Shown here: positions 1 through 64,000 of the stretch, in pieces
Layout of the letters: each line of letters opens with the position of its first letter
Position numbering within the stretch: position 1 is the stretch's first letter
Assembly: GCF_005233835.1 (NCBI RefSeq)
Contig: NZ_SZQA01000001.1
Coordinates: 1-64,000, forward strand
Reading direction: 5' to 3'
Length of the DNA: 64,000 nt
Source of the DNA: Herbidospora galbida
GTDB taxonomy: Bacteria > Actinomycetota > Actinomycetes > Streptosporangiales > Streptosporangiaceae
Position numbers and translations under genes: made by a program
The notes under the pieces: generated by a model
What the model was told of the DNA's origin: nothing
What the model saw: only the letters and a program-made list of their open reading frames with translations
The model's database searches: none

Positions 1-2466
1 CAGCCGCCGGCGCAGCAGCCGCAGATCCCGGGCCGCGCGGGCCCGGCCGGGCAGACGCCGCAGGCGGTGCGTCCGCCGGCGCCGCCCAAGCCGGTGACGC
101 TGGGGTCGGTGGCCGACATCGAGGTGGTCGACGACACCGCCTCGACGCTGACCCGGACCAACGGCAAGCCGAGCCTGGGGCTGTCGATCACGATGAAGCC
201 CGACGGGAACGCGGTGACGATCTCCCACGAGGTCCGTGATCTGCTGCCGGAGCTGACGGCCGGGCTGGGGTCGGGGGCGACGCTGACGGTGGTGTTCGAC
301 CAGGCGCCCTATGTGGAGCGGTCGATCCACGACCTGACGACCGAGGGCCTGCTGGGCCTGGCGTTCGCCGTCCTCATCATTCTGATCTTCCTGCTGTCGA
401 TCCGGTCGACGCTGGTGACGGCGGTGTCGATCCCGCTGTCGGTGGTGATCGCGCTGATCGCGCTGTGGGTGGGCGACTACTCGCTGAATCTGCTGACGCT
501 GGGCGCGATGACGATCGCGGTCGGGCGGGTGGTCGACGACTCGATCGTGGTCCTGGAGAACATCAAGCGCCATCTGGGTTACGGCGAGCCGAAGCGGCAG
601 GCCATCCTGGGCGCGGTCCGTGAGGTGTCGGGCGCGGTGACGGCCTCGACGCTGACGACGGTGGCGGTGTTCGCGCCGATCGCGTTCGTGGGCGGCATGG
701 TGGGCCAGCTGTTCTCGCCGTTCGCGGTGACGGTCACGGTGGCTCTGCTGGCCTCGCTGCTGGTGTCGCTGACGGTGATCCCGGTGCTGGCGTACTGGTT
801 CCTGAAGGCGCCGGCGCTGTCGCCGGAGGAGGCGCGCCGGGTGCGGGAGGAGGCCGAGGCCAAGGAGCTGCGCTCGCCGCTGCAGCGCGCCTACCTGCCG
901 GTGCTGCGGTTCGCGACGCAGCGGCGCTGGGTGACGCTGGCCATCGGGCTGGTGATCTTCGCCGGGACGATGGCGCTGGCGCCGAACCTGAAGACGAACT
1001 TCCTCGACTCGGCCGGCATGGACAGCATCAACATCACCCAGCGGATGCCGGTCGGCACGAACCTGGCCGCGACCGACGAGGCGGCGGGGAAGGTGGAGCG
1101 GGTCCTGGCCGACGACCCGGGCGTGGCCTCCTACCAGGTGACCGTCGGCGGCGGCAACCAGTTCATGGGCGGGGCGGGCGGCAGCGCCGACCGGGCCTCG
1201 TTCTCGGTGACGCTGGCCGAGGACGTCGACGCCGCCGCGCTGCAGGAGGGCCTGCGGGAGAAGTTCGCGGAGCTCGGCGCCGGCGTGGGGGAGATCACCG
1301 TCGGCGGTGGCGGCGGCGGGGGCGGCTTCGCCTCCGACCAGCTGCAGGTGATCCTGCAGGGCCCCGACGTCGATCAGCTGTCGGCGGCCTCCACGACCGT
1401 CGTCCAGGCGCTGGCCGGGGTGAAGGGGCTGCGTGACGTGGCCTCCAACCTGGAGGACAGCGCCGACCGCATCGAGGTCCACGTCGACCGCGAGAAGGCG
1501 GCCGAGAAGGGCCTGACCGAGGCCGCGATCGGCCAGCAGGTCGCGCAGGCGTTCCGCGGCGCGCCCGTCGGGTCGATCGACATCGACGGCCGGGCCGCCG
1601 ACATCGTGCTGCGCACCGGCGACACGCCCGAGAGCCTGGGGCAGGTCGAGGACCTGGAGATCGCCTCGGCGACCGGCATGGTGAAGCTGACCGACGTCGC
1701 CGAGGTCGCCAAGGACGCCGGCCCGACGCAGATCAGCCGCCTCGACGGTGAGCGCACCGCGACCGTGTCGGGGGCGGCCGACGCCTCCAACCTGGGCGCG
1801 GTCACCACCGAGGTCACCGCCAAGCTCGACACGCTGACCCTGCCCGCCGGGGTCACCGCCACCGTCGGCGGCGCCTCGGCCGACCAGGAGGAGGCGTTCG
1901 CCGACCTGGGGCTGGCGATGGTGCTGGCCATCGCGATCGTCTTCATGATCATGGTGGCGACGTTCTCCAGCTTCGTGCAGCCGCTGATCCTGCTGGTGTC
2001 GATCCCGTTCGCCGCGACCGGCGCCATCGGCCTGCTGCTGATCACCGACACGGCGCTGGGCGTCCCGGCGCTGATCGGCATGCTGATGCTGATCGGCATC
2101 GTCGTCACCAACGCGATCGTGCTGATCGACCTGGTCAACCAGTACCGCGAGCAGGGCATGGGCGTCGTGGAGGCCGTCATGGAGGGCGGCCGCCGCCGCG
2201 TGCGCCCGATCCTGATGACGGCGCTGGCCACCATCGGCGCCCTCACCCCGATGGCGGTCGGCCTGACCGGCTCGGGCGGCTTCATCTCCCAGGCGCTGGC
2301 GATCGTCGTCATCGGCGGCCTGGTCTCCTCGACGCTGCTGACGCTCGTCCTGGTGCCGACCCTGTACGTCATGGTCGAGCGGGCCAAGGAACGCCTGCGC
2401 CGCACCCCCAAGCACGAACGCCAGCTCGAGGTGTACGACGAGGACGCGCTCACCCCCACCCGGTGA
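1..2466 (+). CDS. RND-family (HAE1/AcrB-like) efflux transporter, 5' end missing
   Basis: Inner-membrane proton-driven efflux permease. The reading frame is open from base 1, so the start lies upstream; 821 residues are visible against about 1030-1050 for the family, so TM1 and part of the first porter domain are missing. The first 30 residues are Pro/Gln-rich, an insert often seen in actinobacterial members. Visible: a block of TM helices around residues 115-270, the paired Asp of the proton relay in GRVVDDSIVVLENI, a Gly-rich linker near residues 430-440 in the second periplasmic domain, and a second TM block ending in LVLVPTLYVMVERA. It ends 38 bp before purB. The drug substrate cannot be told from sequence. 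Confidence 0.92.
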   Translation, partial: QPPAQQPQIPGRAGPAGQTPQAVRPPAPPKPVTLGSVADIEVVDDTASTLTRTNGKPSLGLSITMKPDGNAVTISHEVRDLLPELTAGLGSGATLTVVFDQAPYVERSIHDLTTEGLLGLAFAVLIILIFLLSIRSTLVTAVSIPLSVVIALIALWVGDYSLNLLTLGAMTIAVGRVVDDSIVVLENIKRHLGYGEPKRQAILGAVREVSGAVTASTLTTVAVFAPIAFVGGMVGQLFSPFAVTVTVALLASLLVSLTVIPVLAYWFLKAPALSPEEARRVREEAEAKELRSPLQRAYLPVLRFATQRRWVTLAIGLVIFAGTMALAPNLKTNFLDSAGMDSINITQRMPVGTNLAATDEAAGKVERVLADDPGVASYQVTVGGGNQFMGGAGGSADRASFSVTLAEDVDAAALQEGLREKFAELGAGVGEITVGGGGGGGGFASDQLQVILQGPDVDQLSAASTTVVQALAGVKGLRDVASNLEDSADRIEVHVDREKAAEKGLTEAAIGQQVAQAFRGAPVGSIDIDGRAADIVLRTGDTPESLGQVEDLEIASATGMVKLTDVAEVAKDAGPTQISRLDGERTATVSGAADASNLGAVTTEVTAKLDTLTLPAGVTATVGGASADQEEAFADLGLAMVLAIAIVFMIMVATFSSFVQPLILLVSIPFAATGAIGLLLITDTALGVPALIGMLMLIGIVVTNAIVLIDLVNQYREQGMGVVEAVMEGGRRRVRPILMTALATIGALTPMAVGLTGSGGFISQALAIVVIGGLVSSTLLTLVLVPTLYVMVERAKERLRRTPKHERQLEVYDEDALTPTR

Positions 2467-2504
2467 GCATGCGGGGATGCGCGGCTTGGATAAGCTCGGG
2501 GAAC

Positions 2505-3929
2505 GTGACCGACAAGCCGCGCATCCCCAACGTCCTGGCCACCCGCTACGCCTCGCCCGCCCTGGCCCGCCTGTGGTCTCCCGACCACAAGGTCGTTCTG
2601 GAGCGGCGGCTGTGGGTGGCCGTGCTCAAGGCCCAGGCCGATCTCGGGATCCCGGTCCCCGCCGACGTGATCACCGCCTACGAGAAGGCGGCCGACACCG
2701 TCGACCTGCCCTCGATCGCGGCCCGGGAGCGCGTCACCCGCCACGACGTGAAGGCGCGCATCGAGGAGTTCAACGCGCTGGCCGGCCACGAGCACGTCCA
2801 CAAGGGCATGACCTCGCGCGACCTGACCGAGAACGTCGAGCAGCTGCAGGTCCGCGACAGCCTCCTGCTGGTCCGCGACCGCGTCGTGGCCCTGCTGGCG
2901 CGGCTGGCCCGGCTGGCGGGGGAGTACTCGGCGACCGTCATGGCCGGCCGCTCCCACAACGTCGCCGCCCAGGCCACCACCCTCGGCAAGCGCTTCGCCA
3001 CCGCCGCCGACGAACTCCTCGTCGCCCACGAGCGGCTGGATGACCTGATCGCCCGCTACCCGCTGCGCGGCGTCAAGGGCCCGGTCGGCACCTCCCAGGA
3101 CATGCTCGACCTGCTGGGCGCCGACCGGCTGGCCGACCTGGAGAACCGCGTCGCCGCCCACCTCGGCTTCACCCGCGCCCTTACCAGCGTCGGCCAGGTC
3201 TACCCGCGCTCCCTCGACTACGACGTGCTCACCACGCTGGTGCAGCTGGCCGCCGCGCCGTCGTCGCTGGCCAAGACGATCCGGCTGATGGCCGGCCACG
3301 AACTGGTCACCGAAGGCTTCCAGGAGGGCCAGGTCGGCTCCTCGGCGATGCCGCACAAGATGAACACCCGCTCCTGCGAGCGCGTCAACGGCCTGACCGT
3401 CATCCTGCGCGGCTACGCCTCCATGGCCGGCGAGCTGGCCGGCGACCAGTGGAACGAGGGCGACGTGTCCTGCTCGGTCGTCCGCCGCGTCGCCCTGCCC
3501 GACGCGTTCTTCGCCTTCGACGGCCTCATCGAGACGATGCTGACGGTCCTGGACGAGTTCGGCGCCTTCCCCGCCGTCATCGAGGCCGAACTCGACCGCT
3601 ACCTGCCCTTCCTCGGTACCACCAAGATGCTCATGGCCGCCGTCAAGGCCGGCCTGGGCCGCGAGGCCGGCCACGAGCTCATCAAGGAACACGCCGTCGC
3701 CGCGGCGCTGGCGATGCGCCAGGACGGCGGCGGCAACACCCTGCTCGACCGCCTGGCCGCCGACGACCGCTTCCCGCTGTCACGCGCCGACCTCGACGCG
3801 CTGCTGGCCGACCGGGTGTCGTTCACCGGCGCCGCCGCCGACCAGGTCGCCGCCGTCGTCGCCCGCGTCGCGGAGATCACCGCCGAGCACCCGCAGGCGG
3901 CCGGGTACGCGCCGGGCGCCATTCTGTGA
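2505..3929 (+). CDS. purB: Adenylosuccinate lyase PurB
   Basis: Cytosolic fumarase/aspartase-superfamily lyase acting twice in purine synthesis (SAICAR to AICAR and adenylosuccinate to AMP). The protein is 474 residues, normal length. The superfamily signature GSSAMPHKMNTRSCERVNG lies near residues 285-303, and the conserved TSRDLTENVEQLQ and GVKGPVGTSQDML segments are present. I chose GTG 2505 because the product then begins VTDKPRIPNVLA, as in actinobacterial PurB; in-frame starts further upstream only add non-conserved residues. The stop overlaps the GTG of the next gene (GTGA), so the two are probably translationally coupled. Confidence 0.97.
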   Translation: MTDKPRIPNVLATRYASPALARLWSPDHKVVLERRLWVAVLKAQADLGIPVPADVITAYEKAADTVDLPSIAARERVTRHDVKARIEEFNALAGHEHVHKGMTSRDLTENVEQLQVRDSLLLVRDRVVALLARLARLAGEYSATVMAGRSHNVAAQATTLGKRFATAADELLVAHERLDDLIARYPLRGVKGPVGTSQDMLDLLGADRLADLENRVAAHLGFTRALTSVGQVYPRSLDYDVLTTLVQLAAAPSSLAKTIRLMAGHELVTEGFQEGQVGSSAMPHKMNTRSCERVNGLTVILRGYASMAGELAGDQWNEGDVSCSVVRRVALPDAFFAFDGLIETMLTVLDEFGAFPAVIEAELDRYLPFLGTTKMLMAAVKAGLGREAGHELIKEHAVAAALAMRQDGGGNTLLDRLAADDRFPLSRADLDALLADRVSFTGAAADQVAAVVARVAEITAEHPQAAGYAPGAIL

Positions 3930-4876
3930 TCGAACTGCACCACGCCGAGCAGGTCGCCGCCGCCTGCGGTGGCGACGACCTGCTCGTCTGGACGGCCCAG
4001 CGGCTGCCCGCCGGGGGAGCCCGCGCCTGGTCGCACGGCGACTCCGTCGCGGTGGCCTGCCCGGCGGTGTCCAAGCACGACCGGCTGGCGGTCTTCGGCG
4101 CCGCGGGGGATCCCGCCCAGGCGGAACTCGTGCGGCAGGTCTGGCGGGAGATGGGCACCGGCTACCGGCCCTTCGGCGACCGTGAGGTGATCCACCGGCT
4201 GGTGGAGGCGATGCCGGAGGAGCTGGGCCCGGCCGGGAACTTCACCTGGATGACCGTCGACCCCGACACCGTCCGCCTCGACGGGTCCGCCCCTCTCGAG
4301 TCCAGCACTCGCGGATCCGACCCTCGCGGGCCTGACACCGCTGGGCCTGACACCGCGCGGCAGAACGCTGGGCGGTTGGAGGCTGGGCGGCTGGAGGCTG
4401 GGCCGGCGTCCGCCTCCGGGCCGCGAGGGGAGAAGCCGCGATCCGCTGCCGCCGGCTTCGCAGGACCGGCCGTGCTGGTGAGGCCCGGCGTCCGCTGGCT
4501 GGATCCCGGCGCCGAACCGGAGGTCGCCCAGGTGCTGGCCGTGGCCAACCCCGACGCCTACGCGCGCCCCGGCATGCCCGGCGTCACCCGCTGGGCCGGT
4601 GTCCGCGACGACGCCGGACGGCTGGTGGCCGTCGGGGCCGACGCCTGGTCGGCGCCCACCGTCGGGTTCGTCGGCGGGGTCGCCACCCTGCCGCAGGCGC
4701 GGGGGAGCGGCCTGGCCGGGGCGATCTGCCGGTTTCTCACGGCCACGCTCCTGGACCGGCACGGCCGCGTCTCCCTGATGGTCGACGACGTCAACGCCGC
4801 CGCGCTGGCCGTCTACCGGCGGCTGGGCTACGCGCGCAGGCCGGTGGCGGCGACCCGGGCCGTACAGGAGGCATAA
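3926..4876 (+). CDS. GNAT-family N-acetyltransferase with low-complexity insert
   Basis: Predicted acetyl-CoA-dependent N-acetyltransferase of 316 residues; substrate unknown. The C-terminal third has the GNAT acetyl-CoA site (LPQARGSGLAGAICRF, near residues 252-267) and the beta-alpha end DVNAAALAVYRRLGYARR. The N-terminal region (WTAQRLPAGGARAWSHGD) resembles the FR47-type organisation. Between them, about residues 120-180 are a Pro/Gly/Ala/Arg-rich stretch encoded by short direct repeats, absent from typical relatives. Start GTG 3926 overlaps the purB stop. Confidence 0.85.
   Translation: MIELHHAEQVAAACGGDDLLVWTAQRLPAGGARAWSHGDSVAVACPAVSKHDRLAVFGAAGDPAQAELVRQVWREMGTGYRPFGDREVIHRLVEAMPEELGPAGNFTWMTVDPDTVRLDGSAPLESSTRGSDPRGPDTAGPDTARQNAGRLEAGRLEAGPASASGPRGEKPRSAAAGFAGPAVLVRPGVRWLDPGAEPEVAQVLAVANPDAYARPGMPGVTRWAGVRDDAGRLVAVGADAWSAPTVGFVGGVATLPQARGSGLAGAICRFLTATLLDRHGRVSLMVDDVNAAALAVYRRLGYARRPVAATRAVQEA
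4328..4407 (+). repeat. Short tandem repeats inside the GNAT gene
   Basis: GGGCCTGACACCGC occurs at 4328-4341 and 4343-4356. It is followed by a 15-bp unit GCTGGGCGGYTGGAG at 4368-4382 and 4383-4397, with a partial third copy starting at 4398. The repeats encode the low-complexity linker of the acetyltransferase and look like replication-slippage expansions. Confidence 0.85.
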
Positions 4877-4917
4877 AACCAGGTGAGCGGCGCGGCCCGA
4901 CCATGCACAGTGAGGGA

Positions 4918-5958
4918 ATGATGTCCGCGTTTGTCCCCGGCCTGGAGCTGTGCCGCGCCTACTACCACGACGTGCTGCGGCCCCTCCTCGACGACGGCTC
5001 CCACCCCGTACCCCACAGCGCCGCGCTCATCGGCCCCGGATCGGAGGTCCTCGGCTTCGACACCGCCCGCTCCGCCGACCACGACTGGGGCCCCCGCGCG
5101 ATCATCTTCGTCCCCGCCGGACGCGCCGAGGAGATCCGCGACCGCGTCTGGCAGCGCCTGCCCGCCGAATACGGCGGCTTCCCGACCGCGTTCGGGTCCG
5201 ACATGCATCCGGCGAAGCCCGGCGTCACCATCACCGAATTCACCCCCTGGGCCCGCGACCAGCTCGGCTTCGACCCGCGCGACCCCATCGGCGTCGACGA
5301 CTGGCTGGGCGTGCCCTGGCAGCGGCTGGCCGAGTTCACCGGCGGCGACGTCTTCCACGACGGCCTCGGCGAACTGTGCCCCGCCCGCCGCCGCCTGCGC
5401 TGGTACCCCGACGACGTGTGGCGCTACGTCCTGGCCTGCCAGTGGACCCGCATCGCCCAGGAGGAGAGCTTCCCCGGCCGCGCCGGCGAAGTCGGCGACG
5501 ACCTCGGCTCGGTCCTGGCCACCGGCCGCATCGCCCGCGACCTGATGCGCCTGACCCTGCTCATGCGGCGCCGCTACCCGCCCTACACCAAGTGGCTCGG
5601 CAGCGCCTTCAACCGCCTGTCCGGCTCGGCCGAACTCGGCGACGCCCTCACCGGAGCCCTGCGCGAGACGACCTGGCAGGGCCGCGAACACCACCTGTCC
5701 ACCGCCTACCGGCGCGTCGCCGCCCTCCACAACCGGCTGGCCCTCACCGCCCCCGTCGAACCCGGCACCCGCCCCTACCACGACCGGCCCTTCCAGGTCA
5801 TCGGCGGCCACCGCTTCGCCCGCGCCCTCATGGACGCCGTCACCGACCCCGCCATCGCCCGCCTGGACCTCGTCGGCGCCGTCGACCAGGTCGCCGACAA
5901 CACCGACGCCCTCACCCACCCCCGAAGAGCCCGCAACCTCGCCGCGGCGGCCCGCTGA
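4918..5958 (+). CDS. DUF4037-type nucleotidyltransferase-fold protein
   Basis: About 346 residues, resembling the DUF4037 family. The N-terminal part has GSEVLGFDTARSADHDWGPR, compatible with the polymerase-beta-like nucleotidyltransferase pattern (Gly-Ser then a D-x-D pair). The rest is mostly helical with many Trp and Tyr. Biochemical role unknown; relatives are often annotated as putative nucleotidyltransferases. Tandem ATGs at 4918 and 4921 follow GAGGGA (4912-4917). An ATG at 4903 is also in frame but has no well-placed ribosome site. The 3' end runs into a degenerate tandem repeat. Confidence 0.75.
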   Translation: MMSAFVPGLELCRAYYHDVLRPLLDDGSHPVPHSAALIGPGSEVLGFDTARSADHDWGPRAIIFVPAGRAEEIRDRVWQRLPAEYGGFPTAFGSDMHPAKPGVTITEFTPWARDQLGFDPRDPIGVDDWLGVPWQRLAEFTGGDVFHDGLGELCPARRRLRWYPDDVWRYVLACQWTRIAQEESFPGRAGEVGDDLGSVLATGRIARDLMRLTLLMRRRYPPYTKWLGSAFNRLSGSAELGDALTGALRETTWQGREHHLSTAYRRVAALHNRLALTAPVEPGTRPYHDRPFQVIGGHRFARALMDAVTDPAIARLDLVGAVDQVADNTDALTHPRRARNLAAAAR

Positions 5959-6316
5959 CCGGGGGCGGCGAACCCGTCCGACCGGCGCCACCGGCACGCC
6001 GGCGAAGTCACCGCCAACCGCCCGGCGCCCGCAACCTGACCGCGCCCCGCCCGCCGAACGGGGCTCCGGCACTCTCAGACCAGGCCAACCGGCCACGCCG
6101 ACGCCAGCCGCCACTGTCCGCAGAGCCCGCAGCCGCCCGCTGAACGGGACTCTGACACTCGCAGACGCAGACGCAGACCAGGCAACCGCCCCGCCCCGAC
6201 GCCGGCCGTCACCCTCCGCAGAGCCCGTTACCTGGCCGCAGCCGCCCGCCGAACCGGGCTCCGCCTCACAGGCCGGCCTCAGACCAGGGCCACCGGCCGC
6301 ACCGACGCCAGCGCGG
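5928..6316. repeat. Degenerate tandem repeat, about 97 bp x 4, spanning two gene ends
   Basis: Four diverged units begin near 5928, 6025, 6122 and 6220. Each starts with a form of AGCCCGCAACCTG, continues through a CCGCCCGCCGAACGGGGCTC-like core and ends with CCGACGCCAGC-like sequence. The first unit begins inside the DUF4037 3' end, and the last runs into the 3' end of the HAD gene. The convergent intergenic space is therefore made of amplified copies of the gene-end junction. No coding or other gene signal is seen between 5959 and 6278. Confidence 0.7.
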
Positions 6317-7001
6317 GCAGCAGCGCCGGCAGGTCGGCGAGGGTGCGGATCGTCGGGACGCCCGCCGGGGGAGGAGCCGACCCGTAGCGGTCGAGCCACA
6401 CGCCGTGCATGCCCGCCCGCGTCGGCCCGATCGCGTCGAGGTGCAGGTTGTCGCCCACCAGCACCACCTCGGACGGGTCCAGGCCCAGCTTCGAGGCGGC
6501 CGCCGTGTACACCTCGGCCGACGGCTTGAAGTTGCCGCCCAGCGCGTCGGGGGTCAGCACCGGGTCGAGCCGGTCGAGCAGCCCCAGCCGCCGCAGCTTC
6601 GCCTCCTGCTGCACCGGCTGGCCGTTGGTCAGCACCCCCAGCGTCAGCCCCGTGCCCGACAGGCGCCCGACGAGGGGAGCGGCGTCGGGGAAGGCCGTCC
6701 ACGCCTGCTCGTACAGGTCGAGGAACTCCGCGTAGGCCCCGTCGAGGTTCACCGGGACCCGCACGCCCATCCGCCGGCAGTAGTCGCGCAGCCGCCGGCG
6801 CCGCTGCTCGCCGAAGGAGCACTCGCCCCGATGCCAGGCCGGGAGGTGGACGTCCTCCAGCCGCAGCCACAGGCCCGGCCCCTCGGCCAGCAGCGGATGG
6901 AACGGGGACCGTTCGGCCGTCCACGCCGTCACCGCGTGCGCCACCGCCGCACGATGATCGAACAGCGTCTCGTCCAGGTCGAAGAGAATGGCCCTGATCA
7001 T
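6279..7001 (-). CDS. HAD-superfamily hydrolase
   Basis: Cytosolic haloacid-dehalogenase-fold phosphatase, 240 residues. Motif I is FDLDETLFD at the N-terminus, motif II is GVLTNGQ, motif III is the Lys of GGNFKPS, and motif IV is VVLVGDNLHLDAIG. Its closest look is the subfamily I YjjG/phosphoglycolate-phosphatase type; substrate unknown. GGAGG at 7011-7015 is ideally spaced (9 nt) from ATG 7001 but abuts the upstream in-frame ATG at 7010, so I use 7001. Confidence 0.9.
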   Translation of the reverse strand: MIRAILFDLDETLFDHRAAVAHAVTAWTAERSPFHPLLAEGPGLWLRLEDVHLPAWHRGECSFGEQRRRRLRDYCRRMGVRVPVNLDGAYAEFLDLYEQAWTAFPDAAPLVGRLSGTGLTLGVLTNGQPVQQEAKLRRLGLLDRLDPVLTPDALGGNFKPSAEVYTAAASKLGLDPSEVVLVGDNLHLDAIGPTRAGMHGVWLDRYGSAPPPAGVPTIRTLADLPALLPALASVRPVALV

Positions 7002-7187
7002 GCCGCCCATCCTCCGGAACCCCTATTACAACGGCGTTTCCACGAAGTGAAAGGGGAAACCGGGCTTACCCACAACCAGTCACGCCCATCATGACAAAGA
7101 TCACAGGCGTGCGCGGCCAAAACCACAAACAATGGGATAAACCCGGTCCGACCTCTCGCCGCCCACAAAAGGCGGGGGAATGCGCTC

Positions 7188-7949
7188 CTACCGGGCGGCC
7201 GCGGCGTTGGCCGCGATCGAGTCACGGATATACGCCGCCAGCCCCTCGGCCACCCCCTCGTAATTGCGGGCGAACCGCTCGTCGGCCACGTACATCTCCC
7301 CGAGACCCACATGGATCTCATACGTGCACTCGTAGAACCACCGGCCGATGTGCTCCCGATGCCGCTCCGCCACCGCCGTCACCTCGGCCGAACCAGCAGG
7401 CGCCCCCCGGACGAACAGGGCATGCCACGCCTCCACCAGCCCCCCGGCCTCCGCCTTGATCGCCTCCCAGTCGGCCTTGGAGTACGACGACGTCCGCCGC
7501 CGGCTCTCCACCCACGCCGACGTGCCACCCCACCGGCTCTCCGCCTCCTCGGCGTGATCCTCCGGCCGGAACTCCCCGAACACCTCGTAACGCTCCTCCG
7601 GCGTCAACGACACACCCATCCTCGCCGCCTCCATCGCGGTCTCCACGGACACCACCAGCGCCTCCAACCGGGCGATCCGCCGCCGCAGCAGCTCATGCTG
7701 ACGCCGCAGATGCGTCGCGGCGTCCACCCCCGGATCATCGAGAATCGCGGTGATCTCCTCCAGGGGGAAACCCAGCTCCCGGTAGAACAGCACCTGCTGC
7801 AACCGGTCGAGATCCGGCTCGGCATACCGCCGGTAACCCGCCGCCGTCCGCTCACTCGGCGACAGCAGGCCGATCTCGTCGTAATGGTGCAACGTCCGCA
7901 CCGTGACACCCGCGAACGCCGCCACCTGACCCACCGAATATCCCGCCAC
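7188..7949 (-). CDS. MerR-family regulator with TipAS antibiotic-recognition domain
   Basis: 253 residues. The N-terminal winged helix YSVGQVAAFAGVTVRTLHHYDEIGLL is classic MerR, followed by a coiled-coil dimerisation helix (residues 75-115). The C-terminal half (about 120-250) matches the TipAS ligand-binding fold, which in TipAL/AlbA-type proteins binds thiopeptides or other bulky antibiotics; the family usually activates its own gene. A palindrome inside an unusually spaced promoter lies directly upstream (7988-8008). The effector cannot be inferred, and no obvious resistance gene adjoins. Confidence 0.9.
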   Translation of the reverse strand: MAGYSVGQVAAFAGVTVRTLHHYDEIGLLSPSERTAAGYRRYAEPDLDRLQQVLFYRELGFPLEEITAILDDPGVDAATHLRRQHELLRRRIARLEALVVSVETAMEAARMGVSLTPEERYEVFGEFRPEDHAEEAESRWGGTSAWVESRRRTSSYSKADWEAIKAEAGGLVEAWHALFVRGAPAGSAEVTAVAERHREHIGRWFYECTYEIHVGLGEMYVADERFARNYEGVAEGLAAYIRDSIAANAAAAR

Positions 7950-7987
7950 GCTTCCCCCTCCTTTCCTGACGCGACCCAGCCTGCGGC

Positions 7988-8008
7988 CTCCCGTAACGTG
8001 AGAGTCAA
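7988..8008 (-). promoter_or_regulatory. MerR-type operator/promoter of the TipA-like gene
   Basis: On the minus strand a -35 hexamer TTGACT (8008-8003) is followed by CTCACGTTACGGGAG (8002-7988), a 15-bp imperfect palindrome with 6 of 7 arm bases matching. This sits where the 19-bp spacer of a MerR-controlled promoter is expected. The -10 is weak (CAGGCT at 7983-7978). Autoregulation is inferred from family behaviour. Confidence 0.6.
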
Positions 8009-8035
8009 GCCCTATACGGCCCTCTACCGCCCGCC

Positions 8036-9055
8036 CTAGACACCCGTATCGTGCACAAGCGGATGCGCCCGCATCGCCGCCTCCAGCTCACCCGGCAACT
8101 CATCCCGGTACCGGCCCAGCGTGCTCAGATCACCATGACCCAGCACCCGCCGCACCGCGTCCATGTCGGTCCCGCCCGCCAGCAGATGCGTCGCCGTCGT
8201 ATGCCGCAACCCGTGCGGCGTCACCGACCGCCGCCGCTCCGGATCGACCCGCGCCTGCACCCGGTCGATCACCCCCTGCACGTCACCCCGCGCCAGCCGC
8301 CGCCCCCGCCACGACAACAGCAACGCCTTCTCCTCACCCGTACGCACCTCCAGATAGGCCGCCAGCGCCACCGCCACCAGCCGGGGGAGCGGCACATCCC
8401 GCGTCTTGCCGCCCTTGCCGAAGATCCGCCAATAGCGCTCACCGTCGTTGGTGTAGAAATCCTCCACATTCGCCCGCACCAGCTCCGACACCCGCGGCCC
8501 CACCATCGTCAGCAGCAGCACGATCAGCGCGTCACGCACCTCCGTCCGCTGATCACGCCGCCCCCGCCCCTCATCACCGGCAGGGGAGGAGGCCGCCGCC
8601 CCGATCAGCCCCTGCGCCTGCTCCCGCGTCAACGCCCGCCGCTCGGCCCGCAACCCGCCCCGCTCCCGCGCCGTCACCGTCGCCGACGCCATCGGATTCA
8701 GCTGCACCCACCCCGCCAGCGCCGCATGCTTGAACAGCGCCGACACCGACCGCCGGAACCGCGCCTGCGACGCCGCGCTCTGCAACTCCCCGCCGTCGGA
8801 AGGAGTGCGCCGCCGCTCGTCGGGCTTGCGCGCGAACGCCAGCAGCACCGCGTCGACGTCGTCACCCGACAGATCGTCGAGCACCCCCGACAGACGGCAC
8901 GCCACCGTCAGCCGCACGAACGTCTGCACATCACGGGCGTACACCTCGGCGGTCGCCCGCGACAGCCCGCCCGTCACCACCTTCGCGCGGACCAGCTCCA
9001 CATAACGATCCGCCGCCTCTTCCACCGACAACCGATTCAGCTCCGCCGGACGCAT
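8036..9055 (-). CDS. Tyrosine recombinase (XerC/D-like integrase)
   Basis: Site-specific recombinase of 339 residues. The SAM-like core-binding N-domain covers about residues 10-120. The catalytic domain has Arg in MVGPRVSELV, Lys in GKGGKTRDVPL, HGLRHTTATHL (His-x-x-Arg), GHGDLST and the nucleophile Tyr in LGRYRDEL. All catalytic residues are present, so it could be active. ATG 9055 is preferred: upstream in-frame codons would overlap the divergent cupin gene. No attachment site or prophage adjoins, so it may be a chromosomal recombinase or an integrase relic. Confidence 0.9.
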   Translation of the reverse strand: MRPAELNRLSVEEAADRYVELVRAKVVTGGLSRATAEVYARDVQTFVRLTVACRLSGVLDDLSGDDVDAVLLAFARKPDERRRTPSDGGELQSAASQARFRRSVSALFKHAALAGWVQLNPMASATVTARERGGLRAERRALTREQAQGLIGAAASSPAGDEGRGRRDQRTEVRDALIVLLLTMVGPRVSELVRANVEDFYTNDGERYWRIFGKGGKTRDVPLPRLVAVALAAYLEVRTGEEKALLLSWRGRRLARGDVQGVIDRVQARVDPERRRSVTPHGLRHTTATHLLAGGTDMDAVRRVLGHGDLSTLGRYRDELPGELEAAMRAHPLVHDTGV

Positions 9056-9113
9056 GACCCCAGACCCTAACCCCCGCCACCGACAATCCCAGCTCAGTGG
9101 CATGATCGATAAC

Positions 9114-9599
9114 ATGACATATCCGGAACCGCGCTACCTGGGGGACACCGGGGAGATCAACGCCACCTACCTCCCGCACGGCGCCCCGCCCGACATCACC
9201 TACCAGAACGGCGGCAGCTGCACCTACCTCGCGACCGGCGCCACCACCGACGGCAAGTTCGGCCTCTACCGCTGGGACATGGGCGCCAAACCCAGCGGAC
9301 CCGCCCCGCACTTCCACCGCAGCCTCACCGAATCGTTCTTCATCCTCACCGGCACCGTCCGCATCTACAACGGCCGCGAATGGATCACCACCGTCCCCGG
9401 CGACTTCGTCCACGTCCCAGAGGGCGGCATCCACGGATTCCGCAACGAGTCCGGCGAACCGGCCAGCCTGCTGCTGATCTTCTCGCCGGGAGCGCCCCGC
9501 GAGGGCTACTTCGAGGGCATCGCCGAATGGGCCGCCTCCGGACGCACCGACCAGGAGTTCTTCGTCAAACACGACACCTTCTGGGTCGACGAGAAGTAA
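9114..9599 (+). CDS. Cupin-domain protein
   Basis: Single-domain cupin of 161 residues. Motif 1 is GPAPHFHRSLTESFFILTG, with the two metal-binding His and the Glu. Motif 2 is PGDFVHVPEGGIHGFRN, with the third His. Such proteins are metal-dependent dioxygenases, isomerases or sugar/quercetin-binding proteins; the reaction here is unknown. Starts at 9054, 9102 and 9114 are in frame. 9114 (MTYPEPRY) gives a cupin-like N-terminus, but the ribosome site is poor. It converges tail to tail with the NDK-like gene, 3 bp away. Confidence 0.85.
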   Translation: MTYPEPRYLGDTGEINATYLPHGAPPDITYQNGGSCTYLATGATTDGKFGLYRWDMGAKPSGPAPHFHRSLTESFFILTGTVRIYNGREWITTVPGDFVHVPEGGIHGFRNESGEPASLLLIFSPGAPREGYFEGIAEWAASGRTDQEFFVKHDTFWVDEK

Positions 9600-9602
9600 C
9601 GC

Positions 9603-10541
9603 TCAGAGGTAGTGACTCTGCTCCAGCACGGCGCGCTCCACATCCGACAGAAACACCCCCGCGGCATCGATCGCCGCGTGACAGGGCGCCCACTGCCCGG
9701 AGCGCCCCATGAGCACATCGGAAAGTCCGTGCACAGCGCGCTCCACGACATCGGACGGCCCGTCCACGGCGCGCTCCATCACAGGGGAGCGCGCCACGCC
9801 CGCCGCGTCCCGCAACAGCGCCCGCCCTCGGGCGTCACGCGCCCGCGCCGCCGCGGTTCGCGCTGGACTCGTCTCCAGGCCGATGAGCTCCTCGCGCTCC
9901 TCCAGCAGCGCGACCCGCGCCCTCTCCAGCAGGGGCAGCAGACCCTCCACCGCGACGGCGGTGATCGCCAGGCGCTGCACCACCCGCAGCCGCAACCGGT
10001 TCACCGCCAACGGCAGCGACAGGGCGAGCGCGCCGCCGAACAGGGGCAGCGCCGCCTCGATCGTGCCCACGGTGAGCAGGCGGACCCGCTCATCGGGCAC
10101 GGCGGCCTGAAGCCGGAAGGCCTCGGCGCGCTCAGGGCCGACCAGTCGCCGCAGCTCGGCCAGCGCGGAAGCTTCGTCGTCCGGGCAGTGCACCAGATTC
10201 ATCAGGACGTTCTCGCCGGCGTACCGGAGGGAACCGGGCCGGGCCGAGGCCGGATCGGTGGCCCCCTTGAGCCGGCCCATCACCACGCAGGCGTCGGCCC
10301 CGTCATGGCGCAGGAGCGTGAGACAGGCCGGGCCGAGGTCGTACCACAGCTGGAACGCCCGGTGCGGCGGCAGCGCGCGATCGGGGGCGTCGTAGAGGCG
10401 CAGCATCGTGTCGGCGTCCAGGCGGATCAGCTCGGCGGCGACCGGATCGAGCCCGGCCGAGCGGAAGGCGTCCAAAAGCCCGGGCAGCGCCTGGGTGACC
10501 AGCGCGTCGGGCGTCACGAGCGCATAGGTCCAGCTGGCCAT
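9603..10541 (-). CDS. NDP-kinase-like domain protein with long helical C-terminal extension
   Basis: 312 residues against about 135-150 for ordinary nucleoside diphosphate kinase (NDK). Residues 1-145 follow the NDK pattern: ALVTPDAL for the ALVKPDGV start, then GATDPASARPGSLRYAGE, then NVLMNLVHCPDD. The Thr, Arg, Asn and catalytic His positions appear to be kept, but the start carries Thr where the Lys of KPD belongs. Residues 150-312 are Leu/Ala/Arg-rich and probably helical, with no recognised domain. Kinase activity is uncertain; a regulatory or enzyme-derived role is plausible. A large dyad lies in its upstream region. Confidence 0.65.
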   Translation of the reverse strand: MASWTYALVTPDALVTQALPGLLDAFRSAGLDPVAAELIRLDADTMLRLYDAPDRALPPHRAFQLWYDLGPACLTLLRHDGADACVVMGRLKGATDPASARPGSLRYAGENVLMNLVHCPDDEASALAELRRLVGPERAEAFRLQAAVPDERVRLLTVGTIEAALPLFGGALALSLPLAVNRLRLRVVQRLAITAVAVEGLLPLLERARVALLEEREELIGLETSPARTAAARARDARGRALLRDAAGVARSPVMERAVDGPSDVVERAVHGLSDVLMGRSGQWAPCHAAIDAAGVFLSDVERAVLEQSHYL

Positions 10542-10558
10542 GCCTTGACCCCAATCGG

Positions 10559-10590
10559 ATACCAGACAGAATTCACCTTCTGTACGGTAT
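10559..10590. promoter_or_regulatory. 32-bp interrupted palindrome upstream of the NDK-like gene
   Basis: ATACC (10559-10563) pairs with GGTAT (10586-10590). ACAGAA (10566-10571) pairs with TTCTGT (10578-10583), around a 6-bp centre and with two unpaired bases on each side. It lies 18 bp upstream of the start at 10541 in an AT-richer patch, as expected for an operator. The binding protein is unknown. Confidence 0.55.
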
Positions 10591-10618
10591 AGGCATCTTT
10601 GCCCGTTTTAGGGGTTTT

Positions 10619-11068
10619 TCAGATGAGGCCGACGAACGCCTCGGCCTGTTCCTGGTTCATGCCGGTCTCGCCGCGCACCAGGAAGACCGCCTGCTCGGTC
10701 CGCCCGGCCTCCTTGAGCTCGCGGACCCGGTCGGCCAGGTCGGGGCCGGTCTGGAGGGCGCGTTCGGTGCTGGTGGGGAGGTAGCGGCCCGCGATGATCG
10801 ATTCGGTGACGAATTTGGCGTCGCGGAGCCCGAGGCCGGTTTCCTGCCGGACGAGTTTGATCGCTTCCAGGGTGCGGCCTTCGGCGCCGAGGTCGCGGAC
10901 GCGGTCGCGGATGGGTTCGGCGATCTGCGGGATGACGCCGGGTGCCCAGTAGGCGACTTGGGCGCGGGGTCGTCCGCCGGCGGCTCTGACGGCGAGGAGG
11001 ATGATGCCGGCGATGATGCCGAGGAGGATCAGCAGGATGAGGAGTTCGGCGGGTCCGACGTTGCCCAT
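10619..11068 (-). CDS. Membrane-anchored protein with two L7/L12 C-terminal-like repeats
   Basis: 149 residues. One N-terminal TM helix (ELLILLILLGIIAGIILLAV) is followed by a cytoplasmic part. Two related segments, EAIKLVRQETGLGLRDAKFV and QAVFLVRGETGMNQEQAEAFV, resemble the C-terminal domain of ribosomal protein L7/L12 (KEAKELVE...GLKEAKALVE type). Actinobacteria often carry such anchored L7/L12-like proteins; their function is unknown. The gene has its own promoter and palindrome upstream (11101-11120). Confidence 0.8.
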   Translation of the reverse strand: MGNVGPAELLILLILLGIIAGIILLAVRAAGGRPRAQVAYWAPGVIPQIAEPIRDRVRDLGAEGRTLEAIKLVRQETGLGLRDAKFVTESIIAGRYLPTSTERALQTGPDLADRVRELKEAGRTEQAVFLVRGETGMNQEQAEAFVGLI

Positions 11069-11100
11069 GACGGCGATCTTACGGCTCCTTTGCCTGCTTG

Positions 11101-11120
11101 ATAATGAACATTATGTCAAG
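11101..11120 (-). promoter_or_regulatory. Promoter -35 with adjacent perfect palindrome
   Basis: On the minus strand, consensus TTGACA (11120-11115) is followed immediately by ATAATG-TT-CATTAT (11114-11101), a perfect 6+6 palindrome occupying the spacer towards the -10. This is an AT-rich island in very GC-rich sequence, 33 bp upstream of the L7/L12-like gene. A repressor site blocking RNA polymerase is the likely reading. Confidence 0.6.
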
Positions 11121-11916
11121 TTGGCTGGTAGGGGTGAAAGGTTCAGCCCGTGCGGCGTGGCGTGCGGGCGCGGTTGCGCTGGTGGGTGCGGGTGCCGGGC
11201 CGGTCGTGAGCGGGTCTCGGGATTGACCGGTGCGGGTGGCGGGGTCGAACATCGCCGTTCGTCCGGCTTTCGGCGGGCATGACGTGTCGGCGGGATGGGT
11301 GGCGCCGGTGTTCGGGTGGTCGGTCGCGGCGGTGCCGGCTGCCTGTTCCGGGGTCGCCGGTGGTGACGGCCGCACGGGTTACGGCGGTGGCCCGTGCCTG
11401 GCTGTCCCCCGTCGCCTGCCGGTGCCGGGGCGTGGTGAGGGGCCCCTCTTTCCCGTGGTTGGGAGGGGGGCTCCTCCGCGTTTCGGTGCGGGTCCGCGAG
11501 CTCGGCCGGGCGCTGCGGGCTTCTCCGCGTTGGGGGTTTTCTCCGTTACGGCTCCCGCCTGGCCGGCGCCGGCCGCCGTGGTGAGTTCCGGTCCGGTGGG
11601 TGGCGGTGAGCGGGCGTTCGGGGGTTCCGCCGTCACGGGTTCATCCGTCGACGCCGCCCCTCCCCCGACGACCATGAGCCTGTTTGGGCCGCCCGCGCCT
11701 CGACCGTACTTTCCCGCTGGGAGGCGTCGGCGGTAAGGGCTTGTGGTCGACCACTGCTCCCTCTCCCCCGCTCCGGCGGCTTCGAGAGCCCGTCGCGCGT
11801 GTAGCCGACTCGTGACGGCGTGTACCGGAACGCCCGGTTGCCGTCGCCGACGGGGTGCGACCCACGGCGGCGGCCGGTGCCGGCCAGGCGGGAGCCGTAA
11901 CGAGAAGGAAGGGGGT
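11121..11916. other. Intergenic region of about 800 bp without a convincing gene
   Basis: Several overlapping open frames exist on both strands, but none has a conserved motif, a ribosome site or third-position codon bias better than its competitors. They are Pro/Arg/Gly-rich translations of biased GC sequence. I see no RNA gene or clear mobile-element remnant. Confidence 0.5.
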
Positions 11917-12315
11917 TTATGTCCCCTCCCCCGCGAGGTGGTAGTCGAGGGTGTAGTGGTGGCCGTCGTCGTTGATGATCTGGCCGGAGCCGGTGATGCC
12001 GGTCAGTTCCCCCGTGCCCGAGGTGGCGACGATCTCCCAGCGCATCCAGGGGGTGCCGTCCGCTCCCCCGCCGGCGCTGTGGGCCAGGACGAAGGTTCCT
12101 GTGCGGCCGTTGAGGGTGCCGTCGACGTGTTCGAGGCCGGTGTAGGCGGCGGGGCCGTCGGGGGTGGCGACGGTGAGGATCTCGGTGGTGGAGGTTCCGG
12201 TGAGGTCGCCGGTGAAGTGTTTGGTGAGGCGGTGGCGGGCGATGGTGGCGCCGGGGTGCTCGTCGGTGGCGAGGGTGTCCCAGCTGGTGATGTCGAAGGT
12301 GCCGGTCGCGTGCAT
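11917..12315 (-). CDS. DUF3224-family protein
   Basis: 132 residues, matching the actinobacterial DUF3224 pattern. MHATGTFDITSWDT opens the protein; the middle has TKHFTGDLTGTSTTEILT and YTGLEHVDGTLNGRTGTFVL; the end has GSGQIINDDGHHYTLDYHL. The family is predicted to form a small closed beta-barrel (allene-oxide-cyclase-like). No enzymatic function is established. It diverges from the SRPBCC gene at 12417. Confidence 0.88.
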   Translation of the reverse strand: MHATGTFDITSWDTLATDEHPGATIARHRLTKHFTGDLTGTSTTEILTVATPDGPAAYTGLEHVDGTLNGRTGTFVLAHSAGGGADGTPWMRWEIVATSGTGELTGITGSGQIINDDGHHYTLDYHLAGEGT

Positions 12316-12416
12316 GGGTTCATGGTGGCGGTGATTGCTGTCAGGTTCTGTCAGGTTGGAGCTGCCCGGGGGTAGGGATGTCCCGTCTGCAGGGAGAGGG
12401 AGGGAGTGGGGGCGTC

Positions 12417-12860
12417 GTGGCGGTGCGGTTGACGGTGTCGGCGGAGGCCGATGTGCCGGCGGAGCGGTTGTTCTCGGTGATGACGGACTGGCCGCGGCAT
12501 CGGGAGTGGATGGTGCTGACCGATGCGCGGGTGACGGAGGGTGACGGGCGGGGGGTGGGGTCGCGGTTGTCGGCGTTCACGGGGGTGGGTCCGGTGGGGT
12601 TCACGGACACGATGGAGATCACGGCGTTCGCGGCGGGGTCGATGGTGGAGGTGCGGCACACCGGGGCGCTGGTGCGGGGCGGCGGGGTGTTCCGGGTGTC
12701 GCCGTTGCCGGGCGGGCGGAGCCGGGTGGAGTGGGTGGAGGATCTGGAGTTGCCGTTCGGGGCGGTCGGCCGGGTGGGGTGGGTGGTGGCGCGGCCGGTG
12801 ATGGCGGCGGCGTTGAAGGTGTCGCTGGAGCGGTTGGCGCGGCTGGCGGCTAGGGGGTGA
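12417..12860 (+). CDS. SRPBCC (START-like) family protein
   Basis: 147 residues with the polyketide-cyclase/dehydratase-like pattern of a hydrophobic-ligand cavity: VRLTVSAEADVPAERLFSVM, then DWPRHREWM and a C-terminal helix VMAAALKVSLERLARLA. The ligand is unknown. GTG 12417 is preferred because GGAGGGAG (about 12397-12404) is well placed. The upstream ATG 12378 adds a Gly-rich, non-conserved leader. Its 3' end overlaps the 3' end of the barstar gene by 11 bp. Confidence 0.8.
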   Translation: MAVRLTVSAEADVPAERLFSVMTDWPRHREWMVLTDARVTEGDGRGVGSRLSAFTGVGPVGFTDTMEITAFAAGSMVEVRHTGALVRGGGVFRVSPLPGGRSRVEWVEDLELPFGAVGRVGWVVARPVMAAALKVSLERLARLAARG

Positions 12861-13227
12861 GGGCGTCGGCGGTGCGGGCGCGGACCTGGTGCTCCTGGGC
12901 GGGGTCGGTGTGGAGGGTGAGGGTGAGGCCGGTGCGGGCGGCGACGGCGAGGATGTCGAGGAGGGTGGCGTACTGCTCGGGGGGTTCGGCGCTGAGGAGG
13001 TCTTCGGCGTGGCGGACGACGAGGGTGGTGGTGCCGGCGCGGACGGCGTCGCCGAGGGAGTCGGCGAAGGCGTCCCAGTTGCGGCCGAAGTAGTCGGGGA
13101 AGCGCAGGACCCGCGCCGTCTCGTCGAAGAGGGCGGCGCGGGTGCGGCAGGCGCGTCCGTCGATGACCGCCGGGGCCGGGCCGGTGGTGAGGGTGAGCCA
13201 GGTCGGCAGGGGTCGGGCGGCGGTCAT
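12850..13227 (-). CDS. Barstar-family RNase inhibitor
   Basis: 125 residues. The barstar core is clear: IDGRACRTRAALFDETARVL, then FPDYFGRNWDAFADSLGD, then TLVVRHAEDLL. The first two correspond to the barstar helices that plug the RNase active site. It starts 8 bp after the secreted guanyl-specific RNase and shares its transcript, so it is the cognate cytosolic immunity protein by position. No other function is suggested. Confidence 0.92.
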   Translation of the reverse strand: MTAARPLPTWLTLTTGPAPAVIDGRACRTRAALFDETARVLRFPDYFGRNWDAFADSLGDAVRAGTTTLVVRHAEDLLSAEPPEQYATLLDILAVAARTGLTLTLHTDPAQEHQVRARTADALTP

Positions 13228-13235
13228 GGGCGGTC

Positions 13236-13649
13236 CTAGAGGCGGTAGAAGTTGGCGTAGTGGTCGGGGGTGTACCAGGTGGCGCCGGTGGCGCGGTTGA
13301 CGACGATGCGGTAGGCGTCGCGGGCGGCGCCGCGGGTGCGGGGGTAGACGTCGTATTCGTAGTAGGTGGCGTTGGTGGGGAGCTGGCCTTCGCGGTTGTA
13401 GTGGCGGCCGCCGGTGTAGTTGTACTTGCCGCCGGTCCAGGCGTACCAGCCGGCGGTGGTCGGGTAGCCCTTGGATTTCCAGATGGTGTTGGCGCTGCGG
13501 GCGTCGGCGCAGCGGGTCTGGGTGCAGCTGCTGTAGACGGCGGCCTGGGCGGGGGCCGGGGCGGTGACGGCGATGAGGGAGACCAGGGTGGCCAGGATGA
13601 GGGTGAGCCGGGCCGGCCAGGCGAGGTGGGGGCGCTGCGGGGTGGGCAC
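13236..13649 (-). CDS. Secreted guanyl-specific ribonuclease (RNase Sa/barnase superfamily)
   Basis: 137-residue exported toxin-type RNase. The signal peptide has a hydrophobic stretch LTLILATLVSLIAVTAPA ending at an AQA-type cleavage site. The mature part has two Cys (CTQTRC), the catalytic Glu in YYEYDVY, Arg in PRTRG and YRIVV, and the C-terminal His in TPDHYANFYRL, matching the RNase Sa pattern. GTG 13649 is chosen because GGAGG sits five bases upstream; the ATG at 13679 has no such site. First gene of a two-gene RNase-barstar operon. Confidence 0.92.
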   Translation of the reverse strand: MPTPQRPHLAWPARLTLILATLVSLIAVTAPAPAQAAVYSSCTQTRCADARSANTIWKSKGYPTTAGWYAWTGGKYNYTGGRHYNREGQLPTNATYYEYDVYPRTRGAARDAYRIVVNRATGATWYTPDHYANFYRL

Positions 13650-13895
13650 GGTGCCTCCGTGGGGTGCGGGATCGGTCACCCGGAATGATCACTTTCGGGT
13701 GTGGTCAAGTGCAATGTAAGACGATCAACGGGACGGTGAACAGTCAGGGGCGGTTTCGGCATGGTCGTGTCCTGGTGGTTCGGGTGGTCGTCCGGGGGTC
13801 GGTGGGTGGGCCGGTGATGGTGTGGCGGGCGGTTTGTCAGGGGCCGGGAAAAGGCGTTGCGGAATTGTCGGTGGCCGGGGCTAGGGTCGGGTCTC

Positions 13896-14819
13896 GTGGC
13901 TGAGGAACCGTTGATTGTCGCTCGTGGGCTGGTCAAACGCTTCGGGGAGTTCACGGCGGTCGACGGGATCGACGTGTCGGTGGAGCGCGGGGAGGCGTTC
14001 GGTTTCCTGGGGCCGAACGGGGCCGGGAAGTCCTCGACGATGCGGATGATCAGTTGTGTGTCGCCGCCGACGGCCGGTGAGCTGCGGATTCTGGGGATGG
14101 ATCCGGTGCGTGACGGGGTGGCGATCCGGGGGCGGCTGGGGGTGTGCCCGCAGCTGGGCAATCTCGACACTGATCTGTCGGTGTTCGAGAATTTGACGAC
14201 GTATGCGCGCTATTTCGGGTTGTCGCGGGCCGAGGCGCGGCGGCGGGCGACGGAGCTGCTGGAGTTCGTGCAGCTGGCCGATCGGGCCAAGGGGAAGGTC
14301 GAGCCGCTGTCGGGGGGCATGAAGCAGCGGCTGACGATCGCGCGGGCTTTGGTGAACGATCCGGAGATCGTGCTGCTCGACGAGCCGACGACGGGGCTCG
14401 ATCCGCAGGCGCGGCATCTGCTGTGGGAGCGGCTTTATCAGCTGAAGCGGCAGGGGGTGACGCTGGTGCTGACGACGCATTACATGGATGAGGCCGAGCA
14501 GTTGTGCGATCGGCTGGTGGTGATGGACGGCGGGCGGATCGTCGCGGAGGGGTCGCCGCGGGAGCTGATCGATCGTTATTCGACGCCCGAGGTGGTGGAG
14601 TTGCGGTTCGCGGGCGGCGCCGAGGTGGCGGTGAAGCTCGACGGGGTGGGTGAGCGGGTCGACGCGCTGCCCGACCGGGTGCTGGTCTACGCGCGTGACG
14701 GTGACGCGGCGGTGGCCGAGGTGCACCGGCGGGGGTTGTCGCCGTCGAGTGTGCTGGTGCGGCGTTCGACGCTGGAGGATGTGTTCCTGCATCTCACGGG
14801 CCGGACGCTGGTGGACTGA
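13896..14819 (+). CDS. ABC exporter ATP-binding protein (NodI/DrrA type)
   Basis: 307-residue ATPase. Walker A is GPNGAGKSS, the signature is LSGGMKQRL, Walker B is IVLLDEPTTGLDP and the H-loop is TTHYMDEAEQL. The C-terminal extension is typical of ABC-2 exporter ATPases. GTG 13896 gives the standard N-terminus VAEEPLIVARGLVKRFG. The stop overlaps the next ATG (TGATG), forming an operon with two permeases. The substrate is unknown. Confidence 0.93.
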   Translation: MAEEPLIVARGLVKRFGEFTAVDGIDVSVERGEAFGFLGPNGAGKSSTMRMISCVSPPTAGELRILGMDPVRDGVAIRGRLGVCPQLGNLDTDLSVFENLTTYARYFGLSRAEARRRATELLEFVQLADRAKGKVEPLSGGMKQRLTIARALVNDPEIVLLDEPTTGLDPQARHLLWERLYQLKRQGVTLVLTTHYMDEAEQLCDRLVVMDGGRIVAEGSPRELIDRYSTPEVVELRFAGGAEVAVKLDGVGERVDALPDRVLVYARDGDAAVAEVHRRGLSPSSVLVRRSTLEDVFLHLTGRTLVD

Positions 14820-15577
14820 TGGCGCATTCGACGGTGGCGGTGCTGGAGCGGCATCTGACGCTCTACCGCCGGTTGTTCTGGGCGTCGGCGATGTCGTCGT
14901 TCCTGCTGCCGGTGCTGTTCCTGGTCTCGATCGGGCTGGGGGTGGGCGGTTATGTGGGCGACCTCGGCGGGGTGAGTTATCTGCAGTGGATCGTGCCGGG
15001 GGTGATGGCGGCCACGGCGTTCCAGATGGCGGTGGGTGAGACGACCTATCCGGTGCTGGGTGATTTCAAGTGGACGCGCGGCTATCACGCGATGCGGGCC
15101 ACGCCGGTGCGGATCGGTGACATGGTGGCCGGTCAGGTGCTGTTCATGGTGGTGCGGGTGCTGCCGCAGACGGCGGTGTTCCTGGCCATTGTGGTGCTGT
15201 TCGGCGGGTTGCGGTCGTGGTGGTCGGTGGTGACGCCGCTGGTGTGCGCGGCGGTGGTGGTGGCCTCGGCGCTGCCGGTGATGGGGGTGTCGGCGCGGAT
15301 CGACAACGACGGCTATTTCGCGCTGCTGTTCCGGTTCGTGATGATCCCGATGACGTTGTTCGCGGGGGTGTTCTTCCCGGTGGCGCAGCTGCCGCTGGTG
15401 GCGCAGTGGCTGGCGTGGGTGTCGCCGTTGTGGCATGGGGTGGAGTTGTGCCGGGCGGCGACGCTGGGGGTGGCGCCGCCGTGGCCGATCTGGGCGCATG
15501 CGCTGTGCCTGGTGGCGTGGACGGTGGCGGGTGGCTGGTTCGCGATGCGCGGGTTCGCCCGCCGGTTGGCGGTGTAG
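14819..15577 (+). CDS. ABC-2 type exporter permease (first of two, NodJ-like)
   Basis: 252 residues with six predicted TM helices, including FLLPVLFLVSIGLGVGGYVG near residues 30-50. It also has the ABC-2 signature region ending PLVAQWLAWVSPLWHGVELCR. It is coupled to the ATPase by a one-base overlap and followed 6 bp later by a second permease of the same family, suggesting a heterodimeric membrane channel. Confidence 0.9.
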   Translation: MAHSTVAVLERHLTLYRRLFWASAMSSFLLPVLFLVSIGLGVGGYVGDLGGVSYLQWIVPGVMAATAFQMAVGETTYPVLGDFKWTRGYHAMRATPVRIGDMVAGQVLFMVVRVLPQTAVFLAIVVLFGGLRSWWSVVTPLVCAAVVVASALPVMGVSARIDNDGYFALLFRFVMIPMTLFAGVFFPVAQLPLVAQWLAWVSPLWHGVELCRAATLGVAPPWPIWAHALCLVAWTVAGGWFAMRGFARRLAV

Positions 15578-15582
15578 CGGCG

Positions 15583-16410
15583 ATGATGACGGTGATGGCG
15601 GCCGGGCGGGCGCTGCGGCGGAATCTGCCGGGCGGGGTGTCGGCGGGCCGGGTGGGTGCGGTGCTGAACCGCAACGTGGGGGCGCTGCGGTCGGGGCCGG
15701 CCTATTGGCTGGTGCTGCTGTCGGGGTTCTTCGAGCCGCTGCTGTATCTGCTGTCGATCGGTGTGGGCGTGGGGGCGCTGGTGGGGACGGTGCCGGTCGG
15801 GGGGCGTCCGGTCGACTACGCGGTGTTCGTGGCGCCGGCGATGCTGGCGGTGTCGGCGATGTCGGGGGCGCTGGCCGAGACGACGTTCAACGTGTTCTTC
15901 AAGTTCAAGTACGCCAAGACGTATGACGCGGTGCTGGCCACGCCGGTGCGTCCGGTGGAGATCGCGCTGGGTGAGCTGATGTGGGCGCTGGTGCGCTGCC
16001 TGTTCTACACGGTGCTGTTCCTGGTCGTGATGGTGGTGCTGGGGCTGACGTCGGTCGGCGGGGCGCTGGCGGCGTTTCCGGCGACGGCGCTGGTGGGGGT
16101 GGCGTTCGGGGCGACGGGGATGGCGATCTCGACGTTCCTGCGCGGCTGGCAGGATTTCGACCTGCTGACGACGGGCCAGTTCACGCTGTTCCTGTTTTCG
16201 GGGACCTTCTCCCCCGTGCAGGACTATCCGGTGGTGTTCGAGGTGATCGTGACGCTGACGCCGCTCTATCACGCGGTGGAGCTGGTGCGGGGGCTGGCGG
16301 TCGGGCCGGTGGGGTGGACGCTGCTGGTGCACGCCGCCTATCTGGTGGTGATGGCGGTGGCCGGGTTGTGGGTGGCCGCGCGGCGGATCGGGAAGCTGTT
16401 GCTGGTCTAG
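15583..16410 (+). CDS. ABC-2 type exporter permease (second of two)
   Basis: 275 residues, homologous in layout to the preceding permease: a cytoplasmic N-terminus, six TM helices (for example FYTVLFLVVMVVLGL) and a PLYHAVELVRGL ending motif. Tandem ATGs lie at 15583 and 15586; I use the first. The ATPase plus two different permeases make up a complete exporter without an accessory protein. Confidence 0.9.
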   Translation: MMTVMAAGRALRRNLPGGVSAGRVGAVLNRNVGALRSGPAYWLVLLSGFFEPLLYLLSIGVGVGALVGTVPVGGRPVDYAVFVAPAMLAVSAMSGALAETTFNVFFKFKYAKTYDAVLATPVRPVEIALGELMWALVRCLFYTVLFLVVMVVLGLTSVGGALAAFPATALVGVAFGATGMAISTFLRGWQDFDLLTTGQFTLFLFSGTFSPVQDYPVVFEVIVTLTPLYHAVELVRGLAVGPVGWTLLVHAAYLVVMAVAGLWVAARRIGKLLLV

Positions 16411-16423
16411 AGTGGGTGGCCGT

Positions 16424-16891
16424 ATGCGATCATCTGATTCCGGCCCTGCGGGGCGATTGGCGGCGTTCGGGAACCAGCTCGTCGAGGTGCACCTGGCGTT
16501 GCGCGACGAGCTCGACCGGCTGGCCGCGGGTGAGAGTCCGGGCCGTGACCTTCGAGCCCACTGTCTGGCGTTCTGCACGGCGCTGGAGCGCCACCACGTC
16601 GGTGAGGACACGCGCGGGTTTCCCGCGCTGGAAGCCGACTTCCCGGAGCTGGGGCCGACGCTGGAGCTGTTGCGCCGCGACCACGAGATGATCGGGGCGA
16701 TCCTGTCCCGGCTGGCGGAGCTGGCCGGGCAGCCGGACGACGGGCGGCTGGCGGGTGAGGTGGCGGGGCTGGCGGCGATCGTGTCCTCGCACTTCGCCTA
16801 CGAGGAGCGGACGATCGTGGCGGCGCTGAACCGGCTCGACCTGCCCGAGTGGCGGGCCGATCCCCCGGACTTCCTGCGTCTTCACGGCTGA
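16424..16891 (+). CDS. Hemerythrin-like HHE domain protein
   Basis: 155 residues. A four-helix bundle is predicted with His/Glu iron ligands spread as VEVHLALRDEL, ERHHVGEDTRGFP, RRDHEMIGAIL and SSHFAYEERTI, the usual H..HxxxE..H..HxxxE spacing. It could bind a di-iron centre for oxygen or NO/redox sensing. ATG 16424 is used; an in-frame GTG at 16412 is possible. Its 3' end overlaps the 3' end of the DedA gene by 10 bp. Confidence 0.85.
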   Translation: MRSSDSGPAGRLAAFGNQLVEVHLALRDELDRLAAGESPGRDLRAHCLAFCTALERHHVGEDTRGFPALEADFPELGPTLELLRRDHEMIGAILSRLAELAGQPDDGRLAGEVAGLAAIVSSHFAYEERTIVAALNRLDLPEWRADPPDFLRLHG

Positions 16892-17502
16892 CGGGCCGGC
16901 TCGCGGGGCTGCTGTTCGGGGGTGGCGCGGCGGCGGCGCAGGACGTACCGGACGATTTCCACGACGGCCGTCACGGTCAGTGCGATGCCCAGGCCCAGCA
17001 GGAGGCCTTTGAAGGGGTTGTCCTCGAAGGCGGCGCCGCCGATGTAGCCGATCATGGCGGAGTAGACGGCCCAGGAGATGACGGCCAGGCCGTCGAAGAA
17101 CGCGAAGCGGTGCAGGGAGTAGCGGACGACGCCGGTGGTCAGGGTGACGGCGGTGCGGCCGCCGGGGATGTAGCGGGCCACGACGAGCAGCAGGCCGCCG
17201 CGTTCCTCGAAGGCGGCGTGCGCCCAGCGGATGGCGGCGCGCTTCTGGAAGCGGGTGCCTCCGGCGCGGCCGATCTGGTAGGAGATGTTGTCCCCGATGA
17301 AGGCCCCCGTGGCGGCCGCGGCGATCACCAGGCCCAGGGCGGGGGCGTCGGCGGAGGCGGCGAAGACGCCGGCGGTGATGACGGCGGTTTCGCTGGGCAC
17401 CACCGGGAAGAAGGCGTCGATCACCGAGATGGCCAGGATGGCGGCGTAGATCCACGGTGATGTCATCACGTCGTGCAGGAGGGTCATGATGGCATCGGTC
17501 AT
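16882..17502 (-). CDS. DedA/SNARE-associated family membrane protein
   Basis: 206 residues. The segments VIDAFFPVVPSETAVITAG and IGDNISYQIGRAGGTRF, and the conserved ARYIPGGRTAVTLTTGVVRY, are diagnostic of DedA proteins (undecaprenyl-phosphate or phospholipid flippase-type). Four to five TM helices are predicted, with an Arg-rich cytoplasmic tail. The exact lipid substrate cannot be inferred. Confidence 0.93.
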   Translation of the reverse strand: MTDAIMTLLHDVMTSPWIYAAILAISVIDAFFPVVPSETAVITAGVFAASADAPALGLVIAAAATGAFIGDNISYQIGRAGGTRFQKRAAIRWAHAAFEERGGLLLVVARYIPGGRTAVTLTTGVVRYSLHRFAFFDGLAVISWAVYSAMIGYIGGAAFEDNPFKGLLLGLGIALTVTAVVEIVRYVLRRRRATPEQQPREPARQP

Positions 17503-17636
17503 GGCAGCCGACCCTAGGGGATCTTGGGAGGGGGCCGCCCCCGGCGATGGTCGCCCGGGAGGGCTGACTTTCGGCAGGGGTGGGGTGCGACCTGGGGATG
17601 AGGGCGGGGGGTGGCGGCGCGGGGTAGCGTGCTGGG

Positions 17637-18797
17637 GTGCCCCGCCTGAGAGACCTGCCGTTGTGGCTGGTGTTGTGTGTTCCGGTGGTGTTCGCGCCGG
17701 TCAATCCGTATGACTGGCGGCCGCAGTCGGGGAACCTGCTGGTGGTGTCGGTGGCGGCCGGGTGCCTGGTGCTGGCGGGTGCGGTGGCGGTCGCGCGGGC
17801 GTGGCCGCTGGCGGCGCTGGTGGTGGTGCTGCTGCTGGGGCCGTGGGCGTCCAGTGAGGCGCTGGCGACGGTGCAGTTGTGGCCGATGAACCATTCGGCG
17901 AAGATCGGGCCGCTCAACGGGTTCACGCCGGCGGTGGTGACGCTGAGTTTCCTGGCCGGGATGCGGATGGAGCGGGCGCGGCCGGCGGTGTGGCTGTACG
18001 GGGTGGTCGTGGTGGTCGGCGGGGCGTGCGCGGCGGTCTCGACGCTGGGGCCGGCGCCGTCGCTGGAGCCGAATGTGTGGGTGTCGGGGCTGTCGGGGGT
18101 GCTGATCTGCAGTCTGCTGCCGTGGACGGCCGGGCGTAGCGTGCGGCACCGGCGGCAGGGGCGGCTGCGGGAGCGGCTGATGGTCGAGGAGCAGGCGCGG
18201 CTGCGGGAGCGGGCGCGGATCGCCCAGGACGTCCACGACTCCCTCGGGCACGAGCTGGCGTTGATCGCGTTGCGGGCGGGGGCGATGGAGATGGCCGCCG
18301 ATCTGCCGGTCCGGCATCGGGAGGCGGCCGCGGGGTTGCGGGAGGCGGCCGGGGACGCGACCGAGCGGCTGCGGCGGGTGATCGGGATGCTGCGGGCGCA
18401 GGACGAACCGGCGACGCTGCTCCCCCACGCGCGGGCCGGCGGGATCGCCGACCTGGTCGCGCGGGCGCGGGCGTCGGGGATGACGGTGACTTTGGAGGGC
18501 GACGGGGCGGGCGGCGATCCGCTGGGGGCGGCCTACCGGGTCGTCCAGGAGGGGCTGACGAACGCGGCCAAGCACGCGCCGGGCGCGCCGGTCGTGGTGA
18601 CGCTGAGCAGGCGGGAGGGGCGGATGACGGTGACGGTGCGCAACGACGCCGGGCCGGGCGCGGAGGCGCCCCGGCCGGGGACGGGCCTGGTCGGGCTGTC
18701 GGAGCGGGTGCGGCTGGCGGGCGGGACGTTCGCGGCGCGGGTGGAGGACGGCATGTTCGAGATCAGCGCCGGCATCCCCGACGAGGCCCCGGCATGA
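17637..18797 (+). CDS. NarL-type sensor histidine kinase
   Basis: 386 residues starting with GTG. Five or so TM helices occupy residues 8-165 with short loops and no large extracellular sensor. A dimerisation/phosphoacceptor domain follows with His in RIAQDVHDSLGHELALIA (HisKA_3 type). The ATPase has the N-box YRVVQEGLTNAAKHAPG and the G-box GTGLVGLSERV. It is coupled to the response regulator by an ATGA overlap. The signal is unknown; it may act from the membrane plane. Confidence 0.94.
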   Translation: MPRLRDLPLWLVLCVPVVFAPVNPYDWRPQSGNLLVVSVAAGCLVLAGAVAVARAWPLAALVVVLLLGPWASSEALATVQLWPMNHSAKIGPLNGFTPAVVTLSFLAGMRMERARPAVWLYGVVVVVGGACAAVSTLGPAPSLEPNVWVSGLSGVLICSLLPWTAGRSVRHRRQGRLRERLMVEEQARLRERARIAQDVHDSLGHELALIALRAGAMEMAADLPVRHREAAAGLREAAGDATERLRRVIGMLRAQDEPATLLPHARAGGIADLVARARASGMTVTLEGDGAGGDPLGAAYRVVQEGLTNAAKHAPGAPVVVTLSRREGRMTVTVRNDAGPGAEAPRPGTGLVGLSERVRLAGGTFAARVEDGMFEISAGIPDEAPA

Positions 18798-18841
18798 CCC
18801 ACGGCATGACCCACGGCATGACCCACGGCATGACCCACGGC
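18794..18841 (+). repeat. 12-bp tandem repeat x 4 carrying start codons
   Basis: ATGACCCACGGC is perfectly repeated four times at the start of the response-regulator gene. Each unit supplies an in-frame ATG, and the first ATGA overlaps the kinase stop. Unit number can change by slippage without shifting the frame. Confidence 0.95.
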
Positions 18842-19513
18842 ATGATCCCCGGATTGATCAAGGTGGTGCTGGCCGACGACGAGATGCTGATCCGGGCCGG
18901 GGTGCGGGCGATCCTGGACGCCGACCCGGGCATCGACGTGGTCGCCGAGGCCGGTGACGGGCGCGAGGCGGTGGAGCGGACGCTGTCGCACCGGCCTGAT
19001 GTGGTCGTGATGGACATCCGGATGCCGGTCCTGGACGGCCTGGCCGCCGCCGCCGAGATCCGCCGCGCCAGCCCGGCGACGGGGGTGGTGATGCTGACGA
19101 CGTTCGGTGAGGACGAGTACATCGCGCGGGCGCTGAAGGTGGGCGCGGGCGGGTTCCTGCTGAAGTCGGGTGACCCGCGTGAGCTGCTGGCCGGGATTCA
19201 CGCCGTGGCGGGCGGGGCGGCGTATCTGTCGCCGAAGGTGGCCGCGCGGGTGATCGCCGAGCTGAACAACCGCGACTCGGGGCGGGCGGCGGCGGCGCGG
19301 GGGCGGGTGGCGGCGCTGACGCCGCGCGAGCGTGAGGTGCTGGAGCTGGTGGGGGCCGGGCTGTCGAACCAGGCGATCGCCCGGTCGCTGCGGCTGACGG
19401 AGGGGACGGTGAAGACGTATGTGAGCGCTATTTTGACCCGGCTGGGGGTGGCCAACCGGGTCCAGGCGGCGATCGTGGCCTACGAGGCGGGGGCGGTCAC
19501 CTTCGAGGGGTGA
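18794..19513 (+). CDS. NarL/LuxR-family response regulator with repeated N-terminus
   Basis: 239 residues as translated from the first ATG. The receiver domain starts at IKVVLADDEMLIRAG, with the phosphoacceptor Asp in VVVMDIRMPV and Lys in FLLKSGD. The C-terminal LuxR HTH is LTPREREVLELVGAGLSNQA through GTVKTYVSAILTRLG. The first 16 residues are four copies of MTHG encoded by a 12-bp tandem repeat, so five in-frame ATGs (18794, 18806, 18818, 18830, 18842) precede the receiver. The true start is ambiguous. It is coupled to the kinase by ATGA. Confidence 0.93.
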   Translation: MTHGMTHGMTHGMTHGMIPGLIKVVLADDEMLIRAGVRAILDADPGIDVVAEAGDGREAVERTLSHRPDVVVMDIRMPVLDGLAAAAEIRRASPATGVVMLTTFGEDEYIARALKVGAGGFLLKSGDPRELLAGIHAVAGGAAYLSPKVAARVIAELNNRDSGRAAAARGRVAALTPREREVLELVGAGLSNQAIARSLRLTEGTVKTYVSAILTRLGVANRVQAAIVAYEAGAVTFEG

Positions 19514-19517
19514 GCGG

Positions 19518-19841
19518 TCAGGTCGACAGGCTGAAGGGGGTCACGGCGGCGACGGCGGCGACCGGGAGCGGGCCGTAGATGTGCGGGAACTCCTCGGCCG
19601 TCCCTTCGGGGCTCTCCATCACGACGGGGACGCTCAGCTGGGTGTCGTCGATGTGCAGCAGGAGCAGCGGCTCGGTGACGTCGGCGTAGAAGCGGGTCGC
19701 GACGGCGCGGGCTTGGGGCAGGTCGCGGGAGGCGTGGATGAAGCCCTCCTGCTCCAGGGTGCGTCCCAGGGTGGAGATGCGGTACTCCCCGTCCTTCTGG
19801 GCGTGCGCCCAGTCCGAGGCCAGCGCGAGATGAAAGATCAC
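19518..19841 (-). CDS. DUF952-family protein
   Basis: 107 residues. The family hallmarks are present: MIFHLALASDWAHAQ at the start, EGFIHASRDLPQA in the middle, and FPHIYGPLPVAAV near the end. DUF952 has a fold related to ADP-ribosyltransferase/glutathione-transferase-like barrels, and its function is not established. It ends 4 bp after the response regulator stop (convergent) and starts 14 bp from the SMR gene end on the same strand. Confidence 0.9.
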   Translation of the reverse strand: MIFHLALASDWAHAQKDGEYRISTLGRTLEQEGFIHASRDLPQARAVATRFYADVTEPLLLLHIDDTQLSVPVVMESPEGTAEEFPHIYGPLPVAAVAAVTPFSLST

Positions 19842-19855
19842 TCTTCGAGCCTATG

Positions 19856-20179
19856 TCAGTGGGAGCCGGACAGGTTGAGCAGGACCACCCCGCCGATGAT
19901 GAGCGCGATGCCGCCGGCTTTGACGAGTGTCATCGTCTCCCCCAGGAACAGCGCGCCGATGGAGGCGATCACGGCGGTGCCGACCCCGGCCCACACGGCG
20001 TAGGCGACTCCGACGGGCATCTGCAGCTTCAGGGCCCGTGACAGCAGCGCGAAGGAGGCCACGTAGCCGACCACGACGACGACCGACCAGAGTCGGTGGG
20101 AGAAGCCGTTGCTCAGTTTCAGCGCGGTGGTGGCGAGCACCTCGGACACGATGGCTCCCGCCAGGAAAATCCACGCCAC
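19856..20179 (-). CDS. Small multidrug resistance (SMR) exporter
   Basis: 107 residues with four TM helices. The essential membrane Glu lies at position 13 in AWIFLAGAIVSEVLATTALK, with YAVWAGVGTAVIASIGALFLGE and a C-terminal helix ending LLNLSGSH. This matches EmrE/QacE/Gdx-type proton-coupled exporters of cationic drugs or guanidinium. It cannot be assigned to one subtype with certainty. Confidence 0.92.
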   Translation of the reverse strand: MAWIFLAGAIVSEVLATTALKLSNGFSHRLWSVVVVVGYVASFALLSRALKLQMPVGVAYAVWAGVGTAVIASIGALFLGETMTLVKAGGIALIIGGVVLLNLSGSH

Positions 20180-20255
20180 AGCTGTTCCTTTCGAGTTATT
20201 TGCACCTTTTGTGACACGCTATCGGTGCGCGCGTTCGACTGGCGAGAAGGGTCGA

Positions 20256-21260
20256 ATGCGTGTTCTACTGGTCGTCATGCGTTGGGACGCACCCACCCTG
20301 CACGAGCCGGGGCCCGCGCGCCCCCGGGTCGAGCGGCAGGCGATCACCCGCGAGTTCGGCGACATCACCTGCTACGAGGTGAGCGCCCGCACCGCCGTCG
20401 AGGCCGTCCCGGCCGCGGCCGAGCTCCCCTACGCGTGGGCCGTCAGCCCCTACCGAGGCTGCCGGACCGGCTGCCGCTACTGCGCCGCCCGCAAGGGCCA
20501 CCGTTACCTGGGCCTGGACACCGGCGACGACTTCGACACCAAGATCGTGGTGAAGACCGATCTGGCCGACCGGCTGCGCCGCGAGCTGGCCGCCCCCAAA
20601 TGGCGGGGCGAGCCGGTCGCGCTCGGCCTCAACGGCGACTGCTACCAGGGCGCCGAAGAGGTCTACCGGCTCATGCCGAAGATCATCAAGGCGCTGGCCG
20701 ACGCCGGCAACCCGTTCACCGTGCTGACCAAGAGCCCGCTCATCCTGCGCGACCTGCCCCTGTTACGCGAGGCGGCCAAGGTCACCCGCGTGTCGGTCGC
20801 GGTGTCGGTCGGCTTCGTCGACGACCGCCTGCGGCGCGGCCTGGAACCCGGCGCGGTCTCCCCGCAGCGCCGCCTGGAGATCTGCGCGGCCCTCAACGAG
20901 GCGGGCATCCCGTGCGGGGTGCTGATGGCGCCCATCCTGCCGCTGATCACCGACTCTCCCGACAGCCTGCAGGCGACCGTCCGCCGCGCCGCCGAAGCCG
21001 GCGCGGTCAGCCTGGTCCCGGGCGTGCTGCGGCTGCCGCCGGGCGCCCGCGACCCGTTCCTGGCGTGGCTGGCGCGCGACCATCCGGGGCTGGTGCCGCG
21101 CTATGAGGACCTCTACGGCGCCGGCCCGCTGACCCCGCCCGACTACCGCTCCCGCATCGCCGCCCAGGTCGAGTCGCTGGCCGCCGCCTACGGCATCGGC
21201 AAGACGTCCCGGCAGTGGAAACGCCGCCGCTCCCCCGACCGGCAGCTCACCCTGGTTTAG
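20256..21260 (+). CDS. Radical SAM protein, Rv2578c family
   Basis: 334 residues. The radical-SAM iron-sulphur motif is C-x3-C-x2-C in YRGCRTGCRYCAARKG, near residues 67-82. Further conserved segments are LGLNGDCYQGAEEVYRL and FTVLTKSPLILRDL. Relatives resemble spore-photoproduct-lyase-like proteins and are common in actinobacteria; the substrate is unknown. ATG 20256 has GAGAAGG six bases upstream. An alternative ATG lies at 20277. Divergent from the SMR gene. Confidence 0.88.
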   Translation: MRVLLVVMRWDAPTLHEPGPARPRVERQAITREFGDITCYEVSARTAVEAVPAAAELPYAWAVSPYRGCRTGCRYCAARKGHRYLGLDTGDDFDTKIVVKTDLADRLRRELAAPKWRGEPVALGLNGDCYQGAEEVYRLMPKIIKALADAGNPFTVLTKSPLILRDLPLLREAAKVTRVSVAVSVGFVDDRLRRGLEPGAVSPQRRLEICAALNEAGIPCGVLMAPILPLITDSPDSLQATVRRAAEAGAVSLVPGVLRLPPGARDPFLAWLARDHPGLVPRYEDLYGAGPLTPPDYRSRIAAQVESLAAAYGIGKTSRQWKRRRSPDRQLTLV

Positions 21261-21396
21261 TGACGGGCGGGCACCAGCGACCCCGCGCGGGCCCGCGGGC
21301 CGGCTTGAGCCGGGCACCCGGATGGTCGAGGCCGTGGCGCCCGCCACGCGGTAAATCGATGGTCGGCGGCCCCCGCGCCCCGCTACCGTCGCCCCC

Positions 21397-22125
21397 ATGT
21401 CCGCGCCCTTCTCCGCCGCCGATCTGGCCGCCTTCACCCGCGACGGCTTCGTGAAACTGCCCGCGATCGTCCCCCGGCAGGTCGCCGACGCCGCCCGCGA
21501 CATCCTGTGGCGGCAGATCGGCCTGTCCCCCGACGACCCGTCGGGCTGGACCCAGACGGTCGTGTGGACCGCCGACCCGGCCGGCTTCGGCCCGTTCGGC
21601 CAGATGATCGGCTCCCCCCGCCTGGCCGCGGGCCTGGACCAGATCGCCGGCGAGGGCCGCTGGGGCAGACGGACCACCCTGGGCAACATCCCCGTCCGCT
21701 TCCCCCGGCTCCCCGACGCGGGCGACACCGGCTGGCACATCGACCTCAACGCCGCCCCCGACTGGTCGAAGATCGCCGTCCGGTCGCGCAGCCTGCTGCT
21801 GCTCACCCTGTTCTCCGAGGTCGGCCCCGACGACGCCCCCACCCGCATCCGCGCCGGCTCCCAGCGCGACACCGCCGCCCTGCTCGGCGACGACGAGGTC
21901 GACCTGATGGCCTACGGCCCCCGCCTCGACGAGGTCAGCCGCCACCGCCCGGTGACTTATGCGACGGGCGAGCCGGGCGACGTCTACATCTGCCACCCGC
22001 TCCTGGTCCACGCCGCCCAGACCCACCAGGGCACCCGCCCCCGCTTCATGTCCCAGCTCCCGATCACCCTCGACCCCCACCTCGACCCGGCCGAGGACAC
22101 CCCGCTGGGCGCCGCCCTGCGCTGA
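21397..22125 (+). CDS. Phytanoyl-CoA dioxygenase (PhyH) family protein
   Basis: 242 residues. The Fe(II)/2-oxoglutarate facial triad is visible as WHIDLN (His-x-Asp) and the distal His in ICHPLLVHAAQTHQGTRPRF, with the 2-oxoglutarate-binding Arg just after. The N-terminal FTRDGFVKLPAIVP is typical of the family. It probably hydroxylates or halogenates a small molecule; the substrate is unknown. Stand-alone gene with a short promoter region upstream. Confidence 0.88.
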   Translation: MSAPFSAADLAAFTRDGFVKLPAIVPRQVADAARDILWRQIGLSPDDPSGWTQTVVWTADPAGFGPFGQMIGSPRLAAGLDQIAGEGRWGRRTTLGNIPVRFPRLPDAGDTGWHIDLNAAPDWSKIAVRSRSLLLLTLFSEVGPDDAPTRIRAGSQRDTAALLGDDEVDLMAYGPRLDEVSRHRPVTYATGEPGDVYICHPLLVHAAQTHQGTRPRFMSQLPITLDPHLDPAEDTPLGAALR

Positions 22126-22340
22126 CCTCCTCTGCTCCGTTACGGCTCCGCCCACCCTGGCACCGCCCGCCGCCCGGCACGAGCCCCGCATCCGGCGCCC
22201 ACCGGCCGCGCCCCGTCGCGCCGCGACGACGCCGGGTGGGGCCACAGGGGCCGGAACCGGCCGTCTTCACCGCCCTTCTGCCGCCTCACGCGGCGAAACT
22301 CCACGCCGGTGGATGCGGGTGAAGGCCTGGCCGATGGGTG

Positions 22341-23804
22341 TCAGCCCGACCCGGAAGAGGGCTCCCGCCGGTGCGCCGCCTCGCGCAGCACGGCCGCCAC
22401 CCGGTGCCTGCCGCCGTGTTCGGCCCAGCCGAGCGCGGTCGCCTGAAACCGGGTGTCGGTGGTCGCCGGATCGGCCCCCAGCTCGATCAGCGCCCTCACC
22501 GTGTCGACGTCGTCGTTCCACGCCGCGTCGTGCAGCGGAGTCGAGCCCTGCCGATGGTCGACGTCGAACCCCAGCCCGGCCAGCAGCCGCACCGCCTCCG
22601 TCTTGCCCAGCCCGGCGGCCCGGTTGATCAGCCCCGGGAAGGCGGCCAGCGCCCGCGCCAGGACCTCCGGCCCGAACGCGGCCACGGCGGCGGCGTCGGC
22701 GCGCATGCAGGCGGCGACGAACGCGTCCAGCTCCGGAAGGTCGGCCGAGGCGCCGGCGGCGGCGAGCACCTCCGCGACCTCGGTGTGCCCGTTGAGCAGC
22801 GCCAGCTCATAGGGGGTGCGCCCGCCGTAGGCGGGATGCTCGCCCCGCCCGTCGACCTCGGCGCCGTGCGCGAGCAGCAGCCGGGCCCGTCGCGGCCCGC
22901 CCCGCAGCGCGGCCGTGGCCAGCTCCTCCCGCATCAGCTGCCGCGGCGACTGGATCGTCGGGCCCAGCCGCCGATGCCACGGCCCGCCCGTCCCGGTGCC
23001 CAGGCCGAACTCCAGCAGCACCTCCAGATGGGAGACGTCGTCGGAGAAGGAGCCGCCGAGCCCCCGGTTGTAGAGGGTCTGGCTGTCGTTGGGGTCGGCC
23101 CCGGCCTCCAGCAGCAGCCGGGCCAGCGCCGGGCCGTGCGGATGCGCCGGCTGGTCGCCCTCGCCGCCGCCGAACACCCCGGTCAGCGCGGTGAACGGCG
23201 AGGTCAGCCCCTCCCACAGGAAGCCGGCGTTCGGGTCGGCGCCGCAGCGGAGCAGCAGCCGCGCCGCCGCCACGGGGTCACCCGGGGCCGTGAGGCGGGC
23301 GTAGGCCAGATAGAGCAGCGGCTCCCAGCCGAACGGCCCGCCCTGCGCCCGCGCGAGCCCCGGGTCGGCGGCCAGCGCATCGGCCAGCGCATCGGTCAGG
23401 GCGCCGGCGGAGCCGGTCGCCGCCATGGTGAACACGTTCGCGGTGGCCAGGTCCGGATGGCGGGCCAGCAGGCGGTCGGCCTCCCCGGTCCGGCCCGGAT
23501 AGTCCGCGCCGTAGGTGAGACAGGCCAGCCGCAGGAACTCGGCCGGCAGGTCGTCGGCGGGTTCGACCAGGTGCGGCGACCGGGAGTGGCGGGCGACGGT
23601 GTCGAGGTGGGCCTTCAGGCGGGGCCAGCTCGCGAAGCCGTACATGCGGGCGATGACCAGCTGCGCGTCCGACAGGGTGAGGGTCTGCGGCGGCCGGGGA
23701 TGGAACTCGGCGACCAGCGCCGCCGAATCCCGCCGCAGCAGCGTCTTGGCCTGCTTGCGCAGCCACTCGATGCTGGGGTTGTCGGGCAGACGACGTACAG
23801 GCAT
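22341..23804 (-). CDS. Ankyrin-repeat protein
   Basis: 487 residues, starting MPVRRLPDNPSIEWLRKQAKTLL, a conserved N-terminus of actinobacterial ankyrin proteins. Ankyrin-type repeats are scattered from residue 130 on: LLLRCGADPNAG, LLLEAGADPNDS, LLLAHGAEVDGRG, GRTPYELALLNGHTEVAEVL, STPLHDAAWNDDVDTVRALI. A protein-protein interaction role is likely, partner unknown. An alternative GTG is one codon upstream. The 215 bp beyond its 3' end (22126-22340) hold no gene I can support. Confidence 0.9.
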   Translation of the reverse strand: MPVRRLPDNPSIEWLRKQAKTLLRRDSAALVAEFHPRPPQTLTLSDAQLVIARMYGFASWPRLKAHLDTVARHSRSPHLVEPADDLPAEFLRLACLTYGADYPGRTGEADRLLARHPDLATANVFTMAATGSAGALTDALADALAADPGLARAQGGPFGWEPLLYLAYARLTAPGDPVAAARLLLRCGADPNAGFLWEGLTSPFTALTGVFGGGEGDQPAHPHGPALARLLLEAGADPNDSQTLYNRGLGGSFSDDVSHLEVLLEFGLGTGTGGPWHRRLGPTIQSPRQLMREELATAALRGGPRRARLLLAHGAEVDGRGEHPAYGGRTPYELALLNGHTEVAEVLAAAGASADLPELDAFVAACMRADAAAVAAFGPEVLARALAAFPGLINRAAGLGKTEAVRLLAGLGFDVDHRQGSTPLHDAAWNDDVDTVRALIELGADPATTDTRFQATALGWAEHGGRHRVAAVLREAAHRREPSSGSG

Positions 23805-24462
23805 CACAACCTCGTTTCCGTCTGGCCTGGCATCCGCATGATCAGGCCGGAAAAGAGGTCGGGCCGTGCCGGTGGTGGAGCATCAGGTGGGCTCGGCCCT
23901 TCCCGCGGATCGGTCGCGCCCTGAGCGCGCCCCCAGGGTACGCCAGCGGACGATATGGCTGGAAGCTGATCTACGCAAAGAGCCCGCTTTCGCCTGGCGG
24001 AGCCCACCCTCGCCCCGCTCACTGCGGCATGCGTGGCTGAGCGAGCGGACCCGGCAGATCCACGCAGCCTCCCGCGGCACCTACGGGTCGCGGCGCGTTT
24101 ACGCCGAGCTCAAGCTGGGCGGCGGCCTGATCGTCGCCTACCACACAGTCGAGATGCTGATGCAGCGTGAGGGCATCCGTGGCCTGCCCGGCAACCCGCG
24201 AGGGCGCCGGCCGGTCCAGCAGGTCCCCACCGCGGCCGACATGGTCGACCGGGACTTCCACCGGGACGCACCCAACATGTTGTGGGTCACCGACATCACC
24301 GAACACCCCACTCGCGAAGGCAAGGTCTATTGCTGCGTCGTCCTGGACGTCTACTCCCGCCGGGTCGTGGTGGTCCATCGACTCCACCCAGACCTCGGCA
24401 CTGGTCACTGGGCTTGATCCGGTTTGACGGACATCTGAGATCAGGGGTTCGTCCCCGGAAGG

Positions 24463-24777
24463 ATGTCCATCATGGAGAGCATGGGGAAGAAGAAGCGTCC
24501 TCGCCGCTCGTTCACGCCGGAGTTCAAGGCCGAGATCGTCGAGCTGTGCCAGCGCGGTGACCGTTCGATCGGTCAGGTGGCCAAGGACTTCGGCCTGACC
24601 GAGACCGCGGTGCGGAGCTGGGTCCGCCAGGCCGAGGTCGACGCCGGGGCATGTGACGGGCTGACCAGCGACGAGCGTGAGGAGCTGGCCGCGTTGCGGT
24701 GGGAGAACCGCCGGCTGCGCGAGGACGTCGACATCCTCAAGCGAGCCACCGCTTTCTTCGCGAAGGAGACCCGGTGA
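24463..24777 (+). CDS. IS3-family transposase OrfA
   Basis: 104 residues. The N-terminal helix-turn-helix ([21 protein letters not shown] through [15 protein letters not shown]) binds the IS ends. The C-terminal leucine-zipper-like coiled coil ([20 protein letters not shown]) mediates oligomerisation. The stop overlaps the GTG of orfB (GTGA), and the orfB frame (-1 relative) is open upstream to about 24699, so coupling or a -1 frameshift could make OrfAB. No A6G slippery run is visible. An ATG at 24472 is an alternative start. Confidence 0.93.
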
Positions 24778-25646
24778 ACGTGGACCCGTTCATCGAGGCG
24801 GAGAAGCGCGGCGGTCACACCGTCAAACGGGCGTGTGAGCTGCTGGAGGTCTCCCGAGCCGCCTTCTACGCACGCCGCAACGCTCATCGCGGCCCTCGCG
24901 CCGTCCGTGATGAGGAACTGGGAGAGCGCATCGGCGGTCTCCACCGCGATTCGCGTGGCACCTACGGCGCCCCGCGTATCCACGCGGCTTTGCGGCGGGA
25001 GGGTGAGCGATGCGGCCGGCGCCGGGTCGCCCGCCTGATGCGCGTGCTGGGATTACAGGGCAGGCACCGGCGCCGCCGGCCGATCACCACGATCCCCGCC
25101 CCGGACACCGGTGGCAGGCCCGATCTGATCGGCCGGGACTTCCAGCCCGGTCCTGGCGGGATCGACACCCGCTGGTGCGGCGACATCACCTACATCGCCA
25201 CTGATGAGGGCTGGTTGTATCTGGCCACGGTCATCGACATCGCCTCCCGGCGGGTGGTCGGCTGGGCCACCGCCGACCATCTGCGCACCGAACTCGTCGC
25301 TGACGCCCTGCGGCAGGCGTGGCACACCCGCCGTCCCGCGACGCCGGTGATCTTTCACTCCGATCGCGGCTGCCAATACACCAGTGCCGCCTACGCTCAG
25401 CTGGCACAGCGGCTCGGTGTCCGGCTGTCGGTCGGCCGCAGGGGTCAGTGCTGGGACAACGCGCTGGCCGAGTCGTTCTTCGCCACGATCAAGAGCGAAC
25501 TGCTGGAGGAACATCGCTGGCCCACCAGGGCCGCCGCGCGCAGCGCGATCTTCGAGTTCATCGAGAGCTGGTACAACCTGCACCGCCTGCACAGCAGTCT
25601 TGGCTACCGAAGTCCCGCCGAGTTCGAGGCCGCAGCCACGGCCTGA
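24774..25646 (+). CDS. IS3-family transposase OrfB (DDE integrase)
   Basis: 290 residues. HTH_21-type N-terminus ([19 protein letters not shown]), then an rve integrase core with the catalytic triad: Asp in [12 protein letters not shown], Asp in [13 protein letters not shown], and Glu in [15 protein letters not shown], spaced as in D,D(35)E enzymes. All catalytic residues are present. GTG 24774 is inferred from the overlap with orfA. Differences from the surrounding decayed OrfB show that the two elements belong to different IS3 subgroups. Confidence 0.93.
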
Positions 25647-26233
25647 CCACCACACCAGCGGTGTCCGTCAAAGCGGAACAAGCTCACACCAACACGCTCG
25701 GGATGGCCATCCACAACCGTAGCCCGCAGCCGCGCGGGCTGATCCACTCCGATCACGGGACGCAGTTCACCTCATGGGCGTTCACCCGCCGCGCCCGCGA
25801 ATCCGGGCTCGTCCCCTCCATGGGGTCCATCGGCGACTGCTTCGACAACGCCGTCATCGAGTCCTTCTGGGGCCGCATGCAGGTCGAGCTCCTCAACCGG
25901 CAACGATGGAGAACCCGCATCGAACTCGCCAACGCGATCTTCGACTACCTCGAAATCTTCCACAATCGGCAACGCCGCCACAGCGCCCTTGGCATGCACA
26001 CACCGGTCGAATACCAGATGCTCTACCCAACCCGCCAACCGGCCTAGAGTCTGGCAATCCGGCTCCACCCAACACAGGGAACATCGGAGTCTCCACCGAT
26101 CCCGGACCGCTTCACTCCCTGGACGGGCCTCGCTTAGCTCGGGCCGCGCTCGCTTCGCTCGACTCACTTTCAGGCTCGGACACGCCGCTCCCAGTGAATC
26201 GTCGGCTGGAGGACTGATCAGGCCGTCTCGTCG

Positions 26234-26267
26234 GTCACCTGCCACGGGGTTGCCCGTGGCAGGTGAC
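26234..26267. terminator. Perfect 15-bp hairpin between IS remnant and secreted orphan
   Basis: GTCACCTGCCACGGG (26234-26248) pairs perfectly with CCCGTGGCAGGTGAC (26253-26267) around a GTTG loop. It lies between convergent transcription units and could be a bidirectional terminator. There is no U-tract, so it could instead be an element-end structure. The rest of 26048-26460 holds no gene I can support. Confidence 0.6.
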
Positions 26268-26460
26268 GGCATCTCCGCTGGGTGAACTTCGCCCGGCCGC
26301 GCTCACGTCGATCCCACCCAGAGGCTGTGGGGCGCCGGAGGCGTTGATCGGCTACGAGGTCGCTGGAGCAGCTCGGCTTCTCCGTGGAGGCCGAACGCCT
26401 TACCGGCTCCTTAGGCGCGCCTGGGTGATCAGCGCTTCGGCCGGGGCGGACCAGGTGCGC

Positions 26461-27105
26461 CTACAGCCCGTGCTTGCTCCACAGGAACAGTGTTGCGCCG
26501 TTACTTCTCACGGACTGCCACTCGCTCGGCGTCAGACCGGCTTTGACGTCCGTCAAGATCCGTGTGATGTTGGCTTTGGTGAGGTATGCGGCCGCCATCG
26601 CGTGAACCTTGTTGGCGCATGTGGACTGCGTGCTTCCGTTCTTTTTCATCGTGAGAACGGTCTGGCTCATGCTTTTGTAATACGGCTCGAACTTGCTGAG
26701 AAGGATCGCGTTGACCTTTGTCAGCGGAGCCCCGGCGGCCGCGCCCGCCAGCTTCACCAGGACCAGCCTTTGAGCTGTGGTGAGATCGGTCAAGGTGATG
26801 AGAGTGGCGGAGGAATCCTTGAGCGACTTGTTGGCGTAGATGTCCGCCGCCAGTCTGTCCAGCATTCTGGACAGCTGCTGATCGGTGAAGAATGTCGTCA
26901 GCAGCGATGTGGTGTTGTCTATGGCCGTCTGCTTGGACGTGACGGTCTGCGACCCCTGTAACGAGGCCGCTTGGGCTGACATCGATGCGTGAACAGCCGG
27001 GGACGAGGAAGCCGCGTTCACCGGTGAGGTGTTCGCGACGAAGGCCGTCACCGTGAGGGCGGCGACCAGAAGAGAGGTTCGTGGCACCGGCGTCACGGTA
27101 CTCAT
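26461..27105 (-). CDS. Predicted secreted protein of unknown function
   Basis: 214 residues that I do not recognise. A signal peptide is clear (TSLLVAALTVTAFVANTSPV then an NAAS-type site). The mature protein is Ser/Thr/Lys-rich and helical, with a single Cys near residue 160 and a possible fold LTKANITRILTDVKAGLTPSEW at the C-terminus. Base composition is clearly less GC-rich than its neighbours, and it sits between IS and Tn3 debris, so horizontal acquisition is likely. Confidence 0.7.
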   Translation of the reverse strand: MSTVTPVPRTSLLVAALTVTAFVANTSPVNAASSSPAVHASMSAQAASLQGSQTVTSKQTAIDNTTSLLTTFFTDQQLSRMLDRLAADIYANKSLKDSSATLITLTDLTTAQRLVLVKLAGAAAGAPLTKVNAILLSKFEPYYKSMSQTVLTMKKNGSTQSTCANKVHAMAAAYLTKANITRILTDVKAGLTPSEWQSVRSNGATLFLWSKHGL

Positions 27106-27164
27106 GTCTTCGGTGCCCGTCCACGCGACGTCGCAGGGCTGGGGCGAGCAGGCCGTCGAACGGC

Positions 27165-27523
27165 TTCGAGAATCAGCCGCGACGCGGACCCCTTTCCCTT
27201 GTCAGCGGGGGTGTCGCCGATGCCAGCCGTCTCGACGTGCTCGACCCGGACGGCGGGCCACGCCCGCGAGACCCGCAGCTTCCAGGCCGCGAACGCCTTG
27301 GCCTGGGCGTAGCCGTCGCCCGACAGGGCCCGCGGTCGACAGGGCCCGCGGTCGACAGGGCCCGCGGTCGACAGGGCCCGCGGTCGACAGGGCCCTTGGT
27401 CTTGAACTCCTGCACCAGCTCGCGCAGCGTCTGCTCACCGCCCCGCACCGCAGGGAACACCACCCGGCGCACCGTCTCATCCGGGGCCGCGAGCGCGGCG
27501 TCGGCGACGGCGAACAGGATGTT
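27165..27523 (-). pseudogene. Fragments: Tn3-family transposase piece and a glucan-phosphorylase-like piece
   Basis: Minus-strand 27523-27389 encodes VADAALAAPDETVRRVVFPA and EQTLRELVQEFKTKGP, characteristic of Tn3-type transposases. It is cut off by a 16-bp repeat array. Beyond the array, another minus frame (about 27318-27190) reads AFAAWKLRVSRAWPAVRVEH then VETAGIGDTP, reminiscent of the C-terminal part of actinobacterial alpha-glucan phosphorylases. Both are short, frame-broken remnants. The second assignment is tentative. The rest of 27106-27878 shows no intact gene. Confidence 0.55.
27321..27400. repeat. 16-bp tandem repeat x 5
   Basis: CGACAGGGCCCGCGGT is repeated head to tail at 27321, 27337, 27353, 27369 and 27385, the last unit ending CCTTGGT. 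Each unit contains GGGCCC and, across the junction, GTCGAC. There are no spacers, so this is not a CRISPR array. It joins two unrelated gene fragments. Confidence 0.9.
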
Positions 27524-27878
27524 TGGCGGCCGCGGAGATCCATCTACGTAATAATGATCCCCTTCGCGCGGCCCGCCTTTTCGAACGCGCCGCCGAGCAG
27601 ACCACCTCGACGTGACAGACACCGGTCGACGGTTCGGACGGACCAACCACGTTCGTGGTTATGAAGGGCTCGCGACGCACATCAGGGCGGTGAGCTGAGG
27701 GCCCGCCGGAGCCGGTGATTCTGGGCCAGGAAAGGTCCGTCTCCCCCAGAGTGGGGTGATGCGCCCCGCCCTCCAATCCGGCGACATCATGAGGCGGTTG
27801 CCCACATCGGCTGCCCGATGATGCCCCGCGAGGCGTTCGTGCGTCCCTCTCGGCGGTCGGGACAGCCTCACCTCGCGG

Positions 27879-28646
27879 CTACGAAACCGCCAGGTCGAGT
27901 TCGCGCGGGTCGTGGGCGCTGAACACCCGTACCTCCGCCGGAAGCTCCCGCAGCCGCGCCAGGTTCTCCAGCCGCTCCCGGTGATCGGTCGCGATCATGC
28001 GCTGCGTCAGCGCCAGCGTCCGGGGGCAGTGCGGCGGCGAGGCGACCTCCCCGTGGAACCAGTACGCGTCCCCCGCGTGCAGCAGCCACCCCGACCCGGT
28101 GTCGACCGCCACCCCCGAATGGCCCCGCGAATGCCCCGCCAGCGGCACCAGCGCCAGGTCGGGCAGGCCGCACAGCGGCCGGATCGCCGACAGGCCGAAC
28201 AGCGTCTCCCCGCCGCGGTCGTCGTAGGTCATCCAGTCGACCCCGTGCGCCCACTGCTTGGCGCGGTAACGCCCCTTGTCGGCGGAAGTAGCGGGCCGGG
28301 TCGCCGCCGCGTGCTCGCGGGCGTGCAGGTGGACGCGGGCCCAGGGGAAGTCGCGCAGGCCGCCCGCGTGGTCGGCGTCCAGGTGGGTCACCACGATGTC
28401 GCGCACGTCGCGCGGGTCGTAGCCCAGCGCGGTCACCTGGGCGTGGGCCGCCTCGGCGTCCGACAGGACCGGGCGGATCAGGGGGCGGTAGTAGCCGGGC
28501 AGCGCGCCGAAGGCCGCCTCTCCGATGCCGAAGCCCGTGTCGACCAGGCACAGGCCGCGGGGGGTTTCCAGGAGCAGGCAGTGGCAGACGATGGGGAAGC
28601 CGCCCGGCGGGCGCATCGTGCCGCAGTTGAGGTGGTGGACCTTCAC
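27879..28646 (-). CDS. Metallo-beta-lactamase fold hydrolase
   Basis: 255 residues. The metal site is THLDADHAGG (His-x-Asp-x-Asp-His type), with further ligands in PLAGHSRGHSGVAV, the Asp of LLHAGDAYW and the C-terminal His of VFSAHDPRE. It resembles glyoxalase II or lactonase-type enzymes (quorum lactonase-like proteins share this layout); the substrate is unknown. GTG 28646 gives the family-like start VKVHHLNCGTM. The frame stays open upstream as an antisense artefact of the L,D-transpeptidase gene. Confidence 0.88.
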   Translation of the reverse strand: MKVHHLNCGTMRPPGGFPIVCHCLLLETPRGLCLVDTGFGIGEAAFGALPGYYRPLIRPVLSDAEAAHAQVTALGYDPRDVRDIVVTHLDADHAGGLRDFPWARVHLHAREHAAATRPATSADKGRYRAKQWAHGVDWMTYDDRGGETLFGLSAIRPLCGLPDLALVPLAGHSRGHSGVAVDTGSGWLLHAGDAYWFHGEVASPPHCPRTLALTQRMIATDHRERLENLARLRELPAEVRVFSAHDPRELDLAVS

Positions 28647-28682
28647 CGCCCCATAGTGGCGGCCAAGGGTAACGTTGGGGTC

Positions 28683-28862
28683 ATGTTTGCGCGTAAGCCC
28701 CTCGAAGAGCGGATCGCCGACCGTGTCGCCAAACGGCCTCCGCTGAAAGAGGGCCGGCACTTCGAGCACCGGCCCGCCTTCATCGTCTTCTGCGTCGTGG
28801 TGGGGGTCGTCGTCCTCAAGTTCGCGGGGGCGCTGCTGATCATGCAGCTCGGGGTGCGCTAG
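28683..28862 (+). CDS. Small single-span membrane protein
   Basis: 59 residues: a charged cytoplasmic N-terminal half (MFARKPLEERIADRVAKRP), then one TM helix (FIVFCVVVGVVVLKFAGALL). Start ATG lies 36 bp from the divergent hydrolase start. No family is recognised. The biased codon use and clean TM segment argue for a real small gene. Confidence 0.55.
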   Translation: MFARKPLEERIADRVAKRPPLKEGRHFEHRPAFIVFCVVVGVVVLKFAGALLIMQLGVR

Positions 28863-28882
28863 GCCTCCCCTCACGCCTCCCG

Positions 28883-30085
28883 TCACGCCTCCAGGGCGCT
28901 GCCCTTCTTCCACTTGGCGAACGACATCTGCCAGAAGCCCCAGCCGTTGTTCCACTCCAGCTCGCGGTCGGTGCCGACGATGTCGACGACGTCGCCGCGC
29001 TGGAAGTTGTCGTAGTACCACTTGGCCTGCGTCGGGCCGGCGTTGATGCAGCCGTGGCTGACGTTGGCGCGGCCCTGCGAGCCGACCGACCAGGGGGCCG
29101 AGTGGACGTACTCGCCCGAGTTGGAGATCCGCACGGCGTGGTTGACGATCTCCTTGTAGTAGCCGGGATCGCCCTCCTTCTTGCCGGGGGAGATCATGAT
29201 CTCGGGGTTGTGCTTGGACATCGTCAGGTGGACGCCGCTGGTGGTGGTGTACTCGCGGGTGTCGCCCTTGCCGGCGCTGATCGGCATCCGCTGCTTCACC
29301 TTGCCGTCGACGCGGACGACCATCTGGTGGGTGCGGGTGTCGACCTTGCTGATCTGCGCGGCGCCGATCTTGATGGTCTGCCGGAACGACTTGGTGCCCC
29401 ACATGTCGCCCGCGCCGCGCACGCCCGCCAGGTCGGCGGTGAAGACGACCTTCTGGTGGGCCTGCCAGTACTTGGCGGTGCGGTAGATGACCAGGCGGTC
29501 GGAGATCCAGCGCCAGGCGCCGGTGGCCTTCTTCTCGGCCTCCACGTGCAGCGCGGCCTCGACGGCGGCCTTGTTGGTGACGTCGTTGTTGAACGTCACC
29601 ATGATCGGCATGCCGACGCCGACGGTCTCGCCCTTGATGCCGGGGGTGATGTCGATGACCTGCAGTTCCCGCTTGGGCTTCAGCGTGGTGAACTCGCTGG
29701 TGAGCGCGGCGGGGCCGCCCGCGCCGGTGGCCTTGGCCGACACCGTGTAGGTGGTGGAGGGCTTCAGCGGCTTGCTGGAGGTCCATTTGGTGCGGGTGGC
29801 GTCGAACTCGCCCTCGACCGGCTGGCCCTGCGACTGGACGGTCACCTCGTCGAGTGCGCCGCCCGCGGCGGTCACCACGACGTTCTTGTCGGGGCGGACC
29901 TTCTGGGCGCCTTCGGCGGGGGACACCTTGATGGCGGGCGCGGCCACGGCCGGCTTGTCGCCGCCTGTCACGTTCCCGCCGCCGCCGGGCGCCGGCGTCG
30001 TCCCCCCCGAGCATGCCGTGAGGACCGCCGTCATCACGACGGCGGCCGTGACGTAAGGCAGTCTCCGGCGTGTCTTGCTGTTCAC
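28883..30085 (-). CDS. Lipoprotein L,D-transpeptidase (YkuD domain, Ldt type)
   Basis: 400 residues, periplasmic and lipid-anchored: the lipobox is LTACSGG at residues 22-28. Two immunoglobulin-like domains (about 50-145 and 150-245) precede the YkuD catalytic domain. The active-site motif is HSAPWSVGSQGRANVSHGCI, with catalytic Cys and His. It makes 3-3 peptidoglycan cross-links, as in mycobacterial LdtMt2. Domain order and length match that class. Its stop is 20 bp from the small membrane gene (convergent). Confidence 0.95.
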   Translation of the reverse strand: MNSKTRRRLPYVTAAVVMTAVLTACSGGTTPAPGGGGNVTGGDKPAVAAPAIKVSPAEGAQKVRPDKNVVVTAAGGALDEVTVQSQGQPVEGEFDATRTKWTSSKPLKPSTTYTVSAKATGAGGPAALTSEFTTLKPKRELQVIDITPGIKGETVGVGMPIMVTFNNDVTNKAAVEAALHVEAEKKATGAWRWISDRLVIYRTAKYWQAHQKVVFTADLAGVRGAGDMWGTKSFRQTIKIGAAQISKVDTRTHQMVVRVDGKVKQRMPISAGKGDTREYTTTSGVHLTMSKHNPEIMISPGKKEGDPGYYKEIVNHAVRISNSGEYVHSAPWSVGSQGRANVSHGCINAGPTQAKWYYDNFQRGDVVDIVGTDRELEWNNGWGFWQMSFAKWKKGSALEA

Positions 30086-30249
30086 AACTACTCCCCCACA
30101 GTGGCAAAGCGCATCTAAAACCCTATTAGGGCTTACCTGGCTTGTGAGCCACTTTCACCTGACTTGACTCACAATTCGGTAGCGATGCCACTTGAGACGT
30201 CTGACGATCTAGTAAGGTTCACCGTCGGATCAGCCGATGTCAGATCGTG

Positions 30250-32439
30250 TCAGATCAGCCGGTGCGTCAGCCCGGTGTGGCGGCGTCCGGCGCCCTTCAC
30301 CCTGACCGCCTGGCCGAGAGCCCTGCGGGAGCCCACCACGACGACCAGGCGTTTGGCCCGGGTGATCGCCGTGTAGAGCAGGTTCCGCTGCAGCATCATC
30401 CATGCGGAAGTCGCCAACGGAATCACCACCGCCGGATATTCCGACCCTTGTGATCGGTGGATGGACACCGCGTAGGCGTGGGCGAGTTCGTCCAGTTCGT
30501 CGAAGGCGTAGTCGACGCTCTCGTCCTCGTCGGTGGAAACGGTCAGTTTGTGGTCGTCGGGCGTGATCGCGGTCACCACGCCGACCGTCCCGTTGAACAC
30601 CCCGGCGGCGCCTTTGTCATAGTTGTTGCGCAACTGGGTGACTTTGTCGCCGACGCGGAAGACCCGGCCGCCGTACCGGCGTTCGGGCATGCCCTCCCGG
30701 TAGGGCGTGAGCGCCTCCTGCAGCGCGCCGTTCAGCGCGCCCGCCCCGGCCGCCCCCCTGTGCATGGGGGCCAGGACCTGCACGTCGCGGCGCGGGTTGA
30801 GGCCGAACTTGGCCGGGATGCGCCGGGCGACCACGTCCACGGTCAGCGCGGCGATCTCGTCGGGGTCATCGGCCGGGAAGAGGAAGAAGTCGGGGAACTC
30901 CCGCACCAGCGGCAGCTGACCGGCGTTGACGCGGTGGGCGTTGACGACCACGCCCGACTGCTGGGCCTGGCGGAAGATCTGGGTCAGCCGCACCCGCGGC
31001 ACGTCGGGGGCGGCCAGCAGGTCGCGCAGCACCTCCCCGGCGCCGACCGAGGGCAGCTGGTCGACGTCGCCCACGAACAACAGGTGCGCGCCCGGCGCGA
31101 CCGCCTTGGCCAGCTTGTTGGCCAGCAGCAGGTCGAGCATCGAGGCCTCGTCGACGACCACCAGGTCGGCGTCGAGCGGGTTGTCGCGGTCGAAGGTCGG
31201 CTCGCCGCCGGGCCGCAGCTGCAGCAGGCGGTGGACGGTGGTCGCCTCGTGCCCGGTCAGCTCCGACAGCCGTTTGGCGGCCCGGCCCGTCGGGGCGGCC
31301 AGGATCACCTTGGCGCGCTTGGCGCGGGCCAGCGTGACCACCGACCGGACGGTGAAGCTCTTGCCGCAGCCGGGCCCGCCGGTCAGCACCGCGACCTTCT
31401 CGGTCAGCGCCAGCCGGACCGCCTGGTCCTGCTCCTTGGCCAGGTCGGCGCCGGTCTGCGTCTTCAGCCACGCCAGCGCCTGGGGCCAGTCGACGTCGGC
31501 GAAGGCGCGCAGCCGGTCGCGGGAGGAGTGCAGCAGCCCCAGCACCGTGCCGGCCAGCGAGCGTTCGGCGCGGTGGAAGGGCACCAGGTAGACCGCCGGG
31601 ACGGTGCCCTCGGCGACCGGCACCTCCTCCCTGACCACCCCCTCCTCGGCGACCAGCTCGTCCAGGCAGGCCGAGACGAGCTCGGCCGGGACCGCGAGGA
31701 TCTTGACGGCGTCGGCGACCAGGTTGGGGGCCGGGAGGTAGACGTGGCCGTCGTCGGCCGCCTGGGACAGGGTGTAGCGCAGGCCCGCCTTGACGCGCTC
31801 GGGGCTGTCGGCGGCGATCCCGACCGCCTGGGCGATGGTGTCGGCGGTCTTGAAGCCGATCCCCCACACGTCGTCGGCCAGCCGGTAGGGCTCGGCGCGC
31901 ACGACGTCGATGGAGGTCTCGCCGTACTGCTTGAAGATGCGGACCGCGATGGACGTCGAGACGCCCACCCCCTGCAGGAAGATCATCACTTCCTTGATGA
32001 CCTTCTGCTCCTCCCACGCGGTCGCGATCATCTTGGTCCGCTTGGGGCCCAGCCCCGGCACTTCGACGAGCTTGGCGGGCTCCTCCTCGATGATCCGCAG
32101 CGTGTCGACGCCGAAGTGCAGGGTGATGCGCTCGGCCATCTTCGGGCCGATGCCCTTGATCAGCCCCGAGCCCAGGTAGCGCTGGATGCCCTGGATCGTC
32201 GCCGGGAGCACGGTGGTGTACGACCAGACCTCGAACTGCCTGCCGTAGCGCGGATGGGAGGTCCAGCGGCCGGTCAGCCGCAGCGACTCGCCCGGCTGCG
32301 CGCCCAGCAGCGGCCCCACCACCGTCAGCAGGTCGGGGCCCGACCGTTCGGTGGCCACGCGCGCGATGGTGTAGCCGGTCTCCTCGTTGGCGTAGGTGAT
32401 CCGTTCGAGGACGGCCTCGATGACGGAGCCCGATTCCAC
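30250..32439 (-). CDS. recD2: RecD2-type ATP-dependent DNA helicase
   Basis: 729 residues, the length of RecD2 proteins that act without RecBC. N-terminal OB/HhH region (LVEVPGLGPKRTKMIATAWE, and YLGSGLIKGIGPKMAERIT). Superfamily 1B helicase core with Walker A GGPGCGKSFT, Walker B VVDEASMLD, and late motifs VTQLRNNYDKG and YAVSIHRSQGSEYPAVVIPL. A 5'-3' helicase role in DNA repair is known for the family. The in-frame start near 32439 follows a short 30-bp divergent region shared with the serine hydrolase gene. Confidence 0.95.
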   Translation of the reverse strand: MESGSVIEAVLERITYANEETGYTIARVATERSGPDLLTVVGPLLGAQPGESLRLTGRWTSHPRYGRQFEVWSYTTVLPATIQGIQRYLGSGLIKGIGPKMAERITLHFGVDTLRIIEEEPAKLVEVPGLGPKRTKMIATAWEEQKVIKEVMIFLQGVGVSTSIAVRIFKQYGETSIDVVRAEPYRLADDVWGIGFKTADTIAQAVGIAADSPERVKAGLRYTLSQAADDGHVYLPAPNLVADAVKILAVPAELVSACLDELVAEEGVVREEVPVAEGTVPAVYLVPFHRAERSLAGTVLGLLHSSRDRLRAFADVDWPQALAWLKTQTGADLAKEQDQAVRLALTEKVAVLTGGPGCGKSFTVRSVVTLARAKRAKVILAAPTGRAAKRLSELTGHEATTVHRLLQLRPGGEPTFDRDNPLDADLVVVDEASMLDLLLANKLAKAVAPGAHLLFVGDVDQLPSVGAGEVLRDLLAAPDVPRVRLTQIFRQAQQSGVVVNAHRVNAGQLPLVREFPDFFLFPADDPDEIAALTVDVVARRIPAKFGLNPRRDVQVLAPMHRGAAGAGALNGALQEALTPYREGMPERRYGGRVFRVGDKVTQLRNNYDKGAAGVFNGTVGVVTAITPDDHKLTVSTDEDESVDYAFDELDELAHAYAVSIHRSQGSEYPAVVIPLATSAWMMLQRNLLYTAITRAKRLVVVVGSRRALGQAVRVKGAGRRHTGLTHRLI

Positions 32440-32469
32440 GCGCCAGACTGTAGACCATAGCCTGACCCC

Positions 32470-33813
32470 ATGGTCTTGGAGAGTACGGCGCGGGCCCTCG
32501 CGCTACGGGTGGCCACCGAGCAGGCCACCGCCCGCATCCCCGCTCTGGCGGTCGCGCTGACCCGGGGCGGCGAGCTGATCTGGTCGGGCTATCGCGGCCG
32601 GGTCGGCGACGGCCCGCCCACCGCCTCCACCCAGTTCCGGGTGGGGTCGATCACCAAGAGCATGGTGGCCGTCATGGTCATGCGGCTGCGCGACGAAGGG
32701 CTGCTCGACCTGCTCGACCCGCTGGAGAAACACCTGCCCGGCACGCCCGCCGGCGAGGTGACGATCGCGCAGCTGCTGTCGCACACCGGCGGGCTGACCG
32801 CCGAGCCGCCCGGCGAGTGGTGGGAGCGCACGCCCGGCGTCCCGATGCCCGAGCTGATCGGCAGGCTCGACCCGATGACCGGCCGCCACCGGCCCGGCCG
32901 CCGCTTCCACTACTCCAACCTCGGCTTCGGGTTCCTCGGCGAAGTGGTGGCGCGCAAGCGCGGGCGGGGGTGGGCGCAGGTCGTCCGGGACGAGGTGCTG
33001 GCCCCCCTGGGCATGCGCGACACCACCGAGCGGCCCAGAACCCCGCACGCGACCGGATACGCCGTGCACCCGTGGGCCGACGTGCTGCTGCCCGAGCCCG
33101 AGCACGACGCGGTCGCGCTGGCCCCGGCCGGGCAGATGTGGTGCTCGGCGGCCGACCTGGCCCGGTGGGCGATCTTCGTCGGCGGCGACGGCGCCGGCGT
33201 GCTGCGCCCGGCCACGATGGCCGAGATGCGCGAACCGGCCACCGTCGAAGACGGCCCGTCGTGGACCTCCGGCTACGGCCTGGGCCTGCAGCTGCGCCGC
33301 CACAACGGGCGCCGCCTGGCCGGGCACACCGGGTCGATGCCCGGCTTCCTGGCCACCGTGTGGGCCGACCCCGCAGACGGCGTCGGCGTGCTGTTCCTGG
33401 CCAACACCACCAGCGGCGTCAAGGGCAACGCCCTGACCGGCGACCTGCTCGACATCCTCGACGAGCACGAGCCCGCGCTGCCGGCCGAATGGCGGCCCGC
33501 GCCGGTCGACGACGACCTGCTGGCCCTGACCGGTCCCTGGTACTGGGGGCCGGCCGCCTACGTCATGCGGGCCCTGCCGGGCCGGGGCCTGGCGCTGACC
33601 CCGGTCGGCGAGACCGGGCGCGCCTCCCGCTTCGCCGCGCTCGCCGACGGAACCTGGCTGGGCCTGGACGGCTACTACGCCGGTGAGACGCTGCGCGTGG
33701 TCCGCACCGGCGGGGGCGTTCACCTCGATCTCAACACGTTCGTGTTCACTCGCGAGCCCTACGGGCCGCCCGGGCCGGTGCCCGGCGGGGTCGACCCGGA
33801 AGGCTGGCGCTGA
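32470..33813 (+). CDS. Serine hydrolase, class C beta-lactamase/DD-peptidase family
   Basis: 447 residues. Catalytic Ser-x-x-Lys is in GSITKSMVAVM (near residue 60), the Tyr motif is HYSNLGFGFLG and the third motif is GHTGSMPGFL. A C-terminal beta domain (about 340-447) ends the protein, as in EstB and D-aminopeptidase-like members. No signal peptide, so it is probably cytosolic: an esterase or peptidase rather than a true beta-lactamase. Confidence 0.9.
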   Translation: MVLESTARALALRVATEQATARIPALAVALTRGGELIWSGYRGRVGDGPPTASTQFRVGSITKSMVAVMVMRLRDEGLLDLLDPLEKHLPGTPAGEVTIAQLLSHTGGLTAEPPGEWWERTPGVPMPELIGRLDPMTGRHRPGRRFHYSNLGFGFLGEVVARKRGRGWAQVVRDEVLAPLGMRDTTERPRTPHATGYAVHPWADVLLPEPEHDAVALAPAGQMWCSAADLARWAIFVGGDGAGVLRPATMAEMREPATVEDGPSWTSGYGLGLQLRRHNGRRLAGHTGSMPGFLATVWADPADGVGVLFLANTTSGVKGNALTGDLLDILDEHEPALPAEWRPAPVDDDLLALTGPWYWGPAAYVMRALPGRGLALTPVGETGRASRFAALADGTWLGLDGYYAGETLRVVRTGGGVHLDLNTFVFTREPYGPPGPVPGGVDPEGWR

Positions 33814-33935
33814 CGTTACCCCCACAATGTGTTGATTGTCCAAGTTTGACCGATTCTGGGAGTTGTACTACCTTCTGGGGAACTCGAGGCGGTGTGACCT
33901 ACGTAACCGCAGGTCAGCCGCCGAAAGGAAGACAA

Positions 33936-34138
33936 CTAGAGATCGCCGAATCCGCGCGCCCCGCGCGGAACCGGGGAACCAGCGAGGACCCGGTGATCAC
34001 CTGACTCTCCCGATCACCACGCAACACCCACCGGGTCCTCTGGGGTGAATCGGCCTGTCAGCCCCTCCCGACAGGCCGTAGGGCGGCTTCCACGCCCGAG
34101 TCCGTCAGCTAACCCGGTAGGCGCATGGAAGCAAGGAG
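33936..34138 (+). ncRNA. c-di-AMP riboswitch (ydaO-yuaA type)
   Basis: The 5' untranslated region of the CHAP gene holds the conserved blocks of this riboswitch in order: ATCGCCGAATCC (33942-33953), GGAACCGGGGAACC (33968-33981), TGGGGTGAATCG (34041-34052), and the block from GGGCGGCTTCC through CCGTCAGCTAACCCGGTAGG, then the closing GGAAGCAAGGAG. The last element contains the ribosome site AAGGAG (34133-34138). In actinobacteria this class typically turns off cell-wall hydrolase genes when c-di-AMP is high. Exact ends are approximate. Confidence 0.93.
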
Positions 34139-34150
34139 TCAACCCCACCC

Positions 34151-34843
34151 ATGCGAGCCCCCAAACCTGGAATTCGCGCTGTCCTGGCAACCGGCCTGAT
34201 GACGGCGGCCCTGGTCACCGGCGGCACCGTCGCCGCCGTCGACCTGACCCCCGTCGCCAACGCCGAAGCCGCCGCCCCCGCGGGGGCGGCACCCGAGGGA
34301 GTCGCCCCGGCCTACAGCCCCCTGCTGGAGGTCGCCAAGCGTCTGCCGAGGGTCAGCGCCCAGCAGGTGCTCCACCTCGCCACCAGTCAGGTCGGCGTCA
34401 GCGAGAACATGTACGGCGGCGGAACCAAGTTCCACGACTGGTACATGAACTCCGACCGCGCGGCCGAGACCATCGCCCGTGACGGCGGCACCCGCTTCGG
34501 GTACCGCAACGCCGCCTGGTGCGACATGTTCGTCAGCTGGGTCGGCAACCAGCTCGGCATCAGCCCGGTGCTCGGCGAGGACGCCTACACCGTCCGCCAC
34601 GCCGAGTGGTTCGCGGACAACAACCGCTGGGGCACCGTCCCCACCCCTGGCGCGGTCGTGTTCTTCGACTGGAACGGCGGCAAGGACATCCACGACATCC
34701 AGCACGTCGGCTTCGTCATCAAGGACAACGGCGACGGCACCATCGAGACCGTGGAAGGCAACACCGGCAACGGCGTGGTCGAGGTCCGCGAGCGGCAGAC
34801 CGCCGACGTCGTCGGATACGGCTACCCCGTGTACACGGCCTAG
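34151..34843 (+). CDS. Secreted CHAP-domain peptidoglycan hydrolase
   Basis: 230 residues. The signal peptide (RAVLATGLMTAALVTGGTVA) ends near the NAEA site. CHAP domain catalytic Cys is in NAAWCDMFVSWV, His in DIQHVGFVI, and the polar residue in EGNTGNG. It cleaves peptidoglycan cross-links or the amide bond during wall remodelling, consistent with control by a c-di-AMP riboswitch in the leader. Its stop shares CTAG with the stop of the converging SRPBCC gene. Confidence 0.93.
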   Translation: MRAPKPGIRAVLATGLMTAALVTGGTVAAVDLTPVANAEAAAPAGAAPEGVAPAYSPLLEVAKRLPRVSAQQVLHLATSQVGVSENMYGGGTKFHDWYMNSDRAAETIARDGGTRFGYRNAAWCDMFVSWVGNQLGISPVLGEDAYTVRHAEWFADNNRWGTVPTPGAVVFFDWNGGKDIHDIQHVGFVIKDNGDGTIETVEGNTGNGVVEVRERQTADVVGYGYPVYTA

Positions 34844-35574
34844 AAGTTCTCCCCCAGCCAGGCCCGCCAGGCGCTTTCGGCCCTCGGCCTGGCGACCTCC
34901 CCCGGAAAGGCGTGGTGCTCCGCGACGACGGCGTCGCGGTAACCGTGGACGAGCGTGATCAGCGACGTCGCGGTCACCACGCACAGGAACCCCGACTCGG
35001 CGAACACGACCTGCGCGTCGTCGGGGTTCAGGCCCGGAATCGACACGCGGCCCTTCTCCGGTGGCTGCCCCAGAGAGAAGGCGTCGAGAAAGGCCGCCCA
35101 CACCTTCGCGGCATCGGGGGTGGGGCGGCCGATCTCGAACAGCGCGTAGTCGGCGACCCGGCCGGGGAAATGGGTCAGATACGCGTGCAGCTTGCGCAGA
35201 TAGAGGCCGTCGCCCACCGACAGCGCGTCGTACTGGTCCTCCCAGTCGCCGGTCAGCAGCCCCGAGTGGACGAACCGCAGGACCGTGCTGCCGCCCGCGC
35301 GGCCCTCCAGCAGATATTCGAACGCCATGAACGACCCGTCGGCCGCCTCGTCGGTGGTGAACGCCAGCCGCTCGCCCGGATCCCAGCCGGTGACGGTGGC
35401 GTGGGTGGTGAACCCGGCGACCGTCTGACGGCCGGCGCCCCCGACCCCGGGCTCGAAGTCGTTGGCGCCCATGAACCACGAGTCGACCCCCGGCCCGGTC
35501 GCGATCGCCTCCCACACCTCCTCGGTGGTGGCGGGCAGGACGATTTCCTCACGGACCTCGAACTCGTACGACAT
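34840..35574 (-). CDS. SRPBCC/AHSA1-like protein
   Basis: 244 residues. The N-terminal domain has the activator-of-Hsp90-ATPase-like pattern: VREEIVLPATTEEVWEAIAT, GWDPGERLAFTTDEA, and STVLRFVHSGLL. The remaining 80 residues form a second alpha/beta segment, without motif. The role is unknown. It starts 5 bp after the WYL regulator gene, so the two are probably co-transcribed. Confidence 0.85.
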   Translation of the reverse strand: MSYEFEVREEIVLPATTEEVWEAIATGPGVDSWFMGANDFEPGVGGAGRQTVAGFTTHATVTGWDPGERLAFTTDEAADGSFMAFEYLLEGRAGGSTVLRFVHSGLLTGDWEDQYDALSVGDGLYLRKLHAYLTHFPGRVADYALFEIGRPTPDAAKVWAAFLDAFSLGQPPEKGRVSIPGLNPDDAQVVFAESGFLCVVTATSLITLVHGYRDAVVAEHHAFPGEVARPRAESAWRAWLGENF

Positions 35575-35579
35575 GCCGG

Positions 35580-36530
35580 TCAGCCTAGCGAGACCTGCTC
35601 GAGAAGTGACTCGGCGAGACGGCGGACGCAGGCGCGCAGTTCGGGCGGAGAGACGACGGTGAAGGGGTGACCCAGGCCCGCCAGCATCGTGGCGGCCCCG
35701 TCGAGGGATTCGGCGCGCATGGTCATCAGGGTCCCGTCCAGAGTCGCGGTGAGCGCGGCGACCGACGGCGGGATCCGGCGCGCGGCTTCGGCGAGCGGAA
35801 CGTGCAGGACGACCTCCACCGTGTGCGCGTAGGGGACGCGGGCCAGTGAGGAGATGACATGCCGGACCGGATCGGCGTCCTCGGGGATGTCGTAGGTCTC
35901 CTCGCCCGCCGTGACCGAGGCGATCCGGTCGACGCGGAAGGTGCGCAGCTGGCCGGAACGATGGTCGTGCCCGGTGACGTACCAGCGTCCGGAATGGAAG
36001 ACCAGGCCGTGACCGTCCAGGTCGCGTTCGGTGTCCTCGCCCTTCCATGAGCGGTAGCGGAGGGTGAGGCGGCGGCGGTCGCGGATCGCGGCGGCGAGCG
36101 TGAGCACCGCCCGGCTCGCCGGAGTCACGCCGGGCCGCGCGGCGAGAGTGAAGTCGAGGGTCTCCTCCAGCGCCCCGACCTCATCGCGCAGCCGCACCGG
36201 CAGGACCCGGAGGATCTTGGCCAGGGCCGCGTCGGCTGCCCCCGCCGCCAGGCCCAGGCGCCGCGCGGCGCGCAGTCCCAGGACGGAGGCCGCGGCTTCG
36301 TCGTCGGTGAGCATCAAGGGCGGCAGCTTGTAGCCGGGCAGCAGCCGGTAACCGCCGTTCCTGCCGCGCTCGGCGACCACCGGGATCCCGAGATCGGCCA
36401 GCCGGGCCGCGTACCGCCGGACGGTCCGCTCGTCGACGCCGAGCCGGTCGGCGAGGTCCCGGCCGCCGAGCCGGTGATGGGTCTGGAGGATCTCCAGCAT
36501 CGCCAGTACGCGGGTGGTCGGGTGTGACAC
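35580..36530 (-). CDS. WYL-domain transcriptional regulator
   Basis: 316 residues. N-terminal winged HTH (RVLAMLEILQTHHRLGGRDL through GVDERTVRRYAARLADLGIPV), then a WYL domain with GRWYVTGHDH and TFRVDRI near residues 175-205, and a WCX-like C-terminus. WYL domains often sense nucleic acids or nucleotides. GTG 36530 follows an AGAGAGA purine run; a TTG at 36545 is the alternative. It diverges from the alpha/beta-hydrolase gene, its likely target. Confidence 0.88.
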   Translation of the reverse strand: MSHPTTRVLAMLEILQTHHRLGGRDLADRLGVDERTVRRYAARLADLGIPVVAERGRNGGYRLLPGYKLPPLMLTDDEAAASVLGLRAARRLGLAAGAADAALAKILRVLPVRLRDEVGALEETLDFTLAARPGVTPASRAVLTLAAAIRDRRRLTLRYRSWKGEDTERDLDGHGLVFHSGRWYVTGHDHRSGQLRTFRVDRIASVTAGEETYDIPEDADPVRHVISSLARVPYAHTVEVVLHVPLAEAARRIPPSVAALTATLDGTLMTMRAESLDGAATMLAGLGHPFTVVSPPELRACVRRLAESLLEQVSLG

Positions 36531-36612
36531 AGGTCTCTCTCTCAATCCGGGCGGATCCTGTCCGGTATCGAGCTTAGTGTCGGCCCGTCACTTGAACGGA
36601 AGGACGCTGACG

Positions 36613-37320
36613 ATGGCGAACTATGTACTGGTCCCCGGCTTCTGGCTCGGCGCCTGGGTGTGGGAGGACGTGGCGCGGGAACTGCGACAGGCCGGGCACG
36701 AGGTGCGGCCGGTGACGCTGGCGGGGCTGGCCGAGCGCGCCGGCGAGCTGTCGGCCCAGGTCGGTGTCGAGACCCATGTGGCCGACATCCTCGCGGCGAT
36801 GCGGGGCCTGGAGGAGGTGGTCCTGGTCGGCCACAGCGGCGCCGGCCTCCCGGTCACCGCGGTGGCCGACCGCCATCCCGAACGGCTCAGCCGGGTCGTC
36901 TACGTCGACACCGCGCCCCTGCCGTCGGGCCTGGCCGTGATCGACTTCAACGACCCGGACACCCAGAAGGCCTGGCGCGCCCAGGCCGGCGACGGGTCCG
37001 CCCTCGACGTGCCGCGGTTCGAGCAGGGCGACGGGCAGTTCGCGGGCCTGACCGAGGAGCACGTGGCGCTGATCCGGGCCAAGGCCACCCCGCAACCCTG
37101 GGGCACGGTGACCCAGTCCGTCCGGCGGCCGGAACCGGTCCCGGCGACCCCCAAGACCATGATCGCCTCCACGATGCCCCTCGCGGCCGTCCGCCGCATG
37201 ATCGACTCGGGCGACCCGCTGTTCGCGCCCCTCGCGGGCCCCGAATGGACCTTCGAGGAACTCCCCACCGGCCACTGGCCGATGCTCTCCCGCCCGGCCG
37301 AACTGGCCGCCCTGCTCTGA
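36613..37320 (+). CDS. Alpha/beta hydrolase
   Basis: 235 residues. Oxyanion region VLVPGFWLGAWVWEDV, nucleophile elbow VLVGHSGAGLP (Ser of GHSGAG), and a C-terminal His in PTGHWPMLSRP. It belongs to the compact esterase/hydroxynitrile-lyase-like group common in actinobacteria. The ribosome site GGAAGGA precedes ATG 36613. Divergent from the WYL regulator; substrate unknown. Confidence 0.88.
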   Translation: MANYVLVPGFWLGAWVWEDVARELRQAGHEVRPVTLAGLAERAGELSAQVGVETHVADILAAMRGLEEVVLVGHSGAGLPVTAVADRHPERLSRVVYVDTAPLPSGLAVIDFNDPDTQKAWRAQAGDGSALDVPRFEQGDGQFAGLTEEHVALIRAKATPQPWGTVTQSVRRPEPVPATPKTMIASTMPLAAVRRMIDSGDPLFAPLAGPEWTFEELPTGHWPMLSRPAELAALL

Positions 37321-37333
37321 CCTGACCACCGGC

Positions 37334-38122
37334 CTAGCGGGACAGGTTCCGGTAGGCCCGCACCGACAGCGGCGCGAAGACCGCCGTGATGAGCAGCGGC
37401 CAGGCCAGCGCCAGTTCGAGAGCGTGCGCGGCCGCCCAGGAGTCGTTGGGCCAGCCGGGGTTGCCGAACAGCTCCCGGGCCGCCGCCGCCGTCGACGACA
37501 GCGGGTTCCAGTCGGCGATCGCGCCCAGCCAGCCCGGCATCGTGGCCGGCGAGGTGAGGGCGTTGGACAGGAAGCCGATCGGCCACACCAGGATCTGCAG
37601 GGCCATCACCGCCTCCGGGTTGCGGATCTTCAGGCCGAGCCAGATGCCCATCCACAGCAGCGCGAAGCGCAGCCACAGCAGCAGCCCCACGGCCGCCAGC
37701 GCGTTCCCCGGGCCGTTGTCGGCGCTCCAGCCGATGGCCAGCCCGCAGACGATCAGCACGGCCAGCGACAGGACCGTGGTGAGCATGTCGGCCGCAGCCC
37801 GGCCCGACACCACGGCCGAGGAGGCCATCGGCAACGACCGGAACCGGTCGGTGACGCCCTTGGTGACGTCGTTGCCGATGGCGGTGAAGGTGCCCTCCAG
37901 CCCGAAGACCATCGTCATCGCGAACATGCCGGGCATCAGGAACTCCCGGTAGTCCCCGCCGGGGACCTCGATGCCGCCGCCCAGCAGGTAGGCGAACAGC
38001 AGCAGCACCATGACGGGGAACAGCAGGCCGGCGATCAGCTGGCCGGGATTGGCGCTCCAGTGGGTGAACTCCCGCCGGGTCACGGTCCAGCCGTCGGCGA
38101 GGGCCCAGGTCAGTCGGTTCAC
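37334..38122 (-). CDS. ABC-2 exporter permease (DrrB-like)
   Basis: 262 residues with six TM helices, including LIAGLLFPVMVLLLFAYLLG. The DrrB-family region is YREFLMPGMFAMTMVFG then DVTKGVTDRFRSLPMASSAV. The GTG start overlaps the ATPase stop (GTGA), so it is the second gene of a DrrAB-type drug exporter operon controlled by the neighbouring TetR. Confidence 0.92.
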   Translation of the reverse strand: MNRLTWALADGWTVTRREFTHWSANPGQLIAGLLFPVMVLLLFAYLLGGGIEVPGGDYREFLMPGMFAMTMVFGLEGTFTAIGNDVTKGVTDRFRSLPMASSAVVSGRAAADMLTTVLSLAVLIVCGLAIGWSADNGPGNALAAVGLLLWLRFALLWMGIWLGLKIRNPEAVMALQILVWPIGFLSNALTSPATMPGWLGAIADWNPLSSTAAAARELFGNPGWPNDSWAAAHALELALAWPLLITAVFAPLSVRAYRNLSR

Positions 38123-39045
38123 GCGGCGCTCCTGGTGAGGTGCAGGAAGACCTCGTCGAGGGTGGGTCTGCGGATCGCGACGTCGTCGGCGGCGATCCCG
38201 TGCGCCCGCAGGTCGTGGACGACCGCCGTCAGCGTCGCCATGCGGTCGGGGGCCGGCGCGCTGACGCGCCGGGTGTCGGGGTCGGTCTCGGCGTCGGGGC
38301 CGAGCAGGGCCGCGGCGGCCGGGAGGTCCGCCGGGTCGTGCACGACGATCTCCACCCGGTCGCCGCCGACGGTCTTCTTCAGCTCCTCCGGGGTGCCCTC
38401 GGCGACCTGGCGGCCCCGGTCGACGACGCTGATCCGGTGGGCGAGCTGGTCGGCCTCCTCCAGGTACTGGGTGGTCAGCAGGACCGTGGTCCCGTCGGCG
38501 ACCAGGGCGCGGACGGCCGCCCACACCTCGGCCCGGCCGCGCGGGTCCAGGCCCGTGGTGGGCTCGTCGAGGAACAGCACCGGCGGCGACAGGATCAGCC
38601 CGGCCGCCAGGTCCAGGCGGCGGCGCATGCCGCCGGAGTAGGCCTTGACCGGCTTGCGGCCGGTGTCGGCCAGGCCGAACCGGTCGAGCAGCTCCCCGGC
38701 CCGGCGGGCGGCGGCCTTGGGGCGAAGGTGGGACAGGCGGCCGAACATCTCCAGGTTGGCCCGCCCCGACAGGACCTCGTCGAGGGCGGCGTGCTGGCCG
38801 ACCAGGCCGATGTGGCGGCGGACCTCGGCGCCGTCGCGGGCCACGTCGAACCCGGCCACCGACGCGGTGCCCTCGTCGGGGCGCAGCAGCGTGGTCAGCA
38901 CCCGGACCGCCGTGGTCTTGCCCGCCCCGTTGGGCCCGAGCAGGCCGTGGACCGTCCCGTGCGGGACGGTCAGGTCGAACCCGTCGAGGGCGGCCCGCGC
39001 GCCGTAGCGCTTGACGAGCCCGTGCGCCTCTATCGTGTACGTCAT
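38119..39045 (-). CDS. ABC exporter ATP-binding protein (DrrA-like, daunorubicin-resistance family)
   Basis: 308 residues. Walker A GPNGAGKTT, signature YSGGMRRRL, Walker B PVLFLDEPTTGLDP, H-loop TTQYLEEADQL (Gln/Tyr variant typical of DrrA), and the DrrA C-terminal domain ending RRPTLDEVFLHLTRS. The ATG at 39045 lies only 2 bp from a palindromic operator, suggesting a very short or absent leader. First gene of the exporter operon. Confidence 0.94.
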   Translation of the reverse strand: MTYTIEAHGLVKRYGARAALDGFDLTVPHGTVHGLLGPNGAGKTTAVRVLTTLLRPDEGTASVAGFDVARDGAEVRRHIGLVGQHAALDEVLSGRANLEMFGRLSHLRPKAAARRAGELLDRFGLADTGRKPVKAYSGGMRRRLDLAAGLILSPPVLFLDEPTTGLDPRGRAEVWAAVRALVADGTTVLLTTQYLEEADQLAHRISVVDRGRQVAEGTPEELKKTVGGDRVEIVVHDPADLPAAAALLGPDAETDPDTRRVSAPAPDRMATLTAVVHDLRAHGIAADDVAIRRPTLDEVFLHLTRSAA

Positions 39046-39046
39046 G

Positions 39047-39073
39047 CCGTACAGCGTACCGTACAGCATACGG
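39047..39073. promoter_or_regulatory. TetR-type operator between exporter and regulator
   Basis: A 27-bp element with outer arms CCGTA and TACGG and inner arms GTAC-C-GTAC. It can also be read as two 12-bp direct repeats CCGTACAGCGTA and CCGTACAGCATA. It lies between the divergent starts (39045 minus, 39104 plus), the expected place for control of both by the TetR protein. Confidence 0.7.
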
Positions 39074-39103
39074 TTAAGCGTCCCGAGTACGCTGAGCGGC
39101 ATC

Positions 39104-39874
39104 ATGACGACCGAATACATCGGACGAGGCGACCCCGCGCGCACGCTGGCGCTGCTGTGGCGCGACCCGTCCCGCGCCCGCGAGCGCGCCCCCCGCAAGG
39201 GCCGCCCCGAACTGACCGCCGACCGGGTCATCGCCGCCGCGATCGAGGTCGCCGACGCCGAGGGCCTGGGCGCCCTGTCCATGCGCAAGGTCGCCGACCA
39301 CCTGGGCGTGGGCACGATGTCGCTCTACACCCACGTCCCCGGCAAGGCCGAACTGATCGACGTCATGCTCGACACCGTCTTCAAGGAGACCTTCACCGAC
39401 GCGCAGGTCCCCCACGGCTGGCGGGCCCGGGTCGAGCGCATCGCCCGCGACAACCTGGCCCTCTACCGCCGCCACCCGTGGATCCTGCAGGTCGCCGCCG
39501 GCCGCCCCCCGCTCGGCCCCGGCACCCTGGGCAAGTACGAGCACGAACTGTCGGCCCTCGACGGCATCGGCCTGACCGACCTGGAGATGGACAACGTCCT
39601 GGCCCTGGTCGGCGCCTACGTGCACGGCGCCGCCCGCGGCGTGGTCGAGTCGGCCCGCGCCGCCCAGGAGACCGGCATGACCGACGAGGAATGGTGGCGC
39701 GCCCACGAGCCGTTCCTCGCCGCCGCCGGCGACTTCTCCGCCTACCCGCTCGCCGGCCGGGTCGGCACCGCCAGCGGCGAGGCCTACAACGCCGCGAGCA
39801 ACCCGGAGGTCGCCTTCGAGTTCGGGCTGGCCCGCCTGCTCGACGGCATCGCCGTCCTCATCGAGGGGCGATAG
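39104..39874 (+). CDS. TetR-family regulator
   Basis: 256 residues. The HTH lies at about residues 30-75 (ELTADRVIAAAIEVADAEGL then LSMRKVADHLGVGTMSLYTH). The C-terminal ligand domain resembles the TetR/ActR class II type (GVVESARAAQETGMTDEEWW). ATG 39104 is chosen; the frame is open upstream, but that would run through the operator. Divergent from the DrrAB-like exporter, which it probably represses until a drug binds. Confidence 0.92.
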   Translation: MTTEYIGRGDPARTLALLWRDPSRARERAPRKGRPELTADRVIAAAIEVADAEGLGALSMRKVADHLGVGTMSLYTHVPGKAELIDVMLDTVFKETFTDAQVPHGWRARVERIARDNLALYRRHPWILQVAAGRPPLGPGTLGKYEHELSALDGIGLTDLEMDNVLALVGAYVHGAARGVVESARAAQETGMTDEEWWRAHEPFLAAAGDFSAYPLAGRVGTASGEAYNAASNPEVAFEFGLARLLDGIAVLIEGR

Positions 39875-39897
39875 GGGCGGCGGTTACGCTGGCCCGC

Positions 39898-40767
39898 ATG
39901 ACCCCAGAACGGCTGGCGCGGTTCGAAGCCAACCGCCGCCGCCTGTTCGGGGTCGCCTACCGGCTGCTCGGCGAGGCGTCCGCGGCCGAAGACGTCGTCC
40001 AGGACGCCTACCTGCGCTGGGAGCGCTGCGACACCGCGGTCTCCCCGGAGGCCTGGCTGACCACGGTGGTCACCCACCTGTGCCTCGACCGGCTCACCTC
40101 CGCGCGGGCGCGGCGCGAGCGCTACGTCGGCACCTGGCTGCCCGAGCCCATCCTCACCGGCGGCCCGCACGACCCGCTGGAGGCGGTGACGCAGCGGGAA
40201 CTGCTGTCGATGGGGATGCTGGTGCTGCTGGAGCGGCTCACCCCGCCCGAACGCGCGGTCTTCGTGCTGCGGGAGGCCTTCGGCCACAGCCACCGCGAGA
40301 TCGCCGAGATCCTTGGGGTCACCGAGCCGCACGCACGGCAGCTCTACCGCCGCGCCCAGCGGCACGTCGCCGAGGAGCGCACGCGCTTCACCCCCTCGCC
40401 CGAGCAGGGTGAGGTGCTGCTGCGCCGCTTCATGGCCGCCACCCTGGCCGGCGACGTGGCCGCGCTGGAGCGGATGCTGGCCGACGACGTCGTCGCCTGG
40501 GCCGACGGCGGCGGCAAGGCGCCGGCCACGCGCGGCCCGGTGACCGGACGCGAGCAGGTCGTGCGCCACCTGCTCGCCCTCACCCGGTACGCCTCCCGCA
40601 TCGGCTTCGAACCGGAGACGGTCAACGGCCAGCCGGCCCTGGCGTTCTACCTCGACGACCGGCTGGCCGGCGTCACCGTCGTCGAGTTCGACCACGACCG
40701 CGTCGTCACCATCCGCGCCGTCGCCAACCCCGACAAGCTCGCCTACGTCGCGAAGCAGAAAATCTGA
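39898..40767 (+). CDS. sigJ: ECF41/SigJ-type RNA polymerase sigma factor
   Basis: 289 residues. Sigma region 2 (FGVAYRLLGEASAAEDVVQD) and region 4 (LTPPERAVFVLREAFGHSHR, then EIAEILGVTEPHARQLYRRA) are followed by a fused SnoaL/NTF2-like domain (about 175-289). That fusion is the hallmark of ECF41, where it acts as a built-in regulator instead of an anti-sigma factor. It lies directly upstream of an oxidoreductase gene, the usual ECF41 target type, with a matching promoter in between. Confidence 0.92.
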   Translation: MTPERLARFEANRRRLFGVAYRLLGEASAAEDVVQDAYLRWERCDTAVSPEAWLTTVVTHLCLDRLTSARARRERYVGTWLPEPILTGGPHDPLEAVTQRELLSMGMLVLLERLTPPERAVFVLREAFGHSHREIAEILGVTEPHARQLYRRAQRHVAEERTRFTPSPEQGEVLLRRFMAATLAGDVAALERMLADDVVAWADGGGKAPATRGPVTGREQVVRHLLALTRYASRIGFEPETVNGQPALAFYLDDRLAGVTVVEFDHDRVVTIRAVANPDKLAYVAKQKI

Positions 40768-40773
40768 CCGCAC

Positions 40774-40800
40774 TGTCACGAACCGGACCCGCATCCCGTT
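40774..40800 (+). promoter_or_regulatory. Candidate ECF41 promoter for the oxidoreductase
   Basis: TGTCACG (40774-40780), then 16 bp, then CGTT (40797-40800). The published ECF41 pattern is TGTCACA-N16-CGTC, so one base differs in each element while the spacing fits exactly. It ends 8 bp before the start at 40809, implying a very short leader. Confidence 0.7.
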
Positions 40801-40808
40801 CATCGCGC

Positions 40809-41945
40809 ATGACGACAACCTCACCCCGCATCGCCGTCCTCGGGGCCGGATACACCGGCCTCACGATCGCCCACCTGCTCGCCCGGCGCACCGCCGCGCA
40901 GGTCACGCTCGTCAACGACCGCGACCGCTTCGTGGAACGCATGCGCAACCACCAGGTCGCCGCCGGCCACACGGTACGCCACCTCCCGCTGCGCGACCTG
41001 CTCAGGGGAAGCGGCGTCCGGCTGGTCGTCGACCGGGTCACCCGCCTCGACACCACCGACAGACGGATCGACCTGGCCGGCGGCGGCGAACCGCTCACCT
41101 ACGACCTGCTCGTGTACGCCCTGGGCAGCCACGCCGACCTGGACGCCGTCCCCGGCGCCGCCGAACACGCCTGCGCGGTGGCCGGCGTCGAGCAGGCCGA
41201 ACGCCTGCGCGACCGGATGGGCGCCGCGGGCACGGTCGCCGTGGTCGGCGCCGGGCCGACCGGCCTGGAGACCGCCGCCGAACTGGCCGAGACCCACCCC
41301 GGCCACACCGTCCGCCTGATCACCGGCGGGGCGCTGGGCCGGGAACTGTCCGAACGCGGCCGCGACCACCTGCGCCGCGCCCTGGACCGCCTCGGCGTCC
41401 AGGTGTGGGAGAACGCCACCGTCGCCAAGGTCGACGCGAACGGCGTGCTGCTGGAGGGCGGCCGCCACCTGGCCGCCGACGCGGTGGCCTGGACCGCCGG
41501 CTTCCGGGTCTCCGGCCTGGCCGCCCAGGCGGGACTCGCCGTCGACGAGCACGGCCGCATGCTCGTCGACGCGACCCTGCGCTCCCGCTCGCACCCCGAG
41601 GTCTACGGCATCGGCGACGCCGCGGCCGCCCTCACCCGCGACGGCCACGTGCTGCGCATGGGCTGCGGACCCGGCGGCCTGGCGGGCGCGTGCGCCTTCC
41701 ACGCGATCACCGCCCGCCTGGCCGGACGCGACCCCGAACCCCTGCGCGTCGAAGCCGACGCCCTGTGCATCGGGCTGGGCGCGCGGGACGGGATCTTCCA
41801 GCCCACCGGCCTGGACGGCACTCCCCGCGGGAGGACGCTTACCGGCCGCCCGGTGGCGTTGATCAAGAAGGCCGTCCTGCGCACCACGGGCCGCTACAAC
41901 CTGCGCCACCCCGGCGTGAGCCTGCTGGCCGCCCGGCAGCGCTGA
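40809..41945 (+). CDS. FAD/NAD(P)-dependent oxidoreductase (NDH-2-like)
   Basis: 378 residues. FAD Rossmann motif IAVLGAGYTGLTIAHLLA at the N-terminus, NAD(P) motif VAVVGAGPTGLETAAEL near residues 140-156, and a second FAD contact VYGIGDAAAALTRDGH. It resembles type II NADH dehydrogenases and ferredoxin-type disulphide-fold reductases; the acceptor is unknown. It is the probable regulon member of the adjacent ECF41 sigma factor. Confidence 0.88.
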   Translation: MTTTSPRIAVLGAGYTGLTIAHLLARRTAAQVTLVNDRDRFVERMRNHQVAAGHTVRHLPLRDLLRGSGVRLVVDRVTRLDTTDRRIDLAGGGEPLTYDLLVYALGSHADLDAVPGAAEHACAVAGVEQAERLRDRMGAAGTVAVVGAGPTGLETAAELAETHPGHTVRLITGGALGRELSERGRDHLRRALDRLGVQVWENATVAKVDANGVLLEGGRHLAADAVAWTAGFRVSGLAAQAGLAVDEHGRMLVDATLRSRSHPEVYGIGDAAAALTRDGHVLRMGCGPGGLAGACAFHAITARLAGRDPEPLRVEADALCIGLGARDGIFQPTGLDGTPRGRTLTGRPVALIKKAVLRTTGRYNLRHPGVSLLAARQR

Positions 41946-41952
41946 CCGGCCC

Positions 41953-43272
41953 TCACCCCCGGCCGGCCGGGACGCGGACCGCCAGCATGACGATGTCGTC
42001 GACGTTCCCGGCGGCCCCCGCCATCTCCTCGGCCAGCTCCTCCAGCAGCCCGGGCAGCGCCCTGTCGGACTGCAGGTCGGCCCGCGCCGACAGGGCGGCG
42101 AGCAGGCGCGCGGTCGCGGCGTCGAGGTCGACGCCCGGCGACTCGATCAGGCCGTCGGTGAACATCACCAGCAGCGTGCCGGGCGTCAGCGGCCGGGACG
42201 ACTCGGTGCGGCGCCCGCGGGCCTCGTGGGATTCCAGGGTCGGGAAGAACATCATGTCGTGCGCGGTGAGCTCCTCGACCCGGCCGCCCGGGTGGACCAG
42301 GATCGGCGGCGGGTGCCCGGCGTTGGTCCAGGTCAGCTCCCAGCCGGTCGGCCCGGGAGTCAGATGGCCGTGGACGAGGCTGCCGGTCGCCTGCGGGAGC
42401 ACCAGCCGGCAGGCGCGCTCCAGCGCCGTGACCGAGGTGGCCGGCCCCCGCCCGAGGTGGTCGATGTCGGCCTGGCGCAGCATGCTGCGCACCTGGCCCA
42501 TCAGCGTCGCGGCCTGCATGTCGTGGCCGGTGATGTCACCCACCGTGATCGCCAGCGGCCGGTGCCCGGCGCCGCCCGGCAGATGCAGGAAGTAGGCGTC
42601 GTACCAGTCGCCGCCGACCAGGTCGGCCGTCATCGCCGGGCGGTAGAGCGCGGCGATCTCCAGGCCGGCCACCTGCGGCAGGTCGGTCAGCATCGCCTGC
42701 TGCAGCTGGTGGGCGACGGTCACCCGCTGGGCGAGCAGCTGGGCGCGCTCGACCGCGCGGGCGGTGTAACCGGCCACCGCCATCAGGACCGCGCGTTCCT
42801 CGATGTCGAGCAAATGGGCCCGGTCCCAGCCGAGCACCAGCACCCCGACCGGGCCCGTCACCCCCGGCAGCGGCACGCACACCGCCGACTTCAGCCCCAG
42901 GTCGGTGAAGGCGGCCAGGGCCGCGTCGCCGTAGCCGTCGCGGAGGGCGACCGGATCGGTGAGCTCGATCATCCGCTCGCGCCGGAACGCCTCGGAGGTC
43001 GGGCCGTGGGGGTCGACGTCGTACTGCCGGGCCGAGGTCTCGACCGTACGGGGGATCTCGTCGTCGATGACCCGGCGCAGCCGCCGGCCCTCGGCCAGCA
43101 CGAGGCTGACGTACACCGGCTCCAGATCGCTCACCACCAGGTTGCGGACGCGCCGGCGGATGTCCACCAGGCTGGTGGTGGCGGCCAGTTCGTCGGCGGT
43201 CCGCAGCAGCAGCTCGGCCCGTGACAGCGCGGCCTGGGCCTGGGTGAGGCGGTCTTGTCCATCCCGTGTCAT
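41953..43272 (-). CDS. GAF-SpoIIE (PP2C) serine phosphatase
   Basis: 439 residues. An N-terminal helical/GAF region (about 1-185, FTDLGLKSAVCVPLPGVTGP) is followed by a SpoIIE/RsbU PP2C domain. Metal-binding Asp residues are in LVGGDWYDAYFL, ITVGDITGHDMQAATLMG, and VMFTDGLIESPG, and NVDDIVMLAVRV closes the domain. Such proteins dephosphorylate anti-anti-sigma factors in partner-switching stress or development pathways. No partner gene adjoins. Confidence 0.92.
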   Translation of the reverse strand: MTRDGQDRLTQAQAALSRAELLLRTADELAATTSLVDIRRRVRNLVVSDLEPVYVSLVLAEGRRLRRVIDDEIPRTVETSARQYDVDPHGPTSEAFRRERMIELTDPVALRDGYGDAALAAFTDLGLKSAVCVPLPGVTGPVGVLVLGWDRAHLLDIEERAVLMAVAGYTARAVERAQLLAQRVTVAHQLQQAMLTDLPQVAGLEIAALYRPAMTADLVGGDWYDAYFLHLPGGAGHRPLAITVGDITGHDMQAATLMGQVRSMLRQADIDHLGRGPATSVTALERACRLVLPQATGSLVHGHLTPGPTGWELTWTNAGHPPPILVHPGGRVEELTAHDMMFFPTLESHEARGRRTESSRPLTPGTLLVMFTDGLIESPGVDLDAATARLLAALSARADLQSDRALPGLLEELAEEMAGAAGNVDDIVMLAVRVPAGRG

Positions 43273-43326
43273 GGCCGACCTCCCGGGTGTGCTCCTTGCC
43301 CTACTCTCCCCTACCCGGAACGGGGA

Positions 43327-44001
43327 TCAGGTTGCCACGCCCATGGCGTGGCCGATGGTCGAGGGCTGGCCGGCCATCGCCAGCATGGCGGCGGCCACGT
43401 CGGCGCGCGGGATCGACAGGCCGCCGCGCAGGTTGCGGTCGGGGGCGGTGCGGTAGCGGCCGGTGCCGGGCTTGTCGGTCAGGCGGGGCGGACGGACGGC
43501 CGTCCAGTCCAGGCCGCTCTCACGCAGCACGTCTTCGGCGGCCGACAGGTCGGCGTACACCGAGGGCATGGCCCTTTTGACGATCGGGGTCAGCACATGG
43601 CGGGCGAACGGGCCCTCGCCCGGGTCGTGTCTGGGGGCGTCGGGGTTGGCCGGGGTGGGGATGGTCGAGACGGGGGCGGCGCTGACGATGATGATCCGGC
43701 GGGCGTGGGCGGCGTGCATGGCCGCCACGATCACGCGGGTCGCGGCCGTCACGACGCCGCGGTCGTGCTTGGGCGAGCGCGGGCCGACGCACGACAGCAC
43801 CGCGTCGGCGCCCTCGCAGGCCAGGATGAGCTCCTTGGTGTCGGGGGCGATGCGCAGGTCGGCGACCATGACGTGGTGGGGGTCGAGCGACAGGCGGGCG
43901 GCGTCGCGCACGACCACGGTGACCTCGTGGCCCGCCTCCATGGCCAGTCTCAGGCATTCGCTGCCCACGCCGCCGGTGGCGCCGAATATCGTGATCTTCA
44001 C
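43327..44001 (-). CDS. NAD(P)H-binding atypical SDR protein
   Basis: 224 residues with the nucleotide-binding motif ITIFGATGGVGSECLRLA at the N-terminus, then VVVRDAARL and DAVLSCVGPRS, as in NmrA/SDR a5-type proteins. Such enzymes reduce quinones or flavins or act as redox sensors. Divergent from a MarR gene with a palindrome between them, so it is a likely MarR target. Confidence 0.88.
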   Translation of the reverse strand: MKITIFGATGGVGSECLRLAMEAGHEVTVVVRDAARLSLDPHHVMVADLRIAPDTKELILACEGADAVLSCVGPRSPKHDRGVVTAATRVIVAAMHAAHARRIIIVSAAPVSTIPTPANPDAPRHDPGEGPFARHVLTPIVKRAMPSVYADLSAAEDVLRESGLDWTAVRPPRLTDKPGTGRYRTAPDRNLRGGLSIPRADVAAAMLAMAGQPSTIGHAMGVAT

Positions 44002-44020
44002 CGATTCCTCCGAAACGCGA

Positions 44021-44041
44021 ATAGTATGAGAGTCGTATTAT
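44021..44041. promoter_or_regulatory. MarR operator candidate
   Basis: ATAGTATGAGAGTCGTATTAT is an imperfect dyad: the arms ATAGTATGA and, read on the other strand, ATAATACGA differ at two positions. It fills the 40-bp divergent region between the NAD(P)-binding gene and the MarR gene and abuts the MarR start. Confidence 0.6.
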
Positions 44042-44479
44042 ATGGTTTCAGTATCTTCTATCCAGGATGCGCTCCGCGCGTTGACCGCCCAGGTGTCGCT
44101 GCTCAACCAGCAGGTGGGCGGGCGGCTCGACCTGCGCCCGGTCGACCGTGACTGCCTCTACCTGATCTCCCGGCACGCCCCCATGACGCCCTCGGCGCTG
44201 GCCAAGGTGACCGGCCTCCACCCGGCGACGACGACCGGCGTGCTCGACCGGCTGGAGAAGGGCGGCTGGATCGCCCGCGAACGCGATCCGCACGACCGCC
44301 GCGCGGTGCTCATCCGCCCGCTCCCCGACCGGGTCCCCGAGATCGTCTCTCTGTACGCCGGCATGACCCGCGCCCTCGACGACATCTGCGCCGGCTACTC
44401 CCCCGAGGAGCGCGCCCTCCTCCTCGGCTTCATCACCCAGGTCACCGATGCCGCTACCACGGCGAAAGATTCCCTATGA
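44042..44479 (+). CDS. MarR-family regulator
   Basis: 145 residues with the winged HTH in the middle: MTPSALAKVTGLHPATTTGVL, then DRLEKGGWIARERDPHDRRA, the standard MarR wing. Flanking helices form the dimer. Divergent from an NAD(P)-binding gene and 32 bp upstream of an alpha/beta-hydrolase gene on the same strand. A 33-bp palindrome overlaps its stop codon. Confidence 0.93.
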   Translation: MVSVSSIQDALRALTAQVSLLNQQVGGRLDLRPVDRDCLYLISRHAPMTPSALAKVTGLHPATTTGVLDRLEKGGWIARERDPHDRRAVLIRPLPDRVPEIVSLYAGMTRALDDICAGYSPEERALLLGFITQVTDAATTAKDSL

Positions 44480-44504
44480 CTCCCTATAAAAGGGAGTGAT
44501 AGGG
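44472..44504. promoter_or_regulatory. 33-bp near-perfect palindrome between MarR and hydrolase genes
   Basis: CCCTATGACTCCCT (44472-44485) pairs with AGGGAGTGATAGGG (44491-44504) with one mismatch in 14, around an ATAAA centre. It covers the MarR stop codon and ends 7 bp before the hydrolase start. It may be an operator with a -10-like TATAAA in the middle, or an RNA hairpin. The binding protein is probably the MarR product or an unseen TetR-type factor. Confidence 0.7.
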
Positions 44505-44511
44505 TGCATAC

Positions 44512-45333
44512 ATGGACATCTTCACTTCCCCCGACGCCGGGCGCGCCCTCCTGGACCGCTACCGGGAACTGCTGGGCACCTGGCCCGTCCCGGCCGAGCG
44601 GCTGACCGTCGCGACCACGCTCGGCGACACCTTCGCCCTGGCCTCCGGCCCGCCCAACGCGCCGCCCGTGATCCTGGTCCACGGCGCGATGGCCAACTCC
44701 CTCACCTGGTTCGGCGACATCGCCGCCTGGTCGGAGCACCACCGCGTCTACGCCATCGACATCCCCGGCGAGCCCGGCCTGTCGGCCCCCAACCGCCCGC
44801 CGATCGACGACTACCCGGGCTGGCTCGGCGAGGTCATGACCGGGCTCGGCATCGAGTCGGCCACCGTCGTCGGGCTGTCGCTGGGCGGCTGGATCGCGAC
44901 CGGCCTGGCGGTCCGCGACCCCCGGCGCGTCGAGCGGCTCGCGCTGATCTGCCCCGGCGGCATCGGCAAGGTCCGGCGCGGCATCCTGCTGGCGGCCGTG
45001 CTCCTGCTGGCCCTCGGCCAGCGCAGGCGGTCGCAGAAACTCATCCTCGGCGCCGACCTGAGCGGCACCGGATGGTTCGGGGAGTTCCACGACCGGATCA
45101 ACCGCGACTTCAAACCGCGCCGCACCGAGCTGCGGATCTACACCGACGCCGAGCTCGCCGCCCTGACGATGCCGATGCTGGTCATCGCGGGCGACCGCGA
45201 CGCGCTCATCAACGGGCCGGAGACGGCGCGGCGGGTGCGCGCCAACGTCTCGAAGGCCGACGTCCGGCTGCTGCCCGGCGTCGGCCACCTGATCACCGGC
45301 CAGACCGGGACCGTCGCCGAGTTCCTGGGCTGA
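44512..45333 (+). CDS. Alpha/beta hydrolase
   Basis: 273 residues. Oxyanion region VILVHGAMANSLTWFGDIAA, nucleophile elbow TVVGLSLGGWIA, acid in LVIAGDRDAL and catalytic His in LPGVGHLITGQ. This is the general hydrolase fold of esterases and haloperoxidase-like enzymes; substrate unknown. It is followed by a strong terminator hairpin at 45341. Confidence 0.9.
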   Translation: MDIFTSPDAGRALLDRYRELLGTWPVPAERLTVATTLGDTFALASGPPNAPPVILVHGAMANSLTWFGDIAAWSEHHRVYAIDIPGEPGLSAPNRPPIDDYPGWLGEVMTGLGIESATVVGLSLGGWIATGLAVRDPRRVERLALICPGGIGKVRRGILLAAVLLLALGQRRRSQKLILGADLSGTGWFGEFHDRINRDFKPRRTELRIYTDAELAALTMPMLVIAGDRDALINGPETARRVRANVSKADVRLLPGVGHLITGQTGTVAEFLG

Positions 45334-45340
45334 CCCGGCC

Positions 45341-45376
45341 GCGCACGCCGGCCCGTCACACCGGGCCGGCGTGCGC
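45341..45376. terminator. Perfect 15-bp terminator hairpin between convergent operons
   Basis: GCGCACGCCGGCCCG (45341-45355) pairs perfectly with CGGGCCGGCGTGCGC (45362-45376) around TCACAC. It sits 7 bp after the hydrolase stop and ahead of the converging WD40 operon end. There is no U-run, as is common in actinobacteria. Confidence 0.85.
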
Positions 45377-45485
45377 GGGCGCGACCAGGAGCGGCAGCGC
45401 CGCCTGGTCAGTGATCCGTCGACGTCTGGCGCGCATGTCGATCGTCAGAGCGGCGCGGGGTCGGCACAACGCGGCTCGCCGGCGG

Positions 45486-48400
45486 TCACCTCCTGGCACA
45501 TGGGGGGCCGTGCCAGGAGGCGTCGGGCAATCCCAGCTCATCGCTGTATGTCACGTCAGGCAAGGCCTGGCAGATCCGTTCGAGCCACGCCCGGGACGTC
45601 GCCGGCTCCAGCGCGCCGTCAGAGCCCGGCCAGGCGAAGACGCCGGGGACGGTGCTGTCCGCGGTGTGTTCGACACCCGTCTTCCCGAGTACCCATCGGT
45701 CGATGAGGCCGGGATCGCTGTGCCAGCGTTGCGTGAGGATGCCGGCCGAGTTCTTGCTGCGGTAGTCCTTGACCGCGAACTCGACCTCTCCGGCGCCGTC
45801 CCCGAACCGGATGTTCACGACCACGGTGTAGTCGGCCATCTGCAGCCGGCCCACCCGCTGATGCTCGAAGAGGTCCCAGATCTCGATCGCGTCTTTGTGA
45901 TAGGTCGCGATGAGGGAACCGCCGGGGTCGATCACGGGGGGAAAGTCCTGGAAGTCCCGGCTGGGTGTGTCGCCCATGGTGAACGCCGAGCCCGGGACGA
46001 GCGATCCGTCCGAGAGCCGGTTGCGCTGGACCTTGTGCCCGCGCACGCCGATGACCTGGCCGAGTTCGGGCAGCACGATCTGCCAATACGTGGGTGCGTC
46101 CGCCTCGGGGAGGGAGATCCGGGCCTCGGTGACCTTTCTCATCGCGGTGACATTCCAGGTGCTGATTCCGTCGCCGTAACTCACCCGCACCAGTTCACCG
46201 GTCACGAAGCCCACCGTCGCGCTGAACTCCTCCGGAGCGTTGGCTCGGAGGAAGGCTTCGGACGCGGCGGGGAGTGGAAGCAGACCCAGAGGACGCAGAT
46301 CCGGCAGCCGCCACAGTTTCGCGGGTCTGTTGTGAAAGACCGTGACCAGCAAGAGGCCGTCCGGGGAGACCACCAGACTGCCCGTGGCTCCGGCCTGGCT
46401 GAACTCCGCCGACCCCTCCGGCGCGGTTCCCAGCACTTTGCGGGTGGCGAGGTCCCAGCTCTCGATGCGGTCGTCGGCATACCGGAGCACGAGGTGGCGC
46501 CCGTCGGGGGTCACGATCGCGTACTGCGCCCGGATCAGGGCGTTCTCCATCGCGTCAGGCGGCGGCACGCGCAGGACCAGGAGCATGTCGGTGCCCTGCA
46601 GGACCAGCCGGTAGGCGGATCCCTCGACGGTGGAGCGGATCAGCCGCAGCCCGACCGGGACTTCGACGCGACGCTCCCGTTCCGAACCGGCCGCCAGGAC
46701 GACGTACGATTCCGGTTCGTACCGCCCTCTCGGCATGGAGAACTGCTCCATGGTGACGGTGTGCCGGTCGTCCGGGGTGATCACCGTGGGGGCACACACC
46801 TTCTCGGGCGATTCGCGGGTGGCGAGCACGGTCGCGCTCTCCAGGCCGAACAGCTCGTACCTGCCTTTCTCGCAGCTCTCGACGACGGCCTGCCCGCGGC
46901 CCACGTCGGTCACTTGTGCCAGGTTGGCCCGGCTGTCCAGTGGACGCGAACCGGTGCTCGACAGAGCCATCGCCTTGCCCGGCTGAGCCACGACCAGTTC
47001 ACCGGTGGTCAGCATTCCGCTGACCACGGCGTCGCCGGGCAGGCCGACGGCCCGTACCTTGTCGGTGCGGAGGTCGACGACGTGGAACGCGTCCGCGTCC
47101 GCCGTTCTGTAGCCCAGCCAGCGGCCTGTCGGATCGCTGACGAGTTCGTCTGCTCCGCCTTCGAACTGACGCAGGAGCCGCCGAGTCCGCACATTCCACA
47201 GTGCCGTCTTGCCCGATGGGCGAGAGACGGCGACCAGATCCCGGCCGAGCCAGACCGCCTTCGCAGAGCCCGCACCTTCAACCGGGATGGCGAACGGCAC
47301 CCGTGCGTGGGCGGTGAAATCCCAGACGAGCATGCGTCCGGCGTCGTCGGGGTCCGGCATGACCGCGGCGGAGCCGTCGCGGTTGACCACGCCCCGGCTG
47401 GTCGGCACCACGATCTGCGCGAGCCGCAGTTGACGGGCCCACGCGCGTATTCTCGTCCGGGCTTCGAGCCCGTCCTGGGTGCGGTAGGCGCGCACGTCAA
47501 GGTTCAGCCGTTCCCACGGGCCGTCCGTCGAACGCTCCAGGAGGGTGCGTGCTGCGGCGTCGGCCGTAGCCGCCACGGCCGCTGCGGTGTGGCGGGACAC
47601 GGAGGCGCTGTACAGGCTGAGACCGCCACCGGCGACGAAGAACAGTGCGATCACCATGATGGTGAGCAGCCGCCTGCGGTCGATGGCCCGCGCCTTCTTG
47701 GCGGCCTGCCTCCAGGTTCTGACTGGAATGAGATCCGCGTTGTCGCCGTACTTGTGGTTCGCCTCGACCGCCGCACGGCGGTCGGCGTGGGGCAGCACGA
47801 TCCGCATGTCCTCGTGGACGACGCTCAGTTTCGCGGCGTATCCGGACACCGAGGACGCCTCGTGCGGCGCGGCGGGATCTATCCGGCCGACGATCGCGGT
47901 GCGCGGGCGCAATCTGCGCACGGTCATCGGGCCCAGCACGGGTCTGCACAGCCTGCGTCGCTCATCGAGCAGGACCGTGAACCCGAGACTCAACGACTCG
48001 TCCACCACCCTCATGACCGGTCCGGTCTTGTCCTCCAGCGACCACAGAACGGCGCCGCTCGCGGAACCTCCGGCGGTCTTCCACGCGACGGCCAGCGAGG
48101 CTTGGAACGCGGCGTCCGCCGAGGTCAGCATCATCGTCACCGGATCGGGCACGAACCCGCTGGGCAGCCCCGGCGCCCACGACAGGCTGAGCACGGCGAG
48201 CTGTCCCTGTGAGCCGCGATCGAGCAGCACTTGGACGCTGGGCCCGCGCCGCACCGCCTTCGGCGGGTCGGGGTATGTCCACCCGTCGAGAGCCGCCATC
48301 CAGACGAGCGACAGCAGGTCAAGCCGTCCCGCGTCCGCGAGACGCCGCATCGTCGGCACATGCGGCGTGCGGATGACGGCCGGCACCTCACCGACCGGCT

Positions 48401-48794
48401 CGCCGGGCACTTCCAGCCCGCAACGCTCGATCCAGCGGCGGAATATCCGGTGCTGGACCAGCGCCCGCTCCGGCGGGGAGACCATCGCCAGCCCGAGCGC
48501 CGCCAGAGCCCGGGCGGCGGGAACCGGGGCCACCTCGTTGGGCTTGAACGGCTCCTCGGTCAGGTCGCGGAACCTGGTCAGCGGCGTCGCGATCTCGTGC
48601 AGGATCTTGTGACCCGCGCACTGACCGGCGGAGAGCGCCTCGAGAGCGCGGACGTCACCGGTGGCGACACAGCGCCGGACGATCGCAAGATACCGCTGCC
48701 GGCTGTCGATCAGCTGATGGCCGACCCGACGCGCCTCCTCGCGGCTGAACGGGTCCCCGAGCAGGCTGGAGACATCCAGCACGTCCTTGTCCAC
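45486..48794 (-). CDS. Large protein: possible Lon-like domain, one TM helix, beta-propeller
   Basis: 1102 residues from GTG 48794, which lies 13 bp after the upstream stop. Residues 1-170 are helical. Residues 190-345 show a pattern like the Lon (S16) protease fold: DESLSLGFTVLLDE where Lon has its GPSAG serine, and SGYAAKLSVVHEDMRIVLP like the GGLKEKL lysine region. The first Lys position is Ala, so activity is doubtful. One TM helix (LLTIMVIALFFVAGGGLSLYS) spans residues 376-396. The other 700 residues are WD40/propeller-like repeats (IESWDLATRKVLG, IEIWDLFEHQRVG, LVWDFTAHARV), probably extracytoplasmic. Third gene of the nucleotidyltransferase operon. GC content is slightly lower than in neighbours. 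Confidence 0.75.
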   Translation of the reverse strand: MDKDVLDVSSLLGDPFSREEARRVGHQLIDSRQRYLAIVRRCVATGDVRALEALSAGQCAGHKILHEIATPLTRFRDLTEEPFKPNEVAPVPAARALAALGLAMVSPPERALVQHRIFRRWIERCGLEVPGEPVGEVPAVIRTPHVPTMRRLADAGRLDLLSLVWMAALDGWTYPDPPKAVRRGPSVQVLLDRGSQGQLAVLSLSWAPGLPSGFVPDPVTMMLTSADAAFQASLAVAWKTAGGSASGAVLWSLEDKTGPVMRVVDESLSLGFTVLLDERRRLCRPVLGPMTVRRLRPRTAIVGRIDPAAPHEASSVSGYAAKLSVVHEDMRIVLPHADRRAAVEANHKYGDNADLIPVRTWRQAAKKARAIDRRRLLTIMVIALFFVAGGGLSLYSASVSRHTAAAVAATADAAARTLLERSTDGPWERLNLDVRAYRTQDGLEARTRIRAWARQLRLAQIVVPTSRGVVNRDGSAAVMPDPDDAGRMLVWDFTAHARVPFAIPVEGAGSAKAVWLGRDLVAVSRPSGKTALWNVRTRRLLRQFEGGADELVSDPTGRWLGYRTADADAFHVVDLRTDKVRAVGLPGDAVVSGMLTTGELVVAQPGKAMALSSTGSRPLDSRANLAQVTDVGRGQAVVESCEKGRYELFGLESATVLATRESPEKVCAPTVITPDDRHTVTMEQFSMPRGRYEPESYVVLAAGSERERRVEVPVGLRLIRSTVEGSAYRLVLQGTDMLLVLRVPPPDAMENALIRAQYAIVTPDGRHLVLRYADDRIESWDLATRKVLGTAPEGSAEFSQAGATGSLVVSPDGLLLVTVFHNRPAKLWRLPDLRPLGLLPLPAASEAFLRANAPEEFSATVGFVTGELVRVSYGDGISTWNVTAMRKVTEARISLPEADAPTYWQIVLPELGQVIGVRGHKVQRNRLSDGSLVPGSAFTMGDTPSRDFQDFPPVIDPGGSLIATYHKDAIEIWDLFEHQRVGRLQMADYTVVVNIRFGDGAGEVEFAVKDYRSKNSAGILTQRWHSDPGLIDRWVLGKTGVEHTADSTVPGVFAWPGSDGALEPATSRAWLERICQALPDVTYSDELGLPDASWHGPPCARR

Positions 48795-48807
48795 GTGGCC
48801 GCCCCGC

Positions 48808-50076
48808 TCAGGAGGATTCTTCGAACGCCCGCGCGGCGACGCGGATGGGATGGGCCTCCACCAGCTGTTCCGCCACATCCAGCCAGGCCAGCGCTGTCGT
48901 GGCCGTACCCGCGTACAGGGATGCCAGCACTTCCGCCGGGTCGGCGTCGTTCAAATCCTGCGCGCCCACCGGCGCCCCGTCGGCTTCGAACGCGGATCGC
49001 CCCTGCGGGAGCGAAACCGTGATCGTTCCCTCGAGATGGTCGTCCTCATCGGACAGCGCGATCCACAGTCGCCGTATGGGACCGCCGTCGTGCGGCGTGA
49101 TCCGGACTGGGAGGAAGCACCCCACCCGCTCGGCCAGCGGGCCGTCGCCCGCGTGCGTCCGCACGAGCTGAGCCGTCACGCGCACCCAGCCGGCCTGTGT
49201 CTCGACGAGCTGGACGCGCTGGACGTCATCGCCAAGGATCTGGATGTGCTCGCGCACCTCGTCGGTGCCCGCCGCGGCCTCCAGGCTGGAGTGCAGTTCG
49301 GTACGTATCCGCCCGGCCTCCGATCGGTCGGCCAGGCGCGCGGCGGCCACTCGGCAGGCGTGCCGGTACAAGGGATCGACGCCCTCCATGAGGGACACGA
49401 GCCGGCTGAGGCCGACGCGGGAACGCGCGGGGACGCGGGACAGCGGAACGTCGCAGAGGGCGGCCAGCAGCGCGTTCGCGCCGAACCTGGCGATCAGCCG
49501 ATCGCCGGTGCGCAGCCCGTGGTCGAGTTGCTCGACAGGACCGGTGAGTCCGAGCACGGCCGGTGTCAGCCAGTGCCGGACCTCCACCGGCTCCCCGAGC
49601 GTACCGCCCGGTGCCAGGCCGGCCGCGACCGCTTCGACCGCGCGATCGAGCAGGTCCCAGGGCAGGATGGCGAATACCTCGTCGGGCGGACGGGCCTCGG
49701 CGTCGAGCCGTTCCAGCAGCCAGTAGCGCAAGGGCAGCGACTCGCCGCTCAGCTCTGCGAACAGGTCGGCCGTGCCGCCGTCGATCACCGGCCACCGCTG
49801 CTCGATGCGGGCTATCACCTCGACCGCCTGACGGCTCGCGATGATCGGCCGGCCGAAGTCGTCCAGTTCCACCACGGTCGTCCCGTCGCCGTGGGCCAAC
49901 CCCAGCACGTGTCCGGCTGAGCCCCATGGCAGCGCGATGCGGCGCCATCCGTCGGCGAAGTGGTCCAGTCCCCGGGAGTCAGAGCGGTGATCCCCGTCGT
50001 TGACCGGGCCCAAGTGCCCGGTGCCTGGTGACAGGGTGGCGGTCCAGGCGCTGAGCGGGCGGTGCGGAGAGCTCAT
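48808..50076 (-). CDS. Protein of unknown function in the nucleotidyltransferase/WD40 operon
   Basis: 422 residues that I do not recognise. It looks soluble: no signal peptide or TM helix. The N-terminal third has ELDDFGRPIIASRQAVEVIA and acidic/aromatic segments. The middle is helical (ARSRVGLSRLVSLMEGVDPL). The C-terminal third has a beta-rich stretch, RRLWIALSDEDDHLEGTITV. Its ATG overlaps the nucleotidyltransferase stop (ATGA), and its own stop is 13 bp from the WD40 gene, so the three products probably work together. Confidence 0.7.
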   Translation of the reverse strand: MSSPHRPLSAWTATLSPGTGHLGPVNDGDHRSDSRGLDHFADGWRRIALPWGSAGHVLGLAHGDGTTVVELDDFGRPIIASRQAVEVIARIEQRWPVIDGGTADLFAELSGESLPLRYWLLERLDAEARPPDEVFAILPWDLLDRAVEAVAAGLAPGGTLGEPVEVRHWLTPAVLGLTGPVEQLDHGLRTGDRLIARFGANALLAALCDVPLSRVPARSRVGLSRLVSLMEGVDPLYRHACRVAAARLADRSEAGRIRTELHSSLEAAAGTDEVREHIQILGDDVQRVQLVETQAGWVRVTAQLVRTHAGDGPLAERVGCFLPVRITPHDGGPIRRLWIALSDEDDHLEGTITVSLPQGRSAFEADGAPVGAQDLNDADPAEVLASLYAGTATTALAWLDVAEQLVEAHPIRVAARAFEESS

Positions 50077-51191
50077 CGGGTGTTTCCGATCAGGGTGTCG
50101 AGCAGTTCGCGGCCGGGTTGCGGCAGCATCGCCGCGAACTCACGTTGCTGCCGCGCGGTCGCCCGGACGCTTCGCCGATAGGCGTTCCGCAGGCCCCTCC
50201 ATTCGGAGCCGCTGAGCGTGCGGCACAACGTCGGCGGCAACGCGGCGATACGGGCCTTCAGCGGTTCCAGGTCGAACGCGACGACGCCCGACGGATCCTC
50301 CTCGCGCCAGCGCAGGGCGAACTTGGCCGCCCGCACGATGACCATCGCCTGGGTGGCAGGATCGTCGCTGACATTCAGCGGGGTGAAGCGCCGCTCTTTC
50401 CCCAGCAAATCGTCGAGACCGGTACCGCTCGGGTCCATGATCTGGTGGTCAAGAGCGTCGTACAGCAGCGCGTTGAAGGCGAAGTCCCGATATCGGGCGT
50501 CCTCCGAGAGCCGGCTGCCGACGGCGGGGAATTTGAAGCCTCCTTTCGACAACCCGCGATACTCGATGAGCCGTGTACTCGATTTCGGCGGGAGAACCGA
50601 GCACACCAGGGAGGACGGGTTGATGGTCGTCTGCCATTCCGACATGCCCAAGGCGCGCAACGTCTGACGGGTGATGTCGCTGAACCGGCCCGCCGGTACG
50701 GTGCCCGACAGATCGAGGTCGTTGACTTCGGACAGTGGCACGTTCGCCACCAGGTCGCGAGCCGCCCCGCCCGCCAGCCACAGCCGATGACCGGTGGCGT
50801 GCACGGCCGCCAGCAGCGGCCGGATCAGCGGGCGCCACGGCGCGCCCCGCAGGTCCAGCAGTGCGCCTGCCCGCACGGGAATCGCCGGGTTGACCGACTC
50901 CGCCGCGTGTACGTGGTGGGCGGGGAGGTCGGCCGGGGGCATGGCGGCCAGCGGGCGGGCGCCGTCCGCGGTTTGCGGCACCGGCCGGTTCGGAGGTCCG
51001 GGAAGGTGCTCATCGCCCTCGACCAACAGCCGGTCGTCGAGGTGGGTCGATGCGGCCTCGCCATTCTGCATAAGCCAGCCGAAACCGGCCACTCGGCGCT
51101 CCGCTAGGACATCGCCCGCGAGCAAGGGACGAACAGGCGAAATGTGGCCATCCCTGGATTTCAGTGTCACTTTCTCTCCGGATACATCCAT
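50073..51191 (-). CDS. Class II CCA-adding/poly(A) polymerase-type nucleotidyltransferase
   Basis: 372 residues. Head-domain motif LAGGAARDLVAN (Gly-Gly at 141-142) is followed by NDLDLSG with the metal-binding Asp pair (158, 160). The second family motif EDARYRDFAFNALLYD (230-245) matches the RRDFTxNA motif of class II enzymes. DPSGTGLDDLLGKE and SDDPATQAMVIVRAAKFALR follow, equivalent to the DP-GG--DL and DPLRILRAARFA segments. Thus the head and neck of a tRNA nucleotidyltransferase are present, preceded by about 110 unrelated residues. Substrate could be tRNA-like RNA, another RNA or a small molecule. It lies divergent from the 245-residue gene and permuted tRNAs. Confidence 0.85.
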   Translation of the reverse strand: MDVSGEKVTLKSRDGHISPVRPLLAGDVLAERRVAGFGWLMQNGEAASTHLDDRLLVEGDEHLPGPPNRPVPQTADGARPLAAMPPADLPAHHVHAAESVNPAIPVRAGALLDLRGAPWRPLIRPLLAAVHATGHRLWLAGGAARDLVANVPLSEVNDLDLSGTVPAGRFSDITRQTLRALGMSEWQTTINPSSLVCSVLPPKSSTRLIEYRGLSKGGFKFPAVGSRLSEDARYRDFAFNALLYDALDHQIMDPSGTGLDDLLGKERRFTPLNVSDDPATQAMVIVRAAKFALRWREEDPSGVVAFDLEPLKARIAALPPTLCRTLSGSEWRGLRNAYRRSVRATARQQREFAAMLPQPGRELLDTLIGNTR

Positions 51192-51248
51192 TCCGAGCGT
51201 GGCAATGGTCCTCGGACCAGGTCGAATTCACACGGCTCGGAAGAATGG

Positions 51249-51287
51249 GCAGGTTGGTTCACCTGCGCTCACTACCTCAGGAGTGAG
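51249..51287. promoter_or_regulatory. Two adjacent stem-loops in the divergent promoter region
   Basis: GCAGGT/ACCTGC (51249-51254 and 51261-51266) and CTCACT/AGTGAG (51268-51273 and 51282-51287) form back-to-back perfect 6-bp dyads. They lie 58 bp upstream of the nucleotidyltransferase start and about 190 bp upstream of the 51480 gene. They could be operators or leader-RNA structure. The rest of 51192-51479 has no gene. Confidence 0.45.
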
Positions 51288-51479
51288 TCGGCCAGAATAA
51301 CAGGGGCAGCTCAGGCGTTTTCCCTCTTTTGTGGGAATATTCTGCCAACGCGCCTGAACGTGGCGACTACCGGCGAGGTCCGCGCCTGGTCGACGCTCAC
51401 GGGCGCCGACTCCCGGGAAAAGGTTCTGGTCCGAGTGGAACAAATCAGGTGAAGTCCGATCGCGGCAGCCGCTACGGTC

Positions 51480-52217
51480 ATGATCGTGACCAAGCTCAAC
51501 CAGATCCTGGCCGTCGAGAAGGGCGTCAAGGCCGACGTCCAGCGCAAGGTGACGGAGGCCGGCACCCTGATCCAGAAGGCGCCGCTGCTGTCCGGCATCT
51601 CCCGCACCTACCAGCCCATCGACGACGAGGGCGAGCAGCTGCCGCCCGAGTCGACGCGCGTGCAGGTGCAGGCCGAGCAGGTGCTGCGCGACGTCACGGT
51701 CACCCTGACCCGGCTGTTCGACGTGACCGCGACCAAGGACGTCGCCAACTGCGCCGCCAAGGCCGACGTCGTCGTCGACGGCACGACGCTGGTGCGCGAC
51801 GTGCCGGTGACCTACCTGCTGTTCCTGGAGAAGCAGCTCACCGACCTGTACGGCCTCATCTCCCGGCTGCCCACCCTCGACCCGTCGGAGACCTGGTCGC
51901 TCGACGGCAACACCGACACCTGGCGCACCGAGCCGGTCCGCACCACCCGGACCAAGAAGGTGCCGCGCAACCACGTGCTCGCCGAGGCGACCGAGAAGCA
52001 CCCCGCCCAGGTGCAGGTGTTCACCGAGGACGTCGTCGTCGGCTACTGGACGCGCGTCGCCTTCTCCGGCGCGCTGCCCCAGCGGCGCGTCAACGAACTG
52101 CTGGCCCGGCTGACCAAGCTGCAGGAGGCGGTGAAGTTCGCCCGCGAGGAGGCCAACGGCACCGAGATCACCGACCAGAGGATCGGTGCGGCGCTGTTCG
52201 GTTACCTGCTCGGGTGA
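51480..52217 (+). CDS. Uncharacterised 245-residue protein upstream of permuted tRNA-like genes
   Basis: I do not recognise the family with confidence. The protein is soluble, with charged helices at both ends (LNQILAVEKGVKADVQRKVT and VNELLARLTKLQEAVKFARE). Its central part is a conserved-looking alpha/beta or beta-rich stretch with RVQVQAEQVLRDVTVTLTRL, DVPVTYLLFLEKQLTDLYGL and VQVFTEDVVVGYWTRVAFSG. No catalytic motif is evident. It ends about 60 bp before the first permuted-tRNA leader on the same strand with no terminator between, so co-transcription is likely. Confidence 0.8.
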   Translation: MIVTKLNQILAVEKGVKADVQRKVTEAGTLIQKAPLLSGISRTYQPIDDEGEQLPPESTRVQVQAEQVLRDVTVTLTRLFDVTATKDVANCAAKADVVVDGTTLVRDVPVTYLLFLEKQLTDLYGLISRLPTLDPSETWSLDGNTDTWRTEPVRTTRTKKVPRNHVLAEATEKHPAQVQVFTEDVVVGYWTRVAFSGALPQRRVNELLARLTKLQEAVKFAREEANGTEITDQRIGAALFGYLLG

Positions 52218-52291
52218 CCCCAAAGACCCCCGCCCGCAAGGACGGGGAGCGCGATGAGCGCAAGCTGAAACTGAGGCAATCAGACTGAACG

Positions 52292-52364
52292 ACGGTGACA
52301 GCGCAGGTTCGACCCCTGCCCCCTGCACCCACGCGGGGGTAGCCCAACCGGTAGAGGCAGCCGT
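52292..52364 (+). tRNA. Candidate circularly permuted tRNA (3' half before 5' half), copy 1
   Basis: The 3' half comes first: anticodon-stem strand ACGGT (52292-52296), variable region, T-stem/loop GCAGG-TTCGACC-CCTGC (52303-52319), acceptor strand CCCCTGC (52320-52326), A73. After five bases the 5' half follows: acceptor GCGGGGG (52333-52339), TA, D-arm GCC...GGC with GG in the loop (52342-52358), A26, anticodon-stem strand GCCGT (52360-52364). The acceptor stem pairs 7/7 (G3-U70 wobble) and the anticodon stem 5/5 (G27-U43 wobble). Leader GGCAAT (52275-52280) pairs with trailer ATTGCC (52395-52400). The anticodon is not determinable. A normal-order tRNA cannot be built from these sequences. 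Confidence 0.7.
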
Positions 52365-52434
52365 TCAAATTCAGACTCTCGCTCCAGACTCAGCATTGCC
52401 GCCGGTCACCGGAGCGACCGGCCACGGACGAAAG

Positions 52435-52505
52435 TCGTCAGGTTGGGGGTTCGAATCCCACCGGGTGCTCTCCCTGCGCCCGTAGCTCAACGGAAGAGCG
52501 GACGA
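52435..52505 (+). tRNA. Candidate circularly permuted tRNA, copy 2
   Basis: Same architecture as copy 1. 3' half: TCGTC (52435-52439), variable AGGTT, T-arm GGGGG-TTCGAAT-CCCAC (52445-52461, one mismatch), acceptor CGGGTGC (52462-52468), U73. After six further bases the 5' half follows: GCGCCCG (52476-52482), TA, D-arm GCTC-AACGGAA-GAGC (52485-52499), G26, GACGA (52501-52505). The acceptor pairs 7/7 with a G3-U70 wobble; the anticodon stem pairs 5/5 Watson-Crick. Leader GGCCACGGA (52420-52428) and trailer TCCGTGGCC (52517-52525) pair over 9 bp, extending the anticodon arm beyond an internal loop. Confidence 0.72.
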
Positions 52506-52561
52506 CATGACCGTGATCCGTGGCCTTCAAAGGCTCCGGTGCCGCGATGTGGCGGCGTAAC

Positions 52562-52594
52562 GGCCCCCGGGATTCAGGGTATTTCCTGGGGGCC
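52562..52594 (+). terminator. Terminator-like hairpin after the permuted tRNA pair
   Basis: GGCCCCCGGGA (52562-52572) pairs with TCCTGGGGGCC (52584-52594) with one mismatch in 11, around an 11-nt loop. It lies 37 bp after the trailer helix of copy 2 and separates the plus-strand unit from the converging MerR gene. Confidence 0.75.
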
Positions 52595-52661
52595 ACCGCC
52601 GTTGTCGATCGCCGTCCACGAGGGTGGCGGGCCCCGACGTCGCCGGGGCCGGGCGGAGCGG

Positions 52662-53003
52662 TCAAGGACGCCGGCGTAGTTCTTCGTTGATGCGCAGGGC
52701 GTCGGCGAGCTGGTCTTCCAAGACGATGATGCGGCACGCCGCCTCCAGCGCGGTGCCGGCGTCGACGAGCTCGCGGGCGCGGGCGGCCAGCCGCAGCTGG
52801 TAGCGGGAGAACCGACGATGACCTCCCTCGCTGCGCAGCGGCTCGATCAGCCTTGCGGTGCCGAGGCTGCGCAGGAAAGCCGGCGTGACACCGAGGATCT
52901 CGGCTGCCCGGCCCATGCTGTACGCAGGGTAGTCCTCATCATCGAACCGCTGCTCCGGGCCGCCCTCGGAGAGGGGGGCCGATGCCTGATGTGATTGATC
53001 CAC
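52662..53003 (-). CDS. MerR-type HTH regulator (short)
   Basis: 113 residues. The winged HTH is YSMGRAAEILGVTPAFLRSL, then LIEPLRSEGGHRRFSRYQLR, followed by a single helix LVDAGTALEAACRIIVLEDQ in place of a ligand domain. Such short MerR proteins (HspR/stress type) are frequent in actinobacteria; effector and targets are unknown. It is separated from the permuted tRNAs by a hairpin and transcribed towards them. Confidence 0.85.
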   Translation of the reverse strand: MDQSHQASAPLSEGGPEQRFDDEDYPAYSMGRAAEILGVTPAFLRSLGTARLIEPLRSEGGHRRFSRYQLRLAARARELVDAGTALEAACRIIVLEDQLADALRINEELRRRP

Positions 53004-53026
53004 TCAACCTTCCCGAATGCCAACAG

Positions 53027-53056
53027 GGGCCCCGGCGCCTTGATGCGCCGGGGCCC
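53027..53056. terminator. Perfect 12-bp GC hairpin upstream of the MerR gene
   Basis: GGGCCCCGGCGC (53027-53038) pairs perfectly with GCGCCGGGGCCC (53045-53056) around CTTGAT. It stands alone between the MerR start and a gene-poor stretch. It could be a leftover terminator for transcription entering from the right. Confidence 0.55.
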
Positions 53057-53646
53057 AGAGGTTCAACACCATCCACCGGCTCTGTCGGCCGGTTCATCTA
53101 TGTCCGCACGGCCGCCCGAAGCGGGGTGCGGGGATCGCGTATGTGTGACCGTAGACCACCATCCTCTTCATGGAGCTGCGGTGACCCGTGCGGCGACTTC
53201 CGGCCGGCGACGGGCGATCCTGATGGCGTTCAACACTCCTTTCCGGTTATCCCTATCCGGGCGCCCCAACCGCTGGTGCCCGGATCGTGCAATGGCGGCG
53301 CGTCCACCGCCCCGGGCCGGTCCAACCTCGCCGGCCGCCGCGGTCCAGACCTTCCGCCTCCTTCGCGTCAGCCCAACCTCCACGCTCATCCAGGCAGTTC
53401 GTCGTGGTGCTCGTCTTGCACTGCCCTCGTGGACTCACTTCTTACGATGACACAATTATTATCTCCCCGGCAGGCGAATGTCTACCGTGGCGACTGCAGA
53501 TTTTTTCTTCGCTCCAGGTAAAGATCGCGGGGCGCGGGTATCCGATCCGGCCATCGCGAGTCCGCCTCGGCCACTCCGGCGCGACGGCGATCACCCGGTC
53601 GGACAGGCTGGGTTTCGTGACGGCGAGCACGGACAGTGGCCCGTGC
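53057..53646. other. About 590 bp with no supported gene
   Basis: Several short open frames on both strands show no motif, coding bias or ribosome site. An AT-rich patch at about 53445-53462 (GATGACACAATTATTATCTC) could hold a promoter for the VOC gene. I see no IS end or RNA gene. Confidence 0.45.
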
Positions 53647-54021
53647 ATGGGCATCAATCGTGTTCTGGTGAACGTGCTCTCCGACGACCTCGTCAGGGCG
53701 CGGGGTTTCTACACGGAGCTGTTCGGGTTCCAGGTGAACTTCGAAGAGGACTGGTGGGTTTACCTCAGCGCACCGGCCAATCCGGCGCTGGAGCTCGGAA
53801 TATGGAAACGCGATCATGAACTTGTCCCGGAGGGGCATCGGGGCCGGGCGCAGGGGATGATCTTCACGATCATCGTCGACGATGTCGACGACGTGCACGA
53901 GCAGGCCGTCAAGCTCGGAGTGCCGATCGTCGCGCCGCCTCGCGATCAGTTCTACGGGCAGCGGAGCTGCTTGATGCTCGACCCCGACGGTGTCCTGGTC
54001 GACGTCTCCTCTCCCATCTGA
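53647..54021 (+). CDS. VOC-superfamily (glyoxalase/bleomycin-resistance fold) protein
   Basis: 124 residues. Paired beta-alpha-beta-beta-beta modules: INRVLVNVLSDDLVRARGFY then TELFGFQVNFEEDWWVYL, and the second half FTIIVDDVDDVHEQAVKLGV then SCLMLDPDGVLVDVSSPI. It may bind metal, bleomycin-like drugs or act as a dioxygenase; substrate unknown. ATG 53647 is the best family-like start, though the frame is open upstream. Convergent with the MarR gene at 54056. Confidence 0.88.
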   Translation: MGINRVLVNVLSDDLVRARGFYTELFGFQVNFEEDWWVYLSAPANPALELGIWKRDHELVPEGHRGRAQGMIFTIIVDDVDDVHEQAVKLGVPIVAPPRDQFYGQRSCLMLDPDGVLVDVSSPI

Positions 54022-54055
54022 GCGTCGCCTTCCGCGTCGGCCTGAGAGCGTGGCC

Positions 54056-54544
54056 TCAACGGGACGACGCGCCGCCGCCCGCCGACTCCAGATGGTCGCG
54101 TAGCGCGGCGGCCAGCTCTCCCGCCGCGCCGACCTGCGCCGGGGTCAGCCCGTCGACGAACAGCTCGCGGATGGCCCGCAGGTGCGGCACGGTCGCCCGG
54201 TGGAAGGCCGCGGCGCCCTCCCCGGTGAGGACGGCCTCCGCGCCCCGGTTGTCGCCGGTGCAGTTCTCCCGCCTGATCAGCCCCCGCTTGTCCATGCGCC
54301 CGAGGTGGTGCGACAGGCGGCTGCGCTCCCAGCCGATCGTCGCCGCGAGCTCCGAGGAGCGCAGCCGGCCGTTCTCGGCCTCGGTCAGCGCGAGCAGGAC
54401 GCTGTAGTCGCCCGTCGACAGACCCGACTCGCTCAGCAGCCGGGCGGCGATCGCGGCCCGCAGCGCGTCGGTGGTCTCGATGAAGTTCCGCCAGATCCGC
54501 AGTTCCTCCCGTGTGGGGAACTGGCCCCTGCGCTGCGTCAACAC
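54056..54544 (-). CDS. MarR-family regulator
   Basis: 162 residues. Winged HTH: RLRSSELAATIGWERSRLSH, then HLGRMDKRGLIRRENCTGDN, a variant common in actinobacterial MarR proteins. GTG 54544 has GGAG upstream. It diverges from the LLM oxidoreductase operon, with a perfect dyad in the shared promoter, so it is the probable repressor of that operon. Confidence 0.9.
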   Translation of the reverse strand: MLTQRRGQFPTREELRIWRNFIETTDALRAAIAARLLSESGLSTGDYSVLLALTEAENGRLRSSELAATIGWERSRLSHHLGRMDKRGLIRRENCTGDNRGAEAVLTGEGAAAFHRATVPHLRAIRELFVDGLTPAQVGAAGELAAALRDHLESAGGGASSR

Positions 54545-54568
54545 GGTCTCCTCCCCGCTGGGAATATA

Positions 54569-54582
54569 ATTGACACGTCAAT
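54569..54582. promoter_or_regulatory. Perfect MarR operator candidate
   Basis: ATTGAC-AC-GTCAAT is a perfect 6+6 dyad located 25 bp upstream of the MarR start and 31 bp upstream of the flavin oxidoreductase start. It overlaps a TATAAT-like sequence (54564-54570), so binding would block both promoters. Confidence 0.7.
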
Positions 54583-54613
54583 CATTTCCGATCATATGAC
54601 GTTGAGGCACGAC

Positions 54614-55654
54614 ATGTTCGAACTAGGGCTGAACTCCTTCGGCGAGGTCGCCACGGACGGCGGGCGGACCCTGTCCGACGCCGAGACCGTGCGGCTGATC
54701 GTCGAGGAGGCCCGGCTCGCCGAGGCGTCCGGGCTCGACGTGTTCAGCCTGGGCGAGCACTACCGCGAGGGTCACACCGACTCGGCGACCCCGGTGCTGC
54801 TGGCCGCGATCGCCACGGCCACCGATCGCATCGCCCTCGGCACCTCGGTGACCGTGCTGAGCACCAACGACCCGGTCCGGCTCTACCACGAGTTCGCCAC
54901 TCTCGACGCGGTCTCGGACGGCCGGGCCCGCATCGTGCTCGGCCGCGCCTCGGCCACCGAGTCGTTCCCGCTGTTCGGCCACGACCTGGCCGACTACGAG
55001 CGGCTGTTCGAGGAGAAGCTCGACCTGTTCGTCCGGCTCGAGACCGAGGAGGAGGTGACCTGGTCGGGCACGGTCAGAACCCCTCTGATCCGGTACGCCC
55101 CCCGCCCCCGCATGCGCCCCGGAGGCATCCCCACCTGGATCGGCGTCGGCGGCAGCCCCAACTCGGTGCTCCGCGCCGCCCGCTACGGCCTGCCGCTCAT
55201 GATGGCCATCATCGGCGGACGGCCCCAGCGCTTCGCCGGCAACGTCGACCTCTACCTGACCGCGCTGCGGCGCGCGGGCCGGCCGGAGCTGCCGATCGGG
55301 CAGCACTCGCTGGGCCTGGTCGCCGACACCGACGAGGAGGCCCGGGAGACCTGGTGGACCTACTGGCAGCCCGTCGTGGCGGCGCTCGCGGCCGAACGCG
55401 GCTTCTACGCCCCCACCCGCGACCGCTTCGAAGCCGAACTCGACCAGGGCGCCCTCTACGTCGGCTCCCCCGAGACCGTCGCCAGGAAGATCGCCCGAAC
55501 CGCCCGTGACCTGCGGCTCAGCCGCTTCGACCTCAAGTACGACATCATGCGTCTCCCTCGCGACGCCCGAGCGCGCACGATCGAGCTGCTCGGCCGCGAG
55601 GTCGCCCCCCGTGTCCGTGAACTCCTCTCCTCCCCGAAAAGAAGAAGCGCATGA
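54614..55654 (+). CDS. LLM-class flavin-dependent oxidoreductase (first of two)
   Basis: 346 residues, luciferase-like TIM barrel: FELGLNSFGEVATDGG, VFSLGEHYREG (the His typical of this class), [37 protein letters not shown], and WIGVGGSPNSVLRAARYGLP. It uses FMNH2 or F420. GAGG lies well before ATG 54614; an ATG at 54596 is possible. It is coupled by ATGA to a close paralogue and then to an F420-reductase-like gene. Confidence 0.92.
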   Translation: MFELGLNSFGEVATDGGRTLSDAETVRLIVEEARLAEASGLDVFSLGEHYREGHTDSATPVLLAAIATATDRIALGTSVTVLSTNDPVRLYHEFATLDAVSDGRARIVLGRASATESFPLFGHDLADYERLFEEKLDLFVRLETEEEVTWSGTVRTPLIRYAPRPRMRPGGIPTWIGVGGSPNSVLRAARYGLPLMMAIIGGRPQRFAGNVDLYLTALRRAGRPELPIGQHSLGLVADTDEEARETWWTYWQPVVAALAAERGFYAPTRDRFEAELDQGALYVGSPETVARKIARTARDLRLSRFDLKYDIMRLPRDARARTIELLGREVAPRVRELLSSPKRRSA

Positions 55655-56688
55655 CCGACATCACCTTCGGCCTGGACACCTTCGGCGACGTGCCGTCGGA
55701 CGACTCCGGCGCCCCCCTGTCCCACGCCGCGGCCATCCGCCAGGTCCTCGACGAGGCGGTGATCGCCGACGAGCTCGGCGTCGACGTGATCGCCCTGGGC
55801 GAGCACCACCGGCCCGAATACTCGATCTCCTCGCCCGAGACCGTGCTGGCCGGCATCGCCACCCGCACCTCGCGCATCCGCCTGGCCTCCGGCGTGACCG
55901 TGCTGAGCTCCGACGACCCCGTCCGGGTGTTCCAGCGCTTCGCCACCGTCGACGCGCTGTCGAACGGCCGGGCCGAGGTGATCCTCGGACGCGGCTCCTT
56001 CACCGAGTCCTTCCCGCTGTTCGGCTACGACCTGGCCGACTACGACAAGCTGTTCGAGGAGAAGATCGAGCTGTTCGTCAAGCTCCTCGACGAACGGCCC
56101 GTGACCTGGAGCGGCACCGTCCGCGCCCCGCTCGACCAGGCCGACGTCTACCCCAAGACCGAGTCGGGCCGTCTGTCGACGTGGGTCGGCGTCGGCGGCT
56201 CGCCCCAGTCGGTGGTCCGCACCGCCCACTACGACCTGCCGCTGATGCTGGCCATCATCGGCGGCGCCCCTGACCGCTTCGCGCCCTACATCGACCTGTA
56301 CCAGCGGGCCGCCGAGCAGTTCGGCACCACCGCCCACCCGGTCGGCATGCACTCGCCCGGCTTCGTCGCCGACACCGACGAGGAGGCGCGGGAGGGGTTC
56401 TGGCCCGGCTACAAGGTGATGCGCGACCGGATCGGCGCCACCCGGGGCTGGCCGCCGATCAGCCGCTCGGAGTACGACGCCGAGATCGCCCACGGCTCGC
56501 TCTACATCGGCTCGCCCGAAACGGTCGCCCGCAAGATGGCCAAGGCCATCGACGCGCTCGGGGTGGCCCGGTTCGACCTCATCTACAGCGTCGGCCCGCA
56601 GCCCGTCGGCGCCCGCACCAAGGCCGTGGAGCTGTTCGGCGGCAAGGTCATCCCGATGGTCCGCGACCTCCTGGGCGACCGGTCATGA
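55651..56688 (+). CDS. LLM-class flavin-dependent oxidoreductase (second of two)
   Basis: 345 residues, clear paralogue of the preceding protein: [68 protein letters not shown], and [20 protein letters not shown]. The ATG overlaps the upstream stop. The pair may form a heterodimer, or two monooxygenases with different substrates; the downstream NADP reductase-like protein could supply reduced cofactor. Confidence 0.93.
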
Positions 56689-57392
56689 GCCCTGTCGACG
56701 GCACCGTCGAGACCATCGGCATCCTGGGCGCGGGCAAGGTCGGCACCGTCCTGGCCCGCCTGGCGCTGGCCGCCGGATACCGCGTGCTCATCGCGGGCTC
56801 CGGCGACCCCGCCAAGATCGCCCTCATCGTCGAGGTCCTCACCCCCGGCGCGACCGTGGTGACCGCGCGGGAGGCAGCGTCCCAGGCCGACGTGACGGTG
56901 CTGGCCATGCCGCTCGGCAAACACCGCGACATCCCGGCGTCGGCGCTCGACGGCAAGCTCGTCATCGACGCGATGAACTACTGGTGGGAGGTCGACGGCG
57001 TCCGCGACGACCTGACCGACCCGCGCACGACCACCAGCGAGATCGTCCAGGAGTTCCTGGCGGGCGCGCGGGTGGTCAAGGCCTTCAACCACATGGGCTA
57101 CCACGACCTGGAGGACGGCGCGCTGCCCACGGGCGCGCCTGGGCGCCGGGCCATCGCCGTCGCCGGGGACGACCCCGGCGACGTGGCGGTCGTCGCCGGG
57201 ATCGTGGACGCCCTCGGCTTCGACCCGGTCATCGCCGGGCCGCTCGCCGAGGGCGTGCGGATGGAGCCGGGAACCGAGCCGTTCGGCGCCAACGTCGAGG
57301 CCGCCGAACTGCGCGCGATGCTGGCCCGGTTCCCCGAATCGGAGCGCGGCCGCGCCCGTCACCAGGCGGTCGCGCCGCCGTCCACCAGATAG
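56685..57392 (+). CDS. F420-dependent NADP oxidoreductase-like protein
   Basis: 235 residues. N-terminal Rossmann motif [20 protein letters not shown], then the signature [15 protein letters not shown] and [14 protein letters not shown], and [20 protein letters not shown]. This is the NADP-binding F420 reductase/ProC-like family. ATGA overlap with the preceding LLM gene implies a three-gene operon in which it may recycle F420H2 or NADPH. Its 3' end overlaps the converging SDR gene by 34 bp. Confidence 0.88.
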
Positions 57393-58123
57393 TTGGCGCC
57401 CGTGATGTAGGCCGCCCGGTCGGAGGCGAGGAAGACCACCAGCTCGACGATCTCCTCCGGCCGGGCGAACCGCTTGAGCAGCGTCTTGCGGGTGATCGCC
57501 TCCCGGGCCGCCTGGTCGTCGCCGAGGTCGCGCTCGCTGGCCGGGGTCAGCACCGGCCCGGGGCTGACGGCCACCGCGCGGATCCCGTGCGGCGCCCCTT
57601 CCAGCGCGAGCTGGCGGGTCATCCCGACGACCCCGGCGTTGGCAGCGGCGTGCGCGACCATCGGCGGCACCTCGCCGGCGATCTGACCGGCCATGGACGC
57701 GACGTTGACGATCACCCCGCCGCCGCGCGCGACCAGGTGCGGCCAGGCGAACTTCGACACGAAGAAGGGGATGTCGAGCTCGCCCGCGATGGTCGTGTGC
57801 CAGTCGTCGACCGAGAAGCCGGGCAGCGGCCCGAAGCGCGGCAGGGCCGCGTTGTTGTAGACGACGTCGAGCCCGCCGTAGGCCGCGACGGCCTCCTCGA
57901 CGACCCGGCGCGCCTGCTCCGGATCGGTCAGGTCGATCGGCGCGACGCCCGTCATCTCCCCGCCCGCCCGGCGGACCAGCTCCACCGTCTCGTCGTTGGC
58001 GGCGGTCTGGATGTCACACCCGACCACCTTCGCGCCCTCGCGGGCGAAGGCCAGCGCCGCGACGCGTCCCTGCCCTCCGGCGGTGCCCGTGATCAGCACG
58101 ATCTTCCCGTCCAGTGATCCCAT
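57359..58123 (-). CDS. SDR-family protein lacking the catalytic Tyr-Lys pair
   Basis: 254 residues. Cofactor site [19 protein letters not shown], then [13 protein letters not shown] (NNAG-like) and VNVASMAGQ with the catalytic Ser. At the active site, where SDRs read YSASKAG, this protein has HAAANAG: Tyr is His and Lys is Asn. The C-terminus ([16 protein letters not shown]) is normal, so it is not a truncation. A non-catalytic or altered-chemistry role is likely. ATG 58123 has GGAGA upstream. Divergent from a MarR gene. Confidence 0.9.
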
Positions 58124-58144
58124 CGGAGTCTCCCCGAGTAATAG

Positions 58145-58181
58145 TTGCTTCGTCAAAAAAGTACATTACTTCCTTCGTGAA
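58145..58181. promoter_or_regulatory. Two MarR half-operators between SDR and MarR genes
   Basis: TTGCTTCGTCAA (58145-58156) and TTCCTTCGTGAA (58170-58181) are two copies of the 12-bp dyad TTSCTTCGTSAA, 25 bp apart. They are further related by the larger inverted repeat TAGTTGCTTC (58142-58151) and GAAGCAACTA (58179-58188). One site lies near each divergent promoter. Confidence 0.75.
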
Positions 58182-58198
58182 GCAACTAATATGTGGGA

Positions 58199-58645
58199 AT
58201 GACCACACGACCGCTCACCCCCGACGAGGACGCCCTGGTCCGCGCCCTGCCCCGGCTCATGTACGCCCTCCCCCGGGCGATCGACGCCGACATGGTGCGC
58301 GAACAGCAGCTGCCGCTGATCGAATGGACCGTCCTGATGCGCCTGTCGGAGGCCCCCCGCCGGCGGATGCGGATGGGCGAGCTGGCCACCGCGTGCGAGC
58401 TGTCGCTGAGCGGGATGACCCGCATCGCGGGCGTGCTGGAGAAGAACGGCCTCATCGAACGCGTCCGGAGCGACGAGGACGCCCGAGGCTGGAACGCCGT
58501 CATCACCGACGCCGGTCTGGCCCGCCTCGAGAGGGCCTGGCCGACCAACCTGGCCAGCGTGCGGCGGCACCTGCTCGACCACCTCGACGGCATCGACGTC
58601 GCCCGCCTGGCCCGCGCCATCGAGAACGTCGCCCTCGCCGACTGA
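58199..58645 (+). CDS. MarR-family regulator
   Basis: 148 residues. HTH: RMRMGELATACELSLSGMTR, then IAGVLEKNGLIERVRSDEDA. Divergent from the SDR gene, with two operator-like dyads in the 75-bp gap, so mutual control is likely. ATG 58199 is used; an in-frame GTG lies at 58193. The second dyad ends only 17 bp before the start, compatible with a very short leader. Confidence 0.9.
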   Translation: MTTRPLTPDEDALVRALPRLMYALPRAIDADMVREQQLPLIEWTVLMRLSEAPRRRMRMGELATACELSLSGMTRIAGVLEKNGLIERVRSDEDARGWNAVITDAGLARLERAWPTNLASVRRHLLDHLDGIDVARLARAIENVALAD

Positions 58646-58709
58646 GCCCCACGCCCGCCTGGCGCTGTAGCCGCCGTAGGGCGCGGGCTCCTTTACGTTG
58701 GAGGCCGAG

Positions 58710-59480
58710 GTGACCGATCACGACGACGAGATCGCACGGTCGGTGGCCCGCAACCTCGACACCCTGGACCAGGCGGTCGGCGAACTGGAGGCCGTCCCCG
58801 AACTCACGACCGCGCACGTCGACGCCCTCCACCGGCGCCTGCTCCCCGGAGAGGGGAAGGGCGGGGGCAACACCGATCTGGAGGATCTGGTCGCCTACGT
58901 GAACACGGCGGATCACGGGGCACTGGTTCAGGCGGCGCTCGTCCACGCCCGGTTCATGACCATCGGCCCGTACGCCGACGCCAACGGACGCGTGGGTCGG
59001 GCGCTGATCCAGACGGTGCTCACCCGGCGCGGCCTGAGCACGTCGGCGATTCTCCCGGTCAGCGTGGCCCTGCTCGCCCGGCACGACGAATACGCCGAAG
59101 GCCTCGCCGCCTACCGGAACGGCGATCCCGCCCACTGGCTGCGCCTCTTCCTCCGGACCGCGAGGGCCGCCGCGGAACGGGTCGGGACGTTCGCCGACGA
59201 ACTGGCCGCAGTACGCGACGTGTGGGACGGGCGATGCCGGGCCGCCGGCCTGCCTCCCGGTCCGCGTATGGGACGGGCCACGTATCGGCTGCTCCACTGG
59301 TTCCCGGCGGTTCCGGTCATGACGGCCTCGACCGCCGAGCGCACGTTCAGGATGACGAACCAGGAGGCCCGCCGGGCTTTGGCGCAGCTGGCCGACGCGG
59401 GCGTCGTGCGGCCCGAACAGACCGGCAGGGACACCTTCGCTTACGTGGCCGAAGACGTCCTCGGCCTACTCACGGCTTGA
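58710..59480 (+). CDS. Degenerate Fic-domain protein
   Basis: 256 residues against about 350-380 for full-length relatives. The Fic core motif reads MTIGPYADANGRVGRAL where active AMPylases have HPFxDGNGRxGR: the catalytic His is Gly, while the phosphate-binding loop is kept. The segment that usually carries GEFR and the flap is missing (RRLLPGEGKGGGNTDLEDLV). A C-terminal winged helix (RTFRMTNQEARRALAQLADA) is intact. GTG 58710 with GGAGG upstream. It is probably a non-AMPylating relic or a DNA-binding derivative. Confidence 0.85.
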   Translation: MTDHDDEIARSVARNLDTLDQAVGELEAVPELTTAHVDALHRRLLPGEGKGGGNTDLEDLVAYVNTADHGALVQAALVHARFMTIGPYADANGRVGRALIQTVLTRRGLSTSAILPVSVALLARHDEYAEGLAAYRNGDPAHWLRLFLRTARAAAERVGTFADELAAVRDVWDGRCRAAGLPPGPRMGRATYRLLHWFPAVPVMTASTAERTFRMTNQEARRALAQLADAGVVRPEQTGRDTFAYVAEDVLGLLTA

Positions 59481-60237
59481 CCGGGAGCAGGTCCGGGCGT
59501 TTGGCCGTTCGGCCGTCGCCGGAGGAGCGGCCGCGGATTCGGCGGATCGCCCATGGGCCGAGGAAGGCGGCGGCCCAGCGCATCTCGGCGCCGGTGCGGA
59601 TGAGGGCGTTCGGGCGGCGGACCGGGGGGAGCTCGCCGGTCCAGGTGAGGTCGCTGCCGGGCAGGCCCAGGGCGTGGGCGGCCGCGGCGGCGATGCGTTC
59701 GTGACCCAAGGGGGCGGCGTGGAGACGGTCGCGACTCCACAACCTGGCGTCGGTGGAGACGGGGTAGGGGAAGGTGTCCACCAGGACCGCGCCGTGCCGG
59801 CGAGAGGCGTCACGGAGCCGGTCGTTGAGATCGAGGATCTTGGGCAGGAAACGCCGGGCGATCGGGGCGATCTCGGCGATGTTCGGGAAGGTGAAGGTCA
59901 GCACGGTCGCGCCGGTCGCGGTGAAGGCGCGGATCATCTCCTCCACCTCCCCGGCGACGACGGCCGGATCGCTGCCCGGACGGGGGATGTCGTTCATGCC
60001 GGCCATCACCGACACCAGGTCGGGGTTGAGCGCCAGGCCGGGAGCCAGCTGATCGGCCCGGATCTGGGCGGCGAGACGGCCTCTGACCGCCAGGTTGGCG
60101 TAGAGCACGCCCGGGCTGGACGCCGCGAGGTGCTCGGCCAGGCGGTCGGCCCAGCCGCGGTAGCCGGACGCCTCGTCGCCGTCGTTGAGTCCCTCGGTCT
60201 GGCTGTCGCCGATGGCGACGTAACGCAGGTAGGTCAT
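59470..60237 (-). CDS. SGNH/GDSL-family hydrolase
   Basis: 255 residues. Block I YVAIGDSQTEG (nucleophile Ser), Gly block in NLAVRGRLAAQ, Asn block VSVMAGMNDIPRPG, and Asp/His block SRDRLHAAPLGHERIA. Cytosolic esterase or lipase-type enzyme, substrate unknown. Its ATG overlaps the PadR stop (ATGA), so it is the PadR operon partner. Its stop overlaps the Fic gene end by 11 bp. Confidence 0.93.
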   Translation of the reverse strand: MTYLRYVAIGDSQTEGLNDGDEASGYRGWADRLAEHLAASSPGVLYANLAVRGRLAAQIRADQLAPGLALNPDLVSVMAGMNDIPRPGSDPAVVAGEVEEMIRAFTATGATVLTFTFPNIAEIAPIARRFLPKILDLNDRLRDASRRHGAVLVDTFPYPVSTDARLWSRDRLHAAPLGHERIAAAAAHALGLPGSDLTWTGELPPVRRPNALIRTGAEMRWAAAFLGPWAIRRIRGRSSGDGRTAKRPDLLPVKP

Positions 60238-60812
60238 CCGGTCCCCTCCGATCCCGTTCGCGCGGTCCTCCGGTCGAGGGCCTTCAGCGCCCATTGGCAC
60301 CAGTGGCGGTTCTCGCGTTCGAAGGCCAGGCCTCGGGTGACCGTGAGGTAGGGGCCGATGCGGTCGGCGTGGTCGAGGAACTCCTCCTCGGTGCGACCGC
60401 CGAGGATGCGGGTCCGGAGGCGGTCGTACCGGGCGATCTTGGCCTCGGTCCAGGAGAGCCGCTCCTCGATCGCCGCGCGCACGGCGGCGGCGTCGCCCGC
60501 GTCGACGGCTTGGACCTGGACGAACAGGTCCTCCCTGATCGCGCCGGGGCGGGTCGGCTCCCTGGTGAAGGCGTGGAGGTCGCGGCGGCCCTCGTCGGTG
60601 AGGGAGAACAGGCGTTTGCTGGGGCGGCGGTCCTGGTGCACGAGGCGGGCATGGACGAGGCCGTCGTTGTGCATGCGGTCGAGCTCGCGATAGAGCTGCT
60701 GGGGTGTGGCCATCCAAAAGTTGGCGACCGAGGCGTCGAAGCCCTTGGCCAGGTCGTAACCGCTGGCCTCGCCCTCCAGCAGGGCGGCCATGACGGCGTG
60801 GCGCAGAGACAT
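60234..60812 (-). CDS. PadR-family regulator
   Basis: 192 residues. The PadR winged HTH begins MSLRHAVMAALLEGEASGYD, then LYRELDRMHNDGLVHARLVH. The C-terminal long helix bundle (DAAAVRAAIEERLSWTEAKI) is the Vir-type subclass. The homologous start is MSLRHAV at 60812; ATG 60824 is an alternative. The partner SGNH hydrolase is coupled to it, and the effector is unknown. Confidence 0.92.
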   Translation of the reverse strand: MSLRHAVMAALLEGEASGYDLAKGFDASVANFWMATPQQLYRELDRMHNDGLVHARLVHQDRRPSKRLFSLTDEGRRDLHAFTREPTRPGAIREDLFVQVQAVDAGDAAAVRAAIEERLSWTEAKIARYDRLRTRILGGRTEEEFLDHADRIGPYLTVTRGLAFERENRHWCQWALKALDRRTARTGSEGTG

Positions 60813-60830
60813 GCTCAACACCATACCTAT

Positions 60831-61715
60831 TCAACTAATTGATGATGCGGCGATCTTCTCCAGTTCAGCGAGGTCCTCGCCGGAGAGTGTGAGTCCCGCG
60901 CCGGCCACGTTCTCGCGCAGGTGCGCCACCGATGAGGTGCCGGGGATGAGGAGGATGTTCGGCGACCGCTGCAGCAGCCAGGCCAGGGCGACGGACATCG
61001 GCGTCGTGTCCAGCCGGTCGGCCACGGCCGTGAGCGCCGAGGACTGCAGCGGGGTGAAGCCGCCGAGCGGGAAGAACGGCACGTAGGCGATGCCCTGTCC
61101 GGCGAGCTCGTCGATCAGCTCGTCGTCCTGGCGGTGGGCGAGGTTGTACATGTTCTGCACGCACACGATGGGCGCGATCGCGCGTGCCTCGGCGACCTGC
61201 TCCGATGTCGCGTTGCTCACGCCCAGGTGCCGGATCAGGCCCTGCCGCTGGAGTTCGACGAGAGCCTCGAAGGGCTCGGCGAGCGACTCGGGCCGCGGCC
61301 CTTGGGCGTCGCCGAGCCGGAGGTTGACCAGATCGAGCGCGTCAAGGCCGAGGTCCTCGAGGTTCTCGTGGACGGCGCGGCGTACGTCCTCGGGCGTGCG
61401 GGCCGGTGGCCAGCCGCCTTCCGCGTCGCGGACGGCGCCGACCTTGGTCGCGATGTGCAGGACTTCGGGGTAGGGGTGCAGCGCCTCGTGGATGATCTGA
61501 TTGGTGAAGCGGGGCCCGTAGGCGCCCGCGGTGTCGATGTGGGTGATGCCGAGGTCGACGGCCTCCCGCAGGACGGCGAGAGCGCCGTCGCGGTCGGCGG
61601 GCGGGCCCATGACCCAGGGACCGGCGAGCTGCATGGCGCCGTAGCCGAACCGGGAGACCGTCAGATCGCCCAGCGCCTGGGTCCCGCCGGGAAGGGAGGC
61701 GGAGGAAGTGCTCAT
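60831..61715 (-). CDS. Aldo/keto reductase
   Basis: 294 residues, TIM barrel with catalytic Asp and Tyr in THIDTAGAYGP and Lys in IATKVGAV. The fourth position reads LVNLRLG, an Asn/His variant of this oxidoreductase subgroup. NADPH-binding end: LIPGTSSVAHLRENV. ATG 61715 follows GAAAGG. Divergent from an HxlR regulator that probably controls it in response to an aldehyde or redox signal. Confidence 0.93.
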   Translation of the reverse strand: MSTSSASLPGGTQALGDLTVSRFGYGAMQLAGPWVMGPPADRDGALAVLREAVDLGITHIDTAGAYGPRFTNQIIHEALHPYPEVLHIATKVGAVRDAEGGWPPARTPEDVRRAVHENLEDLGLDALDLVNLRLGDAQGPRPESLAEPFEALVELQRQGLIRHLGVSNATSEQVAEARAIAPIVCVQNMYNLAHRQDDELIDELAGQGIAYVPFFPLGGFTPLQSSALTAVADRLDTTPMSVALAWLLQRSPNILLIPGTSSVAHLRENVAGAGLTLSGEDLAELEKIAASSIS

Positions 61716-61797
61716 GGTGTGCCTTTCGTCAATGCGCCAGAGGTGGTTCCCGATGGCTTGTTGCACCATGATTGGGAGGTAGCTCTCTGATGGGAAG

Positions 61798-61817
61798 TAC
61801 GCACCTCAGAGTGCGTA
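61798..61817. promoter_or_regulatory. HxlR operator candidate
   Basis: TACGCAC-CTCAGA-GTGCGTA is a perfect 7+7 dyad, 28 bp upstream of the HxlR start in the 130-bp divergent region with the aldo/keto reductase gene. Confidence 0.75.
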
Positions 61818-61845
61818 AGGCACCCGCGTATCGAGGAGGGGTCCC

Positions 61846-62298
61846 ATGGCGACGAAGACAGCGGCCCAGCAGAGGGCACAGGCCAAGGTGGAGTACGACG
61901 CCTTCGTCGCGGCCTGCCCCAGCCGCAGACTGCTCGACCGGATCTCTGACAAGTGGGTCACGCTGATCCTTGCCGCCCTGGGCAACGGCGCCCCCCAGCG
62001 GCTGGGCACCGACTGCGTCGGCGAGCCCCGGCCGATGCGCTACTCGGAACTGGCCCGCCTGCTGGCCGGCATCAGCCAGAAGATGCTGACCCAGACGCTC
62101 CGATCCCTGGAACGCGACGGCCTGGTGTCCCGCAGCGTGACCCCGACCGTGCCTGTCACGGTCACCTACGAGCTCACCGATCTCGGCCTGTCCCTGTACG
62201 AGATGATGCGCGGGCTCAAGGCCTGGGCCGAGACGCACATGGACGAGGTACTCGCCAACCGCGAGACCTACGACCCGCGACCCGCACCGCCTGCGTGA
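61846..62298 (+). CDS. HxlR-family regulator
   Basis: 150 residues. HxlR-type winged helix: LLDRISDKWVTLILAALGNG, then MRYSELARLLAGISQKMLTQ and LRSLERDGLVSRSVTPTVPV. A conserved Cys near residue 24 (FVAACPSRR) is in the position used for thiol sensing in this family. Divergent from the aldo/keto reductase gene, with a perfect dyad between. Its 3' end overlaps the methyltransferase 3' end by 31 bp. Confidence 0.92.
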   Translation: MATKTAAQQRAQAKVEYDAFVAACPSRRLLDRISDKWVTLILAALGNGAPQRLGTDCVGEPRPMRYSELARLLAGISQKMLTQTLRSLERDGLVSRSVTPTVPVTVTYELTDLGLSLYEMMRGLKAWAETHMDEVLANRETYDPRPAPPA

Positions 62299-63137
62299 CT
62301 GCGGCGGGCGGCCCAGACGGTGCGCTTGGTGCGTACGGCGAGATCTTCGCGGCGCAGGATGCTGTTCGGGCTGCCGAGGTCCAGCAGCTCGTCGAGTGCG
62401 GCGAGGTCCTCGGGGCTGAGGGCGGGGGCGGCGACGCCGCGGATGCGCCGCAGGCTGCCGTAGGCGTAGCGGCCGATCGCTTCGCCACGCCCTCCTTCGA
62501 TGTCGACGGTGATGGTGCGGTGGTCCTCGACGGTGAAGCCGGCGGCGGTCAGCATCGGGCCCCAGTCGGCGCCGCGGTGCGGAACGTGCTCGGCGTGGAA
62601 GCCGTCGGTCGCGGCATGGGCGCGCTCTTCTAGGCCGGGCCGGTTCTCCGGGGCGTGTGCGGGCAGGAAGCGGGGAAATCCCGCGAGCTCGACGACAGCG
62701 AACAGGCCGCCAGGGGCGAGCAGTTCGCGGACGTTGCGCAGCGCGCCGTCGGGGTTGGCCATGTGGTGCATCGAGGCCGAGGCCCACACCAGATCCGGGC
62801 TACCGAGGTCGGGCCAGTGGTCGGTGTCGAGGTCGGCCTGTACGGTCCGCACGCGCCCTTCGACGCCGCGGGCGCATGCCCTCTCGCGCAGGAGCTGAAG
62901 GTGCCCGGCCGAGGTGTCGACGGCGGTGACGTGCGCCTCGGGGAAGCGTTCGAGGAGCGCGAAGGCGCCCGCGCCGGTGCCGCAGCCCAGGTCCACGATC
63001 TGGCGCGGCTCGCGCGTCAGCGGCAGCCAGGCGGTGATGGACGCTGTGTGCTCGGCCAGCACCTCCGCGTCCAGATCGAGGATCTCCGCATGTCCTTCAT
63101 CGCGGTCGGGCTGGGTGTGCCGATGTGTACGGGTCAT
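62268..63137 (-). CDS. Class I SAM-dependent methyltransferase
   Basis: 289 residues. SAM motif I is QIVDLGCGTGAGAFALLE, then VTAVDTSAGHLQLLRERA, VQADLDTDHWPD, and the post-motif LLAPGGLFAVVELAG. An extra C-terminal 60 residues are helical. Small-molecule methyltransferase, substrate unknown. ATG 63137 gives a standard N-terminus; the upstream open frame is not conserved-looking. Confidence 0.9.
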   Translation of the reverse strand: MTRTHRHTQPDRDEGHAEILDLDAEVLAEHTASITAWLPLTREPRQIVDLGCGTGAGAFALLERFPEAHVTAVDTSAGHLQLLRERACARGVEGRVRTVQADLDTDHWPDLGSPDLVWASASMHHMANPDGALRNVRELLAPGGLFAVVELAGFPRFLPAHAPENRPGLEERAHAATDGFHAEHVPHRGADWGPMLTAAGFTVEDHRTITVDIEGGRGEAIGRYAYGSLRRIRGVAAPALSPEDLAALDELLDLGSPNSILRREDLAVRTKRTVWAARRSHAGGAGRGS

Positions 63138-63260
63138 GTCACCACCGTAAGGCTGCCATGCGCATGACGCATGACTGCTTGCGTGAAGCGCAAGAAGGTG
63201 GTGTGCCCCAATGCCCGCCACGCAATATCGCCCACCTTGGCGAGGGCCTCCGGCGGCCCG

Positions 63261-63869
63261 CTACGGACGGCGGGCCTGAGCGCCTCCGTAGTCGGATTCG
63301 TCGGTTCCGGCGTCCCTCTGATGGCCGCGGCGGGCGTCGCGGTCGAAGATGCCGATGATTTCGCATGGCCCGCCCTCGGCGCCGATGGCGTGCGGCATCA
63401 TCGTGGGAAACTCTGCGGCCTGGTTGGTTTCGATGCGAATGCGCCGGTGGCCGAGCATGAGGATGGCGGCGCCGGACAGGACGACGAGCCATTCGCGGCC
63501 GGGGTGGGCGCGCATGCGCGCAGGGCTGTCGGGTGGCGGATCGGTCATGCGCTGACGCATCACGCTCATGCCCGGGTCGCCCTTGATGGGCCAGCGCATC
63601 AGGCCGTGGGCGACGTCGACCATCGGGCTGATGACGACGTCGTCGGCGGCGTTCTCCACGAGCTGGTCCAAGGTGGTGTCCAGGGCGCGGGCGAGGGTGA
63701 CGAGCTGGTCCAGGGCGAGGCGGCGCCGGCCGTTCTCGATGCGGCTCAGAGAAGACTGGCTGAGGTTGGCCCGGGTGGCGAGTTCCTCCAGGGACCAGCC
63801 CTGCGCGACGCGCAGTGCGCGGATCCGTTTGCGCACGAGGCTGTCCAGCTGCTCATCTTCTTGCGTCAT
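63261..63869 (-). CDS. XRE-family regulator with C-terminal cupin
   Basis: 202 residues. HTH_3 at the N-terminus: IRALRVAQGWSLEELATRAN, then LSQSSLSRIENGRRRLALDQ. A cupin fold occupies about 75-200 (HPGREWLVVLSGAAILMLGH). Such regulators sense a small carboxylate or sugar. An in-frame ATG at 63878 is an alternative start. The 131 bp beyond 63869 show no further gene. Confidence 0.9.
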   Translation of the reverse strand: MTQEDEQLDSLVRKRIRALRVAQGWSLEELATRANLSQSSLSRIENGRRRLALDQLVTLARALDTTLDQLVENAADDVVISPMVDVAHGLMRWPIKGDPGMSVMRQRMTDPPPDSPARMRAHPGREWLVVLSGAAILMLGHRRIRIETNQAAEFPTMMPHAIGAEGGPCEIIGIFDRDARRGHQRDAGTDESDYGGAQARRP

Positions 63870-64000
63870 AGGCAACATGCTATGCCTGTGATGCAACCCC
63901 GGTTAGCGTCGACGACAAGACGCCCGGCACGAGGGGCCGGGACGACGGCGCCGCTGAGCCCACCGCTCCCCCGCTCGCCGCCGCACAAGATCAGCGGCTG

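What the first reader, a model, noticed from the sequence alone, without database searches (positions are those of the whole stretch)
52270..52530. Two tandem circularly permuted tRNA genes
Two tRNA-like genes are each written backwards in order: T-arm plus 3' acceptor first, then after 5-6 bases past the discriminator the 5' acceptor plus D-arm. In copy 1 acceptor GCGGGGG/CCCCTGC and anticodon stem GCCGT/ACGGT pair; in copy 2 GCGCCCG/CGGGTGC and GACGA/TCGTC pair. That is 14 of 14 acceptor pairs (two G-U) and 10 of 10 anticodon-stem pairs, with T-loops TTCGACC and TTCGAAT and D-loop GG intact. Reading the middle segment as one normal-order tRNA (5' half of copy 1 with 3' half of copy 2) gives non-complementary stems. 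Permuted tRNA genes are established in some algae and archaea; I know of no firmly established bacterial case.
Basis: partly seen in the sequence, partly recalled or inferred. Interest (0 to 1): 0.97.

Follow-up and report, generated by a model that had tools for sequence, protein, structure and literature searches.

The report
Two-headed tRNA-mimic RNA with partner protein
Next to a gene of unknown function, many soil bacteria and large phages carry a conserved RNA of about 310 bases with two built-in tRNA look-alikes whose halves are written in swapped order, most likely a ribonucleoprotein scaffold resembling bacterial Y RNAs and not a pair of working tRNA genes.

Summary
The pattern is real. 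In 36 aligned homologues the swapped-order acceptor stems pair in 98.6% of cells and 13 of 14 pairs show two-sided changes; the normal-order reading pairs in 62.7%. RNAalifold finds both stems unaided. Order and fold match the tRNA-mimic module of bacterial Y RNA (YrlA): domain II 38.4 bits, E 4.6e-7, below Rfam's cut-off of 69, but the best YrlA hits at 7 Ro60 loci are also only 35-43. No Ro60 gene is near. A full-length model of the RNA's domain II half finds the same genomes as DUF7873: 6 of 296 in the phylum, 15 of 61 in the family. DUF7873 is also in 88 phage records; 17 of 21 phage loci read have the RNA domains, some inside tRNA arrays. Best reading: a DUF7873-linked RNP with two Y-RNA-like tRNA mimics. 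Encoded CCA after the acceptor is enriched, chiefly in phages, so end processing stays open.

The parts
51480..52217 (+). DUF7873 (PF25283) gene, 245 aa, next to the RNA
   Evidence: Pfam E 2.9e-115; R1 full-length RNA match downstream in 53 of 53 cellular loci
52246..52557 (+). Conserved structured RNA (approximate ends, not measured)
   Evidence: Alignment A2 of 36 sequences, RNAalifold, MFE z -2.93
52258..52291 (+). Leader strand pairing with the middle segment and continuing the domain I anticodon stem (approximate)
   Evidence: RNAalifold helix, columns 24-28/193-197, 96.7% of cells paired; MFE; a further leader/middle complement such as GGAGCG/CGCTCC by a simple string search: full in 29, 5 of 6 in 14, none in 11 of 54
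52292..52364 (+). Permuted tRNA-mimic domain I: anticodon-stem 3' side 52292-52296, T-arm 52303-52319, acceptor 52320-52326/52333-52339, D-arm 52342-52358, anticodon-stem 5' side 52360-52364
   Evidence: YrlA 19.3 bits, E 0.16
52365..52397 (+). Middle segment pairing with the leader (approximate)
52398..52434 (+). 5' strands of long-range helices P1-P3 that enclose domain II (approximate)
   Evidence: Columns 203-208/379-385, 210-216/365-371, 224-232/346-354: 99.5, 95.2 and 92.4% of cells paired
52435..52505 (+). Permuted tRNA-mimic domain II: T-arm 52445-52461, acceptor 52462-52468/52476-52482, D-arm 52485-52499
   Evidence: YrlA 38.4 bits, E 4.6e-7 at 52421-52527
52506..52557 (+). 3' strands of P3, P2 and P1 (approximate)
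52562..52594 (+). G+C-rich hairpin after the RNA, terminator-like but without a clear T run
   Evidence: Read by eye; similar hairpins seen by eye at this place in many of the loci printed; no terminator scan was run

Best explanation
The locus is a two-part unit: DUF7873 and, just downstream, a ~310-nt non-coding RNA with two tRNA-mimic domains. Each domain has the bacterial Y RNA (YrlA) topology: T-arm, acceptor hairpin and D-arm on top of a long stem that stands where a tRNA's anticodon stem would be. The swapped order arises because the acceptor end, not the anticodon end, is the internal end of the RNA. Most likely DUF7873 binds the RNA core, and the tRNA-like heads recruit tRNA-binding proteins such as tRNA-modifying or tRNA-processing enzymes, or PNPase as described for YrlA. 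Shown: predicted structure with covariation, linkage to DUF7873, occurrence in phages. Inferred: that the RNA is made, RNA-protein binding, tethering, the identity of the targets.
For: Covariation in the permuted register: 13 of 14 acceptor pairs with two-sided changes, 98.6% of cells paired, 0 of 500 shuffles as high; normal order 62.7%. Unaided consensus fold: 42 of 59 pairs with compensatory change. YrlA model hits in the window and over domain II in 5 of 10 phage loci at E below 0.01 (L071, L072, L073, L077, L082). YrlA hits at 7 of the 13 Ro60 places held score no better, best per locus 35.0-43.4 bits. Full-length R1 matches fall in the same genomes as DUF7873: 6 of 296 at 62 bits or more and 15 of 61 at 96 bits or more, downstream on the same strand in every case; 53 of 53 cellular DUF7873 loci, 28 of them used to build R1. 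No other gene (ORFs of 80 aa or more within 6 kb) is shared by more than 10 of the 54 loci. YrlA is a substrate of DusA and TruB and its tRNA-like domain binds PNPase (PMC8394870, passages).
Against: YrlA scores are far below Rfam's gathering score of 69, and domain I alone is not significant (E 0.16). No Ro60 near; TROVE in 11 of 28 DUF7873 genomes tested and 1 of 18 phage records. DUF7873 has no significant structural or sequence match to an RNA-binding family, and computed pI is 5.8 in the window and 5.5-7.1 in the 30 aligned proteins. 4 of 21 phage loci with DUF7873 show no such RNA downstream. No expression or binding data. Encoded CCA after the discriminator (21 of 101 cellular and 17 of 29 phage domains) is not explained by a merely closed hairpin. 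The distal pair of anticodon stem I is unpaired in 22 of 36 rows, and anticodon stem II is not in the RNAalifold consensus.
Confidence: 0.7

Rival explanations
1. The acceptor loops are cut out by RNase P and a 3' nuclease, CCA is encoded or added, and the RNA works as two or three pieces held by its helices, with one or two real tRNA-like 3' ends that may be aminoacylated, like two-piece tmRNA.
For: Seven-base-pair acceptors with T- and D-arms. CCA directly after the discriminator in 17 of 29 phage and 21 of 101 cellular domains; shuffling letters within each loop gives means of 1.1 and 4.5, maxima of 6 and 14 in 2000 rounds. Loop inserts of up to 96 bases are tolerated (L034; 14 of 29 phage loops have 20 or more). 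YrlA is a substrate of tRNA enzymes. Domain II in L073 and L078 matches part of the beta_tmRNA model, 24.8 and 25.3 bits, E 8e-4 and 5e-4, cut-off 84.
Against: 91 of 101 cellular loops have 10 bases or fewer and 80 of 101 lack CCA. No conserved identity pair: G-U at 3-70 in 10 of 36 (domain II) and 2 of 36 (domain I). No cleavage data.
Confidence: 0.15
2. Two circularly permuted tRNA genes whose halves are joined at the anticodon loop to make decoding tRNAs.
For: Exact halves, covarying acceptors, an RtcB ligase gene in the genome.
Against: Anticodon stems continue into covarying helices. Domain I is missing in 5 of 53 cellular loci. 70 ordinary tRNA matches in the genome. Strict co-occurrence with DUF7873 is not expected of a tRNA gene. 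Bacteria are not known to have the splicing endonuclease (recalled, not searched).
Confidence: 0.05
3. Regulatory 3' region of the DUF7873 mRNA, for instance feedback through tRNA-binding proteins.
For: Starts about 30 bases after the stop codon in the window, same strand.
Against: Promoter-like TTGnnn-17-TAnnnT boxes just before the RNA in 7 of 8 Chloroflexota loci (best site chosen, no shuffled control). In L057 the RNA match lies about 700 bases past the gene. In G377 the RNA matches at 134.7 bits beside only a short DUF7873 fragment with two stops.
Confidence: 0.08
4. Relic or recombination product of a tandem tRNA array.
For: A junction of two like tRNAs would show the same order; the partial R1 hits in other genomes may be of that kind (not checked one by one).
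Against: No outer tRNA halves; strong conservation and covariation in several phyla and in phages.
Confidence: 0.02

Closest known systems
YrlA / bacterial Y RNA (Rfam RF02553)
   Same: Same order T-arm, acceptor hairpin, D-arm, closing stem; covariance-model match of domain II, E 4.6e-7
   Different: ~310 nt against 90-150 nt (review); two heads; DUF7873 instead of an adjacent Ro60; acceptor loop often with CCA in phages; below the Rfam gathering score
Circularly permuted tRNA genes of algae and archaea (features recalled; PMC3978253 seen only in the listing)
   Same: 3' half precedes 5' half with complementary acceptor stems
   Different: No anticodon loop predicted; part of a larger conserved RNA; partner gene in every genome found
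Two-piece (permuted) tmRNA (design recalled)
   Same: Bacterial RNA with swapped tRNA-like halves joined by an acceptor-side loop; weak partial beta_tmRNA matches of two phage domains
   Different: Usually two such units, no conserved G3-U70, no tmRNA match in the window at the gathering score; a tag reading frame was not sought

Membership tests
Bacterial Y RNA (YrlA) | tRNA-like module in the order T-arm, acceptor hairpin, D-arm on a closing stem | tested here: met
   cmscan 38.4 bits, E 4.6e-7 (domain II) and 19.3 bits, E 0.16 (domain I); RNAalifold
Bacterial Y RNA (YrlA) | Score above Rfam gathering threshold (69 bits) | tested here: not met
   38.4 bits; YrlA hits at 7 Ro60 loci also fail it, best per locus 35.0-43.4 bits
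Bacterial Y RNA (YrlA) | Gene next to Ro60 (TROVE) | tested here: not met
   The genome's TROVE matches are all in one frame on contig C40, with a YrlA-like RNA beside it; the window is on C1. No neighbour but DUF7873 shared by more than 10 of 54 loci
Bacterial Y RNA (YrlA) | Length 90-150 nt with one tRNA-like domain | tested here: not met
   About 310 nt, two domains; length range from PMC8394870
Bacterial Y RNA (YrlA) | Binds Ro60/Rsr through its stem | not testable with these tools
   Needs a binding assay
Circularly permuted tRNA gene | 3' half before 5' half, acceptor stems complementary | tested here: met
   98.6% of acceptor cells paired
Circularly permuted tRNA gene | Anticodon stem closes a 7-base anticodon loop | tested here: not met
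   Predicted folds continue the stems into longer helices; a loop made by splicing is not excluded by folding alone
Circularly permuted tRNA gene | Joined, mature tRNA in the cell | not testable with these tools
   Needs RNA sequencing
Two-piece tmRNA | Conserved G3-U70 alanine identity pair | tested here: not met
   G-U at 3-70 in 2 of 36 (domain I) and 10 of 36 (domain II); the window itself has it in both
Two-piece tmRNA | Proteolysis tag reading frame | not tested
   Not sought

The most novel reading that the evidence does not exclude
The acceptor loops are excised, so the RNA becomes a natural multi-piece RNP with two genuine CCA-ended tRNA-like termini, charged or sensed, carried by DUF7873: a bacterial and phage system built on permuted tRNA halves that acts on translation or on tRNA-directed defence.
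Probability: 0.15. Interest if true: 0.92.

Novelty: new variant of a known kind. Interest (0 to 1): 0.72.

Why it matters
It points to a Ro60-independent kind of tRNA-mimic RNA with a dedicated protein of unknown function, found in Actinomycetota, Chloroflexota, a planctomycete MAG and many phages. It gives DUF7873 a testable role in an RNP. Its place inside some phage tRNA arrays suggests a part in tRNA use or tRNA-directed defence. It also warns that permuted tRNA-like genes in bacteria can be Y-RNA-type mimics.

Tried and rejected
Decoding permuted tRNA: unlikely for lack of a predicted anticodon loop. Normal-order tRNA from the halves of the two copies: 62.7% of cells paired against 59.2% in shuffles; 13 of 500 shuffles pair as well and 3 of 500 reach its covariation score of 0.199, far from 98.6% and 0.686 in the permuted register. 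RtcB/CCA-enzyme operon idea: the neighbouring gene with a PolyA_pol domain is not in a cluster shared by most loci, and RtcB is on another contig. Ro60 partnership: in the phylum sample 5 of 6 DUF7873 genomes have TROVE, against 9 of 296 overall, and the control genome Deinobacterium chartae has both; but the five are large genomes of one class, and TROVE is in 11 of 28 genomes tested among the 53 loci. A link in trans is therefore not excluded. Fold searches of DUF7873 gave nothing at E 0.001 or better in PDB and BFVD; a crAss-like phage protein at rank 11 of BFVD (E 0.039, TM 0.43/0.57) was not followed. NCBIfam gave one non-significant match (E 0.031), PHROGs and PADLOC none; sequence search of the PDB gave three non-significant ones, E 0.034-0.32. 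Rows left out: A2 used 36 of the 54 cellular sequences, without L034 and L056 (long acceptor inserts), L044, L050-L052 and L055 (no domain I), and others for redundancy; the protein alignment used 30, without L057 and L066. The domain script misses some units (one of two in L025, domain I of L057 and L082) and counts one extra in L060.

Literature: search listings showed no title or abstract start about such an RNA, and no paper holds 'DUF7873' or 'PF25283'. The library lacks most subscription journals, and the key Y RNA paper (Chen et al. 2014) is not held, so some of these RNAs may be mentioned there. Seen as passages only: PMC8394870, PMC7790460 (YrlA's tRNA-like domain may competitively inhibit a tRNA nuclease), PMC9569102, PMC7824862 (some jumbo phages encode TROVE proteins, said to work with a tRNA-like partner in cellular organisms).

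Full report
The window has two units in the order T-arm, 3' acceptor, short loop, 5' acceptor, D-arm, at 52303-52358 and 52445-52499. ARAGORN reports no tRNA, and Rfam at gathering thresholds only a riboswitch at 33934-34138.

Surroundings. Just upstream on the same strand is a 245-aa gene of family DUF7873 (PF25283, E 2.9e-115). A genome-collection search with this protein gave 53 further cellular loci: Herbidospora and other Streptosporangiales, Streptomyces, Nocardia, Ktedonobacteria, an Anaerolineae MAG and a Blastopirellula MAG. The region after the stop codon was printed for all 53 (L057 further). A pattern script lists the permuted units. Domain I is missing in five loci (L044, L050, L051, L052, L055), with a shorter sequence in its place. 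A covariance model of the domain II half, R1 (168 positions), matches full length in 53 of 53 loci at 56 bits or more; 28 of the 53 had been used to build it. Among ORFs of 80 aa or more within 6 kb, no gene but DUF7873 is shared by more than 10 of the 54 loci (clusters 1-3 there lie over DUF7873 and are taken as its other reading frames).

Structure. RNAalifold on 36 sequences (A2), without guidance, gives both T-arms, both permuted 7-bp acceptors, both D-arms, three long-range helices around domain II and one around domain I; 42 of 59 pairs have a sequence with both sides changed. In that structure plus anticodon stem I, 96.2% of cells pair and 45 of 64 pairs show two-sided change; 0 of 500 shuffles reach either value, and slid versions pair in 38-48% (the structure was derived from the same alignment, which favours it over slid versions). 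For the 14 acceptor pairs alone the figures are 98.6% and 13 of 14. The normal-order alternative pairs in 62.7%, against 59.2% in shuffles. The minimum-energy fold of the window RNA shows the same domains, with the anticodon stems continuing into longer helices. No anticodon loop is predicted. Weak points: the distal pair of anticodon stem I is unpaired in 22 of 36 rows, and anticodon stem II is absent from the consensus.

Identity. With a permissive threshold on 421 bases, the best Rfam match is YrlA, the bacterial Y RNA: domain II 38.4 bits, E 4.6e-7; domain I 19.3 bits, E 0.16. The YrlA model has the same permuted order. The gathering score of 69 is not reached, but at the 7 Ro60 loci searched (of 13 places held) the best YrlA hits are 35.0-43.4 bits, including one beside the Ro60 gene of this very genome on another contig (39.9 bits). 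In 10 phage loci, YrlA hits lie over domain II in 5 at E below 0.01. A review describes YrlA as a large stem plus a tRNA-like domain, modified by DusA and TruB, its stem bound to Ro60/Rsr and its tRNA-like domain to PNPase (PMC8394870, passages). So the swapped order is the known design of this mimic, here doubled and placed in a larger RNA without Ro60.

Linkage. In 296 genomes of the phylum, DUF7873 is found in 6. R1 gives full-length matches of 62 bits or more in the same 6. In all, 54 genomes have some match at E 0.01; every other match is below 47 bits, most of them partial, and several lie beside TROVE genes. In 61 genomes of the family, DUF7873 is in 15 and full-length R1 of 96 bits or more in the same 15; all other matches are below 47 bits. 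By coordinates the RNA lies downstream on the same strand in every case. In one (G377) DUF7873 is only a short fragment with two stops while the RNA matches at 134.7 bits. Both RNA searches used Infernal's stricter filters, and the two samples share this genome.

Phages. DUF7873 matches 88 of 50,697 phage records: Vibrio 29, Prevotella (Lak) 15, Gordonia 12, Rhizobium 12, Klebsiella 7, Serratia 6, Arthrobacter 3, Pseudanabaena 2, Rhodococcus 1, Microcoleus 1; the Lak matches listed are weak (27% identity, E 5e-6 to 3e-5). Of 21 phage or viral loci read (12 records and 9 contigs), 17 show at least one permuted unit; L064, L065, L080 and L081 do not (L065 was read by eye and with R1 only; L081 has a weak R1 hit of 30 bits further on). 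A single unit was found in L070, L077, L078 and L079. In Racecar, Phendrix, NiceHouse and Rhizobium phage Y65 the gene sits among annotated tRNA genes, and nothing is annotated over the RNA. TROVE is in 1 of 18 such records tested.

Ends. The discriminator is followed by CCA in 17 of 29 phage and 21 of 101 cellular domains found by the script. Shuffling the letters within each loop gives means of 1.1 and 4.5, and maxima of 6 and 14 in 2000 rounds. This suggests that at least some acceptor ends are matured. Against a fixed amino-acid identity, the 3-70 pair varies freely. Promoter-like boxes lie just before the RNA in 7 of 8 Chloroflexota loci, which suggests a separate transcript; no shuffled control was run for this.

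Protein. The DUF7873 model is fairly confident (mean pLDDT 84, pTM 0.71) but matches no known fold at E 0.001 or better. Its function, and its binding to the RNA, are inferred from genetic linkage alone.

Conclusion. The locus encodes a protein plus, most likely, a two-headed, Y-RNA-like tRNA-mimic RNA. It resembles a Y RNA in design; membership in the Y RNA family is not claimed, because the Ro60-neighbour, size and score tests are not met.

Noticed in passing
window 33934-34138 +: c-di-AMP riboswitch (ydaO/yuaA), 72.9 bits.
   Followed up: no
window 50073-51191 -: Protein with a PolyA_pol head domain (as in CCA-adding enzymes) near the DUF7873 gene; not in a cluster shared by most DUF7873 loci.
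   Followed up: partly
L104 3023-3138: YrlA-like RNA beside the Ro60 gene of the same genome (39.9 bits), so this organism seems to have both kinds of tRNA mimic.
   Followed up: partly
L050 7011-7085, L052 7012-7084: In two Nocardia loci an ordinary tRNA-Asn gene abuts the 3' end of the RNA match (R1 ends at 7014); ARAGORN reports none in L051.
   Followed up: partly
G377:C104:31732-32075: DUF7873 reduced to a fragment with stops while the RNA is well conserved.
   Followed up: no
L077 (Rhizobium phage RHph_Y65): Phage with both DUF7873 and a TROVE gene about 6 kb apart.
   Followed up: no
G128:C1:6523077-6523231; partial 55-111 hits: A second weak full-length RNA match far from that genome's DUF7873, and many partial matches that may be YrlA RNAs or junctions of tandem tRNAs.
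   Followed up: no
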